From: Macrotrachela quadricornifera
Taxonomy: Eukaryota > Rotifera > Eurotatoria > Philodinida > Philodinidae
NCBI GenBank assembly: GCA_022393335.1
Contig: JAJEKB010020718.1
Span: forward strand, 276,035-340,034
Reading direction: 5' to 3'
Length of the DNA: 64,000 nucleotides
The notes below the pieces were generated by a model. It had not been told where the DNA came from, searched no databases, and was given only the letters and a program-made list of their open reading frames with translations. This document shows, piece after piece, positions 1-64,000 of the stretch; the stretch's first letter is position 1; every line of letters begins with the position of its first letter. Both the position numbers and the translations under genes were made by a program.

Positions 1-2261
1 TTGATTTTGGTGCAGAAAAATTCGATTGAAATCTGATAAAATCTTATGTAATCTTACTTTTTTTCAATAAGAAAGAAGAATATAAAAATAACCTTCGACA
101 AATGGATTCAAAGAATGCAATTGTGTATAGATAACCAAGGTGATTATTTTGAACATTTGATAAAATAAACAATTGTTGAACTTGTTACTGCGTTTCTTTT
201 GTGTTCCATCACCGTTGTTTTTGGTGCATGGTAAAATATGTGGACAGTTAATTGTTTGAAGAGATAAGAAAAAGAAGGTGAAAGAAAGAAGAAAAAAATA
301 AAGAAAAGAAGCAAAGAAAATACACTCTTGGTACTAAGTGGAGTTACAAAAACAACAGTGTTATCGAAATTTTATCATTATGATATCAGTTACACAATAA
401 TCAAATAGCATAGAAAAATAGAGCAAACGACGCTCTATCTGTTCATAAAAAAAGACATTTTCTTGAGCGTTTCATACGAAGGCGACACCACTTTTGGTAT
501 ACCCTAAGTATATTAAGAGAGCATCCATGACTGGATCGAGCATCGTGTCTATATACGAGGCACTCGAAAAATTTTGACTCTATGATTTGTTTTATGCATT
601 TGAAAGATCATAATGAGTAACTATCAAATACAAATTATTAGCGCATTTGGATGTACTATAGGAAAGTTAGCCCTAACGAACTTTTAAGCACCAAAATTTT
701 CTATGAAAAAAATAAGTACAATTCGTACCACAAATGTTGATTGAGGTTATTCTTTAATGAGTAAGATAATTTTTTCAACTAATATATCAAAAGATAGAGT
801 GTGAAAAGCTGAACAAAGTGAGCTATTTACACATTACTTTTCAATGGGCAGAACTCATCTTACTAGCCAAACATTGGCGATGGGGTCTCATTTTTTGCTT
901 AAAAAATTAGGTAATTTTTTCTGGTAGTTCAACTGGCATTCAGCCATTTCTAGCGAGCCCAAACTGAATTTTTGATATGTTGTACAATTTTTCTTTCTCT
1001 ACAAAATGATTATGAAACAGTTTCAAAAAAAGTTTCTGCTCGCTATAAAAAATAGTTCACATTGTCCTGAAATTTGATCATTTTTTCGTAGTTTTTCAAT
1101 AAAAACCAGACGTTTTTTTCGATTTTTATCGCCTTTACACAAATATACAGCAAAATAAATATGGTATTTGGAATCAGTGTTAAAAACTGCATCGAACCAT
1201 ATTGAATTTGAAAAAAAACAGATTTCCGGCCAAAAAGTTCACTCTAGGAGTCAATGCACGAAAGAGACTACATTTCGCAATACCCTTGCTCAATCGATGT
1301 CTCAGATTTCAATGGAATTTTGCCAATATATAGCCCTAAGTGAGATATGGAAACGCTAAAAATTTTAGCTTCTAAAACCTTTCCTTTCTTGAGATATTAA
1401 GTCTACAATAGAGGCACCCTCAGGTCAAAAATGACTGTAATTGATGTAGGTCATACACATTGTGTATTTCACCATTCATCAACAACAAAGTTTTAAAGGC
1501 TGAAATTTTGTAGATGTATACTACTATAGATGCCCTACATATTGACACACACTCAAAATCATTATAGGTCGTATTAGACAATACAATGAGATTTCATAAG
1601 TCATAGATAATCTGCCTATCTTGTGTAGAGGCTTTTATTCGCTTATGAGCGACTCATGAGCTTCCGCTTTGGAATGAAGTACTAATGTCCCATATTTATT
1701 AGTAGCAATTTTCAAAACCCTGACCTTTTGATTTTGATCCGAACAAGTATCTCATTCATTGTATATATCGCGTTTTTCATTGTCTAATATTGAATTTTAA
1801 CATAATCAATTTTTTTTTCATTTCTTATCTTATACTGAACTATGGCAATACTGTACTAGACATCATATCTTATCGATTGAATAACTAATAAGCAAAGTAA
1901 ATTAAGCTAAAGTTAGAAAAATCAATGAATATATTCCAAACATTATTTTATATCACATATAATTGATTTTTTTCCCATTGTTTTTGTTATTTCTTTTGAT
2001 AAATACATTTTCAAGGTTTCTTTTTAAGAAACATATTATTAATACTCAACAGTACTACAGTATTCGATATAAAGCCGTCTGATTATATAATATAAACTAT
2101 ATAAAATACAAGTAAAATTTTTTCTTAAGATGGTATCCATCACAGGACCAAGGAACTGAGGTGTTGGTCAAAATGTAAATTTTTAATTTGATATTCTCAT
2201 CTTGTTCAGCGTCATCAAAAATCTCTACATCCAAATTTTTAAATTTTTACATAATTTCATG
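1..2261. other. Gene-free AT-rich stretch
   Basis: No supported coding region, RNA gene or clear repeat. Short open frames, such as one around 1168-1359, show no signal peptide, domain or splice context. The sequence has many A/T homopolymer runs. Confidence 0.6.
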
Positions 2262-2300
2262 TAGGGGTGTACGACTCACGTTCACTGTGAGCCTACTCTA

Positions 2301-2460
2301 TACACCCTTGTGTCCTCAAGAGCTACATATTGGGGTACCCTTGGGTCCTTAACTGCTATACTGTAAGGGTACCCTTAGGTCCTCATCCATTATACTATAG
2401 GGATACCCTTGGATCCTCAGCTGCTATACTATAAGGGTACCCTTGGGTCCTGAACTTCTG
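2301..2460 (+). repeat. 34-bp GGTACC minisatellite, left arm
   Basis: Four to five units of about 34 bp with core GGTACCCTTGGGTCCT followed by CTATACTATA-type spacers. The GGTACC or related core recurs near 2334, 2368, 2402 and 2436. Confidence 0.8.
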
Positions 2461-4234
2461 TATCGATGCGGTATCTATAGCTCCGCAACAGGTATCATAT
2501 TGTATTGCTGGTGGATCTCTACATCCTATAGTATAGTAGTAGTCATAGTTGATCTGCAGGATAATATTCAAGAGCTTGAGAGAGAGCTATATAGAGAAAA
2601 TGAATGATGATAGTCGGTGAATTCCAGATGAAAGGATAAAGCAGGAAAAAGCTAATGTTGGGATTAGTATAGTGCCTGTGACGCAGACAAGAGAATGAAC
2701 ACTATGAGAGTGATAGTTAAGAATCAAAGTTGAATCGGTAGAAATGAAAGAAAAGGTGATAGTGGATAGATTTAGATTAGAAGAGTATGGTTGTGGAAAA
2801 GGCCGAGATAATTATGAGATATGTCAGGAGAGATGAATAAAGATGAAGGTCTGGTGGTGAAAGTGAGAGGGTTGAGTATAAATAGTACGAATCAGTAGAG
2901 AGGGTGATAGCGAACGGATTGCGGCTAGATGTTTACGTTGGTAACTTAGATTTAAGCTGAAAGTGTAAGCTAGAAGAAATGGAATAAAAGTGAAGATGAT
3001 GTGGTTGATGGTAATAGTGATACAGATGTGACCAGCAAAAAGATGGCTGTCATATCTATCGAGAACTTCTGAGTAGAATTGCTAATAATTGGCTGAATAG
3101 GTCAAAGGGTTGGGAAAGTTTGTAGTGGAAACATGAAACATTTGAAGAGGAAGTTAGAAACTGCAAGATTGTATGGATTTTTCGACATGTATTTCTCTTA
3201 TTAGAGGAGTGTGAGGAATTTGGTTTCTGGTGGTTTTCAGAAAATCGGCAACAATTTATTCTTATTCTATGTTTCGTTCCGTTCCAGGATTAAGTCATAC
3301 GAAGCTGGATAAGCCGACGCGTTACTTGATTTTAGTTCGATTAGTTTCTGAAACTAAACTGGTCTCTTAAAAATGAAAGGTGTCATAACGAAACACTTCT
3401 CCATACTATTTGATCAACCTTTGATAAGTTTCAGCGAAAGATCTGGAATTGAAAATGGTTTTAGCTCAAAGTGCGGAACCAAAACAGGTTTTATAGAGTT
3501 TCCCTTGAACCTAAAAAACGGTTCAAAAAATAATAGCCAAATCTGGAGCCATAAAAAGTTCTAGACCTACCCTTAAACGCTTTATGGTTGGCTATGACGT
3601 CTTCTTTTTAGAATACTCTACAGAATCAAATGTTATTAGCATAATTGTTGCGATAGTTGAACAGATTGGGTGCGAGCTGCTCAAACAGATCTTTCTATTA
3701 GTTGATTTAATCGTATGATTTGGATATGGAGGAGCCTCCTTTGTAATGATTAATCAAACGCAATTTATTTTATCTGTTTTTCATTATAAGAAACGCATTT
3801 TTATAAGCTTGGCTAGAAGGTTGGTTTATGTAAAGAATTTGAATATTTCATAGGTAAAATAAAACTTAGTGAAAGTGGATCTTTTGAACTTTTTAGGCTC
3901 ACCATAGGTTCAAGTGATTAGTTTGCTGTGGTTTTGAATTTCTTCTGCGGTCTTTGCCATTACTTTTGCTGCTAAAAGGTCACAGAAATCAGTTCCTTAT
4001 TGATATTCATATGCTCACCTTCATCTATCGTTCCGATAAACTCATACTGAAATGATCACTTGCTTCAAAAATATTTTAAACGTAAAGAATTGTGAATTTT
4101 TTAGTTACCTATTGGTTGAATACTTTCTAATAAAGACTGTACTATGCAAAGTTATGATACCTGATAAGTAGCGTGAGTGTTGATGTCCTATTTACACCAT
4201 TAATATATCGCGCTCTAATCTCTGTCTTGCATAG

Positions 4235-4450
4235 TAGATGAGAACCCATGGGTATCCGTACAGTATAGCAGTACAGAACTCAAGGGTACTCCCAAAGTAT
4301 CGTAGATTAGGATCCAAGGATACCCTATGTTATAGCAGTTGAGGACCTCAGCGTACTCCATAGTATAGCAAATGAGGAGCCAAAGGTATCTCGTAGTATA
4401 GCAGATGAGAACCCAAAGGTGTGTCTCTGATATAATAGAAATTGACCCTA
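4235..4450 (-). repeat. 34-bp GGTACC-type minisatellite, right arm
   Basis: Degenerate units of the same 34-bp repeat in opposite orientation, with about six recognisable CCAAGGGTAYYC-type cores and AGTATAGCAGATGAG spacers. Together with 2301-2460 it forms the inverted subterminal arrays of the element. Confidence 0.7.
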
Positions 4451-4517
4451 GACAGATCAAGGTACGTATGGCTCATGCTCATGAGCGGTCATATGAGCGT
4501 GAGCTTGTACACCACCA

Positions 4518-6585
4518 TCATCGATCCTTCAAAATATGCTCATTACATGCAGCGTGAAAAACTGGACCTAATGAATACATTTCGAAGCATCCATGGCAAT
4601 AAAAGTGACGAGGAAAGCTAATTTTATTGAAAAATCGCATGTTTTTTTTCATCTTAAAAATGAGTTATTTGATATTATTACGGATTTTCCAAGTAGTTTT
4701 TCCAACTTTGATCACAGAAAGAATGGTTCAAAAAAAATTGTCAGTATATATAGTTTTCTATAGCTCAACGAGCTATATTAAATCATGTAAAATATCAAAA
4801 GAAAATATTGTATTCTATGTTCGAATTACTTGCGTCTCGACTTTTCTATGCAGAAAAAGCATACAATTTCGTAAAATTTCTTAAATTCAACATTAAAAGG
4901 TTCTGATAACTCCTGCCATTTAGCATCAATAAATTCCATTTTTGACGCACTTTAATTTGGTATTAAGATCGGTATCTATGCTATTTAAAATCATAGTGTT
5001 ACTCGTCTGAAAAAACATGTTCACACATCCTATATACACCCAGTTAACTGGACTGATGAATAACCAGCACAAAGGAAACTGCTGATGATTCAGTAAATAA
5101 TAAACCAGTTAAATATGTTTCCAGTCAAAATAAACACCCAGTGACAATGGGTCCCAGTTAACTTAACTCGTGCACGCCTAGGCGTACCATTGAAAGTATT
5201 CTCTAGAAACTAAAAGAATTTGAGGATATGTTGGAGGGAGACCTCGCCTTAACTAAGGTCGGAAGTTACTATGCTTTGCTCTGACGCACCGCTATAAGGC
5301 AAAAATCTTCTATAACGATTTTAATATCGTCAAAAACTGTAGATTAGATATACTATTTATAATCTTCGAAGCACCTGAACACATACCAATTCGAAACCAT
5401 CTGCCGAGACCCTTAAGCAAGGTGGAAATACGTCATGGTTTTCTTTGTCTCACTGGCCCTCATCTTCAACTTCAGGATGTCGACCATTCCATATAGAATT
5501 GAATTCTGCATCGGATGAAAGTGAGGCGCTGTCTTCGAATTTTAGAGAATAAGTGGATACTTTGAGAAAAATTCTTTGTTTCTTTTTTATTTATAATATG
5601 AAAAAGAGATATTAAGGATAAAAATTAAAACACAGAATAGAAAGAATAACGAAAAAAAGAAGAATTGAAAAAATAAGTAAGTTAAGTGTTATTAATGTGA
5701 TGTCTTTTGACTTATTTGTTTTTCAAACGAATAGATTTTAATATTATCAATATAATATAGAAAGGCCTATCTATTCGATCGATGCAATCTAATAATCGAT
5801 TTGACAAAAGTTGGCATAATGTGACATGACATATTACCACTTAATAATCTAATCGCTACGAAAAATCTTGTATATTATACTCTTTTGTTTTGACCCATTC
5901 GTCAATTTAGAATACGTATTCATTTGAATATTATTCTTCTATCGTTATTTTCTTTCTCCCTAGAAAGAGATAATCACAAACACCTGATGTTTTCAATAAT
6001 TAGTAATTCTGAGTGTTTCTTTTCATTTGTTTCACTGTACTTTTAATGCATAAAAATTGAAAATAGTCAAATTCGTAATATCCCTCAAAAATAATGCACT
6101 AAAATGTCATAAAACTAATCAACAATAAACACCTTAATAAATGCCAATAATAATACATTAAAATTCATTAAAATCAAAACCAATCGATATGCTCACATAC
6201 TTCAGTAATATGTGTTAAAATATGTTAAGACGAATCAGAAATCATCAACTTCATATTGATCAAACAAGTGTCATTTAAATGAACAGCATTTCGTTTTCCT
6301 TCGGATTTGAACGAAAATGAGATTCGTTTATGCTTAATATTGTTTATTTTTTATTTTAATTTAATGAAATATATTCTTATTTCAATGTCGAATCTAGATA
6401 AAAACTTGTTGAATTCAAAGTAACATGTTATTCCATTGGAATTTTGAGCGAGATTCAAATCAGTTAATATTATCAAAGATTTTATTTTAGTTTAATTGTA
6501 TTTACTAGAGGCAACTATTCTTTTTATGCATTAAACAAACCTTTTAGGGTTTATATTCAGCTGGCCACTTTTTCGAATAGTAGGT
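4518..6585. other. Gene-free stretch
   Basis: No supported gene. At 5035-5170 the motif CAGTTAACT/CCAGTTAA recurs several times in both orientations, which may be a small decayed foldback. The rest is AT-rich single-copy-looking sequence. Confidence 0.5.
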
Positions 6586-6980
6586 AAGAGAGAGTCCGCC
6601 AGATCACTCAATCATCCGGCTGCCACTACATCTTTTATTTGAATTTTTTAGCTTGCATAATAGGGCACATCGAGAAACTATTAAATCCAAAATATTACGT
6701 TTTTCTGATGTACTTGTGAAAAATTCTGGAGTAAAATCTTTGATTTTTTGAGAATAGACCACCAACATCCAGAAAAAACAACGTTTTTAGACGTTGACAG
6801 TATTTTGAGGTTTTCTTTGTCATTTTTCGTGACACAGAGTTCGGGCAAGTTTCAAACGATGCAGCAGAATCTTCTCTACAAAATCATATATATATAAATG
6901 ATTATCAAAATGACCTTTACTAGGTTATCATCTTTTTACAAGTAGTGTGAAGTCACCGGTTGATGACCAATCTTGAACTA

Positions 6981-7553
6981 CCGGGTGGGCCAAAAGTAAG
7001 TAAACAACAAAATAATGATTGAATGTCTTCATTATGGCTGGAGCAAATGGGCTCATATTTTTACCAAGAATAGAGGCATGTTCACATTCCAAATCCATAC
7101 CGTCAAAGTTAGTGAGAATGTTTGTTAAATATAACTATTAATCTTAAGGAGAAGATTTTATTTTTCCACAGATAGGAAAAAAAAACATACATTTGACAAA
7201 AGTTCTCACTAGTCTTATCCGTATGGATTTGGAGTGTGAACATACTTCTGTTCTTGATAAAAGAAAAGTGAGCTCACTTGATCGAGGCGATAATGAAGAT
7301 ATTCAATTTTCTTTTTGATAATATGCCTTTTGCACTATCCTGCATATTGTTTATTTTCCTACTTGTGAAAAAGAAAAAGTTTCTTGTTAAGGTTAATAAT
7401 TATATTTAACAAACATTCTCACTAACTTTGACAGTATGGATTTGGAATGTGAACATGCCTCTATTCTTGGTAAAAATACGAGCCCATATGCTCCAGCCAT
7501 AATGAAGACATTCAATCATTATTTTTTTGTTTACTTACTTTTGGCCCATCCGA
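6981..7553. mobile_element. Tc1/mariner-type MITE, TA target duplication
   Basis: A 573-bp foldback. The left end CCGGGTGGGCCAAAAGTAAG matches the reverse complement of the right end, TCGGATGGGCCAAAAGTAAG, and the inverted arms run about 170 bp. It is flanked by TA (6979-6980 and 7554-7555). The uninterrupted site, GAACTAGTATTTTGGCTC, survives as its complement in the opposite arm of the host foldback near 8250, so the insertion and TA duplication can be read directly. No coding capacity. Confidence 0.85.
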
Positions 7554-8369
7554 TAGTATTTTGGCTCTAAATTTGTGAAATCATGCTGTCCCAAAAAAAT
7601 TGAAACTATATTCTGAAAGCCCATAAGTTTCTGCATCTTTTGGTATATTACTCAATAGACGAAAACACGTGCACAGGTATTTACTAAGAACCACAATAGG
7701 TGAAAAAAGGGAAAAAAAATCATAGAAAATCATGCTAAATTCATAAGATTACATTTTTATCCAGTAGTTTTCCACATAATAATTGAATACAAAAGCGAAA
7801 GAAATATCATATTCGTAAACAGCATGTAAACATGCATCGATTCAGATACATTTCACGAAAATAGCTTTCTATCATAAACTGACCTGTACCTCCTTAGTCC
7901 TTTCTCTCATAGGACTATCCCTAAGGAAGGTAGAGGTCAATTTTTGATAGAAAGCTATTTTCGTGAAATGTATCTGAATCGATGTGTGTTTTCATGCTGT
8001 TTATGAATATGATATTTCTTTCGCTTTTGTATTCAATTATTATGTGAAAAACTACTGGATAAAAATGTAATTTTATGAATTTAGCATGATTTCCTTTGAT
8101 TTTTTCACCTTTTTTCACCTACTGTCATCCTTGGTAAGCCCCTATGCGTGTGTTTTCGCCTATTGGGTTATATACCGAAAGATGCAAAAACTTATGGGCT
8201 TTCAGAATATAGTTTCAATTTTTTTTGGGACAGCATGATTTGACAAATTTAGAGCCAAAATACTAGTTCAAGATTCGTCATCAACCATTGACTCCACACT
8301 ACTTGTAAAAAGATGATAATCTAGTAAAGATCATTTTGATAACCATTTATATATATATATATATATATA

Positions 8370-8939
8370 TCCCTAGCGGAAATAAATGGTACATTCCATT
8401 TTCGATCGATAGTTGCCTAAATGATGGATATTAGAGTTCAAATTTATATCATATTTAGTACATCGAAGGACCCAACTGCACATCATATCATCAGCCTTGA
8501 ACTCTAATAACTTCGTAATAAATTAGGCAATATCCTTTGTTTGGTTTATGCTTTTGTAAAGTTGCAAGATTTCATCTAAATCTTTTCGATTTTTTCTTTG
8601 ATTATCAATTGACAGAAATGACATCTATCCTGTTATTCTATAAAAATTTGTTCAATAAAATACATGAAACTATTGCTTAAATAAAATAGAATACTATCGA
8701 TAATCAAAGAAAAAATCGAAAAGATTTGTATGAAACCTTGCATCCTCACAAAGGCATAAAATCAAATAGTGGATATTACCTAATTTATTACGAAGTTATT
8801 AGAGTTCAAGGCTGATGATATGATGTGCAGTTGGGTCCTTCGATGTACTATATATGATATAAATTTGAACTCTCATATCCATCATTTAGGCAACTATCGA
8901 TCGAAAATGGAGGTACCATTTATTTCCGCCTGGGGGATG
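8370..8939. mobile_element. Second nested MITE in an AT microsatellite
   Basis: A foldback of about 570 bp whose ends carry GCGGAAATAAATGGTAC and its complement (about 8376 and 8930). Arms of about 150 bp include GCACATCATATCATCAGCC and its complement. It lies within a (TA)n run present in the right arm of the large foldback (8347-8370, resuming at 8941). The opposite arm near 6885 has the (TA)n run without the insert, confirming a later insertion. No coding capacity. Confidence 0.8.
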
Positions 8940-9255
8940 TATATATGATTTTGTAGAGAACACTTTGGTACATTTTTTGAAACTAGCCCGAACTTCTAAG
9001 TCACGAACCATGACAAAGAAAATCCCAAAATACTGTCAACGTCTAAAAACGTTGTTTCTTTCTGGATGCTTGTGATCTATCCTCAAAAAATCAAAGATTG
9101 CACTCCAGAATTTTTCAAAAGCACATCAGAAAAACGTAATATTTTGGATTTAATAGTTTCTCGATGTGCCCTATCATTCAAGCTAAAAAATTCGGAAAAA
9201 AAAGATTGCCACGACCGGTCCCATATAAGGTTCCTTGGTCATCTGGTGGATCCTG

Positions 9256-10573
9256 TCTTAAGACTAATCATATTCACGGAGATGTGAAATGAGTGAACGG
9301 CATCGTGTATCATCATGAATACATTAGTTATCTTATTTTATAAAGATAAAAACCTTTTAGTTTTCTTGCACCCACCTGTCATGTTTTGTCATATTCATAT
9401 CCATTATTTTAATTAGTGGCAATAAAATGATTTGTGAAGAGATTCTATGATTTCTTCATTCCGCAATTCTCGACCATATGAGTCTATGTAGAAGTGATAC
9501 ACTACATTTGAAACAAAGCGTCATCTATTGAAAGCGAATGCTTTTGATCCCTTAGCACACCACAAAACGAATCAAAGTACGAACTATTTCTTTGGACTTT
9601 TTCGTTTTCATCGCATCTCATCACTTCTCTTCTTTCTTAAAATCAATAAAAGTATGTTTTGAGAAGGATGTCCTCAATCTCTTACTACAGTCGAATTATT
9701 CGCATCAAGATAAAAAGAGGTTGAAAAATTTAGGTTACAATCCTGAAACAAATATGAAACCAATAGTTTCCAACTTTATCAAAAACTATTGTCTTTTCAA
9801 TAGTTCAGTTAAATCATTTTATTAAAAAGTAATTACTTTCAACATAAACCCAACCTGAATGGTGGTCGAATCCGATACCAATCTTCAAAAAAATCAATTA
9901 CTATCAGCATTCATCTACTAATAATCACGCGCTTAGTTCAAAGTTTTTTGAAACATGTAGTAAACCAAAGTCCACTTTACTGATTTTTCTACCACAATTT
10001 GTACAACAATTATGAAACACACGACAAATGCTAAAACTTAACCTACTCGTCACTACCAACCAATATCTAAACACACATGGGTTAAACCGTATCTTTCAAT
10101 TGCATTTCATTCTCCTCAACTTCAACCTAACCCAAAATCGTCAAAATCGCAACACACAGGAATCAACCAAACCATAACTTCATTCATCTATCCGTAACGC
10201 ACAAAACCCTAGAATTTCCGCAGTTTCCAGACTGCCACTAAATCATCATTGTACAAAACAGTCAATGATTGCTCCAAATAACTCGTCAACAATAAACCCA
10301 TAACAATAGTGACTACCGCCAACAAAATGCCATTAAATACAAGAATAAAAAAACGAGTAAGTTATTCCAAGATGCTAAGATACATTCACTCCAACACATC
10401 AAAAAGTACTCTCAAAATTCACAAGTACAAAAAATGAATAAGCCTCTCAAAATATTATTCAACAATCGATCAATATATTTCATCTTGTCAAACCGTTCCA
10501 CTCTGCACTTCATAACACTTATAAACGCACAAAACCAAAAAAAGAAAAGTCCAAAAACCAATGTTGATGATAA
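9256..10573. other. Gene-free, C-rich plus strand
   Basis: No supported gene. From about 9840 to the assembly gap the plus strand is strongly C over G; for example 10081-10140 has about 18 C and 4 G by eye. An open frame at 9592-9825 lacks any recognisable feature. Confidence 0.6.
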
Positions 10574-10651
10574 AATAAATATGAAATTATTTCTTTAATT
10601 TCATGAANNNNNNNNNNAATAAATATGAAATTATTTCTTTAATTTCATGAA
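10574..10651. repeat. 10-N assembly gap flanked by an identical 34-bp repeat
   Basis: Ten Ns (10608-10617) separate two identical 34-bp copies (10574-10607 and 10618-10651). Each copy contains the hairpin ATGAAATTA, a six-base loop, then TAATTTCAT. This looks like two contigs sharing an overlap that was not merged, or mis-joined at a palindrome. Confidence 0.9.
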
Positions 10652-13600
10652 AATCAGAGGGTTTTTGATTTTATATAACTGTCATTGGTTAAATCGGTAG
10701 TATGGTGGATGTTTTTATTTTTTGGGATGTGTTCATTTTTAGTTGAGTTCTCGATATATTTGAAGAAGATTGATATTCATCCTTGGCTGGTTTTTGTTTA
10801 TTTGCGGTTTGAATTTCGTGTTTGTGCTGCACTAAAATTGGAATAGGAATATTTTGTTTATTAAAGATTTAGGCGTGGTTGTGTTGTAAAAGTGTTAGGA
10901 TTGTATTAGCGTTAGTTGACGATGGGTGGATGAAATCGCTGTTTTTTATCGAATGTTACTTTGATGGTGTTTTGATAGAATTTTTATAGTAATGGGTGCT
11001 TTTGTATTTGAAGAGGAAACTTTGTTTTTGGAAAAGTGGAAAGTATTTTTGTGAGTTTGGTTGCGAAATTTAATCTAAGTTGTGGAATGATTCGAAGGAG
11101 TTGTGAAATGTTTTGTGGATTGGAATTAGTTTAATTGATAAGGAATGACTTCTCGGATATAAGGAGAGGTTTAATTTTACGGAATAATGATGACGAGAGC
11201 TGGTGAAAGATTTCTGTTTGTTGAAAAGAAAAAATGATGTTCTTACGAATATGCTGATTAGTTTCTCATTTTAGTCGGGGGTTTATGAAAAGGTTTTTAC
11301 ATTTTCATTGAATGCGTATATATGTGCGCATGAAAGTGCTATTTTTGAATGATGGTAAAAGTTGCAACAAATTTTTTGAAATGATGGGAAGAAAATGACT
11401 TTAAATAGCCGCATATAGGATTTTCTATGTAAAATATTTGGTTTTTATCGGTATATTTTTAATTACAATGTATAACAATATTGAATTTTGGCGAAAAATG
11501 AGCTATTATGTTGAATATTTTTTCATATAGAATTACTTTATTTCATGTTTTAGAAAAATGATAGTTTAACGGATATTAATGTATTTTATCACCTTTTGAT
11601 ATGAATAGTTTTCATTTGGATACGATGAGTTTATGTTATTTGACATTCCAAGTTAACTTATTCAGTTTAATTCGCAGAATAAAGATGATGATGAAAGTTC
11701 GATAAATGATAAAAATATTTGTCAAGACTCTATTGAAACCTTGAATTTACACGTTAGATTCACAGTAAATGTTAATATTGGGTTATTGACCAGAGTTTCA
11801 TCATGTATTCTCAACAGTAGATTAATGGTAACACGATTTGTGATAACTCTTAAGAATTACATCGATTTTTGGAGCATAAATATATATGCAATATTTTTAT
11901 CAGCAAATAATTTTCGTTAAAGATTATTTGGAGTTTTTAATGGAAACTTATGAGACATTTATCCTCATTTTATCTCGAAACCTTTTCTTTTTTTTCAAAA
12001 CCAAACAATTTCTATATTTAACATTTTGAATCATTTATAGATTGATGAATATTTTAAACAAGTTTGAAAATTGAAGTAAATGTATTTTAAAAGTTTCAGA
12101 TAGTGTTAAAGATCGATAAAATATCTTAGTAAATAAGAACTTATGCGTAAAGTCTTGATTAGAAATATACGACAAATTCTAATTTTAAAAAATAATTGAA
12201 AAAAGACTAAAAAAATAATCAGATAATAACATTAGTATTTTTCAACATAATCGATTCATATTTTAATTAATACTATGAAATTTCTTTAACTGAAGAAAAA
12301 ATGTTCAACTATATTTCTGTTTTTCTCTGTAAATCTTATTGGTCTTCAACAATTGATCGATGCCATGTTCTGCTAATTAATTAATACAGAATTAAACGAA
12401 TGGTGTTGTCATATTGAAATATTTAAATTATTCTTCAGTTTTATTTTATTTTATTTCATTTTAATTTTCAATTAGTAAATATTTTTTAATAAAGAAGAGG
12501 TAGAAAATTGAACAAAAACCATTAAACTACTCATTGAATATTGATGATCTTATTTCAATTCTGTTTTTTTGAATATTCAAATTGATTTTATTTGGATTGT
12601 CCTTTATTGTTGAAAATGACAATTTCTTAAGGAAAACTTCCAATTAACTGCACAAATATATTTTTCAAAGAATGGATTTTTTTCTTTTTTAAGCAGCATT
12701 GCTACATATTCAAAATTCTGGACATTTCCTACATTTCTCACCACAGCTATATCATATCCTGCAAAGAGATGTGGATGTGAGTGCGGGGACGTACATCTCC
12801 AATGACAAATGGTTGCATCTTCCGTAGAAAGATGTTATATGTCCCACGGGATGTGCCGAAACTTTTTACGGGAGATATAGGAGATCTTCAAACTCTTGAA
12901 TATGTGATACTAATCTAAAAGACATAATTACTACTACAAAACAATACATTGTAGAACATTTTTCATGTTAAAGTTAAAAGAACTTTCGATATAACTGATG
13001 GTCCATAAAGAATTACTCTCTAAATATTTTTTAAATATCTCTTCAAGCACTGATGATTTGATTTGCACTTTTTTCAAATAATAGTCTGTAAATACACTTT
13101 AATGGAGAGGAATCGATACATTAAAGATTATTCATGATGGCTCGACATTCACTATTTTTTTTTGCATAGAGAAATAGAGAAAGAAGACGCGCTTGTACAA
13201 TTTATTTATGATTGTTGTTAAGTTAAACTTTATTTATTTTAACTCTCTCGCTAAATCTAACAAGCTTCTGTTGCATCTAATTATTCTTATCTACTTATCG
13301 TCACTTGTGAAGTCAACAAGTATTCAAGTTATCAGATTACAACACCCACCCTTCCATCCCACTTATTCGCCGCTAGATTATTTTAGATTATTGGACACTA
13401 GCCCTTTGACCTTCATTTTAATTTCTCTTTTTGATGCTGAACTTCGCTTACTTTATACGTTCAATCTTATGGTTGCTAATACTCTGCTGAAAGGGATAGA
13501 TAGTCGTTAAGGATATTAGCCATGTCAGGTAATCCCAAAGTTGCCGAAAAGGCATTCTAGTCGTGTCAAGTGACACCCAAGCAGCTGAAAAGGCCTTCTA

Positions 13601-15413
13601 GTCGTGTCGAATGACTTTTATCAGCGTAAGTACTTGTACTGCTTCGTGTACTGTGACCCAACGGCCAGGAGCCATGGCACTTACCGATCAGCTTAATTTT
13701 CTTATATCAAAAGCTGAAGTAAGTGACTCAATTGGGGTCATGCCACAGCACGTCCAGCTCGTTTCATTTATTTAGGCTGGACGTTACGTTCATACAATAT
13801 CCTCCTTCTGCTCTTATTTGGCATGTGACGGAATTTCAGACATATTCCACTTCAATGTTACTTTTACTTGGTGATTCATCTTTAATCGTCATGTGTATCA
13901 ACTAATCCAACAGCGGTTTGAGTGCCCAAACATTTAACAAGACCTTTATATTTAATGTTTATTTCTTTTTGTGATATATTTTGTAATATATTTTTGTTTT
14001 TTCCTGGTAGAAATAAATGCCCTACTCGCTACATTTGAATTGAAGGTGTTTCTTATTATTGGGAGATGATCAGCATGAAATTCTCTACAAACTTGCATAA
14101 CATTAGTACTATACTTCCAAATGTTTCGCTCTCACAGTAACTTCTTTCACGAAATTAATTATTTCTACTCATCTGACAAAACATGTTTCAAGCTCTTCAA
14201 AAATAAGTTTCTTCTGTTTTTAAGTGTACTATTTTTAATAAAGTTCAAAAATACAGTCATCACATAACTTTATTATGTTTCAATAAAAAATCTTTTTGAA
14301 AGATAGATTGTAGCCGTTCATTATAATCCTTTCATAACCGATATTTTCTTCATTTCTGCATGAAGATAAAAAAATCAGACTTTCTCTCTCTGTCTCGCGT
14401 TCTGTTTTAAATAATCAGCTGAATGCGACTTCTAGCTTCTTTCGGTCATTGCATAATAAGAAGTTTTCGAAGCGAGAAATACACATGTTGCTTTGAAAAT
14501 ATAGATGATATCTATCATGTAGGAAGGCAATAGAACGCAAAATGTTTCTTTTCCTTTTTTATCATATCTACGAAATGTGATGCGATAACGAAAGAGTTAA
14601 ACGCCTTAATTGCATTGCTCATTACAGACAAAGCTTCTACAAAAGTTCACCTTGCTCCAAAGTATAGTAAGAAAAAGTTGCTTCCACATAGTAATAACAT
14701 TGAAATATCGTAATAATTGAAAATATGGCTTAACTAAATAAAAGTTTTCGGCAATCTTCGTAGATGATCGATAAAATGTAAATAAGGAGGGTCAAAAAAA
14801 AAATGTTTTACTTGAGTAAGCATACAGTATGACAAAGAAAGTACTCGCTCATTTAAAAGAGCTTTTCGAGATCTGTAAAATGGGATATTGAAATTTTTCT
14901 GTTTGTCATCAAACAGAAGGTCAAATCTGAAAAATCATAAACAAAAGCTTGATACGAAACTTTATTAGAGTATAGTATTTCTAAGCAGATATAGTTTCCC
15001 AGTTATGTTTTTCAAGAGAACCTGTTATGAAATTTTTTAGAGAATTTTATGAGTTATCTTTCCAAAAAAAATGCAAGTCAAACCCTCAACAATTGGTAGC
15101 AATGCTTAGAAAATACTTCCAACGTAATTTTTTATGGGCGATTCGTTCGGTTCTCTACGAGTACTTTCAAAAGTGTTCCCGCATGTTTTAACTAATGATA
15201 GATCAACTAACATTCGTAGAGGACATGTTGTATTTCTTGTTAATCTATTATTTATTAATTATGGAAATATATTGAACTTCGATATATTTATATGACGAAA
15301 TTATAATTTTGTCAATTATCCTAATTTGTTAATCTTAATGCGGTATACCAAACGAGAACGGAAATGCATAGATAATATTTTCAAGTCATTAAAATTATGA
15401 TAAAAGATTTTCC
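10652..15413. other. Long gene-free stretch
   Basis: No supported gene. 10660-11400 is G over C on the plus strand, the reverse of the sequence left of the gap. At 13527-13615 there are two 41-bp tandem units sharing GAAAAGGCNTTCTAGTCGTGTC. A hairpin CGTCCAGC...GCTGGACG lies at about 13750-13790. The open frames at 13193-13510 and 13723-13905 show no domain and are probably spurious. Confidence 0.5.
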
Positions 15414-16484
15414 TCACTTACTTGAAAATCGTTGTCTTAATTGCAAATGTATCAAATATTTGTTTTTCTTACCATCGAATTCAACATTTTTAACACGAAA
15501 GCAAACACCTGGTGTAACAAGTTCTTCTTCTTCATTAGAATATTCGGATATTCCACTAATATCGGCAATAAAAGCAATCAATACTTCCATAATGAATAAA
15601 ACATTTCCAAATTTTTCTGCTTCTTCCCGATTTCGACTAGTTGATGTGTATGCTTGAAACGACCCATATGCCTTTTTATCTTTGGCCATTGCTTCATATT
15701 TATCGATCTGATCTTTAGTCAGAGTAGCTCCTCGATAAAGTGTCTTTTCAGTTGTAAGTTTTGTATTAAATGGATCATCCCAGAGTAATAAACAAAATGG
15801 ACCCAATGTACGAACTTTGCTTCGCCATACTTTTTCCTGTTCTTGATCGCCTACCAATCTCATCGCTGCATTCAAAGTTTTATATACGAAACTTTCTAAG
15901 GAATAAAGATAAATACAGCATTTCCATACCTCTTCCATTCCCGCATACTTCTTTTTTCTAAGCATTTTAGCTGCTTTTTCGGCTTCTCGTTCTTTTCCGA
16001 TGTGTTTTCCTTCTTCAATAATACCACAAGCAGCTTTTTCGACAAGCATTGGAATCATATTTGGTTTTTTCGAAGGTAATTCATCTGGTTTAAGGCCCAT
16101 GTCCCTTCGCACTTCAATTACAAACGGTGACACCCAACCATATTCACCACCAAATGAACGTTCCGAACTGACAGGAAGATCCATAAAACGTGTTTCTCGT
16201 AAATGCTTGTCTTCTCGTTTACGAACTACACGTTGAATGGGCCGTTGTTTGTAATTATCAGTGTTTAATATTTGACGATTAATTTTGAAATCAATATAAT
16301 AATCATCGAGTTGAGATCGTGGTTGTTTATCTTGAAAGGCTTCTTCAATAATTAAATTTTCTAAATCAGAATAATGACTCCAAGTGGCTTTCTCATATTC
16401 TGAATATGGATTTGGATTCGATTGCCACATCCACTCAACAGTTTTTAGTGAATTGTTTAATGTTGAAGGTGCAAATGAAGCCAT
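15414..16484 (-). CDS. WWE-domain mono-ADP-ribosyltransferase (ART) protein
   Basis: A 356-residue protein. Residues about 14-90 (EWMW...ATWSHYSDLENLIIEEAF...) look like a WWE domain, which in other proteins binds poly-ADP-ribose or ubiquitin machinery. Residues about 190-350 look like an arginine-type mono-ADP-ribosyltransferase with the R-S-E signature: R251 in TLYRGA, the S-T-S of AYTSTS at about 279-283, and an E-x-E with likely catalytic E321 in EEEELVTP. It should transfer ADP-ribose from NAD to a protein; the target is unknown. There is no signal peptide, so it is probably intracellular. WWE-ART architectures occur in animals. The stop codon lies in AAGTAAGTGAG, an excellent splice donor, so a further 3' exon is possible, but the ART fold looks complete. 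The start is the only upstream ATG. Confidence 0.85.
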   Translation of the reverse strand: MASFAPSTLNNSLKTVEWMWQSNPNPYSEYEKATWSHYSDLENLIIEEAFQDKQPRSQLDDYYIDFKINRQILNTDNYKQRPIQRVVRKREDKHLRETRFMDLPVSSERSFGGEYGWVSPFVIEVRRDMGLKPDELPSKKPNMIPMLVEKAACGIIEEGKHIGKEREAEKAAKMLRKKKYAGMEEVWKCCIYLYSLESFVYKTLNAAMRLVGDQEQEKVWRSKVRTLGPFCLLLWDDPFNTKLTTEKTLYRGATLTKDQIDKYEAMAKDKKAYGSFQAYTSTSRNREEAEKFGNVLFIMEVLIAFIADISGISEYSNEEEELVTPGVCFRVKNVEFDGKKNKYLIHLQLRQRFSSK

Positions 16485-17684
16485 GATAATTATTTATTTT
16501 AATGTTGTTTTTTAATGGCACAAATACGATAATAAACAAATTTTTATTTTATCTGAAAGTCAAAAAACAAGAAATAATGGTTAAATCAACAATGACTTCA
16601 ATTTTAAAGTCTCATTGAATGCTGAAGTTCTTTTTGAACTCATTCAAGTTTTATAAAGTCTTCTGAAATTTAAAGAAAATCGTTTCATTTATTTGACATT
16701 TCAGTTAAACTACAATACAATTCATTGAAATCTCTCAATTATTTTGAAGTTTTTTTCTAAATGTTCGGGAGATTTGAAGTAACTTTAAATGTTTTCAACT
16801 TTTCAAATCTGCTGTTCCTCATTCAAATGAAAAATATTTAACTTTGTTTTCTTTTCTTGGTCATTTTTTTCAAAGCTTAAATTTATATTTGATGGTGATA
16901 TGCACAAATAAACTTGTAATTGCTTGTCAAAACGTAGAAAATCATAAAAGGCAAGCAAGACCTATCGAAATTAACATTATTTTAATTTTGTTTTTTAATT
17001 TACAAGTTTTCTCAAATAAAATTTTAAATATTTTTCTATAAAATAAGATGAAATTCATTAACATAAATGAATTCAAGTACACAAAATAATATTTAGAGAA
17101 ATGTTCAATCAATTGTTCATAAAAGAGTTTATACTGTACATGTAGTTAAATAATAGAATTGGATCTTGATCAGATCATGATATTATCGAGCCGAATTAAT
17201 AAAAATTGACATTTTTAGTTATTATATTCTCAAAATGAGATAAATTATTCTAAATCCGAATAATTATGTGTGAATTATTGTCCACGTTTAGAATTCCTGG
17301 TAATATCAAAGTCATAATTTAATCGCTAAATTCTATGCAACATGCTGAAGTTAAGTGATAAAATCAATTCATTTCTTTCAATCAAACCTTCATGGGAAAA
17401 AATGAAATATACCACGAGAATCAACTCATCAAGCTCTACAAACTAGGGTATATCCCGTTAAAAACTGAGCGTCACACTTGGGGACCTTCCCGCGTCAGTT
17501 ATAAGCAAAGGATTTGCTGATGAATCAATTGGTGACTGTGTAATAATGAATTATGTCCATTGACACAAGCGGAGAACCATAGACTGATTCAAAAAGATAG
17601 TCTACCATTATCCTAACTTCAGACACAGTGCTACAGCTTGCCTGCCTCAATGTATGTAATGCGTAACCTGCCATATCTTACGTA
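16485..17684. other. Gene-free stretch
   Basis: Upstream of the ART gene; presumably holds its promoter, but no specific element stands out. No other coding signal. Confidence 0.5.
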
Positions 17685-18200
17685 GAATATCTTTGAGAAC
17701 GACTCGAGTATTCTTGAGATTTTTTCTTCCAGCAACTGCTTCCAACTATACCAACACTGGTTTCAAGTAGAACTTGACGAGTTTTATTGATTCCAAAAAT
17801 CACTTTTTACAAGCCTCTCTATACTCCAAAATACAAAATATTGGAAGAAAAATCACGAAAAAAATAGGCAAAGATCAGAGAAAAGCCTGGAACGATTCGC
17901 TACTAACAGATTCCAAATGAACTAACATTGGTTCGAGATAGAGCTCGATAAGTCCTATTCGAAACCAATGTTGGTCGATTCGGCATTAACTTTGTAGGAA
18001 ATTAGCATCGGATTCTTTGTGATTATTGCCTGTTTTTGCAATATTTTGCATTTCCGAGAGCACAAGGAAGTGCTAAATCTAAAAGCGAGTAGTAAAATCG
18101 ATAGAGCTCATCGAGTTCTACTTGGAACCAGCGTTGGTATAGTTGGAAGCGGTTGCTGGATGAAGAAATTTCAAGAATACTCGAATAGTGCTCAAGGATA
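17685..18200. repeat. Foldback repeat of about 0.5 kb
   Basis: About 105 bp at 17690-17800 pairs as an imperfect inverted repeat (roughly 85 percent by eye) with 18085-18195; both share CTTCCAACTATACCAAC or its complement. The central part contains further partial copies (ACTAACATTGGTTCGAG and its complement). The open frame inside the right arm (18019-18228) is a by-product. Confidence 0.7.
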
Positions 18201-19039
18201 TCCTGGGTTCATGTCCCATAGGAAATGAAAATATTTATCAACAGACCCACGATTCAAGAACTTCTCTGAACAAATTATGCGTGAAGCCTACAGAGATCTC
18301 ATCGGAAATGTACAATATGGAATATTTGTGATATATTTAGTTGTCATGAATGTGTATAAAGTTGGTGGTCGAAATGGGATAATTCGATGATAATTCAATT
18401 CATAAAGTTTGTCATATATTAGAAAAGGCCTCAGAGTGAGTATCGATATGCAAATGTGTGTGATTTCGTGGATGCTTGATTACGCTATCATTGAGTACTC
18501 GGTTGAGGATCGAAGTAACTAAATCTTGTGTGAATCGATAAACCTCATGGAATTCTGGTAGGAAAGAATTTTCTGAATGTTAGGGAAAGTACTTTTAGTC
18601 TTATTTAGAAATCGGTGTTTAGAATGGTATTTTTTCAAAATCTGTTTGGGTGAACTTTCTTATTGATTACATTCTACGAAGTATTCAATTCTCTAAAAGA
18701 CGCAACGCATAGGTTCGACATCAACTGAAAACTTTAATTGGTCACTCATGCATGCGACGCCTTCTGAAATCGTTGTGGGTTATAATTATAGTCGTATAGT
18801 GTAAACAGAAATCTCATTAATTTACTCATTTCGATTTCTGTTTATTTAAAAACAAAAATATAATTGATTTACCTATTCAATTCATATTTTGATAACTAAC
18901 TAAGATACTTGTCTTTTTATTCCCTCGATTGAAGGGAGGGTCATACAGAAAAAAATAGTTTGTGTGTATGTTTGCGTCCGGATCAAAGGTAAAAAACACG
19001 TGAGTTTACAAAATAGATTTTCTCAAGCCCAAAAGTGAG
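18201..19039. other. Gene-free stretch
   Basis: No supported gene or repeat seen. Confidence 0.5.
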
Positions 19040-19340
19040 CCAATTAGGGGTTTTGGAGGTAAGCTATCGACCAATCAGATTTCTTTATATCTGGGTTTCA
19101 GCCAATCAGATATTTTCTACCACGCACCTTTTGCTAATTCAATTCTTTCATTGTCTATTTTGGTCCAATCACGTTTTTTTGACCTCAATTTTCAACCAAT
19201 CAGATTCTTTCACTCCTAATGTTCAAGCAATTAGGGATTTTCGATGTGCGCCCGTCGATCAATGAGTTTGTTTAGACTAGATGTTCAGGCAATCAGAAGT
19301 TTGACAATGGTTTATTTATATAACACCGCCCAATCAGGAT
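19040..19340 (+). repeat. 31-bp minisatellite built on CCAATCAG
   Basis: About ten degenerate units with core CCAATCAGATT recur every 31-32 bp: near 19040, 19071, 19102, 19134, 19165, 19196, 19227, 19259 and 19289, with a last copy at about 19330. The core contains the CCAAT box read by NF-Y factors, but no adjacent gene is evident, so a regulatory role is speculative. Confidence 0.75.
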
Positions 19341-20610
19341 ATTTAGACCGATCGTACATTGAATTTGGAGAAGCTCAGAGTTAAATCGAATAGATCATAA
19401 ACAAAAAACAATGAAGAATGAAGAAGTAGTGCTGCACAGCGGGGGCGACTAGTTGCGAGGGTCGCCGCGGAGGTGCACCAACGAACGACTAGTCATTTAT
19501 CGATAATTAGTCACTGATGCTGTGGTTTGCGAAAGATCGATGAAAATAATTTATTAGAATGCCTCGTAGGAAACTGTGTAACGGCCCTGGTTATAATATG
19601 AGCAGAATCCATGCAAAATAAAACTGCTAAAAATCCAATTAAAATCAACCACTATACAAAGAAGTTCCAGTAGTTTCTTCCGGAAAAGGATTAGGGAAAT
19701 CAAAGGATGAGCGCAACCTTGTATATATATATTGTTCTATATGTATAATGTCCAACGTTTGCCCGTCAGTTTCTGTTGGGTCAATTGTCGAACAAGACTA
19801 TGAGGACCAAAGTTTCCAATCGTTTTATGAGAGCACTCATAGGTTCTCAAAGATTATCCTATGAAAGTGTCCATAGGACCTAAAGGGAGTAAGACAATGA
19901 GGATCTAAGACTACAGAAGCTGCAAAGGATATAAAACTATAAGACTCAAGGCGATATGGACTACAAAAATAAGTGGAATATGATGAGTATGATGCCGTAA
20001 GGCCATCTATATACACAATGCTTAGTGACTTATACTCTTACTGTATGAAAGGTTAAAGCTTTGAGCTCATACGTTAAATGAGAAAAACAGCCGTGCAATA
20101 TCCATACGCTTATGCTAATGCTATCAAAATGGCGTTCTAGATGTATTAAGCGTATTGATCTTATTTTATTCATTATGAAAAGAGCTAATCTCCAACTTGT
20201 GAAAAATTTCTATTGTTCATGGATCTTTTTTGATACTATTGACATAACTTCATGTCAAGCACTGAAGTTTATCCTCACATTATGCACAAAAACGAGGAGT
20301 CGAGACTGACAGACCAAAGAGATACCTACGACGGACTGCGAGCTGTATGTAACGGTTTGGTCTAGAAACTTTCAAAAGAAAATTGAAAGATTGAGACTTT
20401 TTACAATATACTCGTTACTGGCAATAGAATACATCTATTTTATATGAGAGCATGCTAAGGAAAAGTTTTTAAAACAGAGTTCAGAAGCTGAGGGTGAGGG
20501 TCGAGCGGGACGTAACGAAGAGTGTTACTTGTATCATATCGTTTTGTGATTGACGATTTTAACAGAACATTGAATCATTGAAGATAATTTGAAAAAATAT
20601 TATTATTTAA
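19341..20610. other. Gene-free stretch with a local GC-rich patch
   Basis: 19435-19520 is unusually GC-rich and contains repeated CGACTAGT/ACTAGTC motifs. 19800-19960 has loose repeats of CATAGGWYCTMAAG type. No supported gene. Confidence 0.5.
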
Positions 20611-20929
20611 CACATTCGACCCGATTCAGTTTTCTTAGAACTTTTTTTTGAGATGTTCATTTTCATAGACTTTTAACTTCTAATAAACAAACATAATGAC
20701 GTTTTCGTTATCTTCTACTGATTATCTATCGTTCTCTTCTTTATATTACTATATAATGAGTCATTTTTTTCTGATTAACTGAATAATCGTTTAAGTTACT
20801 TTTTCGTTCGTTTTCATATTATACGAAGCATGTGCAAAAAAATAAAGAAAGTTTCCAGCATTTTCTCTCTTATTCCTTTCTCACTATCATCTTGTATATA
20901 AATACGACCGGAGTTTTGGAACATTTTAC

Positions 20930-21082
20930 ATGTCGTTTGAAGAAACCAGTACAGAAGATAACTGTAGCTCACTTAGTGAAGTGAGTTCTTTGGATGAGGA
21001 TTTTAGTAGAATGCATCCTTAATTTGACAGTTCTAATGAAGAAGTTACTGATAACAAGAAAACTATACGGAAAGCAATTTGA
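20930..21082 (+). pseudogene. piggyBac transposase, N-terminal remnant
   Basis: An ATG at 20930 opens an acidic, serine-rich segment (MSFEETSTEDNCSSLSEVSS...) typical of piggyBac N-termini. A stop codon follows after 30 codons. The same frame then reads on for about 20 codons to a second stop (TGA, 21080-21082) at the hAT insertion site. The whole DDD catalytic core is missing. Confidence 0.75.
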
Positions 21083-21224
21083 CTAGGGATGCAACGGTGA
21101 CGATAACCGTTCCACCGGTAACCGCTATGAACCGGTAACCGGAATGGACCGGTAACCGTTTCACCGGTCATCACTATGTGTTACACGAGTAATCCTCTCA
21201 AGTACAAAATTTTCCGGATACCAT

Positions 21225-21830
21225 TGGGTCCTCAACTGCTATATATTTGTGAAACTCTTGGGCCCTCAAGTACTATATATTGGGAGTACCCTTGGATCCT
21301 CAAGTACTATATATTGGGGGTAGCCTTGGGTCCTCAAGTACTATATATTATGGGTACCCTTGGGTCCTTAAGTACTATATATTTGGGGTACCCCGTAGGT
21401 CCCCAACTGGTGTATATTAAGGGTACCCTAGGATCCTCAAGTACTATATATTGAGGGGTACTCTTGGGTCCTTAAGTACTATATAATTGGCGTACCCTTA
21501 GGTCTCCAACTGCTGTATATTAGGAGTACCCTTAGATCCTCAAGTACTATATATTATAGGTACTCTTGGGTCCTTAAGTACTATATTTTTGGGGTACCCT
21601 CAGGTCCCCAACTGGTGTATATTAAGGGTACACTAGGATCCTCAAGTACTATATATTGGGGGTACCCTTAGGTCCTCAAGTAGTATATATTGAGGGTACC
21701 CTTTGGTCGCCAACTCCTGTATATTAGGGGTACCCTTGTGTCTTCAAGTACTACGTGTTAGGTGTAGCCTTGAGTCCTGAAATACTATATATGGGGGTAG
21801 CCTTGGGTCGTCGAATGCTTTTATACGAGG
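21225..21830 (+). repeat. 33-34 bp GGTACC minisatellite, left array
   Basis: About 17-18 units of GGTACCCTTGGGTCCTCAAG followed by TACTATATATT. The cores are spaced 33-34 bp; for example 21285, 21319, 21353 and 21387. Units decay toward the right end of the array. Confidence 0.9.
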
Positions 21831-22559
21831 CTGCTTTTGGTAACCCAAGCTTTGCTGCATGGAGGTACCTTTGGGCTCTCAGAAATTACTATATAATGCC
21901 ATTCTTAGACCCAGGAGCCTATTCAATGAAGGTATCCGTAGGTCCTCAGGAACTCTTGCATCGATGAAACTTTAAAGTCTCGTATAGTGTTAGATGGAGG
22001 AGCTGTTAGGTGCTCCAGCAGCATTCTATAACGCTACTCATAGGTCACACGAGGGATACGAGAAGCCATTAGTTCCAATCGTATTGATCGTATTGGTAGT
22101 GTGCAAAAGGGCATCAAAGATGCCGGTATTTAAAAACTCATTTTGAATCTGAATTCGTTCACTGTGAAAACTTTTGAGAAACTTGCAAATACTCTGATTG
22201 TCACAGAAAGGCCTTCATGTTGCAGAAATCAAGGACAGCAAATCAGTATATCCAGATTTCAAGTTCTTAATTTTTTGTTCACGTGAAGACCGTTTTTTAT
22301 GTGAAATAGTTCCAGATAAAGTTCCAAAACGGCTTTTCGGGATCGAGCAGTTGGAATCTAGCATTGATTGATCGAAACTTTCGGATTACGTGTTTTTATG
22401 TAACTATCAACACAGCTAATACCCAATAGTATTCGTAATCGAACCATTAGCATTGTTAGATCACTCTCGTGACCTATGACTACCTTTATATAATAGGAGA
22501 CGAGAACCTAACAGTCTCTCCATATAGTAGCTCTCTGCGACCTATGGACACCCGTGTAT

Positions 22560-22965
22560 CATACAACTTCAGAATCCAAGGGCATCCCTAATATAAAGCA
22601 GTTGAAGACCCAAGGGTACTCCCAATATATAGCACTTGAGGATCCAAGGGTACCCCTAATATATCGTGGTTGAGTACCCAAGGGTACCCCCTATATACAG
22701 CACTTGACGATCCAAGAGTACCCCCTATATAGAGCACTTGAGGACCCAAGGGTACCCCTAATATATAGTGGTTGAGGACACAAGGGTACTCCTAATATAC
22801 AGCACTTAAGGACCGAAGGGTACCCCGAATATATAGTAGTTGAGGCCTCAAGGGTACGCCTAATATATAGTAGTTGAGGACTGAAGGGTACCCCCTATAT
22901 ACAGCACTTGAGGACCCAAGGGTACCCCTACTATATAGCACTTGAGGATCGAAAGGTATCCGGAA
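22560..22965 (-). repeat. 33-34 bp GGTACC minisatellite, right array
   Basis: About 12 units of the same repeat in inverted orientation (AGCACTTGAGGACCCAAGGG followed by TACCCC). With the left array it makes the element a long foldback. Confidence 0.9.
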
Positions 22966-23072
22966 AGTTTTATACTTGAGACGATGACTTTTGTGACACA
23001 TACTGAGGACCGGTGAAACGGTTACCGGTCCATGTCGGTAACCGGTGAATGATCGTCACCGTTGCATCCCTA

Positions 23073-23393
23073 AATTTGACCATTCCGCAGTTTCGTGAAA
23101 GTCTTGTCCGGTCTTTACTGCTTGGCACGTCAACGGAGAAGTTGAAATTCGGTCCAAGAGAACAATCAGCAAATCATTCGAAGCGCAAACTGGCTGATCA
23201 CAAGCTCGAAGAAAAAGAAGGATCTACGCGCAATGTCGGTAGACGATGCACTGGATGCTATGCGAAGGAAAGGGCCGAACAATCAAGAGAAGCGAGCTAT
23301 GCGACAGCAAAAAAGGTGAAAACTTTCTGTTCTGACTGTGAGAAATTTTTTTGTCTCGAGTGTTTTAATAATAAGCATTATGCTATGGAGTAA
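23073..23393 (+). pseudogene. piggyBac transposase, C-terminal remnant
   Basis: From the insertion point (AAT at 23073) the frame encodes NLTIPQFRESLVRSLL..., as in the end of the piggyBac catalytic domain. It is followed by the family's cysteine-rich zinc-binding tail: RRCTGCYAKE..., CSDCEKFFCLECFNNKH. It stops at 23391-23393. The catalytic aspartates would lie in the missing part. Confidence 0.88.
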
Positions 23394-23546
23394 AGAGTTC
23401 CAATAAAATACTAAAGGCAGCACAGTTGACTCCTTATATTTAATCTTCACCTTCAGAAAAAATCAAAAGAAAATGCTTTTCTACACAGGTTCTCGTTAAA
23501 ATAAAGCGTGGCTCACCGGTGGGCCACAGCGGGTCGAATGTGTTAA

Positions 23547-24129
23547 AATAACTACTCACAATAGGTATTAATTATCTTTCGAATCCGTACTATCAACAAC
23601 ATGAAAAACTAGAAATGACTAATTACACTAAGTTTGCAGCATAAACAGATCACTCACCTAGTCTCTTCTTTTTGTTTTTGAGTTACTTGTTTGCTTATAT
23701 GCTAAACAGTTATACTCTGCTTGATATCTTTGTCTGTCCTTACATCAGAACACTGCCGAAAAAGTTAAAGATAACAGTCAGTTGCTTTACATTTCTCATG
23801 GATGAAAGTAGATAAAACATGAAAATTTGAAATGACTCAATGTTTTTTCCCACTTCATACACGATAAGAGTGAATAATGTTGCACATTTCTTCCGAATAA
23901 CAAGATCTTTACTTTATGCAGCTTAACCGATTACGACTGCAATTTGTATCGAGTGTAATTTCTAGAAAAGAATGCTGACTCCTTTTCTATAATTTAGCAG
24001 TGTTTCTCACTATTTACATGCAATTTTCGACTGTTGTTCGGCGACTTCACCTAGAATCTCAAGCAATACAACAAAGACATTCGAATTTTCGGAATCTTGA
24101 GGATGAGTTTAACAAATAACAACTACTCT

Positions 24130-24130
<1 letters not shown>
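23547..24130. other. Gene-free stretch
   Basis: Nothing recognised between the piggyBac element and the GAGGGT run. Confidence 0.5.
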
Positions 24131-24167
<37 letters not shown>

Positions 24168-24169
24168 AG
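24131..24169 (+). repeat. (GAGGGT)6 telomere-like run
   Basis: Six perfect hexamers GAGGGT (24131-24166) plus GAG. The rotated unit TGAGGG differs by one base from TGTGGG, the telomere repeat reported for bdelloids. A shorter GAGGGTGAGGGT occurs near 20490. It may be an interstitial telomere-like patch or a simple microsatellite. Confidence 0.85.
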
Positions 24170-24356
24170 ACCAGCTACCATTATCCATAGATTTCACTGC
24201 AGCAACACAGTGTGCTGATCTTTATGTCTGGTCGTCGAATCAGTCCTCTTTTTCTTTATTCAAAGGAAGCTATTGGATATTTGAGTGATAATATTAAAAA
24301 ATTTTTTATTGCTTCCAACGTTGCAGTCACTTGCAGTAAGTCAAGAAAACTGACTG

Positions 24357-25558
24357 CTACTATCCGTTTCAAAATAGAAGGCACCTCACGATTTTTTGAA
24401 TAACTTTTGATAGGAACAAGATAGAGACTTGCGGTTTTCACCATTAGGAAGAGGAGAGTCCGGGGCATCGAACCACATCAGAAGCATAATCCTTGAGTAC
24501 TTAGGTCTGACCAAAAGTTCGCGCAACATTAAATAAAAATATAAAGATAAGAAGATATTTTTAGTTTTATTTCATCAAATATTGAGGATAGTTGACAGTA
24601 TTATTTATGCCAAGACCAACCATTCCGACACAATTTGTTAAAAGTTTTTTTGAAGTCTTTTTCGAAAAAAATTTCAGATATCTTGAAAACCACATGAGCT
24701 AACGAAGTTTCACTTCTTTATTTACTTCAACTACGTTTGATAAAATTAGTTAGTCAGGAATTACATAGTATCAGGTCTGAGGAATAAGGTGGATAAGACA
24801 TTATATTGATATTTTCTTCTGTCAAATAATTAATAATATTGGATGAGTATGAAGCCATCGATCATCATGAAGCATTTTTGTGCATTTTGAACCTGATATC
24901 TCTATTTGTTTTCATATTCCACTAAAAAAGGACCTCAAACAGTTTTCGATATAGTACTTGTACTCTATGATCTTGTCTTTACCTACATTCAGAATTATTT
25001 CATTTAAAGAATACATCACAGAAAGTTTTGATTAAAACCTGTCTTTATGAACAATAATGTTAGCTGATTTATCCTCAATGAGCCAGCTAACATCAAATGA
25101 CTTATGACTGACGTACCCTAAAAAAATCTATGACCTATCTCTAGTGGTGCTAGGACACAACTGACATCATCGAACAAAATTTTGCTGAATTTTTAAAAGA
25201 AATCGAAAACGATTAATTCATGCGGTTTCGAAGATATCTGAAATTTTTTTCGAAAAAGACTTCAGAAAAACTTTTAACAAATTGTGTCGGAATGGTTGGT
25301 CTTGGCATAAATAATACTGTCAACTATCCTCAATATTTGATGAAATAAAACTAAAAATATCTCCTTATCTTTATATTTTTATTTAATGTTGCGCGAACTT
25401 TTGGTCAGACCTAAGTACTCAAGGATTATGTTTCTGATGTGGTTCGATGCCCCCGACTCTCCTCTTCCTAATGGTGAAAACCGCAAGTCTCTATCTTGTT
25501 CCTATCAAAAGTTATTAAAAAAACCGTGAGGTGCCTCCTATTTTGAAACGGATAGTAG
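24357..25558. mobile_element. Mariner-like foldback with about 345-bp inverted arms
   Basis: 24357-24700 pairs with 25220-25558 at high identity; both carry TTCGCGCAACATTAAATAAA or its complement, and GGTCTGACCAAAAG. The loop holds only the C-terminal part of a mariner transposase on the minus strand. The long arms could be the product of a fold-back rearrangement of one mariner end. Confidence 0.75.
24715..25190 (-). pseudogene. Mariner transposase C-terminal remnant
   Basis: Read on the minus strand, the loop translates to a decayed mariner-family segment. NYLTEENINIMSYPPYSSDL matches the region around the third acidic residue of the DD34D motif (usual form: ...HPPYSPDLAPCDYWL). Several in-frame stops are present, including two where the HDNA-type motif would be. 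It resembles the copy at 60.0-61.0 kb. Confidence 0.75.
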
Positions 25559-27280
25559 GTACTGTCACAAACTGATCAAAATAAGAAATGTCATCTGCCT
25601 CATGGTCGGTCGTGCACATCACTAACACTTTAGAAAACACAAGTCATAGACTTGAGAGTCTTTTATCAATATCCTTGTAGTTAAGTTGAATGCAATTTTT
25701 ACCGATTATATTGTTGTCTTTGTGCTAAACATCCTTCGAAATCAATGAATCATATCCTGAGTATCTAAAATGTGATATTGAATCAAAATTTTACTGGTCA
25801 CAGAACTCTATACTTTAAACTCAAACTAGAAAACTTTAATTGTTATTATGACCTTCAACTTTTGTATGATTATATTATCGTATGTAAAACATATGGTTGA
25901 ATCGAAAATTCAGTTATATTTACTAGTAAATATATAGTTATAGAGTGTTACAGATTTATAGAAGTTCTTCATGTTCTAACAAGGCCAAAACCTTATGTCT
26001 CATATAGCGAAAAAAAAACTCTTGATGAATAGAGTACAGGTTTTACTAGATTTTCTAGAGTGTCAATTGAGATTTTCATTCATTATTTAATAGAATATGT
26101 CATAATCTATCTTCATTGAATACCCAAAGATGAAACCGTCTGAAATTATTATTGAAATATGATGTCTTTAGTGTCATCTTTTATCAAGATTTGCTGACAA
26201 TGACTATAAATTTATTTTTACATTCCTACTTGGGAATTAATTGTACAAAAAACAATCATGCATAGTTTTCTTTACAAATTACATAGTGATGTGTTTTGTA
26301 TTGTATTATTTTTCATTTAAAACAGTATAGTATAAAGTTAAACGATTTTTCTAACATTCATGTGAGACAGATAATAAATTTCAAAAGTAGCACTAATAAA
26401 CATTATAATACATACGATTAGTGTTTGGAAATTTTAACTAAAAAAAGTACTTCAAATAATATGAAAACATTTGTCAAACTAATGCAGAATATTTCTTTCA
26501 TTTCTTTACTTCGTTATAAACTTTATAGCACGTACAAACTCACTTCTATGGAAGAAGCTTTTATTTACAGGAAATTCTTCATTACATTTAAGATATTAAC
26601 ACATTCACATGAATATCAAACAGAGATGTATGAGACATCAAAATTTTTTGGTACCCAAGAAATCTGTTTTGTGAAACTTGTCAACGTATTCTGACGATTC
26701 CTGTGGATAACTGGTGCAGCAGAATGAATGGCCCTCTTAGTATTTATCGAGAATATCTCTCTCATATTTTAATGTATATACTTGAATCTTTTGTCAAATG
26801 ATTTCGCATCGCTATCTTTTCTACATACACAACAGACTGAATAGGCTAGTTTATAGCTTGTGAAAAGTTCTATCAATTGAACGGATACTTCATTTTGATA
26901 TATTGTCAATTTCCCTAAAAAGTATCCTCTTTTTTAATTCCCACTATTTTCGTGTTGAGAATGTTATAGTAAGGTTCTTCGCAATTTTAATTTTGTTACA
27001 TTAAATGGAAAATGATTACAAAGGTGCAATACTTGAGTCATAGAACGAGTGAGATCGATAGTTTCAATCGACTTTCCTAGAATATTAACTCAACGAAACT
27101 CTCCATTAGGATCTCATACCTATTTAACTAGAAGAAATTAAATTAAATCCTGTTAATAAATTTCGATTAATCATTATTCCTTTGATATATATACTGTCAA
27201 AATTATCTCTATAACGAATAGAAAAAATACTATTCCTATACATATTTTGATAAATTTTATTTTAAAATAGTATAGTAATT
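25559..27280. other. Gene-free stretch
   Basis: No supported gene. An open frame at 26425-26694 has no ATG at its start and no recognisable domain. Confidence 0.5.
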
Positions 27281-27832
27281 TCAGATAATGTCCATATCAG
27301 GAACACATTTTGGACATTCAGGATATGGATCATTAATTTTTGAGGGATGTTTTGTACAAAGACGACAGTATGGTCGTTGAAAATTACATCCAATTTCATT
27401 GCAAGGATTTTGATAATAAACTCCTAAACCAGATGCCATTATTTCCCAAGGAATCGAAGATGTACACGATTTATCATAAGGTAATAAACATTTCTCATCT
27501 TGTTCAATACGATCTTTTGTTAAATTAGTATTTGTAGATTTCACGAAAGATGTAGACGTTGATGTAGTTTCTTGCGAAAACGTATTACGTTTTGGTTTTT
27601 GCAAAGAGACATATAGTAATGTTGAGATAAATAAAACAATAAGTATTGTCACGATAATAATTACAATCAAGTGTTTTTTACTAAGAGGTACACCATCGCA
27701 CAAACTGATACTTTCAATTTTTGTAATCGGTAATGGACTACTGTTTCGTGATTCTGTCATTGATGTTAACAATGGAGTAAATGATACTGGTTTGTTTTTA
27801 GTATTATTATTTTGATTGAATCTAGGAGCCAT
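27281..27832 (-). CDS. Single-pass membrane protein with Cys-rich C-terminus (probable alternative exon of the DED locus)
   Basis: A 183-residue open frame: a polar N-terminal part, one strong transmembrane segment (about 55-77, HLIVIIIVTILIVLFISTLL), a Ser/Thr-rich stalk with an N-L-T glycosylation site, and a C-terminal region with eight cysteines (CLLPYDKSC..., CNEIGCNFQRPYCRLC..., CPKC). No family recognised. The cysteine-rich end is more likely outside the cell, giving type II topology, although positive residues flank both sides of the membrane segment. The ATG lies two bases after TTCTCTTTCTAG, a strong splice acceptor. If the upstream DED exon (28276-28534) splices here, the reading frame is preserved through a lysine codon, making an N-terminal cytosolic DED fused to this membrane protein of about 270 residues. 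Alternatively it is a separate gene whose 5' end is made by spliced-leader trans-splicing, which occurs in bdelloids. Confidence 0.7.
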   Translation of the reverse strand: MAPRFNQNNNTKNKPVSFTPLLTSMTESRNSSPLPITKIESISLCDGVPLSKKHLIVIIIVTILIVLFISTLLYVSLQKPKRNTFSQETTSTSTSFVKSTNTNLTKDRIEQDEKCLLPYDKSCTSSIPWEIMASGLGVYYQNPCNEIGCNFQRPYCRLCTKHPSKINDPYPECPKCVPDMDII

Positions 27833-27870
27833 TTCTAGAAAGAGAATATTTATTTATTTATTTATTTAGA

Positions 27871-28534
27871 TTAAATTTTTTTATTGATTAATTTACGTGA
27901 AACATGTGTTGTTGCCATTTTATCATCCACCATATCTTCTAGTAGATGATCGATAAGCGTAGAATTATTGACTGTACTGATATTGTTTGTATCAGTAACA
28001 AAAGTGTTTGCTGGTATTGTAGAAAACAAATTATTTTTTGAATTCGATACCATATATTTCTTCGATAAATTCGTTTGAAGTTCTTAAAAGGAACAAGATA
28101 TAAATCAAACTATTGGAGTTTGGTGGTGACATATTTTCCTTTTTACACATATTGACAACTACGTAAACGAAATAAGAAAAGTTTTCGATTTATGAATTGA
28201 GTTTTTAGATGACTTCTTAACTCAATACTAGTTATCTCTGTATTCAATGAAGTAAGACAAACTAAACACACATACTTTTCAAATTATTTGCCGCTTGATA
28301 ACATTTAATAGCTTCAAATGCATTGATTAAATAGGAAAAATTTTCTTCTGATATTTTTTCTCTATCTAATAGCTGTTGAAATCCATCCATTGTTCCTCCA
28401 ATTGTTGGATCATCACGTATTCGTCGTTCAATATCATCACCCAAAAGAAATGATAATTTTTTACGATCATTATCTGTAAGTTGATCTAATATATGAATTA
28501 AAGTTTCACGAAAACAAAATTTCGCATCACTCAT
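27871..28534 (-). CDS. Death-effector-domain (DED) protein, two exons
   Basis: Exon 1 is 28276-28534 and exon 2 is 27871-28082. The intron (28083-28275, 193 bp) has donor GTATGTGT and acceptor CCTTTTAAG; phase 1 is preserved, giving 156 residues. Residues about 6-82 look like a DED: RETLIHILDQLTDNDRKKL, LSFLLGDDI, FQQLLDREKISEENFSYLIN and a last helix AIKCYQAANNL. The order and hydrophobic pattern match FADD/caspase-8-type DEDs, with the usual RxDL at the last helix not conserved. Such domains assemble homotypically in apoptosis or innate signalling. The exon 2-encoded tail (about 70 residues) is Asn/Ser/Thr-rich with no domain. It is adjacent to, and probably spliced alternatively with, the membrane-protein exon 38 bp downstream. 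Confidence 0.72.
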
Positions 28535-31157
28535 TATGTGATTTCATTCTGAAAATGAAAAGAAATCTAAATTGAGTAGTTTGTTTTTAAGTTTTGAAAA
28601 GTAATTCAGTACATTATATCTTACGAAGCCTACGAAAATAGAATATCCTTTTAGCATTTATAATCTATGCAAGAAACAAAATATGTAAGTAAGTCGTATT
28701 ATTATTGTATGGTGTCTTTACAATATTAACTCGTTCTATGGAAGAATGGCAAAAAGGAAGAAACATATGATAATTTATGCTTCTTTCTTTGTATTCTCGA
28801 TGCGAAATTTATTATCGTTACTATCAAGATAGAAAGTCTTATGTGTTTGAGTCATATAGAAGAAAAACAAATGAATGTTGGTATTTTTTTTTTCTTAAGC
28901 TAAAAGTGTTTTTTCTGTAAGCAATATTAGTTGCTTAAATACACGAGAGATGAGAAGAAGAACATAGTAATAATCAACGTGATAGAATGAAAAAAAAAGA
29001 ACATACTTTTATCGAAAGATATCATTGTTGCCATAACAATTATATCAAAAATATAAGCGCAATTCATACATAGAATACATAATCACTGTATAGACGATGT
29101 TTTGTGGATTCTATAATTAGTTAAAAAACTTCCATCTGTCAGAATATACAAGCGTTGGAAATATACGTGCATCACATACTGAATTTTTTCAACATGACGT
29201 ATTGAGTTTTTTCCATGTTCTATATTAGACTTCCTCAATATATTCGATTATGCCATATATAATATTTTCCAACATACTTACAAATACAGTTAGAAAAAAA
29301 AAGTACTCGATCACCCCCGTCTTAATCTCATATAAAGATTCTATTCGAATAAATTCTTTACAAAGTTAGACTTTTGTAGAGTAACTAACCATATATCGAA
29401 TGATATATAGGAAACTGCATTTAGGAAAATTTATAAATAGTTCTAGAAAAGGTCTTCGATTCTGATTTATTTCATAGTTTTAATGATAGACGCGTTTGAC
29501 TAAATCCTGATGAAAGCAGAATTTTGTGGAGAATACTTCTATGCAAGAAAAGTGATAAATACTGAAAATATGTCAGGATGTCAAGCTGTTTTCCCCTCGC
29601 TTTATGCCTGTCAAGAGTATATATGTACATAAGTATAATAAGAGTCTATTGAAATAGAATCTTTATATGAGACTAAAATGGAATGGTCGACTACTTTCTT
29701 ACCAACTGTATATATATATATATCTGTTTTTTTCTTTTGCTGTCCACTATCATATTCACTAATTCTATATTTTTCTTTTATTCGCTTCTCTCTATATTAT
29801 GTCAAATATTGTACGAATAAACCGAATTCATTCATACAATTTACATAATTGAATACATTTTATATCTATTAGAAATTTGAAAAAGTCATTATACTTTATA
29901 TGTACAGAGTGTTTCAGAAATAATCTAAAGTTTCTGTAGTATTAATTTATTTACCTTCTTTCATCAACTTTTCTGCATGTTTCACGCAAGCATATTATCC
30001 TCTTCAATGGAATAATAGGTCTAGTCGATCAAACGATAGTTTGTATATCCTTATATTCAGCAATGACGAAAACGAAAATTTTTCGTGATTGATGGGTATT
30101 ATACCTCGATACTCCCTCCCTGAGTAGGCCACCACTGCTTACATTAAGCCGTGAAATATTGAAAAAAATAAACATGAAAAGATCATTTTTTTTTTACGGA
30201 TGTCAGTTTGAAATTATGTTAGCTTATACATGAATATGACTAACGTTTCTCTTCTCTCTTCTCTACTACTCGTGTGTTCCAAGTCACAATTCTATTGTCT
30301 TTTTGTAGCTGCATTTATCGTATCTATGGACTTGATTACTATTATTTGTGATTAAATAAAAATTAATTCTGCTTACAGAGGAGTGCCCTTAAGTGTACGA
30401 TCACTTTTTGCTTGAGACTATTGCCATTAAAATGACATCAATGGATATAGGAAACGTCCATATTGATTCCGGTTCATAGATCTCCTATACTGAGATATTA
30501 AATTATCGGGTTACAATCAAAATAGTCGAAAGTATTGATTTAACTTATTGATGCCTATGTGTCGATAAATTCAGTGATATTATATTCTTGTTATAGTATT
30601 GCTTTAATCCTTTTTAAGTTTCGATAATGGTAGACGTTCTCAAAATATATTTTTGTCCTTTACAACTTTGTTCATTACTTCAAAAGCTTTATTTATACTT
30701 GTTGTAGATTATTGAACACCTCCATATTGTATATTAAATGATATTAGACACTTGCACATATTGTTAAATTATTTCGATATTTAGTTATCGATCTTTATAT
30801 ACACATGAAAAGTCATAGTTGTAAAAAAAATTTATTCTAATAGGATATATATAACTATAATTTAACTTCAAATGTTCGACACTATAGACTTATACATACT
30901 CTAATAGAAAGTTAATAATACCATAAAAAAACTAAAAGATTATATTTTGAATTCATATTTATACATAGAACAAATTATAGTGGGATCTAAAAGAAAACGA
31001 TCTTTGCTCTGTTAAAGATATAAAATCATTTTCTTGATTTTCATATAAGAATTGTAACTTTTAACATATTTCGTATTTTTTTCTTCAATTCGTTTTCAAT
31101 ATTATCTCTTCTTATTAAAAACACAAATATTAATTTATTGTAAAAGAAAAAGTTTTA
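28535..31157. other. Gene-free stretch containing one MITE
   Basis: Apart from the MITE at 29285-29710, no gene or RNA is supported. Confidence 0.5.
29285..29710. mobile_element. Tc1/mariner-type MITE, about 425 bp
   Basis: Ends begin CAGTTAGAAAA on the left (about 29287) and, in reverse complement, CAGTTGGTAAGAAAGTAG on the right. About 60 bp of each end pair, with CTCATATAAAGATTCTATT identical. Both ends abut TA dinucleotides. No coding capacity. Confidence 0.7.
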
Positions 31158-32228
31158 TTATTGTACTGTAGAATGATCGCATGAGATTCCAAAAATTTTT
31201 GCAAGATCTTTATTCGTTTTGCATCTAAAACAAAATCATTTATAAGAGAAAAAAAGACTAAATATACATTCATACCCATCTATAAATTGTTTCTCGCTCA
31301 GTTTATGCTCTTTATCAATATTAAACGTATTGAAAACATGTGTAGCAATCATGTCTGAATTAACACTTGTTGATTTATCACTGGTTGTTAGTTTCACCTT
31401 AACAAGAAAAAAAGATTAATATGTAATATAATCTTAAAAATAAAAAAAAAATCTTACTGCTTTATTTATAAAGTTTACCATCTCATCGTAACCAATATGT
31501 TCGTCACCTGACGTGTCTATGCTAAAGATAAAAAAAATGGAAATTTGAATAATTATATATTCAAAAGTTTAAAAGTACAAAGATACTTTCAGATCTATAT
31601 TTCGTATGTAAACAGCTTACTGTTCTAGTTTCGTGAATACATGTACCTATTCAAAAGAAAACTTACATGGCAAACGCAAGTTGAAGTTGACCGTCTAGGT
31701 CATTCTTATTTCCGACTGTAGAAGCTAATACAAATTCACTAAAATCAATTGAACCATCATGATTAGTATCAAACACAGCAAATGCAGTACTAAAACAGTA
31801 TAAAAAATTACAAGAAAATAAGAAAAATGTATTAGTATACTCAGTTAAAACGCTATTTTCATCATCAGTTCCCGTAACTTGTTTGTAAAATTTAAGAAAT
31901 TGTCTTTTGTTCATTCTACCTGTACCTGATTCAGCTTCATAATTAAATTCCTAGAAAAATAAAAAATAAATAATATTTAATAGAAAAATATTTTCTTACA
32001 TCATACATTTCTCGTATTTCTAAATAGCATAAATAAAAAAAGTTTTCCTATGATATTTATATCTTATTTCTACTTACCTTGTTCGCTAAGTTTGGAATTA
32101 GCTTTGAGTACGGCAATTTCTAATAATAAAAGAATTTTGTTCCATTAATCATAATTAATAAAATAGAAAATTAAACCTTTATCAAGACATGATCCTGATG
32201 TTCTCTTCTTAGATGCTTGATTACCCAT
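31158..32228 (-). CDS. Neuronal-calcium-sensor-like EF-hand protein, eight exons
   Basis: Exons read on the minus strand: 32177-32228, 32078-32120, 32000-32019, 31841-31950, 31667-31789, 31458-31521, 31276-31397, 31158-31224; introns are 49-145 bp, all GT-AG. The start MGNQASK is a typical N-myristoylation signal, so the protein should associate with membranes. EF-hand loops DTNHDGSIDFSE and DTSGDEHIGYDE keep the calcium ligands. The first EF-hand (near ESGTGRMNKRQF) and last (NIDKEHKLSEKQ) are degenerate. Length is about 199 residues, close to the frequenin/recoverin family. Phases agree at every junction except exon 1 to exon 2, which is off by one base with the canonical sites, so the first exon or one base of sequence is uncertain. 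It presumably acts as a calcium-dependent regulator; the target is unknown. Confidence 0.8.
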
Positions 32229-34771
32229 GATATTATTTGTAAATACAAAATGATTTGCAATATTTTTCTATATATTCTTATTATTCATTATAGTATATAA
32301 AGAATACTAATGGTATTTATAGAAAAAGAAACATAGAAAAATGTCGAATTAATGATAGAATTTATGGCAATATGAAAAGAAAAGAAAATGAATAATACCA
32401 ATACAATTATCAGTATGTTAAATTACCTGGACAGTTTCTTTTCACTTCATTCAATTTATATTTATTTATGAATAAATTGAAGAACAGAACAAATCAATCA
32501 ACATATTTTTCTTTTTTAACTAATCAAATATAATATTAAAAAAAGAACCGTTTTTCTACATTCTATGTTTATTTTAAACAGTAATAACATGAAAGTAATT
32601 ATCTGTATTGTTAAAATGACATTTTTATGAGAAATCTATTTTATCCAATACTAACAATAAACAAAAATGCACTTTTTTCGTACTGTTAGAAGTCAAAGAA
32701 TTTTTCTGTTGTAAAAGATGTATAAACAAATATTTGCCAGTGAACTTTCGAACAGATCTACATGAAAATCGAATTTGAACATCAGGTTTGTTGAATTTGA
32801 TCATGATTAAGTATCTCGTAAAAACATGTTCTTTGACAATAATAGAATTTAAGAAGTATTCCAAACGTTCTAATGCAATTTTAAAATGTATCGTTCACGC
32901 ATTCAACAAAAGCACTTTCTATAAGCTAAATATCCGTTAGTTCAACACTGCTCAAAATCATCCTATTTTTGTAAATTATCTAATGTTTTAGTTATATGCT
33001 AATGTTTAATAGTTTGAATGAGTTTTGTTTATTCATCATCAGTAGTGTAGACTTAATCTTACGATAAGCATTACTTTGTAGTCTTATGAAAGCTGAAAAG
33101 TGTTAAGCTATTTCTATATTGAATTTTGTTAATATACGTCAGAGGGAAATTCAAATATTAGTACATAATAGTGTTGTTACTATTTCTCGTCAGGAACCTG
33201 TGAGATAATTTCGAATTTCAAAAAATTTTCGTAACAGAATATGTTGAGAAAAATTGAAGCAAAATGAAAGAAAACCTTAGAAAAAAAAGTTGTGATATAC
33301 ACTGAGTATTGATCATTATTATTCTATTCATTGGTTGTTTTCCTCCAACTGCAATTTCGACAGTGTCTCATTTAACTAATGCACTGAGCATATCAACCAT
33401 TTTTTTCATATTTCGATTGAAGGCGAATACATTTCTTTTAATGCTCAAAGCTATCAGTTGATAAATAGTAAAATACGAATTTTTTTTGCATCCAGACTTT
33501 GTCTACCGTTTCCTAATGATGGGAGCACAGGGCTATTTCTTGACAGACACGTTACTCTAGTAGTCTGAATTAAAAGTTTAAGAATACATTATCTGAATAA
33601 CTGAAAAAGATTTAATAAGCATTAAGGAGTAGGTTTTCCTATTTTTGTTGTTTCATCTAGTTTTATAACAAGCAGAATATGTAACATAGATGTTTTGGCT
33701 TTGAATGGGACCGCACGGATAAGTTTTTCTATTGATTGTATGAACGAGACATTTCGAAAAACTTTGAGATAGGACAAACGGATTTTGATAAATGAAAAAA
33801 ATTGTCATGCAGATCTTCAGTTTTCATCTACAACAAAAGCTGTAGACCTTAAACAAGTACAATAATCTACCACAATTTCAAAGAGTTTGCCTTTTATCAT
33901 ATGCAAAAAGAATACATTATTCAATACATTTAATCATACATATAAATAAACCAAGAACTGTTTAATATTATCCATTATAGATCAAGCAAAGGTTAATCCT
34001 ATTGATCAATCTTCAGTAAAAGACTTAATATTTGTCGTTCTTTATTTGTTTAAAGCGTTTTGATACGTTCTTAAACAATTCTCAGTTATCTGAAAACAAA
34101 CGTAAGATAATACAATGATATAGATTTATGTCCGGAAATTTACAATTTAAATAGAAGTTAATGATTTAAATTTTTATGCCATTCATTTCTATCTCTAGGT
34201 TAATAGGATAAATATTTGTTATTTAATATATTGAATATAAAGATATCTGATGACAATGCAATCGCACCAATCAGGACAAATGGATATACAGATATGTCTT
34301 TAGAATTTGTGAGTAATTATTAATATGATATTTATAGATGCATCTGCTTTCAAATATGATGCAAAGAAAGAAGAAACATAACAAATAGTCCATTTTGTAG
34401 AAATTGAAGTACTCTATCAAATTCTCTCTTTTCATATATTTCTGAATGACTTTCCTTTTCGACAAAATTATTCACTACGTAGAATGACATTTTGAAAAAT
34501 TGGATCACGAACAGCTTTTAGAGAATCTATCTATTTTCGTTAACATTAAAGTATGCGGTATTTCAGTTAAATATGATAAAATGTTGGAAAAATTTTGTTC
34601 GAGTGTCATAAAATGCACTACTACGAAATACATCATTTTCAGTTTCCTGTTTATAAGAGAACGAATTATCATTCATATGTTTAACGATTTTTGTATTAAA
34701 CTCATAACTTAGCTGTTCTTGATCTAATCAATTGTTTTTTTATTTCTTAATAGGAAAAATCTTCTCTTCAA
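32229..34771. other. Gene-free stretch
   Basis: No supported gene. Just before the next gene, 34735-34753 reads as a pyrimidine-rich tract ending TTCTTAATAG, a possible acceptor for a 5' untranslated intron or spliced leader. Confidence 0.5.
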
Positions 34772-35707
34772 ATGACCATTCAGCTATATAATACATTGAA
34801 AAAATATGTAAAATATGTGCTTATAATCTTAATTTTTAGTTGTATATTCATTAGTATTGTTTATATATTTTTAAAACCAAAGAAAATCCTGTTAAATATT
34901 GAAATTAAAAAAAAATTTATTCAAACAAAAGCAGTTGCATTTATAATAACGAATAATTGTACTTCAGAACGTTTTCAATTCAGTAAACATAATATTGAAC
35001 AAGCATTTCCAAATTTTTTTCATATTCATTGTTTTAAAACAATTCCATTAAATGATTCACGTATTCATACATCATCATCATTAGTATTGAAAAAACTTTC
35101 ATCAAATCTATTATCATTTATGACTGTATGGACATATGAAATTCCAGCACATTCTCAATATGGTGATGAAGAATGGTCATTTGTTTTTGAAGATGATGTT
35201 GATTTTGTTAATCCATTAAAATTTTCATTATCAAATTATATAGATGTATTAAAAGAAATGATGAATAATCCCGAAATTCATTTTCAACATGGTCTTTTCT
35301 ATTTAGGTATTTGTGCACCTAATTTTACAAAGAATAGTCAACCATTAATAACTAAATATTCAAATAATAGTCTTTTGAGTTATAAAGGTTATGGTTGGTG
35401 TGCTCATGCTATGGGTTTAACAACAAAACGTGCGCGATATTTTTGGACAGAAATATCTTCATATCGTCCAACTCTTGATACAGCTATTGATATATTTCTT
35501 CGAAATTTTTGTATTAGAAGTGGAAATCGATATTATATTTTAGGGGCAAATTTACATTGGCCACCTCAAACAGGACATTATGGAATAGCATTTCAAGATC
35601 GAATGAGATATTACTCGGGAATGATTGAATTCATTTTAATAATATTTTATCAATCATGTTTTAAATCAATTATTTATTTAAAAAGAAAATTGTCAAATAA
35701 CTCTTGA
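34772..35707 (+). CDS. Type II membrane glycosyltransferase, GT25-like
   Basis: A 311-residue protein. A short basic N-terminus is followed by a signal anchor (about 16-34, VLIILIFSCIFISIVYIFL), giving a luminal catalytic domain as in Golgi/ER enzymes. The segment WSFVFEDDVDFVNP (about 135-148) carries the E-D-D motif used by GT25-type transferases to bind the sugar nucleotide through a metal. GWCAHAMGLTTKRA and the aromatic C-terminal part also fit this fold. The acceptor is unknown; the family includes collagen galactosyltransferases and bacterial lipopolysaccharide transferases. Length is shorter than animal collagen enzymes and closer to single-domain bacterial ones. No intron is seen in the coding region. 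The ATG follows a splice-acceptor-like tract (34753). Confidence 0.65.
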   Translation: MTIQLYNTLKKYVKYVLIILIFSCIFISIVYIFLKPKKILLNIEIKKKFIQTKAVAFIITNNCTSERFQFSKHNIEQAFPNFFHIHCFKTIPLNDSRIHTSSSLVLKKLSSNLLSFMTVWTYEIPAHSQYGDEEWSFVFEDDVDFVNPLKFSLSNYIDVLKEMMNNPEIHFQHGLFYLGICAPNFTKNSQPLITKYSNNSLLSYKGYGWCAHAMGLTTKRARYFWTEISSYRPTLDTAIDIFLRNFCIRSGNRYYILGANLHWPPQTGHYGIAFQDRMRYYSGMIEFILIIFYQSCFKSIIYLKRKLSNNS

Positions 35708-38700
35708 ATCCTTTACCTTCCAAGGCGCGATGTCAATTCGTCGCGTATTTCTCTTAATTGATTGTTTATAGTTTCTATTGGATTACAAAAGGATTTTATT
35801 TTGTTTTATTCAAAAGCTTTTACAGAAAAATGAAAAACCTACGGTTTGTTATCTGGGTTATATCTATACCCAAGTAGACCTCAAAAAAGCTAACGTTGAG
35901 TGCGATGAGGGGTTGAATTTTGAAAATTTTTTTTTTCTGTTCTGTTTCAATTTCTAGATCCTCGAATGCCATCAAATTACGAACCCTAGGAAACATTGTT
36001 TCATCGCATACTCATTTTCAACTCCTCGGACGCACTTTGACTGCTCAAAACCCATCGAAATCCTAACTACTCACTTTCGATCATTCATTTTAATTTTGCT
36101 CGCTGAAAATTTCAAAATTCAATTTGTGAATAGTCTTTCATTTTTAGTCCAATGTCATCAGAGAATTTTTGTTTGATAGATACCTTCGAATAGCTCTATA
36201 ATTTTGACAAGACTATTTATCAATTATAGCAGGGATTATGAGAGAATATTTTCACATTCCTGAAGAAAATATACTCATAGTGAATTCTAGTTTTTGAAGA
36301 TCGCAAACATTCCGAGATCTTGATGTCAATTAGGTTTCCAGTGACTTATTAGCAAAGACCTATTGAAATAATTGAAGATTCTAAACTTAAAGCTACTAAA
36401 GAAGTGAGATTTATCCTTGTTCTAGGTTGTTCCAATATTTCTATTATTATTTTTTTATATATTCATATTAATCACAATATATTCTAGTTTATTTTTAAGC
36501 ATAAATCTGAGCCTCCTACTCAATGTAAAGAGATCTATAACAGATAGAACTGTTTTTCTCAATCATCCATAATTGCTATATGTATAAAAGACATTTTTGG
36601 AAAAAAATTAATATCTAGACTAAGAAAAAAGAAATAAATTTAAAAAATGAATAAATGAACTTTGTATAAGCAGGTTTAAAAAATGTCAAAGTTGTATGCA
36701 TTTCATGATGACATATAGATTTATCTTAGATTAAAACGTCATGTTTAGTTCATCTGAACTATACAAACATATTTGATAAGTACCGAGAGCTCGAGAAAGA
36801 TCCGATAGAAATCGATGGCTCGAAAAAAATTGGATAAAGAAGGAAAAATTTTTTGAAGATTTATTAAAATTTCGAGTGCTCAAAATAACGACCATTCGGA
36901 ACCCCTCAAACCTCAACCATCGAATTTGTAGATCGACCCTTCGGAGTGCCACTTTCCGATGGGACGATGGATTTCCAACGGGTGAACAATTTTCAATTTT
37001 ATCAACCTATCGGAAGCCTCAGATCGATATATCGAAATACTCATCAAGTGACAACTTGGAATACTAGAGGTAAGAAAAAATATTATCTAATTATCTATAT
37101 TGTTTCAATATTTTTCTATTCAGATCTGATTTTCCAACAAAAATCATATTTTATCACTAAGGTAAACGCATAGATAAGCTGAAGAGTATTAAATCACACA
37201 TTGTATTGTCTGAGAAATGAAACATAAATGCTTATTGTAGTTAAGTTTTCCCTTTTTTGTGTGCATACTATACTTCTAGCTGCTATCGACTTGACTAGAT
37301 TTCAGAGATTGAATGTCCTCTTTCGTTGCCATGGCTAACATTGGACATATTAGACGGTCGAAGAGCAACTGATTCCTTTCTAATCATTATCTCCTATTCA
37401 AAGTATTTTTGTGTTAATAAATGAGAGAATGTGTTTGCTCAATCTTTATTTTAATGGATATCTTAATATCAGTCTTATCTGCAGCGGTCGAGTCCTGTCA
37501 GTATAATTGTCAATCGGAGACAATCAGATTTCAATTCATTAATCGCTAATAATATAGCTATGAATTGGTCAAATAACATGACTTTCGCAGCGTTGACTTT
37601 GGCAATTGCAAAAGTCAATTGCCAGAATAAGCACTATAAAATTCGTGCTTTCCGCTCGATTGGTTTTCTCTCGTTCAATGCGCATATCAAAAGTGGTATT
37701 AAATTTATTTGTATAATGATAATTCATGTCAACGATGAACGCTACGCAAAAGAATATCTCTTAATTTCATAACCAAAAGGGCTTACGGGATGAGTTCCTC
37801 AGAGAACAAAAACCCATGCTTCAGTGCATCTTTTCTGGTATCTTTCTCTGCTTTTATGAAATGCATTGATTCAGAATGAATTTGATGTCAACTCCAGTGT
37901 TTTTTTCGATCGGATCTACAGGCTAAATGGATTGAATTAATTGACTCTATTTATTTTCTCATATTTCACAGCCATATTGACCAAATATATCTTCATATTC
38001 TAACAGATAATACTCAAATGCAAGTAGCCATATTATCTTTTCACACACGATTTTAACTTGATTGATAATAAGGAAACAACTGAATTCTATCACAGTGTTC
38101 TAACATTTTGTCTACCACTGTATGCGACGAAAAGTGGAAAGAAGAAAATGCGTATATTTCGTTGACAAAAGCACTTGAAACAATGGTTTCACTGGTTTAG
38201 CATAGTTCTACATTGATCAATAAAAACAAAAATTAAATAGCTATATATGATTATACGTAAAAGATTAAGTAAGTTGCACATTTCAACTTTGGCAAAAGAT
38301 GCCATATTCAGTTTTTTTTTCGTATGTTTGTGCGCAAAAGTTCTAAAAAGGTTTCATATTTGATACCGTTAACTACGTAGTTTATTCATTTTATCGCATA
38401 CAATATTACTCACACGACATATTTAGTTCTTAATTTATTGAAGTAATGGAATGCAAACAAAACATTCGTTTAAAGTATGTTTAAAGGATTCGAAAAAAAA
38501 AACTTGACACAGAAGACTAATAGAACATATGTCAGGAAAAAGAAATATTATTCAAAGTCATAGGCAAGAAATTTGAAAAACAACTTTTTTCGCCGAGAAG
38601 CTCTTTCAAGTTTCTTATTACAAATTTTTTGTTTGTCAATCATTTTCATTGTCAAAGAACGTTGATGAAAGAGTGGCACCATCAATGAATAACATTATTT

Positions 38701-39265
38701 TACAGAGAAGTATTGTAGCTTTGAGACAGACTAGTATTTTTTTTTAACGTATAGTCTCTCATAATCTCGTTTTAATGTCTTGTGAGCGAGGTTGATATGG
38801 AACTGATTCCATAATTTGCAACATTGGAAATTAAATGTATTCTCGTTGAAAAGAGTTTCAAAATTTGACAGCAGTTTCTATTACAAATTCTAAGTCATGC
38901 GTACATCTATGTTAGCACAGAGAACGAATATAGGAATAGACTCCCATGTTTTTGTTTTTCATTTGCCAAAGCAAATAACAAATAAAAATTAATGATCACT
39001 TCTACTATCCTGTCTTACAATGGATTGTAAAAGCTTTATTTATCGTTGAATTCATAATAAAGCTTTTAAGAGGTTTTCAGAAAAAAAAATTAAATAATTT
39101 TAATAGTTCATTACTATCTCTTTTTTGCATAGTCTAAATTACATAGAAGTATCATTTATTGGGTCAATAGTCTATTTCGCTTGTTTTGTTTTAGACGAAA
39201 AAGGTTGTACTGTACGTCTCGTGTATTTATAAATCAAATAATTTACACAACAAAGATTCATTATA
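35708..39265. other. Gene-free stretch
   Basis: No well-supported gene. 36946-37173 is a weak candidate with an intron-like 54-bp segment (see findings). A frame at 37560-37772 has no recognisable feature. Near 39224 a TATTTATAAAT stretch about 40 bp before the protease start may be its TATA element. Confidence 0.5.
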
Positions 39266-40348
39266 ATGCAACAAGATTGGATCATTAAATACTTTACAAT
39301 TGTTGTCATCGCGACTTATGGCTATGCGCAGGACTTACATGTCAGTATAGTTCCAACGTACTCACGTGTGAGTCCGAAACAAGATGTAGAGGTGACTCTA
39401 AATTATAAAAATAAGGGTTCCAATACCGTGTTTATTTATAAATGGTGTTTACCCTCAAGGAAACTATATGATCCTCTCTTTGAAGTTACACGAGACGGTA
39501 AACCTGTCGAATATCTTGGTCCCGTAGCCAAACGACGACGGCTCACCGCTGAAGATATGATTCCTGTGGAGTCTGGTAAGGATGTGAGTAGTCGTATTGA
39601 GCTGTCTGCAGCATATAATATGACAACGACTGACAAGTATTCCGTTCAATTCAAATTTGATTGTCATCCTATACTGCTCGCATCAGTTCTTAAATTGGGT
39701 TCCGAAGATACATCATCTAATAAATTGGCCGAAGTTAATCTAGAATCTAATCGAGTCGAATTGTTCATCGAAGCTCATCGCAATGAAGTGATCGAAAGAA
39801 GCGCTCAAGTTAATACGCAAAGGAATGCGGGCAAACATGCTTTTATCGGTTGTGCATCAGCTCGACAAACTTTGATTAACTCTGCAATCCAATCAGCAAA
39901 AATTTATTCTGCTAATGCTGTACAATATCTGAAAGCACTTAATACAGCGGCCACGGCACGTTATACTACTTGGTTTGGCACATCTTCCTCGAACAACTGG
40001 AATTCAATGAGAACACATTTCAACAATATTAATACAGTCGTTAATGCCAGATCTATGACATTCTATTGTACTTGCACTGTGGCAGGCACATATGCTTACG
40101 TTTATCCAAGTTTGCCTTATACAATATATCTATGTCCTGCATTCTGGTCAGCACCAGCGACGGGTACCGACAGCAAGGGTGGTACATTAATACATGAAAT
40201 TTCTCATTTTACTGTTGTGGCTGGTACTGATGATTATGCATATGGTCAAATTTCATGCAAGGCTTTAGCCAAGAGCAATGCTGCTAAGGCAATCAAGAAC
40301 GGTGACAGTCACGAGTATTTTGCTGAGAACAATCCAGCGCTAAAATAA
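39266..40348 (+). CDS. Secreted aspzincin metalloprotease, M35 peptidyl-Lys type
   Basis: A 360-residue protein, uninterrupted. A signal peptide spans about 1-21 (IVVIATYGYA). An N-terminal beta-rich prodomain-like part runs to about 175. The catalytic domain carries the zinc motif HEISH (310-314), followed by GTDDYAYG (320-327), whose D323 is the expected third zinc ligand of aspzincins (GTxDxxYG). The paired cysteines and NGDSHEYFAENNPAL tail also match fungal peptidyl-lysine endopeptidases of family M35. It should cleave on the N-terminal side of lysines outside the cell, for feeding or defence. The family is mainly fungal and bacterial, so horizontal origin is plausible. The start is chosen because it opens directly into the signal peptide. 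Confidence 0.9.
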   Translation: MQQDWIIKYFTIVVIATYGYAQDLHVSIVPTYSRVSPKQDVEVTLNYKNKGSNTVFIYKWCLPSRKLYDPLFEVTRDGKPVEYLGPVAKRRRLTAEDMIPVESGKDVSSRIELSAAYNMTTTDKYSVQFKFDCHPILLASVLKLGSEDTSSNKLAEVNLESNRVELFIEAHRNEVIERSAQVNTQRNAGKHAFIGCASARQTLINSAIQSAKIYSANAVQYLKALNTAATARYTTWFGTSSSNNWNSMRTHFNNINTVVNARSMTFYCTCTVAGTYAYVYPSLPYTIYLCPAFWSAPATGTDSKGGTLIHEISHFTVVAGTDDYAYGQISCKALAKSNAAKAIKNGDSHEYFAENNPALK

Positions 40349-43097
40349 CAACTGCCACGTCATTTTCAATTGACATTAAATTTCATTACGAACTCCTATT
40401 TTTTTCCATGTGGAACTTTTGAATATGAGCAGAAGATTGTGTTTTGTTTCTAACTAAAGAGGACTGGTGAGATGACAATTTTTCTGTTCTATTGTCATTT
40501 GATTATTTTCTGCACAGTCCTACTTTTGTTCGCTAATCACACGTCTTCTTATCATTTCATTTTCCACTAACCTACTCATTTTAATCTCTTTTTCTCATAT
40601 CCTCTTTGAATTCCACTATATTCACATTAACCATCATCATTTATTTACAAATAAAACAGTAACCTATATATATATTAGTATTTCCATGGGAAGTCGCCAG
40701 TCAATCCAGCAACCACATTCGAATCCTTTGAAATCTTTAGGGTTTGTAGAGTTTTTGTGCTGATCATTTTGGTAATAAATTTGTTTGCGTTTGACTCTAT
40801 TTTCATATAGTTACGGGTCAAATACTATTAATATATTTTTATTATTTTGCAATAAATAAAAGTGCATTTTTTATCGGAAAAACGATGATATTTCCTCTGT
40901 ATTAGCCTGAATTATAAAACCAATTATATATATTCAAATTCCTCATGAAAAAATGCACCACAATCCTTAGGAGTTAAAAAAAACTTTACACATTTTTCGT
41001 TCAATATACAATGTACTCAAGAGGAAAAGTAAACGAAAAAATCGATCAGAAAGTTTGAATGGATGAGAATAGTGGTATTAACAGTTCGTTAGAGAAACAT
41101 TTGCTCTACAAGATGCACTAATCGGTTTCTTCTCCATTTAATATTTTGGGAAGAGTAGTAGTCAAAACTATTTTACAATTTTTTTTAGTAAGTTTCGATG
41201 GCCACATGGAACATATTTGACCACTCAATTCGATGGCCGTCATGTAGCGAAAAGGAAACAAGGTTTTTGGTCTCTTGACGAACAACCATTGCTAATTTCT
41301 AATGCAACTTTCTCGTCAAGAGATCAAAAGCGATCAATAGTCCTTCAATGCAATATTTTGTCTCTAAATTATAGCTTTGTGATGTGAAACGCGAGATTTT
41401 TCGGAAAAAAAGCAAGAAAACTGTTTTTTAGGTATAATTTAGCCAAAAAAGTACTCCAAAAAAACTTTGGAAAATACATGATTCGATGCAGTTTTATTCA
41501 CTGATTATGATTCAAGATTTTTTTTCTAACAGAACAATGATAGTTCAGTATGACAAAACGAAGTTTTTTTCAAAACCAAAAAAATTGAAAATCCACTATC
41601 ATTAAATTTGTTTTGAAATTTTTGATCTGTTGTTTCCCATTTGAAACGTTGAGAGTTAGTTCATTTTATGCAAAATTGAATGCTCTACAAGGACTAATAG
41701 TCAAATTTCTTGTTATCTTAAAAGCAGCCATAAAAAAAGAAATATTGAAAAATTTTTAATCAAAATAAACTTAAAATCTTTTTTTTTTGAAACAATGAAA
41801 ATTTTTTTAGAAAATTTAAATAGTTCAAACATGCCAAATATATCAATCGCTGAAGTTTTTCGCACTCTTTCAAATTAGATGTGGTCCAACATTATTCGAA
41901 GTAATTTGGTTTCAAACAGTCAAAATTATCGAAAATTATGTTTTTTTTCAAGTTTTGAGAGATGGTTTCTTTAAACTACGTATAACTCGCTGAGTATAGG
42001 ATGTGAAGGTCTAAAAATTTTTTCATAACCACAGTTTTTCATGTAGAATAGAATCAAATAAAAAAACATACATGTTAAAATTTTTCATGTTATGACGTAT
42101 CAAACCGAGCCTCGATATTCTCAGGCAACGTCTCTTGAAAAGTTTCTGTGATATATTATTTTTGTAGAGTTTAATGTGTCTACGGGTATATCATTTAATG
42201 GAATATCTTTTCTTTTTCTATACATTGGTATACAATCGATGTACTTTGTATCATCACCATATTATTATGCTTATCTACGAATGATTGAACAATCTCTTTG
42301 AGTTATAATACGTTTCTCATACTTTATCTTTTCTTTTCTTACCTCTCTTGTATATAAACTTGTATTTTACATGAGATACGACACAATTGGGTGAGGAAAT
42401 AATGAAGTAAACATCAACGTATACCAAAAGTAGCTGTATCACTATTCCACCAGTTTGTCATTATGATCACAATAAAACAAAATAAATACTGCAAATAATA
42501 ATGAAATAGCTCCATCTTCTTTTTTAAAATTCATTACATTTAGCTATGTAAGTAGATGAATTATCAGGTAAGTTTGTATATTTACATTTTCATTCTCACT
42601 TAAGTGATGTGTTATGGACGTGTGTATATTTTGATCCTCTTATTTACCATCGAAGATCAAGAGTCAATAAAGACAAACGTTTACACATTTTTTGAAAGGC
42701 ACGTTTATATTTTGACGTAAATTCTTTTCTGATGTTGAACAATATTAAACATTAGGAAATATCAATTTAAAAAAATAAATATTAATTGTATTTTATTTAA
42801 ATGATATATTATACAAAAAGAGTCTTCTCTTTATTTTTAAATTCTCAATAAGAATTCTATGAAAAATGTTGAGCTTACCTTAGTTTCAAAATATTTCCCT
42901 ACCTACCCATACGTTCAAATGTTTTTTCAAATAATAACCAAAATCTGTTATATGGTATCATTAAAAATGAAATTATCCAAATCAAAAGGACATTATCGTC
43001 AATGATCATGTATTATGAATATACTGTAATTACTTATTCAAATCACTAACGAAATCGCTATTAACTATTAACGAAATCAAGAAATTTATTTTTCGTA
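40349..43097. other. Gene-free stretch
   Basis: An AATAAA-type signal near 40650 could end the protease transcript. The rest shows many T/A runs and no coding signal. Confidence 0.5.
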
Positions 43098-43254
43098 AGC
43101 TATCGGAAATGCGAAAAAGGAGCAAAATTTTGATTTGATCGAATCATACATGGTTAAATAGAGTTTATCAGGTCAAGTAAAATGAGCTTCAAATTTTAAA
43201 TTCCACAGCGCTACAATCTATGAGTTTCACGTTGACACTGCCCATGTAACTCTG

Positions 43255-43810
43255 AAACGCAGACTAAACGCGTTTAGGCGCGTTTAGTCTGCGTTTGAAC
43301 GCGTCAGATGTTTCAAAATATAATGTGTCGCGTCTAAACGCATTCAATGGCCGCGTTTGAACGCGTTTCTAATAAGAGATATACGGAGATGCGTTTGTAA
43401 CATGAACGCGTTTGATTTATGCAACACACCAAACGCGTTTCGAAGCGTCTGGATTTAGAAAACATGTTTAGACGCGTCTGAAAAACGCATTCTGATGCGT
43501 TTGAACTGAGAAACGCGTTTAAACGCATTTTGAATAGAAATACGTTCCATTCGTTTCTATAGTTAAACGCGTTTTCGTATATTCCCAGTAATAAACGCGT
43601 TCAAACGCATTATACCTGTGTCCAAATGCATTCAAACGTGTTCATATTACGCACACTTCTTCATACAGAAGAGCCCAAAATGCGTTTTCTGGGTTCTAAT
43701 TATTAGTCGCGATCAAACGCATTTATAGTTTCATTTTGTCTAATTTCTAAAAAAGAACAAACGTGTTTAAATGCATTTCCCTCGCCGAAACGGTCAAAAA
43801 CGCGTTCACA
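43255..43810. repeat. Dense AAACGCGTTT palindrome cluster, left side
   Basis: The palindrome AAACGCGTTT and one-base variants (AAACGCATT, GACGCGTC, AAACGTGTT) recur at irregular spacing, two dozen or more copies in about 550 bp. It stands out sharply because CpG is otherwise rare in the window. Confidence 0.9.
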
Positions 43811-44807
43811 CACTTTTTTTAGAAAAAGATAACTATGAGCTTATGAATAACTTTTGGCAACGCTTGAACAAATTTGATAAAACTTATTAATTCGACATAA
43901 ACCCTGAAAGATTTCTATATAATTATGCACCTAATTACTACATAGTTTACAAAAATTATAGTTGATATTTTCCAAGTATTTTTACAATGATATTCAATCA
44001 TTTTGTGGAATGTAAGAAAGTTTCTAAATAAATAATAATCTTAATAATAATCTTTTCAAACGAAACCATTATATTTCTTAGATTAGAAATCATCTTCTAT
44101 TACAGTATAAGCTTTTAGTTCTGTTCAATAAAAGGCTTTTCTATCAAAGATACTTTAGTTGAAAAATAAAATTTTCAGACATAAAATAAAACGACAAATA
44201 ATGATTATTCAGGAGTACGAGTCAACCTCGAGCAGTCGATTCAAATCATTGTTTGAGAAAATAACAAATAAGAATGTTTAAAAATTCATCAAGAAAAATG
44301 AAACTAAGAAGCAGAATTATATAATTATTAGTTTTAGAAATAAAAATATTTTCTACTATTTTATTAAACTATTTTTCTTTTCAACGAGACTAATTTATCC
44401 TTCTTAAAGAACTATAATCTATTTTCATTTGTCTTATTATCTTCAATCAAAAAGTCTACATTTTATCGTTCCAAAATCAGAGATATAAATTATTAACAAA
44501 TATTGAAGGAGATTCATGATATTTTATGCATCTGATTTCATTTGAAATAAGTTCTAAAAGGCTATCTTATTAAAAGAGAAATCTAACTTATGTATAAATA
44601 TGTTAACATAGTTCATTGGTTCAAGTAAGTACAGTTCTAATCTGACGTCTTATGTTCTAGTCTCACTGGACACACAATCTAAATGTATGTATAAAAATTA
44701 AATAAATCTTATAAATGATACCGCGTGCAAGAGATGATCATGATGTGAAGATGACGACAACCTAGATCAAATCTGCAAGGATGGAATCGGATTTTTTTCC
44801 AAAAAAA

Positions 44808-44972
44808 ATTAAACGCGTGGGACGCGTTCAAGAAAAGAAGCGCGTTTGAACGCATCTGAGACGCATTCTATAAACGCGTCTGGACGCGTCAAACGTTTCA
44901 GTTCTGACGCGTTTACTGCGTTTATTGTATACGTTTTAAACGCGGTTCGGATGCGTTTACAAACGCGTTTAA
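44808..44972. repeat. Dense AAACGCGTTT palindrome cluster, right side
   Basis: The same motif family (TTAAACGCGTG, GACGCGTC, AAACGCGTTTAAT) in about 165 bp, close to the right end of the element. The open frame 44846-45136 runs through it and is not a gene. Confidence 0.9.
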
Positions 44973-45734
44973 TCCCAAAAATTTTTCACACGGGTGGTGC
45001 TATGAAGTTTAAAATTTGGAGCTCATTTTTCCTTGCCCAGTTTATCGAGCTGATCACGAATATCATCTTTAAAACCATTTTTGATCTGCTTTCGGCTGAG
45101 AAATCCTCAAAATACCGTGTGCACTCGAAAAAGTGAGAAAAAAACAGTTCTCTTTGAAAAAAATCGAGGTATCGCCTCTTTATGTCATTTTTAACATTTT
45201 GAAAAGAGTTTATTCGGATTTAACATCAAAAAGTGAGTAATTCCACATAGCTTTAAGTGTATTTTGTCAGTTTTTTTTACAGTCAGATCGATTAGAATAG
45301 GCAAGAGACACAATTACGCCATGCTCTCGCCAACCCATCAACTTCTTTGTTTGAGAATTTGTTGCCAACTTTCATGTACCATTGAAGTCATCAATTGACA
45401 GCGGACAAAAGTATGTGTGAATTTTGGAAAATATTGTTTCCTCATTGAAAAGTATCAATTTTTTCGAAATCTGTGGCAAAAGATTCATGAGTTACACTCG
45501 TATTTTTTTTTGATTGTCACGATTGCTTTGATTGCCACTGATTATCAATAGGGTGGACGCTTTAATTTAAGATAAAGTTAAGTTTTCTTACTTAATAAAT
45601 TCTATGAAATTTAAGTTTCTTCTAATAAGCACTTTATTTACTTCAAATTAAGTGCCAGTCAGTGCGATTGGCAAGGATCATATAAGTTTGAGTTTTTCTT
45701 TACTCGTATAGGGTCGCACCATGGCGTTGTTCGG

Positions 45735-45965
45735 GCTATATGAAAGAGGACGTCGGATAACCCCCAGATTGACTCGAGCATGACTCTGTTTTGTCCTTAT
45801 ACTAGAGGAAAAAACGTTTCTAAAATATGATTGGTTGATAGGAAAAAGCTCTCTGCCAATCAGATTTCAATATCATTTTTCTCCCCTATTATAAGGACAA
45901 AAAGTAGCCATGATCAAGTCAATCTGGAGTGTACGAGAGTCCTCTTTTATATAGCACGGACAACA
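45735..45965. repeat. Short palindrome with arms of about 115 bp
   Basis: CCAGATTGACTCGAGCATG near 45764 and its complement near 45920, with TTGTCCTTATA and its complement nearer the centre. It folds around about 45850 and lies in the loop of the larger foldback, so it is probably an older nested MITE. GATTGG/CCAATC motifs flank the centre. Confidence 0.7.
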
Positions 45966-47057
45966 GTATGTCTTGTCCGGACAAAAGCGGACAAAGAGGT
46001 TAAAAATGCTTCACTTCTGATTGCCAAAGATTGCTTGATTGCAATCATCTTTTTCCCCCTTGTCCTCAGCTCTTTTTTACTTAATTTTGCCATGGGGCCT
46101 CTTGTGGGTCAATTTTTAACGAAAAATATTTTTTTGATAGAATATATGATAATCCATGCATTTTTTGATGCTGATTTCGAATATGATGTTTGTTTCGCGC
46201 GAAAATTAAGTTTTGGCAGTCAAAACCTCGAAATACGAGTGTAATTCCTGAATCTTTCGCCACAGATTTCGAAAAAATTGATTTTTTTCAACAAGGAAAC
46301 AATATTTTCCAAAATTCACACATACTTTTGTCCGCTGTCAATTGATGACTCCAATGGTATATGAAAGTTGGCAAAAACTTCTCAAACAAAGAAGTTGATG
46401 GGTTGGCGAGAGCATGGCGTAATTGTGTCTCTTGCCTATTCTAATCGATCTGACTGTAAAAAAAACTGACAAAATACACTTAAAGCTATGTGGAATGACT
46501 CACTTTTTGATGTTAAATCCGAATAAACTCTTTTCAAAATGTTAAAAAAGACATAAAGAGGCGATACCTCGATTTTTTCAAAAAGAACTGTTTTTTTTTT
46601 CACTTTTTCGAGTGCAAACGGTATTTTGAGGATTTCTCAGCCGAAAGCTGATCAAAAATGGTTTTAAAGATGATATTCGTGATCAGCTCGATAAACTCTA
46701 TTTAACCATATATGATTCGATCAAATCAAAATTTTGCTCCTTTTTTGCATTTACGGCATCTTACATAGTTGTTGTTCTCTTTTTGTTGGAATTTTGGGCT
46801 CTTCTCTAGCCCTTGATAATTCTTGTTTTTATTTTTTGTTAAGTTCTGCAGAAGTAAGGTTAAAATCCCACAGAAACTAGTCAATAAACTGACGAAAAAA
46901 AATTATTATTTTATTTTTTTTAAAATTTATTATGACTAAAACTGCAATGATCGGTTATATCTTGAATAGAAAGAATAACTAACTACTCTTATATATTTTT
47001 TATAAAGTATTCAGAACGAAAAAAAAGATCTAATGTTTAGTCAATGAGCTTCTGGTC

Positions 47058-49288
47058 TCAGCCAGAACCAACCATAACAACATAACCAGCGATACCCTCA
47101 TATTTATAGCCAAATTTGCCAACTGCATCAGGTGTTATTGTACCGATTTCGTCTCTACTTATTGTATAGAAATGTGCACCATGGTTGCTCGAATAATAGC
47201 GATGCAGTGGTTGTGTATCTTATCGATTTGTTGAACAGATGTATCCGACAATTCCTTCACATTCCCAGTTGCCGATAACGACGCTATTTGCATTTGTGCC
47301 AATTTCTTGCCAACTACTTGTGTAAAAATGCTGACCACTGCGAGTGTTGAAGTAACGATATAGAGGAAGCGTGAATGATGGTTGAGGATCAGTTGAAGCA
47401 TAGATTTGACCTACATTACCTTCAAAGTAGTATCCGTAACGACCGATACTACCTGGAGTAGTTGTACCTATTTCGTCAGGATTCGTGGTATAAAAATGAT
47501 CATAAGCACCTTTAGAATAACGATATAGCGGAATCAGACGACCTAAACAGAGTATAATTAATTAAAAGAGTACATAGAATACCTAATTTACTCATAGTGA
47601 AACCACTTTAAAAAATATCAATGGGGAGACATGAAGCTTCCATATCGATTCAGCTAGTCTTGATGAATATACGAGTATATTCTATTCGTACAAACAAATG
47701 GTACCTGATGTACTAAGGGGACGAGTACTCATACCATTTCTGAAGGCAAAATTTGAAAGATTAATGCAAAAACAAAATCTTTTTTCATCAATATCGCATT
47801 GGATAACACTCTTACTGAGGAGTCATTTCAAGTAGATTAATAACCTTTAAATATTCTCTAAACATCGATTCACTGTAACCAGAATATGGATGTATAGTTA
47901 GTCTAAGTTTGTTTGATATGCACTGTAATGTGATTATCTTTTCATTTATAGATACATTTTCAGAGCGATATAAGAATTACAAGAGACGCGAAAGACGTGA
48001 ACTCAAAATGCATCTTGTTGACTTTATACTCATGAGATGAAATTAGGAAGCAAACCTGTTGGAGCTTGCACCATGACTGAACAATCAATTCCAGTCCATC
48101 CTGAATTACAGCGGCATTGCCCGAATCTAAAGTATCCACTTGGTATACACGATCCAAGTTTCGAACAATTATTATAACAGAATAGTGGATTTGTTAAATA
48201 TTTCTCTTGTCCACGTTGAATTAAACGTGATTTTGACTCAATATTAGCATCGCCTGGAAAACGCTTAGCTGTAAGAAGATCGAGAAGAGGTGCAACACCA
48301 AATTTGATAATTGTTGGATTCGACGAAACTGTTTTGGACCATTCTTCGATTGGCTGCATAAACGTTGCATCACCCAAAGTTATAAGACTGCTTTGCTGTG
48401 AAAATCTGTTGAACACATTCAACTTTGTCTGATCGAATTGTTCCGTCAGTGTGAGTTTGGCTGAGATTGAAAAAATAGCACCGGCAGCAGTTTTCAATTC
48501 TGTCTGATCCGTAGTAGTGAATCCCTTCTGTTGAAGATTCTTTCGATTTTCTTCGGAAATAATAATTTTTTGCTGTGCAATTCCGCCAAGAAGTAAGTCA
48601 TTGACATACATTAGGCCAAAATAATCAATAATAAACTTCCGAATATATTGATCAAGTTCCTTTGATTCATTGCAACACGGCATATTATGAATTACGTAAC
48701 GAAACTGATCCGATAGCGCGAGAAGAGGTGTAAAAGCGGACAAACGTACCCAACTAATGCTCGCTCGAGTAAAATAAACAGTAGAATTTCTTTGAACTAT
48801 CGTATCAATCATCGAACGTGTTTCTTGTGAATGGGAGTAACTAAATGAATTATCATAAACGCTAACGCTGGCAGAAGAACCGATGCCTTTTTTGTACTCT
48901 CCATTAATTGATCTAGCGTAGAAATACTCTCTGTATTCGCGGTGATTTGCATTGATGGTAGGCAATCGAGATTAACGTTCTGTGGAATAAATTTATTCGT
49001 ACAAGAGCCCTCAGCTTGTTTAGTCATGTTAAGTTTGAAAACGGGCTGGCGAAATCCTTCCATTTGACATTCTCCCGTATAACAAATAGGAGAACCTGTA
49101 AGCAAATCGTATCCGACGCCAATTTTACCACTATTCTGTAGCCAAGATGTTTCATCCAAGGTCACTTGTTTTGTCGAACGTAGAAGATATTCACGCACAC
49201 GTAATGTTGCTACATTTATCTCCTCGTATGATTGAGCATCGAGTTGACATGGCGCTAGAAGAATAATAACTATCGAAAATATTAGCAT
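47058..49288 (-). pseudogene. MACPF-EGF-DUF5648-like secreted protein gene, apparently broken
   Basis: Exon 1 is about 48056-49288 and exon 2 is 47058-47542; the intron (47543-48055) has donor GTTTGC and acceptor CTGTTTAG in matching phase. There is an N-terminal signal peptide, then a membrane-attack-complex/perforin-type domain, one EGF-like module (CSKLGSCIPSGYFRFGQC...CNSGWTGIDC), then three tandem repeats of roughly 45-50 residues (LYRYxxxxxGxHFYTxxxxEIGT) resembling DUF5648. Two breaks are visible: a one-base frameshift near 48900-48935 inside the MACPF region, and an in-frame TAA at 47220-47222 in the third repeat. Either the locus is decaying or the assembly has errors. MACPF proteins form pores or act in immunity and development; which applies here is unknown. 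No introns are seen in the MACPF part. Confidence 0.75.
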
Positions 49289-51389
49289 TTTCTTGTTTGA
49301 AGACTGTTTTTTTTATTGCTTTTATACTCATGATTAAATTAGACGAGAACTTATGTTTCGTTTCACCTTTCTACATGAGTAGCATAATGTATGCAATGCC
49401 CTTTTGTTAATGTAGCAGACGTAATTAAATTTAAGTTTTATGACAAATTGAGAGCATAAGAGAAAATATAATATAATATCATGCTAAGAGGAAAGCAAAT
49501 ATTTGATGAAAGTGAATCAATATTATATCACTCGATTAAAAAAAAGAAGTATTATAGAAATAATATACGATGCACAAATAATTCGACCCCTATCGACCCT
49601 TATTTCTTTTTCATGGAAAGATGTTGAAAGAAAGCTTTTCGTGGAACTCACGTATATTCGAAGAAAAAAGTGAGTATAAGTTTTAAGTCGAAATTCGAAA
49701 ATGAGTTTTTCTGATGTCCCTGAGGAGGTTTATGGCAGTGAGTTATCCCAATACCTTAAAAACACAACATCTCTGACACAATAGGCTTTTGGCACGAACC
49801 CTTTTAGGACTCGTATCTACGTTATGAGTCCTACCTATAGGCAAAATACGAGCCCAAATGAAGGATGTCACTTGGAGACGACGGTACAAGGGTTGTACCA
49901 CCTATTTTTCGGCAAGAAAAATGTTTGTTCCGCATTAAGTTGTTATCACCTGGAAGCTAGTAGGTCGTTCTGGCTGCCGTTCCATGTATATCTCGTATGA
50001 AACATGATCTTAAATGAGTGTTGAAGTGTATAGGCGTAGGAATTTGGATTTCACATCCTGGTCTTCATAGACATGGCAGACATCTTATCAACGAGTCGTC
50101 ACAGGCGTGACAGACACCTTTAGTAAAACTTTCTCTCTGCCACAGACCGTGACGGATATTACTGAGGTACTATTACAGACTGTTACCGAGACAGTGTTGT
50201 AACTAGGGTCAGTTGTATTGTTGTTAATTAACTCTTTGACAGGCGACTTTTAGACGGTCGATTTATGTCGATATCACTAGCTTTATTAGCTCGGTCTTGA
50301 TTCACATTATAACGCGCGAAGATGGAATCAACAATATCGGATTACTTCACGTGTGATGAGGTTATTTATTGCGATCAAGATAAGCATTTTTATGTAAAAA
50401 TTCAGTAAAGTTAGAAAAATCAATCAATTTTGTTCTGCGATACGTTCGGCTTTATCCTATGAGCAAAATGAAAGTCGAATGTGACAAACTTCTATTGAGT
50501 AAAAGCGATACAGCTTTAGAAGAGGAACAAGAACACACTCCTGTGTTGAGAAATAATCGAACTTAAATACAACGTAAGGCGAACTTTCAAGTTTGTCAGA
50601 CCTTTTATCTCTTTTTAAAAGTAAAAACGAGCAACGCACATCTTAATAATTAACTGTAGAAGGAGACCATAAGCATTGAAACCAAAAGTTGCATATCCAA
50701 AAATTAATTTTATATTATACATGTAGTGATGTTTTCCTTTCTAGCGTAGTCATTGTATCTATTTTATTATATTTCTATAATAACAAATAAAAAAGCGGTT
50801 CATATATGGACCACCTTCCGTCAAAGGGTCAATGATAGGTAGATCATGTTTTAAATTTTAGTCCCGCAGGGATTGTGCTAACAGCTTTTTTTCTTTTTCT
50901 TCCTATCGTATACATACTTCTCAGATGTTGTCTTTTCTTTCTACTCTACACACTGAAACTATGATCACTGTTCCTCTTATTTTGATGCATCGCATAAGGC
51001 TTTTGTATTATCATTTTGAGCCAAATACAAGAAATCGATGCGAGAACCATTTTTCAATTGAAAAATAATTCCGTTCCCAAAGAGTTAATATTAAGCGTTA
51101 AGTCAAAGTGCCACTCCTAGAACTCTAGACTCCTATAATATTTAATAAACTTCACATGATCTTAACTCTCTACTATACAAATAAAAAGTTGCTATGGCTC
51201 GTACGTATTGACTAATATTCTGCAAAAAATAAGAAAATATTTTCAGAGAAAGGTCATTTTACAATTGTTTCCTTTTCGTATAAATTTTGTGCAATAAGAT
51301 TTTTCCATGTTCAAAATAGAGAAATTTTATTAATAAATAGAAGTAGTGAATATATAAACAATTATAAGCAATTGTACAAAAGAGAAAGT
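49289..51389. other. Gene-free stretch
   Basis: No supported gene. 50075-50160 holds loosely repeated GTGACAGACACC/GTGACGGATATT motifs about 42 bp apart. Confidence 0.5.
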
Positions 51390-53234
51390 TTAACCTAAAA
51401 CATTTTTTACTGATGCTCCATGTTTACACACTTTCTTGCCAAATATCACCATTTCATGTAATGCATAAAGTTCAATTAGTGAATAGCCTAAAAGAACAAA
51501 TGGTGTTGATATGAAATGTAATACATTGCGAAGAATGAAAATACATTCATGAACTTTAAGTAATCGGCCAATAAGCCCATCTATCAAAAACGCAGTTAAA
51601 AATGTTAACATTTGAAGACCTAAAAGACCATACATAACATAACTAATTGCCAGTGGGATATTTTTTACTAATAAAAACATAGATAACATTGATGTCAAAC
51701 CAAATAAACCAGCCGTGCACAATAAAATTCCATAATAGATAATAAATACAAAGCCCCAAGACAAGGCTGCTAGTTTTGGCATGCGTTTTGCTTTGATGAT
51801 GAAATAATGAAAGACTTCTGCCGCTCCAATAGTCCATCGACGTGCTTGTCGTGCCCATTCTATAATTTCGATTTCCACTGTTTCACCGGATGTTGGTCCA
51901 CTTATGACAGGTACAGGAATCATCGAAATTCGAAGACGTTGTTGTGTTACACCCATCCATCGAATTAAACAAATAATATCATCCATTTGATAACCTGGAT
52001 GAATAAAATTACCTTGTTTTGCTAGACTGAGTGAATAAGAGAAAATACTCATTGTATTGATATTAAATGGAATTAAGGCACCAAGCATCAATAAACTTCG
52101 TAAAAGTCCCGTAACACGGGTGATAAATGATAGACTATCCAATTTCCAATTGTAAAACAACGGTGATTGATAGATTGTTGTCAATGCTGGTTGATTCTCT
52201 TGTAAATATTTCCATGTTAATGCTGCAATATATTCCTTTGGAAATTTGGAATCAGCATCACATGTCGTAACTAAAATATTGTCTGTCTCATGCTCAGGAA
52301 TATTCATTTGTTGAACAGCCATTCGAAGGCCATAATTCGAGTTGGAACATTTTCCTGGAATTTCATTGACAAGACCAGATGGATGAATGGTGAATATCAT
52401 TCGTTCAAATCCAGCATTTTTAAATTGATTTTCTAGATATTTACATTTGTCTTCTTTATTTGGTGTTTTTTCTTCAAAAGAAATCACCATAGTTATTCGA
52501 TGTACTTCTGTTTGATTGGCCATTGATGCAACACTTGTTGCAATTAATTCAACTGGTTCTTTATAACAACTAATGGCAACAATATGACGAATACGTTGCT
52601 TCTCAAGACTAGCCATCTTTTCGCTATAATTAGATGATCGCTTCATGTATAAAATTAAAGCATTTTTCATTGCCAATATTGCAATAACTTTAAAAAAAAC
52701 TATTCAGTTTAAAAAAAAATATCAAGTAGTAGTTTTCTTACTTGTCCACATGAAAACGAAAATACCTTGAATTATTGGTAATAGATAAAGGGCAAGTTGA
52801 TTGGAAACAAATGGTATCCAGAATGGAAGTGGAACAACAATCCATACGAGAAGATTAAATAAAAGATTCCAACGAAATCGTTGACTACCATTGTTTCGTT
52901 CATGGTGTATAATACCAGTTTCAATGATTGTATGTGGAACTACTGATTCGATGATTATATTTATATCTTGATTAATATTTTTATCTTCACCAACAGATGT
53001 TTGACGAGTGAATGTTGGTTGTTGTAAAATGTTATTAACTAATTGTGCATTTTGTTCCGATTGATCAATTTCTCGTTCAACTTTTACTGAAATTTGATGA
53101 AGAAGATTCTTCTTTGGTATATAAAACGCTGGTAGAATAATCTTCTTCGTTTTTTGATCTTCATCATTGATAGAACCGTAGTTCTGGCATGGATCACTAA
53201 AAAATCGACCTAACTGTTTCGTAGTATTCTTCAT
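51390..53234 (-). CDS. Family 2 membrane glycosyltransferase (synthase-like), two exons
   Basis: Exon 1 is 52742-53234 and exon 2 is 51390-52687, with a 54-bp intron (GTAAGAAAA...TTTAAAG) in phase 1, giving 596 residues. The cytosolic N-terminus is followed by two transmembrane segments (about 125-160). The catalytic domain has the processive GT2 signature: VAISCYKEP, the UDP/metal D-A-D at about 308-310 (TTCDADSKFP), a D-D at about 400-401 (QMDDI) and Q-A-R-R-W at 445-449. Four to five more transmembrane helices follow. This is the layout of chitin, hyaluronan and cellulose synthase relatives, which extrude a polysaccharide; the exact product cannot be told. The HEMVIFGKKVCKHG tail is unlike animal chitin synthases, so a non-animal origin is possible. 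The next gene starts 350 bp away on the opposite strand, so they may share a regulatory region. Confidence 0.85.
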
Positions 53235-53590
53235 TGTTCACTTTCTATTTAGAAAATAAATCGAACTGATTAAAAAATTCCAATTTATATATAGATTGAT
53301 TCTGCTGTTTCCATTTATTTGTCGTCATTTATATTAATCAATATTACGCATGTTGAATACTTCCTTCCTTGTATCATTTTCTCCTTGTGTAGGCTTCAGG
53401 AAGTTCACAACTTCCCTTCTAATATACATGATTTTCACTAATTTTATTTTTAATTGCTTCCGGACGCCTCTTCAAATAGGATAATAAACACTTTATGATT
53501 CACTCCTGTAGGTATGGATAGATACATATATTCGGTTGTACTCATCATTTCTACTATGATTCTCTATTCTATTCTTACGATTTGTTGATC

Positions 53591-54223
53591 ATGTTGGTTC
53601 TTTTATTTGTACATCTCGTTCTTACTGTGGTTAGTTGGACATCGGGAGCAACAATTGGCATTGCTAAGAAAAATTCTAGTTTGTCAATTCCAACCCTTCC
53701 ATTTCCAAATTCTGTATTTCAACATAAAATTCGTGGCAATCAAACTGATAAAACGTTCGTCGTTTTCGAAGCTGAATATTTGAATGAAGGACCAGGTCAT
53801 CATCGTCACACAAAAGATGATGAATTATTTTATATTCTTGATGGTAAAGTTCAATTCATTGTGAATAATAGTCAATTTTGTGCTTCGGCTGGCGATTATG
53901 TTTACGTTCCACGTAATATTTCACAAGGTATTAGAGTTTATAATCCAACAAATAATTCCAAACCAGTCAAAATCCAAATAATGTTATTTCCATCAGGATT
54001 GGAGAATTTTCTTGATGAAATAGCAGTCATATATAATCAAGATCGAAATAATCAAACAGCAATTGATTTGATTTCAACAAAATATGGTATCATCGGATTG
54101 GAACCAGTTCAATGGGAAGATCTCGGTTGTTTCAATAATATTTCTATTCAATTATCATCAAACATCTCAATTCTCATATTTATCATCTTCATTAAACATA
54201 TTCTTGAATTCATCTATTTTTAA
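53591..54223 (+). CDS. Secreted cupin-domain protein
   Basis: 210 residues from the ATG at 53591; an in-frame TTG nine bases earlier is not needed. A signal peptide ends near VVSWTSGA. One cupin barrel follows: motif 1 is GPGHHRHTKDDELFYILDG, with the two histidines and glutamate that bind metal; motif 2 is AGDYVYVPRNISQGIRVYN, where the usual metal-binding histidine is absent. The C-terminal 20 residues are hydrophobic after a Ser/Asn stretch (ILIFIIFIKHIL), suggesting a GPI-anchor signal or membrane tail. Several N-glycosylation sites (NNS, NIS, NQT). The closest relatives are expected among bacterial single-domain cupins. A specific reaction cannot be assigned. Confidence 0.8.
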   Translation: MLVLLFVHLVLTVVSWTSGATIGIAKKNSSLSIPTLPFPNSVFQHKIRGNQTDKTFVVFEAEYLNEGPGHHRHTKDDELFYILDGKVQFIVNNSQFCASAGDYVYVPRNISQGIRVYNPTNNSKPVKIQIMLFPSGLENFLDEIAVIYNQDRNNQTAIDLISTKYGIIGLEPVQWEDLGCFNNISIQLSSNISILIFIIFIKHILEFIYF

Positions 54224-54246
54224 GTTATATTTTTTTCATAATATAT

Positions 54247-54252
54247 AATAAA
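54247..54252 (+). terminator. AATAAA polyadenylation signal of the cupin gene
   Basis: AATAAA lies about 24 bases after the cupin stop codon, the usual position for cleavage and polyadenylation soon after. Confidence 0.6.
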
Positions 54253-56609
54253 GATTGTTTTTACTAGCAAGAATTTGCTTTTGTTGAAAAAACTACATTG
54301 CCTCATTTATTGATGATAAATCCACCCTTCATAGTATACAAGCTTTGCTAATTTCAAATGAGCTTAAAGTGTACTAGAGGAGCAATTTACTTTAAATTGT
54401 ACTTGAATATTCTTTGAATATTAATCACTACCTATAATAATAAGAAATAAATAGCATTAAATTCATTTATATCACGATCAGTCGTCAAAAGCGTGACAAT
54501 TTTGAAAACATGCGACGATTATTCCGTTGATTATGGAAAAATTCGTGACTCATGCAAATGAATGAAGTCTTCAAGTATTTTCTATTAAGTAGTTTAGTTA
54601 TACTTTGCATGCAAGCATTGTCATTTCGACACTTTCCTTTTACTTCATCAATTTGGTGTATACATGAATGAATATACAGCGAGATATTTTTCTGTTCTTA
54701 TTTATTTTAAGTTTTATGTATAACAAGTATATGAAGAAATAAAGGTACAAATCACAAAAACATGAAAAAATTTACCGTATGCTAACGAGGTAAAATCTTG
54801 TCGCCAATTAGCGAACTAATATATTAGAAATAATTATTTTTTCGGAGAATTTCATACTGCTACTTTGCCAATTATACTGAGTTGCATTGTAACTCAACTA
54901 CCATGCTTGATATCTCTACTAATAAAACTGAATTGAATTAACCGTACCTTGGTGAAAAAGAAAAAATGAATAGTGTTACAACTTCTGTTTGGTGCGATGT
55001 GTGTTTTGCGTCATCTGTGAGTGTATATAATTAACTAGGAGAGATTACTCTCTATGCTGAAGTCTTTAAATATTATACATATGCCGTAGTTGACAGTATG
55101 CGATTGATCACATTATTATCAAGAAACTAGATCAAAGTATCGTTTACTTCAATATAACGTCACAGAAACATCAACGAAAGAACTAACAGACACACTAATA
55201 ACAATTTTAAAAGAGAAAAAGACAAAAAGAAAAAAGCATTCTCACTCTCGCCCTTGCTCTCAAGTATAATTGACGACATTACATAGTTTCATGTCAACAG
55301 TCGATCAATATATACAGGTAAATAGTATGTTATTAATATCAGGATGTCAATATACAATTTCTTCTTCCTTCGGATCCATGTATTATACTGATTGCATTGT
55401 AACAAGTGTCTTTAATCGATTTCGTTTGCTTATTATCCACTGACGGCACAGTTAAAACTATTTTTATTTCGCTGGTCTAAAAAACTTTTGAGACAGCTGC
55501 TGCTAACGTTTAGAATCGGTAGTTAACAAAGAAAATTTTGAATTCTAATTTTTTTCTCATCTATAACTGTCTTAAACTTCATCTAGGAAGATACAAAAAG
55601 AAATTAAAAAAAAAGAAATAATTTCAGATGTTTAAAAAGTTAATCCAATGTCATCGAGTGTAAGATTTCTTCATCATCTATCTATTAAGTAATATCATGC
55701 CACAATAATGTTTATCCTTAATAAAAGAAGATTGTGTCATACTATAATCAAAACACTCGCTTCCTATCTGAATATCTGTTATTAGCACAAAATCTTCGTT
55801 TATTATAGTTTACATTCAACCACCGTTCATTTAGATATTTATAAATCTCCTACAGCTCATTTTCCAACTAAAAGATTGAATCTCGATCAGAGGATAAGGA
55901 ATAAATAGTTGTAGATAATGTTGATAATTATACAGTTACTAATATATCAATTTGTAAAATGAATACTTTGAAATAAACTTCTGATGAGTTTTAAACATAT
56001 ATAAAAATGTTTAACACTACAGAAAGCAGCAAGCTTGAATATCTGACTATTTCAAAAGACTTTTAATGTGCCCATCGACATAAATCTCTAACTATCTAAA
56101 CGAACCTAGACCTTCAATATATTAAAATGGCTTCATGAGGTACATCAGTCTACAAAAAAATTCAAATTTCTAAACCTTATTTTAGAATCATATAGATATT
56201 TAGAAAATAAAAACACGCATATATAACTTAATGATTGCATTTTCTAAATAACGCAGATCCATCTCACCATTTCTGCTCGTTGAAGAATTAGTAACGTAGA
56301 ATGAATATTTGAGCAGATTATTTGTTTTATTAATGGTGTTAATGAAGTATGTGCTTTCCATGGTTGTAGGATCAGATAGATATTTTTCAGTATTTTTTTT
56401 ATTGTTTCAAGTCGTAAAATGGTGACATCATTTTTCTCTGGTGAAAAAAGTCCACTCAACAGAGATAAGTTATACAAATCATGAAAAATCTATGACAACT
56501 AGGAATAGCTGCAAGGTATCGAGATTGCTGTGATAAATTAAAATGGCCATGTGAATAATTAAATAGCTATTCTCTTTCTCATCGAGAAGAGTCTTGCAAA
56601 CATAAATTG

Positions 56610-56826
56610 TCTGCTTGATTGGTTGCTTGATTGCTTACCTGATTGCTTGCCTGATTGATTGCTTGATTGCTTGCTTGATGGCTTCCTTCATTGATTGCTT
56701 ATTTGATTGCTTGCTTGATTGGTTCCTTGATTGATTGCTTGCTTCATGGCTTCCTTCATTGATTGCTTGTTTGATTGCTTGCTTGATTGCTTCCTTGATT
56801 GCTTGCTTGATTGATTGCTTGCTTGT
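56610..56826 (-). repeat. TTGA/TTGC tetranucleotide-derived repeat
   Basis: About 215 bp of irregular TTGATTGCTTGC units with TTCC and GGTT variants, ending in TTGCTTGTATG. On the minus strand it translates to a repetitive KQAIKQAIKQ-type frame, which is an artefact of the repeat. Confidence 0.9.
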
Positions 56827-57376
56827 ATGTCCGCACAAGGTCAGAAAAACATTTTATTAATATTTTCTATAAAACTTAATCAAACGGTAATCGGGGTCGA
56901 GGAACTCGAATCTGATGTTAGTTTTTCAAAACTTTTTTAAGAATCATTTTTTTTACACAAAGAATCAATTTTTTTACAAAAAAAAAGTTTTGTATAAGGG
57001 TTGACTGAAAGGTAATCGAGGAGGAGGAATTCAAATCTGAAGCCTATTTTATAAAAATTTTTTGCAGCTCATTTTTTTAAATAAACGACAAATTTTTAAC
57101 AAAAAAATTTTTGTTTTTATGAGGTTTGGTCAAAGGCAGTTAATTTCCACGAACTTGAATCTGACTTCAGTATTTTTAATTTTATAAATGAATGGCTCGA
57201 CGGTATTTTAGAAACACGATTTCTACGAGAAAGAGCTAGGCGAGTCTTTAGACGAGCGCTACTTGTGATAAAAATAAATAGTCAGGCTATCTAAATGATT
57301 CAACAAGATTATTTCCTTGCGCATTTTGTTGCTAATTATATATAAAAAAGAAATTGTATCTTTTTTGAGAATGAGT

Positions 57377-57525
57377 CAATGGGGATACCCTTAACCCGTC
57401 ATTGGTTATATATTAAGGATACCCTTAATCCATCATAGGTTGCATAATAGGGAGTACCTAGGAGCAGGAACTTACCTTACGTTATCAAATAACTGGTAAT
57501 TGGTAACGGTAATTAGTAACGAAAA
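57377..57525 (+). repeat. Relic of the 34-bp GGTACC array and element end
   Basis: Two to three 34-bp units (GGATACCCTTAACCCGTCAT..., GGATACCCTTAATCCATCAT...) followed by degenerate GGTAATTGGTAACGGTAA, recalling the GGTAACCGG motifs beside the ends of the element at 21.1-23.1 kb. Probably a truncated copy of the same family. Confidence 0.6.
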
Positions 57526-58697
57526 ATTTCTAACACCACGAAAGAAACAGCAATTCTCAAAATAACGATATTACCATCCCTTGATCAAACATTCTGAAAG
57601 TCCATGTATTTAAGTCGCGAGACAATTCCAGTCAATCTTATGGACAAGGAAGACCAACTACAACAATGTCATTTTTCGGCAAACTTTATCTTCATTATTA
57701 TAAGTACAAACCACGGAACTGTTCGTTCCATGCGAACGACGGCTCCATTAAATCTCATGATCGACCCGAACAACACCATGTCAGCTGTGTAGAATAGCGG
57801 AGAGATAAAGAATTGAGGAGAAGGAAAAGAATAGGATTGTGTAATCTAATAAGAGGTTTTCATGAATTCGCTAAAATGCACGTCAAAGAACAACATATTT
57901 TATGAATCTAGTAGCGAAGAATAGGCTTCTTGGAGATATATATGGAGAGAATGACATTTTTCATTGGCAAGCTTTGCGATTTGCTATGTTGACTCGGATT
58001 CCTTAATCCCGAAAACGTTTTGGTAAAACTATTAAATTTGGTCATGTTTTCCTAGATGATCGGTTTTATTTGACGTTACAAATGTCTCATTACCAGTCGC
58101 AGTTGCCCTGTAATGTAACTGGTTGATGACGATAACTTTTCCCCCCTACTTATATTTCTGAGTTCCTCAAAGACGAATATGTGATGTTTTAGAGGGAGAG
58201 AGAGAGATAATGATATTATTAGTAGATGTTTGTATACAGGATATTTGTACAGTTACGACTAGCTATAGTGACAAACAACTATTGGCTGTGTCTTATTTAG
58301 GGCTCGTTCAGCTTGTTTAAGTTTCGATCTGATGATATGTTCGAACAGATCAGTTTTCAGAATGGAGCTGACGAATGAAGTTTTATTCCGTTTTTGAGAG
58401 TCGCACTTTTAGGCAAACAGAATGAAACTTTTCAGGCGATTCAGCTGATAATATGATGTGGTGAAATAATTTATAACTTGCCAAAAGAACTGATTGGAAA
58501 GCTGTTCCACTCAATTAATCTAGTTTTGAGTTGTAAGCTGGTCGGTTTCTAGTCTCATTTAAAACTTAGAAAATTTCTATGATTGAAAAATAATTCCGTA
58601 CTCGAAGGCGCAAATTTTCATGGAACCTGTTATTTTATTTTTATTTGAAAAATGAGAATAATAAATTTGTAACAAAAGAAAAAAGAAATGAATGTGT

Positions 58698-59464
58698 TTA
58701 TGATAATCCACATTGTCGTCGACATTCTTGTGTACCTTTGGCAGGATCAATAGTTTTAATTCGATCCTTATTAATATTCGGTTTTTGACCATCAAATGTG
58801 GCCATGACAATTGATTCTGGTAAAACTTTGAAAAGAGCATCTGCTACATCGATACGTCCGGGATCATCGCTGCTAGCCACTGCAATCAGTGAAGCTTCTT
58901 GACAGTCTGTATTGATAAAATAATGGACAGCACCTTGTGGAAAAATTGTGCCTTGACCTTCTTGAATAATTTGTCCGACATAGCTAGCACCATTTTCTTG
59001 TACAAAACCAAATTCAAATCTTCCTTTGATGATATAATATATTTGTGCTGCACGAGGATGAAGATGAGGAAGGACAACACCACATGCATTCACTCGAGAT
59101 AATGACATAGATAGATCATTATTGAGTAGCATGGGAAAATTTGTGCCCTAAATTAGATTAGCATATAAACATTATAAATCTATTGATTGTGTTTTGATCT
59201 TACTTTTGCTCGAACTGTTTGTCCAGCATCTGCTCCAGAGATAATATCGATATCTCTCGGATTGTAGAAATCGAATATGAAGTCCGATTTGTTCTTGAGT
59301 TTCTCGAAGGCTTCTTCTCTAGTTAGTGGATATTTTATTTCTGATAATGAAGTTGGTAGAGCCCATAAAAATTGACTACACACAATGATGCATACACTGA
59401 GAGTAAGGAGAAACATTATCTTTGTTGGAAAAAAAGTTAAATCTTGAGTGATCGAATGAAACAT
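58698..59464 (-). CDS. Germin/spherulin-like secreted cupin, two exons
   Basis: Exon 1 is 59204-59464 and exon 2 is 58698-59147, with a 56-bp intron (GTAAGATC...AATTTAG) in phase 0, giving 236 residues. The signal peptide fits better from the internal Met17 (MFLLTLSVCIIVCSQFLWA), so the true start may be at 59416. The mature part matches spherulin-1/germin-like cupins. Box 1 is GVVLPHLHPRAAQIYYIIKG, where the glutamate ligand of H-x-H-x4-E is replaced by glutamine; box 2 is GTIFPQGAVHYFIN with its histidine intact. Germin-like proteins are extracellular Mn-binding oxalate oxidases, superoxide dismutases or stress proteins; the E-to-Q change makes catalysis uncertain. The family is common in plants, slime moulds, fungi and bacteria and rare in animals, so transfer is plausible. 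AATAAA-type signals lie just downstream. Confidence 0.85.
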
Positions 59465-60021
59465 ATTCCACTGTATTTATATGATTAGTTCGTCCAGTTT
59501 TCGTGATTCACAACGGAAGTATTCAATGAGATAACATCATAATAGACAAATCAATGTTTATCTGTCTTCGTTTATTTCCTACATCTGACACACTTCCTTT
59601 TCCAAACTTCCTTTATTACGCTTACTGAATAGGTATGAGTAAATAAACAACTACCTACTCAATCAATACATGCAATAAAACAGAACGGAAGTCAATGTTT
59701 TTTTATACGTAATTTTTCAATACGATACATGATATTACAAGAAGATTTTTCAAAGTCTTATAATACATATCATTATCAGCAAAGAAATTGCACTTTTATT
59801 TCAGTTCATGTCAATGCTTAGGTCGTACAAAAAGTTCCCAGATTACTTAGACTTAGTTATCCATAGTTGAACTATTTTTTAATCATTCTTAATCCTACAC
59901 ATACCTCAAGATATGTCCATAGCGCATGACTTTTGTGCTCAAGATAAGTGCTTGAATGTTTGCATGAGTTACAAGAAAATACAACTAAAAACTTTTATTA
60001 ATAATTGAGTTATTTTGAATA
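59465..60021. other. Gene-free stretch
   Basis: Upstream of the germin-like gene; nothing specific recognised. Confidence 0.5.
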
Positions 60022-61010
60022 TAAAATTGAAGAAAAAATTGAAAAAATTCTTTAAAACTATTTTGGGGATAAATTCAAAGACAATTCACAAAGAACTTGC
60101 AACAGCTTTGGAACTCAAGGCTCCATCATATCTAACAGTTGTAGAGTAAGCAAAGCGTTTCCTTGTTTACACCTGAAAATACTGCATTAGTACGGCAAGT
60201 TATCAACAATGATCCACATTCAACTTATGATGATATTATAGCTGAGACATCTCTCTCTCTCTCTCCCTCGTGGTACAGTAAAACAAATTATCCACAATTA
60301 TCTCAAGATGAAAAAGTTGCATCTCGTTGAATACCTCATCAACTGAATGATGAACAAAAGCAAGAACGAGTTTGAGTTTATCGTGAAAATTTAGCAAAAT
60401 TTCGTGATGGTTCCTGGCAATTATGTGATATTATTAGAGGTGATGAGATGTGGATTTATCATAGGCAGATTTATCATAAGTCAACAAACAAAACCTGGAT
60501 TAGCGAAGGTGAATCACTACGTTCTATCGTTCGTCGAAGCACATTTGAACCAAAAAATTTATTTCTAAATAAAATGGTCCTGCTCTTACACATGCTGTTG
60601 ATAATGATCACGTTATAGATCATGACTATTGTATAGAAAATTGCCTCAAGCCTGTTGTTAAAGAAATATAGAAACAAAGAAAGTCAAATGGTATTAAGAG
60701 TATAAAATTGCTTCATGACAATGCTTCGCCCTTATCGTCATCCAGATGTTATTCATTATTTAACAGAATAAGGTATCAATATAACGCCACATCTACTATA
60801 TTCACCTGACCTCGCATCGTATGATTATTAACTAAATAATTACATCATACAGAATTTAACTGATCAACCAAATGAAAAAAATCATTGGTTCTTGAAGTTT
60901 CCAAGCTGATAAAAAATATTCCAGAAAAAGAATTTAAAAAAATATTAGAGAGGATGGAACTTTGTATAAATAATCATGGTAAATATATTGAACATTTAAT
61001 AAAATGAAAC
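60022..61010 (+). pseudogene. Mariner-family transposase, decayed copy
   Basis: Recognisable in order across shifted frames: a helix-turn-helix-like start (SKTIHKELATALELKAPSYL), NDPHSTYDDII, DEKVASR, DEQKQERV, GDEMWIYH (around the first catalytic aspartate), KTWISEGE, LLHDNASP (second aspartate) and, in another frame, INITPHLLYSPDLASYDY (third acidic position of DD34D). Many stops and at least two frameshifts, plus a (TC)n run at about 60247-60264. Terminal repeats not confidently found. It shares the C-terminal sequence type with the fragment at 24.7-25.2 kb. Confidence 0.85.
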
Positions 61011-61192
61011 TAGAACTTTCTCTTTGTCTTTATATTTTTTTTTAATAATCTGGATATTTTTTGTAGGAGTTAAGTAAGAGTTTTTATTTCAAAATCATTT
61101 GAAAGAACAAGATTTGTTTTATTGAATAGAACGTTAGAATAGAGAAGAAAAAGTGTGCGTAAGCGAAAGAGAATTGATGATATTATTATTTC

Positions 61193-61951
61193 TTATTTCG
61201 TTCTACCAGTCATCGCATATTGAATTCCACCCAATAGATGTTGCGTGAAAAGTGGATCTAAATAAGAATCTAGTTGATGCGACAATTGCGTGTAAAAAGA
61301 ACGACCACCATCATAATTTTGATACCAACTCATTGGATGAATTTTACCATGTTCACCTCCATAATAGCTTGTTTCATCGATAGTAATCAAAACTTTGACT
61401 TTATCCCAATGTGTCATTTGAAAATTATACCATTCATCGAATCGTTTCCATTGCTTTGGAAGATGTTTGGTAGCAATAAATGTCTGATCTACGATATTCA
61501 AAGTTGCATTTTGTAATTGACTTGGATGATTAGCAAAATAACCACCAATCAGTTCATTGTACCATGGCCATCCATACTCAGTATCAGCTGCTGCATGTAT
61601 ACCAACAAAACCTTTTCCTGTTCGAAAAAAACTTTTAAATGCTTCTTGTTGTTGTTCATCGAGGACATCACCTGTTGTACTTAGAAATACAACTGCAGAA
61701 TACCATTTGAGATTATTTACGGTAAAGTATGAAGCAATATTTGTCACATCAACATCGAATTGATTTTGTTCACCTAATTTTCGAATAGCATTAACACCCA
61801 TTGGAATCGATTCGTGAAAATATGGAATTGTTTTGATAAAAACAAGAATTTTCGATTGATTGGTGCTTGTTTCTTCTTGTTGATCGATGGATGCAGCAGT
61901 ATATCCTTGGAAGAATAAGTATATCAATAGTAAAGAACGGATGATGAACAT
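61193..61951 (-). CDS. Secreted ThuA-like protein
   Basis: 252 residues. The signal peptide covers about 1-20. The rest is a ThuA-like, glutamine-amidotransferase-type fold: KILVFIKTIPYFHESIPMG (about 34-52), GKGFVGIHAAADTEYGWPW (about 113-130), GGYFANHP, FDEWYNF (about 171-177) and PMSWYQNYDGGRSFYTQLSH near the end. All match bacterial ThuA-domain proteins linked to sugar (trehalose or glycoside) utilisation. The catalytic cysteine of true amidotransferases is not apparent, as is usual in this family, so its reaction is unproven. It is intronless, secreted and bacterial-like, hence a good horizontal-transfer candidate. Confidence 0.88.
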   Translation of the reverse strand: MFIIRSLLLIYLFFQGYTAASIDQQEETSTNQSKILVFIKTIPYFHESIPMGVNAIRKLGEQNQFDVDVTNIASYFTVNNLKWYSAVVFLSTTGDVLDEQQQEAFKSFFRTGKGFVGIHAAADTEYGWPWYNELIGGYFANHPSQLQNATLNIVDQTFIATKHLPKQWKRFDEWYNFQMTHWDKVKVLITIDETSYYGGEHGKIHPMSWYQNYDGGRSFYTQLSHQLDSYLDPLFTQHLLGGIQYAMTGRTK

Positions 61952-62190
61952 CTTTAGTTAGTAATATCGAAAACGTTAATCGACACAATATTTGTCACGC
62001 ATTTTTTATACTAAGGTGATTGAATAATGTCACTTCCTCTCTTTTATTTATTTTCCAAGTGAAACTTCCGAGGACATGAATCAGTAAAGAAAATCATGCA
62101 TTTGACAATCAGATGTTATCATCTTTTTTTATTGCCTATATAATGAAATAGAAAGTCAAATATGATATTCATTGCTATTCATTTCCGAAC

Positions 62191-62565
62191 ATGATTATCG
62201 AACAGATCATTATTTGTACACTAATTCTACCAATTCTCTTCGTTCATGGTCAACGGCTAACTAGTGCATCCAATCAAACAATGTGCTATGAAGTTGTTAA
62301 TTCACCCGATCAAAATCCTCTTTGGAGTCAAGCGGACTTAGATATGAATGTGGATTGGATCATTCGATGTGGTGATATTATAGCATACAAAATTCTATGG
62401 TCAAATGCGGGTGATTGGTCAGATTGGTTTGTCACGGGACTCAATGATTTATTGCCAGCAAATGGTACTAATCAGAAGAGAATGTGGTCATTATTTTCTC
62501 AACACTATCATATATTTATTATATGTAAATCGAATAAGCTCAAACTTAATGAAACAAATTGTTGA
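62191..62565 (+). CDS. Small secreted protein, unknown function
   Basis: 124 residues. A clear signal peptide (IIICTLILPILFVHGQ) is followed by a mature part of about 104 residues with three cysteines, several tryptophans (NPLWSQADLD, NAGDWSDWFVTGLNDL) and two N-glycosylation sites. No family recognised. An AATAAA signal lies at 62587-62592, about 20 bases after the stop, which supports this being a real transcription unit. Confidence 0.65.
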   Translation: MIIEQIIICTLILPILFVHGQRLTSASNQTMCYEVVNSPDQNPLWSQADLDMNVDWIIRCGDIIAYKILWSNAGDWSDWFVTGLNDLLPANGTNQKRMWSLFSQHYHIFIICKSNKLKLNETNC

Positions 62566-62731
62566 CTTAAATCGTACATTCTCTTCAATAAAAACTCTTC
62601 TTAAACTTATTCATGATATAATATATTCTACTTTCCATTTTTCGTTTGCTGTTAGATTTGATAGGTCCTAGGATAGTTAGGAGTCGCTGAAGTCATCTTT
62701 TAAGCATTCTATTATTTATAATGCACAAACT

Positions 62732-62917
62732 ATGTTCAGCATATATGTGCCATTAAGTTTTTCTATTTCGTTTTTTACATTCATCACTTTGATAGGCGTG
62801 ATAATAGCAACGGATTTAGATTACAAGAAAACCTGGCCCCCTCTCAACGTTGAAAGAGGGTTCGTAAGGGATTTTAGTAATAAACTTCGAAATGAACACG
62901 AAAAACAGGATGAATAA
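62732..62917 (+). CDS. Possible short secreted peptide precursor
   Basis: 61 residues. A hydrophobic leader (about 5-27, ending GVIIATD) then a charged tail (LDYKKTWPPLNVERGF...). One dibasic KK could be a processing site, but no amidation signal is present. It may be a short secreted peptide or a chance open frame. Confidence 0.35.
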   Translation: MFSIYVPLSFSISFFTFITLIGVIIATDLDYKKTWPPLNVERGFVRDFSNKLRNEHEKQDE

Positions 62918-63007
62918 TTTTTGTAAAGATCACGTAGAACACGTTTTCATATCATGATGCATCCTTACTCCATTGTCCAAGTAGAATTTATTCAATAGTT
63001 CAATGTC

Positions 63008-63262
63008 TCAAGTCGCCTCCTTTAAAAATCTTTCTAAAGCTGCAGTAATACTACCTGGATCTTACATAAGCGGAAAATGTTCTGTTCTCGGCAGGATTAG
63101 TTCTTCCACATGTTCAATGCAGCTTGTCATTGTATCTGATTGTTCTCTTTTAACAGCATCTTCGAGGCCTGCAGCCACTATCCATACGGGCATATTCTTT
63201 GAAATTTTGGCAAAATCATATTTTGTCCAATTAGGTCCAGCACTCCACAAGCTGGTTAAATA
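63008..63262 (-). pseudogene. Alpha/beta-hydrolase C-terminal fragment
   Basis: The minus-strand frame reads FAKISKNMPVWIVAAGLEDA, then LPRTEHFPLM, a stop, then DPGSITAALERFLKE. This is the end of an alpha/beta-hydrolase, including the region of the last catalytic histidine (GHFP in relatives; here EHFP). An in-frame TAA is at 63062-63064. The upstream part of the gene is absent and replaced by the retrotransposon on the other strand. Confidence 0.7.
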
Positions 63263-63353
63263 AGTTTGTATTTTCGTTGGCTGGATTCATTTGTTCATAT
63301 TCCATGCGACCACGATGTAGATAGGTAGTAAAAACAGGAGATATCGAAAAAAC

Positions 63354-64000
63354 ATCTGCCGTTGAACAAGAGTTCTTTTCATTATTTTCTTCCTGTCTTG
63401 CTGCTTTATGGGATCGTTGTAGTACTTACGAGAACACTAAAAACTATCGCCCTCCATGGCCATCTTATCTTGCACGCCTGGCGAAAAATATGAATACGAG
63501 ACGAAGGATATATAGGCGTGATAAAGTCTCCTAGACATTTGAAACACTATCAAATTGCCAAAGAAATTTTTTTTGCAGAAAGAACGGAATATTTGCAGGC
63601 TAAGAGAGAAATTAAATTGAAATGGATGAGAGAAGGTAATAACATCTGGAAATCTGCTCGTCAACATTTTCATGCTTATTCTCATCCCTTTTGTGGCCTA
63701 TCTTTGCCGAATGGGAGGGAAACTGATCCACAGAAGATTGTTAATGCATTGGCAGATTATTATGAAGTACATTTTGCAGAGCCAAAGGTTGACGGAATGA
63801 ACATTAGGCATAGACAATATTTTAAAATCTATACCCAAACTGCATACACTCCGCATCTTCCGCTGGAACCTATTACATATATTGAAGTGATGCGTGAATG
63901 GAAAAGGTTTAGACCAAAGAAATCCATAGATAGTGTAGAAACTTCTGCATTCCTGATAAAAAACCTTCCTTCGAAGTATGTTGCAATTATTACAGTTTTA
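63354..64000 (+). mobile_element. Non-LTR retrotransposon (LINE), partial, runs off the window
   Basis: In one frame, VEQEFFSLFSSCLAALWDRC then RPPWPSYLARLAKNMNTRRR; after a frameshift near 63525, a 169-codon open frame (63494-64000) continues with AKEIFFAERTEYLQAKREIK, WMREGNNIWKSARQHF and FRPKKSIDSVETSAFLIKNL. This is the linker between endonuclease and reverse transcriptase and the very start of the RT domain in Jockey/CR1/L2-type elements. The 5' limit is unclear and likely lies close to 63265-63350. The RT core would follow beyond the window. Confidence 0.8.

Follow-up and report, generated by a model that had tools for sequence, protein, structure and literature searches.

A three-exon DED gene of Macrotrachela quadricornifera encodes a predicted single-pass membrane protein and belongs to a rotifer family with varied ectodomains

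Overview

The minus strand of the window, meaning the whole 64,000-nucleotide stretch of DNA that was analysed, carries a locus that is well supported by sequence comparison as one three-exon gene for a single-pass membrane protein. The predicted product comprises, in order, a death-effector domain (DED, a domain of cell-death signalling), a linker, one transmembrane (TM) helix, a stalk, and a disulfide-type eight-cysteine module. This gene is a member of a large, apparently undescribed rotifer family in which the same DED chassis is combined with many ectodomains, several of which are of sugar-binding types. We consider it quite probable that the product is a type II DED-TM-eight-cysteine protein of a receptor-like family whose ectodomains are swappable. 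The comparisons below document the anatomy and conservation of the gene, the family, and the diverse downstream domains and TM segments.

Structure of the gene and its product

Joining positions 28534-28276, 28082-27897, and 27834-27281 of the minus strand yields a 332-amino acid ORF uninterrupted by a stop, with all joins in phase 1. Exon 1 (28276..28534, 259 nt) includes the start codon, which lines up in the alignment with homologues P0001-P0005, and encodes the DED (residues 1-86). As the initial annotation had it, this exon ends in phase 1 before a GTATGT donor. Intron 1 (28083..28275, 193 nt) extends from GTATGT to TTTTAAG, and its splice sites are identical in a second genomic copy of the gene. 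Exon 2 (27897..28082, 186 nt) is a phase 1-1 linker exon that ends in ...DMVDDKMATTHVS, and the acidic motif of the linker reads D-M-V-D-D-K. This exon aligns in all five near-full-length homologues, and a search with it on its own gives in-frame matches to two proteins of Rotaria (E 1.4e-6 and 2.5e-6). It is ended by a GTAAAT donor at position 27896 that the first reading of the locus overlooked. Intron 2 (27835..27896, 62 nt) runs from this GTAAAT to TTCTCTTTCTAG, with splice sites that are kept in the second copy. Exon 3 (27281..27834) encodes the TM helix, stalk, and eight-cysteine module, and terminates with a stop at 27283-27281. The AG acceptors before 28082 and 27834, which set the starts of exons 2 and 3 and each keep the frame, had been correctly recognized before.

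The single predicted TM helix covers residues 204-222 (27614..27670, minus strand; Kyte-Doolittle 3.35). An AlphaFold2 model of exon 3 contains a helix at 52-77, in a block with pLDDT 72-94, that coincides with the predicted TM segment; this helix is the sole confident part of a model with an overall pLDDT of 47.6 and no usable fold match. The eight-cysteine module (C264-C325; 27305..27490, minus strand) has fixed cysteine spacing.

A dynamic-programming splice model returned the three exons of the window gene exactly, including intron 2. However, the intron cost and end bonus of this model were raised after its first version overran the stop of the same gene and created false exons, and its recovery of the exons is therefore a non-independent control.

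An upstream ORF of six codons plus a stop (28527-28547, minus strand) overlaps the DED start and lies directly after the acceptor-like sequence TTTTCATTTTCAG. As far as the DED start, the sequence of this ORF is the same in both genomic copies.

Homologues and a second genomic copy

A search of a large protein set yielded five matches among 669 candidates, all from bdelloids, with 94-100% query coverage and E values from 1.6e-71 to 4.1e-50. These proteins (P0001-P0005) come from Rotaria magnacalcarata, R. socialis, Adineta steineri (two proteins), and A. ricciae. Each of the five near-full-length homologues spans both exon joins, and in the alignment with the window product the DED, linker, TM segment, and eight cysteines reside in one protein, P0004 being C-terminally truncated. 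Judging from these alignments, the DED-TM-eight-cysteine gene is kept in Rotaria and Adineta. The idea that the cysteine module was joined by prediction error only is ruled out by the continuity of exons 2 and 3, which is conserved in the five proteins.

A profile search (eight matches among 3902 candidates) added three proteins. P0006 from A. vaga carries a 7TM-receptor-like stretch (weak and below the cut-off), a DED, and the cysteine module; P0007 has two modules and lacks a DED; and P0008 is a DED-only model of 182 amino acids from Didymodactylos carnosus. No DED paralogues with other ectodomains from other bdelloids were among these eight matches; the wider family is documented for the present genome only.

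The window lies on contig C4293 (276035-340034), and contig C4805 carries a collinear second copy in which all three exons are intact. The coding sequences of the two copies differ by 23 substitutions in 999 nt, of which 13 are synonymous-codon and 10 nonsynonymous-codon changes (dN 0.013, dS 0.065, dN/dS about 0.2). Differences number 3/259 in exon 1, 3/186 in exon 2, and 17/554 in exon 3, compared with 8/193 in intron 1, 1/58 in intron 2, and 10/550 upstream. Exon 3 is thus the most changed exon (3.1% versus 1.8% upstream). The window protein looks to be under constraint, on per-exon counts that are small.

Identity of the DED

The profile check proposed in the initial annotation gave a PF01335 match of 40.3 bits, above the Pfam cut-off of 35.9, that begins at residue 8, and on this sequence score we take the predicted DED to be real. 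The seven other DED-bearing homologues score 31.5-39.2 bits, with P0008 alone above 35.9. AlphaFold2 models the domain with low confidence (pLDDT 63.1) as five helices, the death fold having six, and Foldseek found no fold match to this weak model at E<=0.001. A PDB sequence search recovered the caspase-8 DED weakly (E 0.06; 0.01 by profile), and a search with a profile mixing long homologues and the DED exon gave no useful match. An R-x-D-L motif is typical of FADD/caspase-8-type DEDs and is not required by Pfam. It is absent from all eight DED-bearing proteins compared (the window protein and the seven others). Strings of this form, counted irrespective of their place in the fold, occur in 4 of 27 genome DED models.

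Among the matches listed, which were compared by eye, no DED match has a C14 peptidase closer than 10 kb, and the usual DED-caspase partner was therefore not found; the nearest pairing is separated by ~14 kb, on C4071. Two DED-less jacalin matches are located ~0.9 kb downstream of a C14 peptidase on the same strand (C4724:20234-22287, minus; C4632:670958-672936, plus). L056 on C4629 is a RIG-I-like gene in which a DEAD/ResIII helicase comes after two DEDs in tandem (DED 86.2 bits, DEAD 75.1), and this DED-DED-DEAD gene is a possible DED partner.

A genome-wide DED family

The genome contains 36 DED matches, 15 of them above the cut-off, and the window protein gives 51 matches by exon. We examined 25 genomic stretches, representing part of the loci, in which our own profile finds 27 DED starts. 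Downstream of many DED exons, a linker and a TM segment lead on to an ORF that differs between loci, and the DED-linker-TM portion is joined to its ectodomain mostly via phase-1 introns. Ten same-strand ORFs were chosen by eye for Pfam comparison, of which eight score above the cut-off and two have no match. Specifically, jacalin is found in L030, L036, and L038 (45.2, 41.1, and 31.0 bits; cut-off 22), GH18 in two ORFs of L031 (62.7 and 47.9; cut-off 29.6), DM9 in L039 (64.5; cut-off 26.2), NHL in L044 (114.7; cut-off 20), and a ricin-B-like domain in L046 (27.4; cut-off 25.6), where the joined model reaches 25.2, just below. L034 and L042 carry a tandem six-cysteine pattern without a Pfam name, and unnamed domains stand at the end of L059 and L060.

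The family claims rest mostly on these single ORFs, with joined models for L043 (full-length GH18, 284.8 bits), L058 (PAN_4, 32.9; cut-off 27), and L040 (jacalin, 36.8). Nine joined models were scanned; the DED cut-off is passed only by L046 and the helicase gene, and L060 has no DED match. The many-exon models are unreliable, in that L044 omits the TM exon and enters a further gene, and L042 ends after the DED. At L047 on C4521, inspection by eye indicates a DED gene copy that is apparently interrupted between the DED and TM segment by transposase-like sequence.

Where a solved chitinase has GIDLDWEYP, the sequence of the GH18-like part is GIDISWKYP, and in L031 the glutamate is replaced by I. 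For L031 and L043, the best solved matches, with 5gzu in first place, include chitinases of the bacterial type. Because the catalytic motif is lost, the GH18-like part has probably been converted to a binding domain that does not hydrolyse its target.

Several controls bear on this architecture. On the same strand, a TM-like segment is present up to 1.7 kb downstream of 16 of the 27 DED starts, versus 1/27 for the opposite strand and 2/27 upstream, where TM-like means a 19-mer mean of at least 2.7, a threshold chosen after inspecting the downstream ORFs, and where 8/27 upstream and 4/27 opposite-strand controls have no usable ORF. The downstream/opposite/upstream counts are 22/7/9 at a threshold of 2.0, 21/6/4 at 2.3, and 11/0/0 at 3.0. 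The 11 starts below the chosen threshold comprise two that are N-masked, one at the end of a stretch, two in the helicase gene, and six others. An acidic linker pattern is present at 17 of the 27 starts, the window linker not being a strict fit. Of the 12 jacalin matches in the genome (450 Mb), six follow a same-strand DED exon at a distance of 0.6-1.1 kb, for which the chance figure is about 6e-4 (36 DED matches x 1.2 kb); these six include a likely allelic pair and a tandem pair, leaving about four that are independent.

In a DED tree of 33 rows, from which L041 was dropped, the ectodomain types interleave. Members with jacalin, six-cysteine, and DM9 parts share a nine-row clade (88/91, not starred). 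The DED of the window gene clusters with those of other bdelloids' eight-cysteine proteins and with that of D. carnosus (89/91, not starred).

The eight-cysteine module outside the DED gene

A profile of the cysteine module gave 23 matches at E<=1 among 372 candidates, and all named organisms among them are rotifers. Eight of the 23 contain two or three complete modules by cysteine pattern. A hydrophobic N-terminus scores above threshold in P0007, P0009, P0010, P0011, and P0027 and is discernible by eye in P0012, P0013, and P0015; the multi-module proteins are predicted to be of the secreted type. Neither exon 3 nor the two-module relative P0007 has a Pfam match above the cut-off, a PDB sequence search returned no relative of the module at E<=1, and the module was not found in viral and prokaryote contig sets at the sensitivity used.

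In four instances, a gene of the secreted type apparently adjoins one with a DED or a TM-module. The A. vaga pair has consecutive tags (I4U23_027126 and 027127), and the longest contig is the same for both members of the other three: 21454 for A. ricciae P0013 and P0005, 54330 for P0009 and P0024, and 2482 for P0016 and P0020. Such equal longest-contig values are strong hints of adjacency, not proof. In a module tree with 35 rows and few columns, the module of the A. vaga DED gene falls together with the two modules of its neighbour (99/85).

When P0007 is compared with the genome carrying the window, seven matches result. Two are the DED gene and its second copy, two are the decayed modules that adjoin them, and the remaining three lie on C5664, C5667, and C4347. 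At L032 (C5664, minus strand), an open module of 103 amino acids follows same-strand GH81 glucanase exons (103.7, 123.8, 140.9, and 59.1 bits; cut-off 25.6). At L033 (C4347, minus strand), an open module is preceded by ORFs near-identical to the GH81 ORFs of C5664. These two open modules rule out the idea that the module is intact only in the DED gene in this genome. Because it is present after a GH81 glucanase, the module is not bound to DEDs or to membranes. It may be glycan-binding, since it follows a beta-1,3-glucanase and stands alone in proteins of the secreted type.

The decayed copy in the window (25577..25765, plus strand; tblastn) has two in-frame stops within the matched part and lies 1.5 kb past the 3ˊ end of the DED gene in convergent orientation. 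A module remnant likewise adjoins the second copy on C4805. An element at 24357-25558, with 382-nt inverted arms that are 92% complementary, ends just before the decayed module and is possibly a transposon that truncated it. Elsewhere in the window are a run of TGAGGG-like repeats at about 24131-24170 and a minisatellite-like region at 21131-23055 with repeated ORF text on both strands (GTLGSS... / GVPLGPQ...).

Topology and possible function

A type II orientation, which would place the DED in the cytosol and the eight-cysteine module outside, is most likely because the DED precedes the TM helix, outside-type domains follow it, and the module occurs in proteins that appear to be secreted. The type II arrangement with a cytosolic N-terminal DED put forward in the initial annotation is a fair reading of the sequence. 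The charges flanking the TM helix of the window protein (N flank 0, C flank +2) are undecided on topology, and those of four of the five homologues favour N-inside, with P0005 as the exception.

From this arrangement we infer a receptor function consisting of ligand binding, DED clustering, and an output. The ectodomain would bind either a glycan, of microbial or self origin, or a secreted protein composed of the same kind of module. For the eight-cysteine module, the ligand might be beta-1,3-glucan, which is proposed because the module also follows a GH81 glucanase. Ligand binding would induce clustering that brings DEDs together, and the clustered DEDs would in turn attract further DED proteins and so trigger a death or immune response. 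More broadly, we regard it as an evenly balanced proposal that these genes constitute undescribed bdelloid surface immune receptors of type II, in which a DED-linker-TM chassis carries exon-shuffled ectodomains (lectin-like, dead-chitinase, DM9, PAN, and cysteine types). The window member would sense fungal-type beta-glucan, secreted module proteins encoded beside some members would serve as ligands or decoys, and no DED-caspase would take part.

Alternatively, the protein might be anchored in an internal membrane and act there as a DED regulator or scaffold, comparable to BFAR/BAR, with a lumenal cysteine module and no ligand. Such a role would be consistent with a DED plus a TM helix, for which lumenal and extracellular topologies are indistinguishable here, and with no DED-caspase among the C14 matches listed. 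However, we think it unlikely, given that jacalin, PAN, DM9, and further domains typical of the cell exterior are found in paralogues, and that secreted-type proteins share the cysteine module, which is also found behind a GH81 enzyme.

Transcript forms of the locus

The initial annotation proposed that alternative splicing allows this one locus to make a soluble DED protein, perhaps a regulator, or a membrane-anchored DED protein. In favour of this arrangement, the frame is kept at both junctions and exon 2, a multiple of three in length, could be skipped. However, it is unsupported because it missed the donor at 27896, which closes exon 2 and makes the acceptors at 28082 and 27834 successive rather than alternative. 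Specifically, the soluble form via 28082 would arise only if intron 2 (27896-27835) were retained. The exon beginning at 27834 does add the TM helix and eight cysteines in frame after the DED, but the direct 28276/27834 join given for the membrane form skips exon 2, which all five near-full-length homologues contain together with the TM segment. The recurrence of an acidic-DK linker after the DED exon at 17 of 27 DED starts also speaks against the proposal, the window linker again being no strict fit.

Global alignment agrees with the three-exon gene. Against P0001, the three-exon form scores 639, the exon-skipped form 468, and the intron-retained form 215, and the three-exon form is the best fit for all five near-full-length bdelloid proteins. 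Two further models deviate from this pattern. P0008 resembles the soluble form, since the intron-retained sequence fits it best (293 versus 139 for the full form). P0006 omits the linker and TM segment, joining the DED to the cysteine module; with free end gaps it scores 354 with the exon-skipped and 294 with the full form, in a comparison for which the isoform sequences were slightly off, and when end gaps are charged all three forms score below zero. Both look like unreviewed gene predictions. They are the main evidence remaining for short forms, and would leave room for these as minor products. Overall, we judge alternative splicing into soluble and membrane proteins improbable.

Least credible of all is spliced-leader addition at 27834, which would give a separate TM-cysteine protein without a DED that starts at Met150: AAATGG directly follows the acceptor TTCTCTTTCTAG and trans-splicing is described as widespread in bdelloids, with a 23-nt leader on more than half of transcripts (PMC1925144), but Met150 is unconserved in the Adineta proteins and intron 2 is an ordinary short intron, in frame with exon 2.

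Other ORFs of the window

The window also contains ORFs matching WWE+ART (15417-16493), an M35 peptidase (39242-40345), DUF5648 (47223-47561), MACPF with a weak EGF match (48033-48971), two cupins (53522-54220 and 58701-59147), and ThuA (61196-61957). Some of these look like foreign genes.

Comparison with known systems

Although they do without regular sex, bdelloids are confronted with deadly parasitic fungi. A varied set of receptors, one of which perhaps binds glucan, would bear on how these animals recognize microbes, and the rotifer DED family supplies concrete, testable genes. Death-fold domains are known to be combined with pattern recognition in intracellular sensors and type I receptors; if true, a family of many type II genes that pair an N-terminal DED with exchangeable ectodomains would solve this task in a separate way. 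In titles and abstract starts, with subscription journals and preprints outside the search, we found no description of bdelloid DED receptors or of a DED-TM-ectodomain family.

Fas/TRAIL-R-type receptors are type I proteins that start with a signal peptide, contain TNFR repeats, and carry their death domain at the C-terminus. The window gene shares with these TNF-receptor death receptors a single TM segment, a cysteine-rich part, and a death-fold domain, but differs in its N-terminal DED, its probable type II orientation, and its unrelated cysteine module. In the window protein, the DED match already begins at residue 8, no death-domain match follows the sole TM segment (204-222), and Pfam detects no TNFR repeats. 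Dectin-1 is a type II lectin receptor for beta-glucan. Receptors of this type likewise have an N-terminal cytosolic signalling part, a single TM segment, and a C-terminal sugar-binding ectodomain, features that the rotifer proteins are presumed to share. However, the rotifer family would use a DED as the signalling part and has jacalin, GH18-like, DM9, ricin-B, PAN, and cysteine modules rather than a C-type lectin. BFAR/BAR is a membrane protein with a DED-like region, and thus has both this region and a membrane anchor in common with the window gene. BFAR is described as having four TM regions and a RING (PMC9285105), whereas the window gene has one TM helix and no RING was seen in it.

Among invertebrates, DED-NACHT proteins in amphioxus (PMC2575513) and DED-RLR proteins in Lingula (PMC8998645) are described as intracellular sensors, and lophotrochozoan RLRs with a DED are known (PMC8998645). 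In these innate sensors the DED likewise serves as a connector, but the rotifer family differs in its TM segment and swappable downstream domains. Anthozoan NLRs with TM segments, and DED sequences among anemone NLRs, have also been described (PMC5094078); these TM NLRs are again death-fold sensors with a TM segment, but are NACHT-based. A survey of secreted rotifer lectins excluded TM proteins, and its accessible text contains no word beginning with 'DED' (PMC8878817). In other words, the parts of the rotifer proteins are known from other systems, and it is their combination and orientation that appear to be new.
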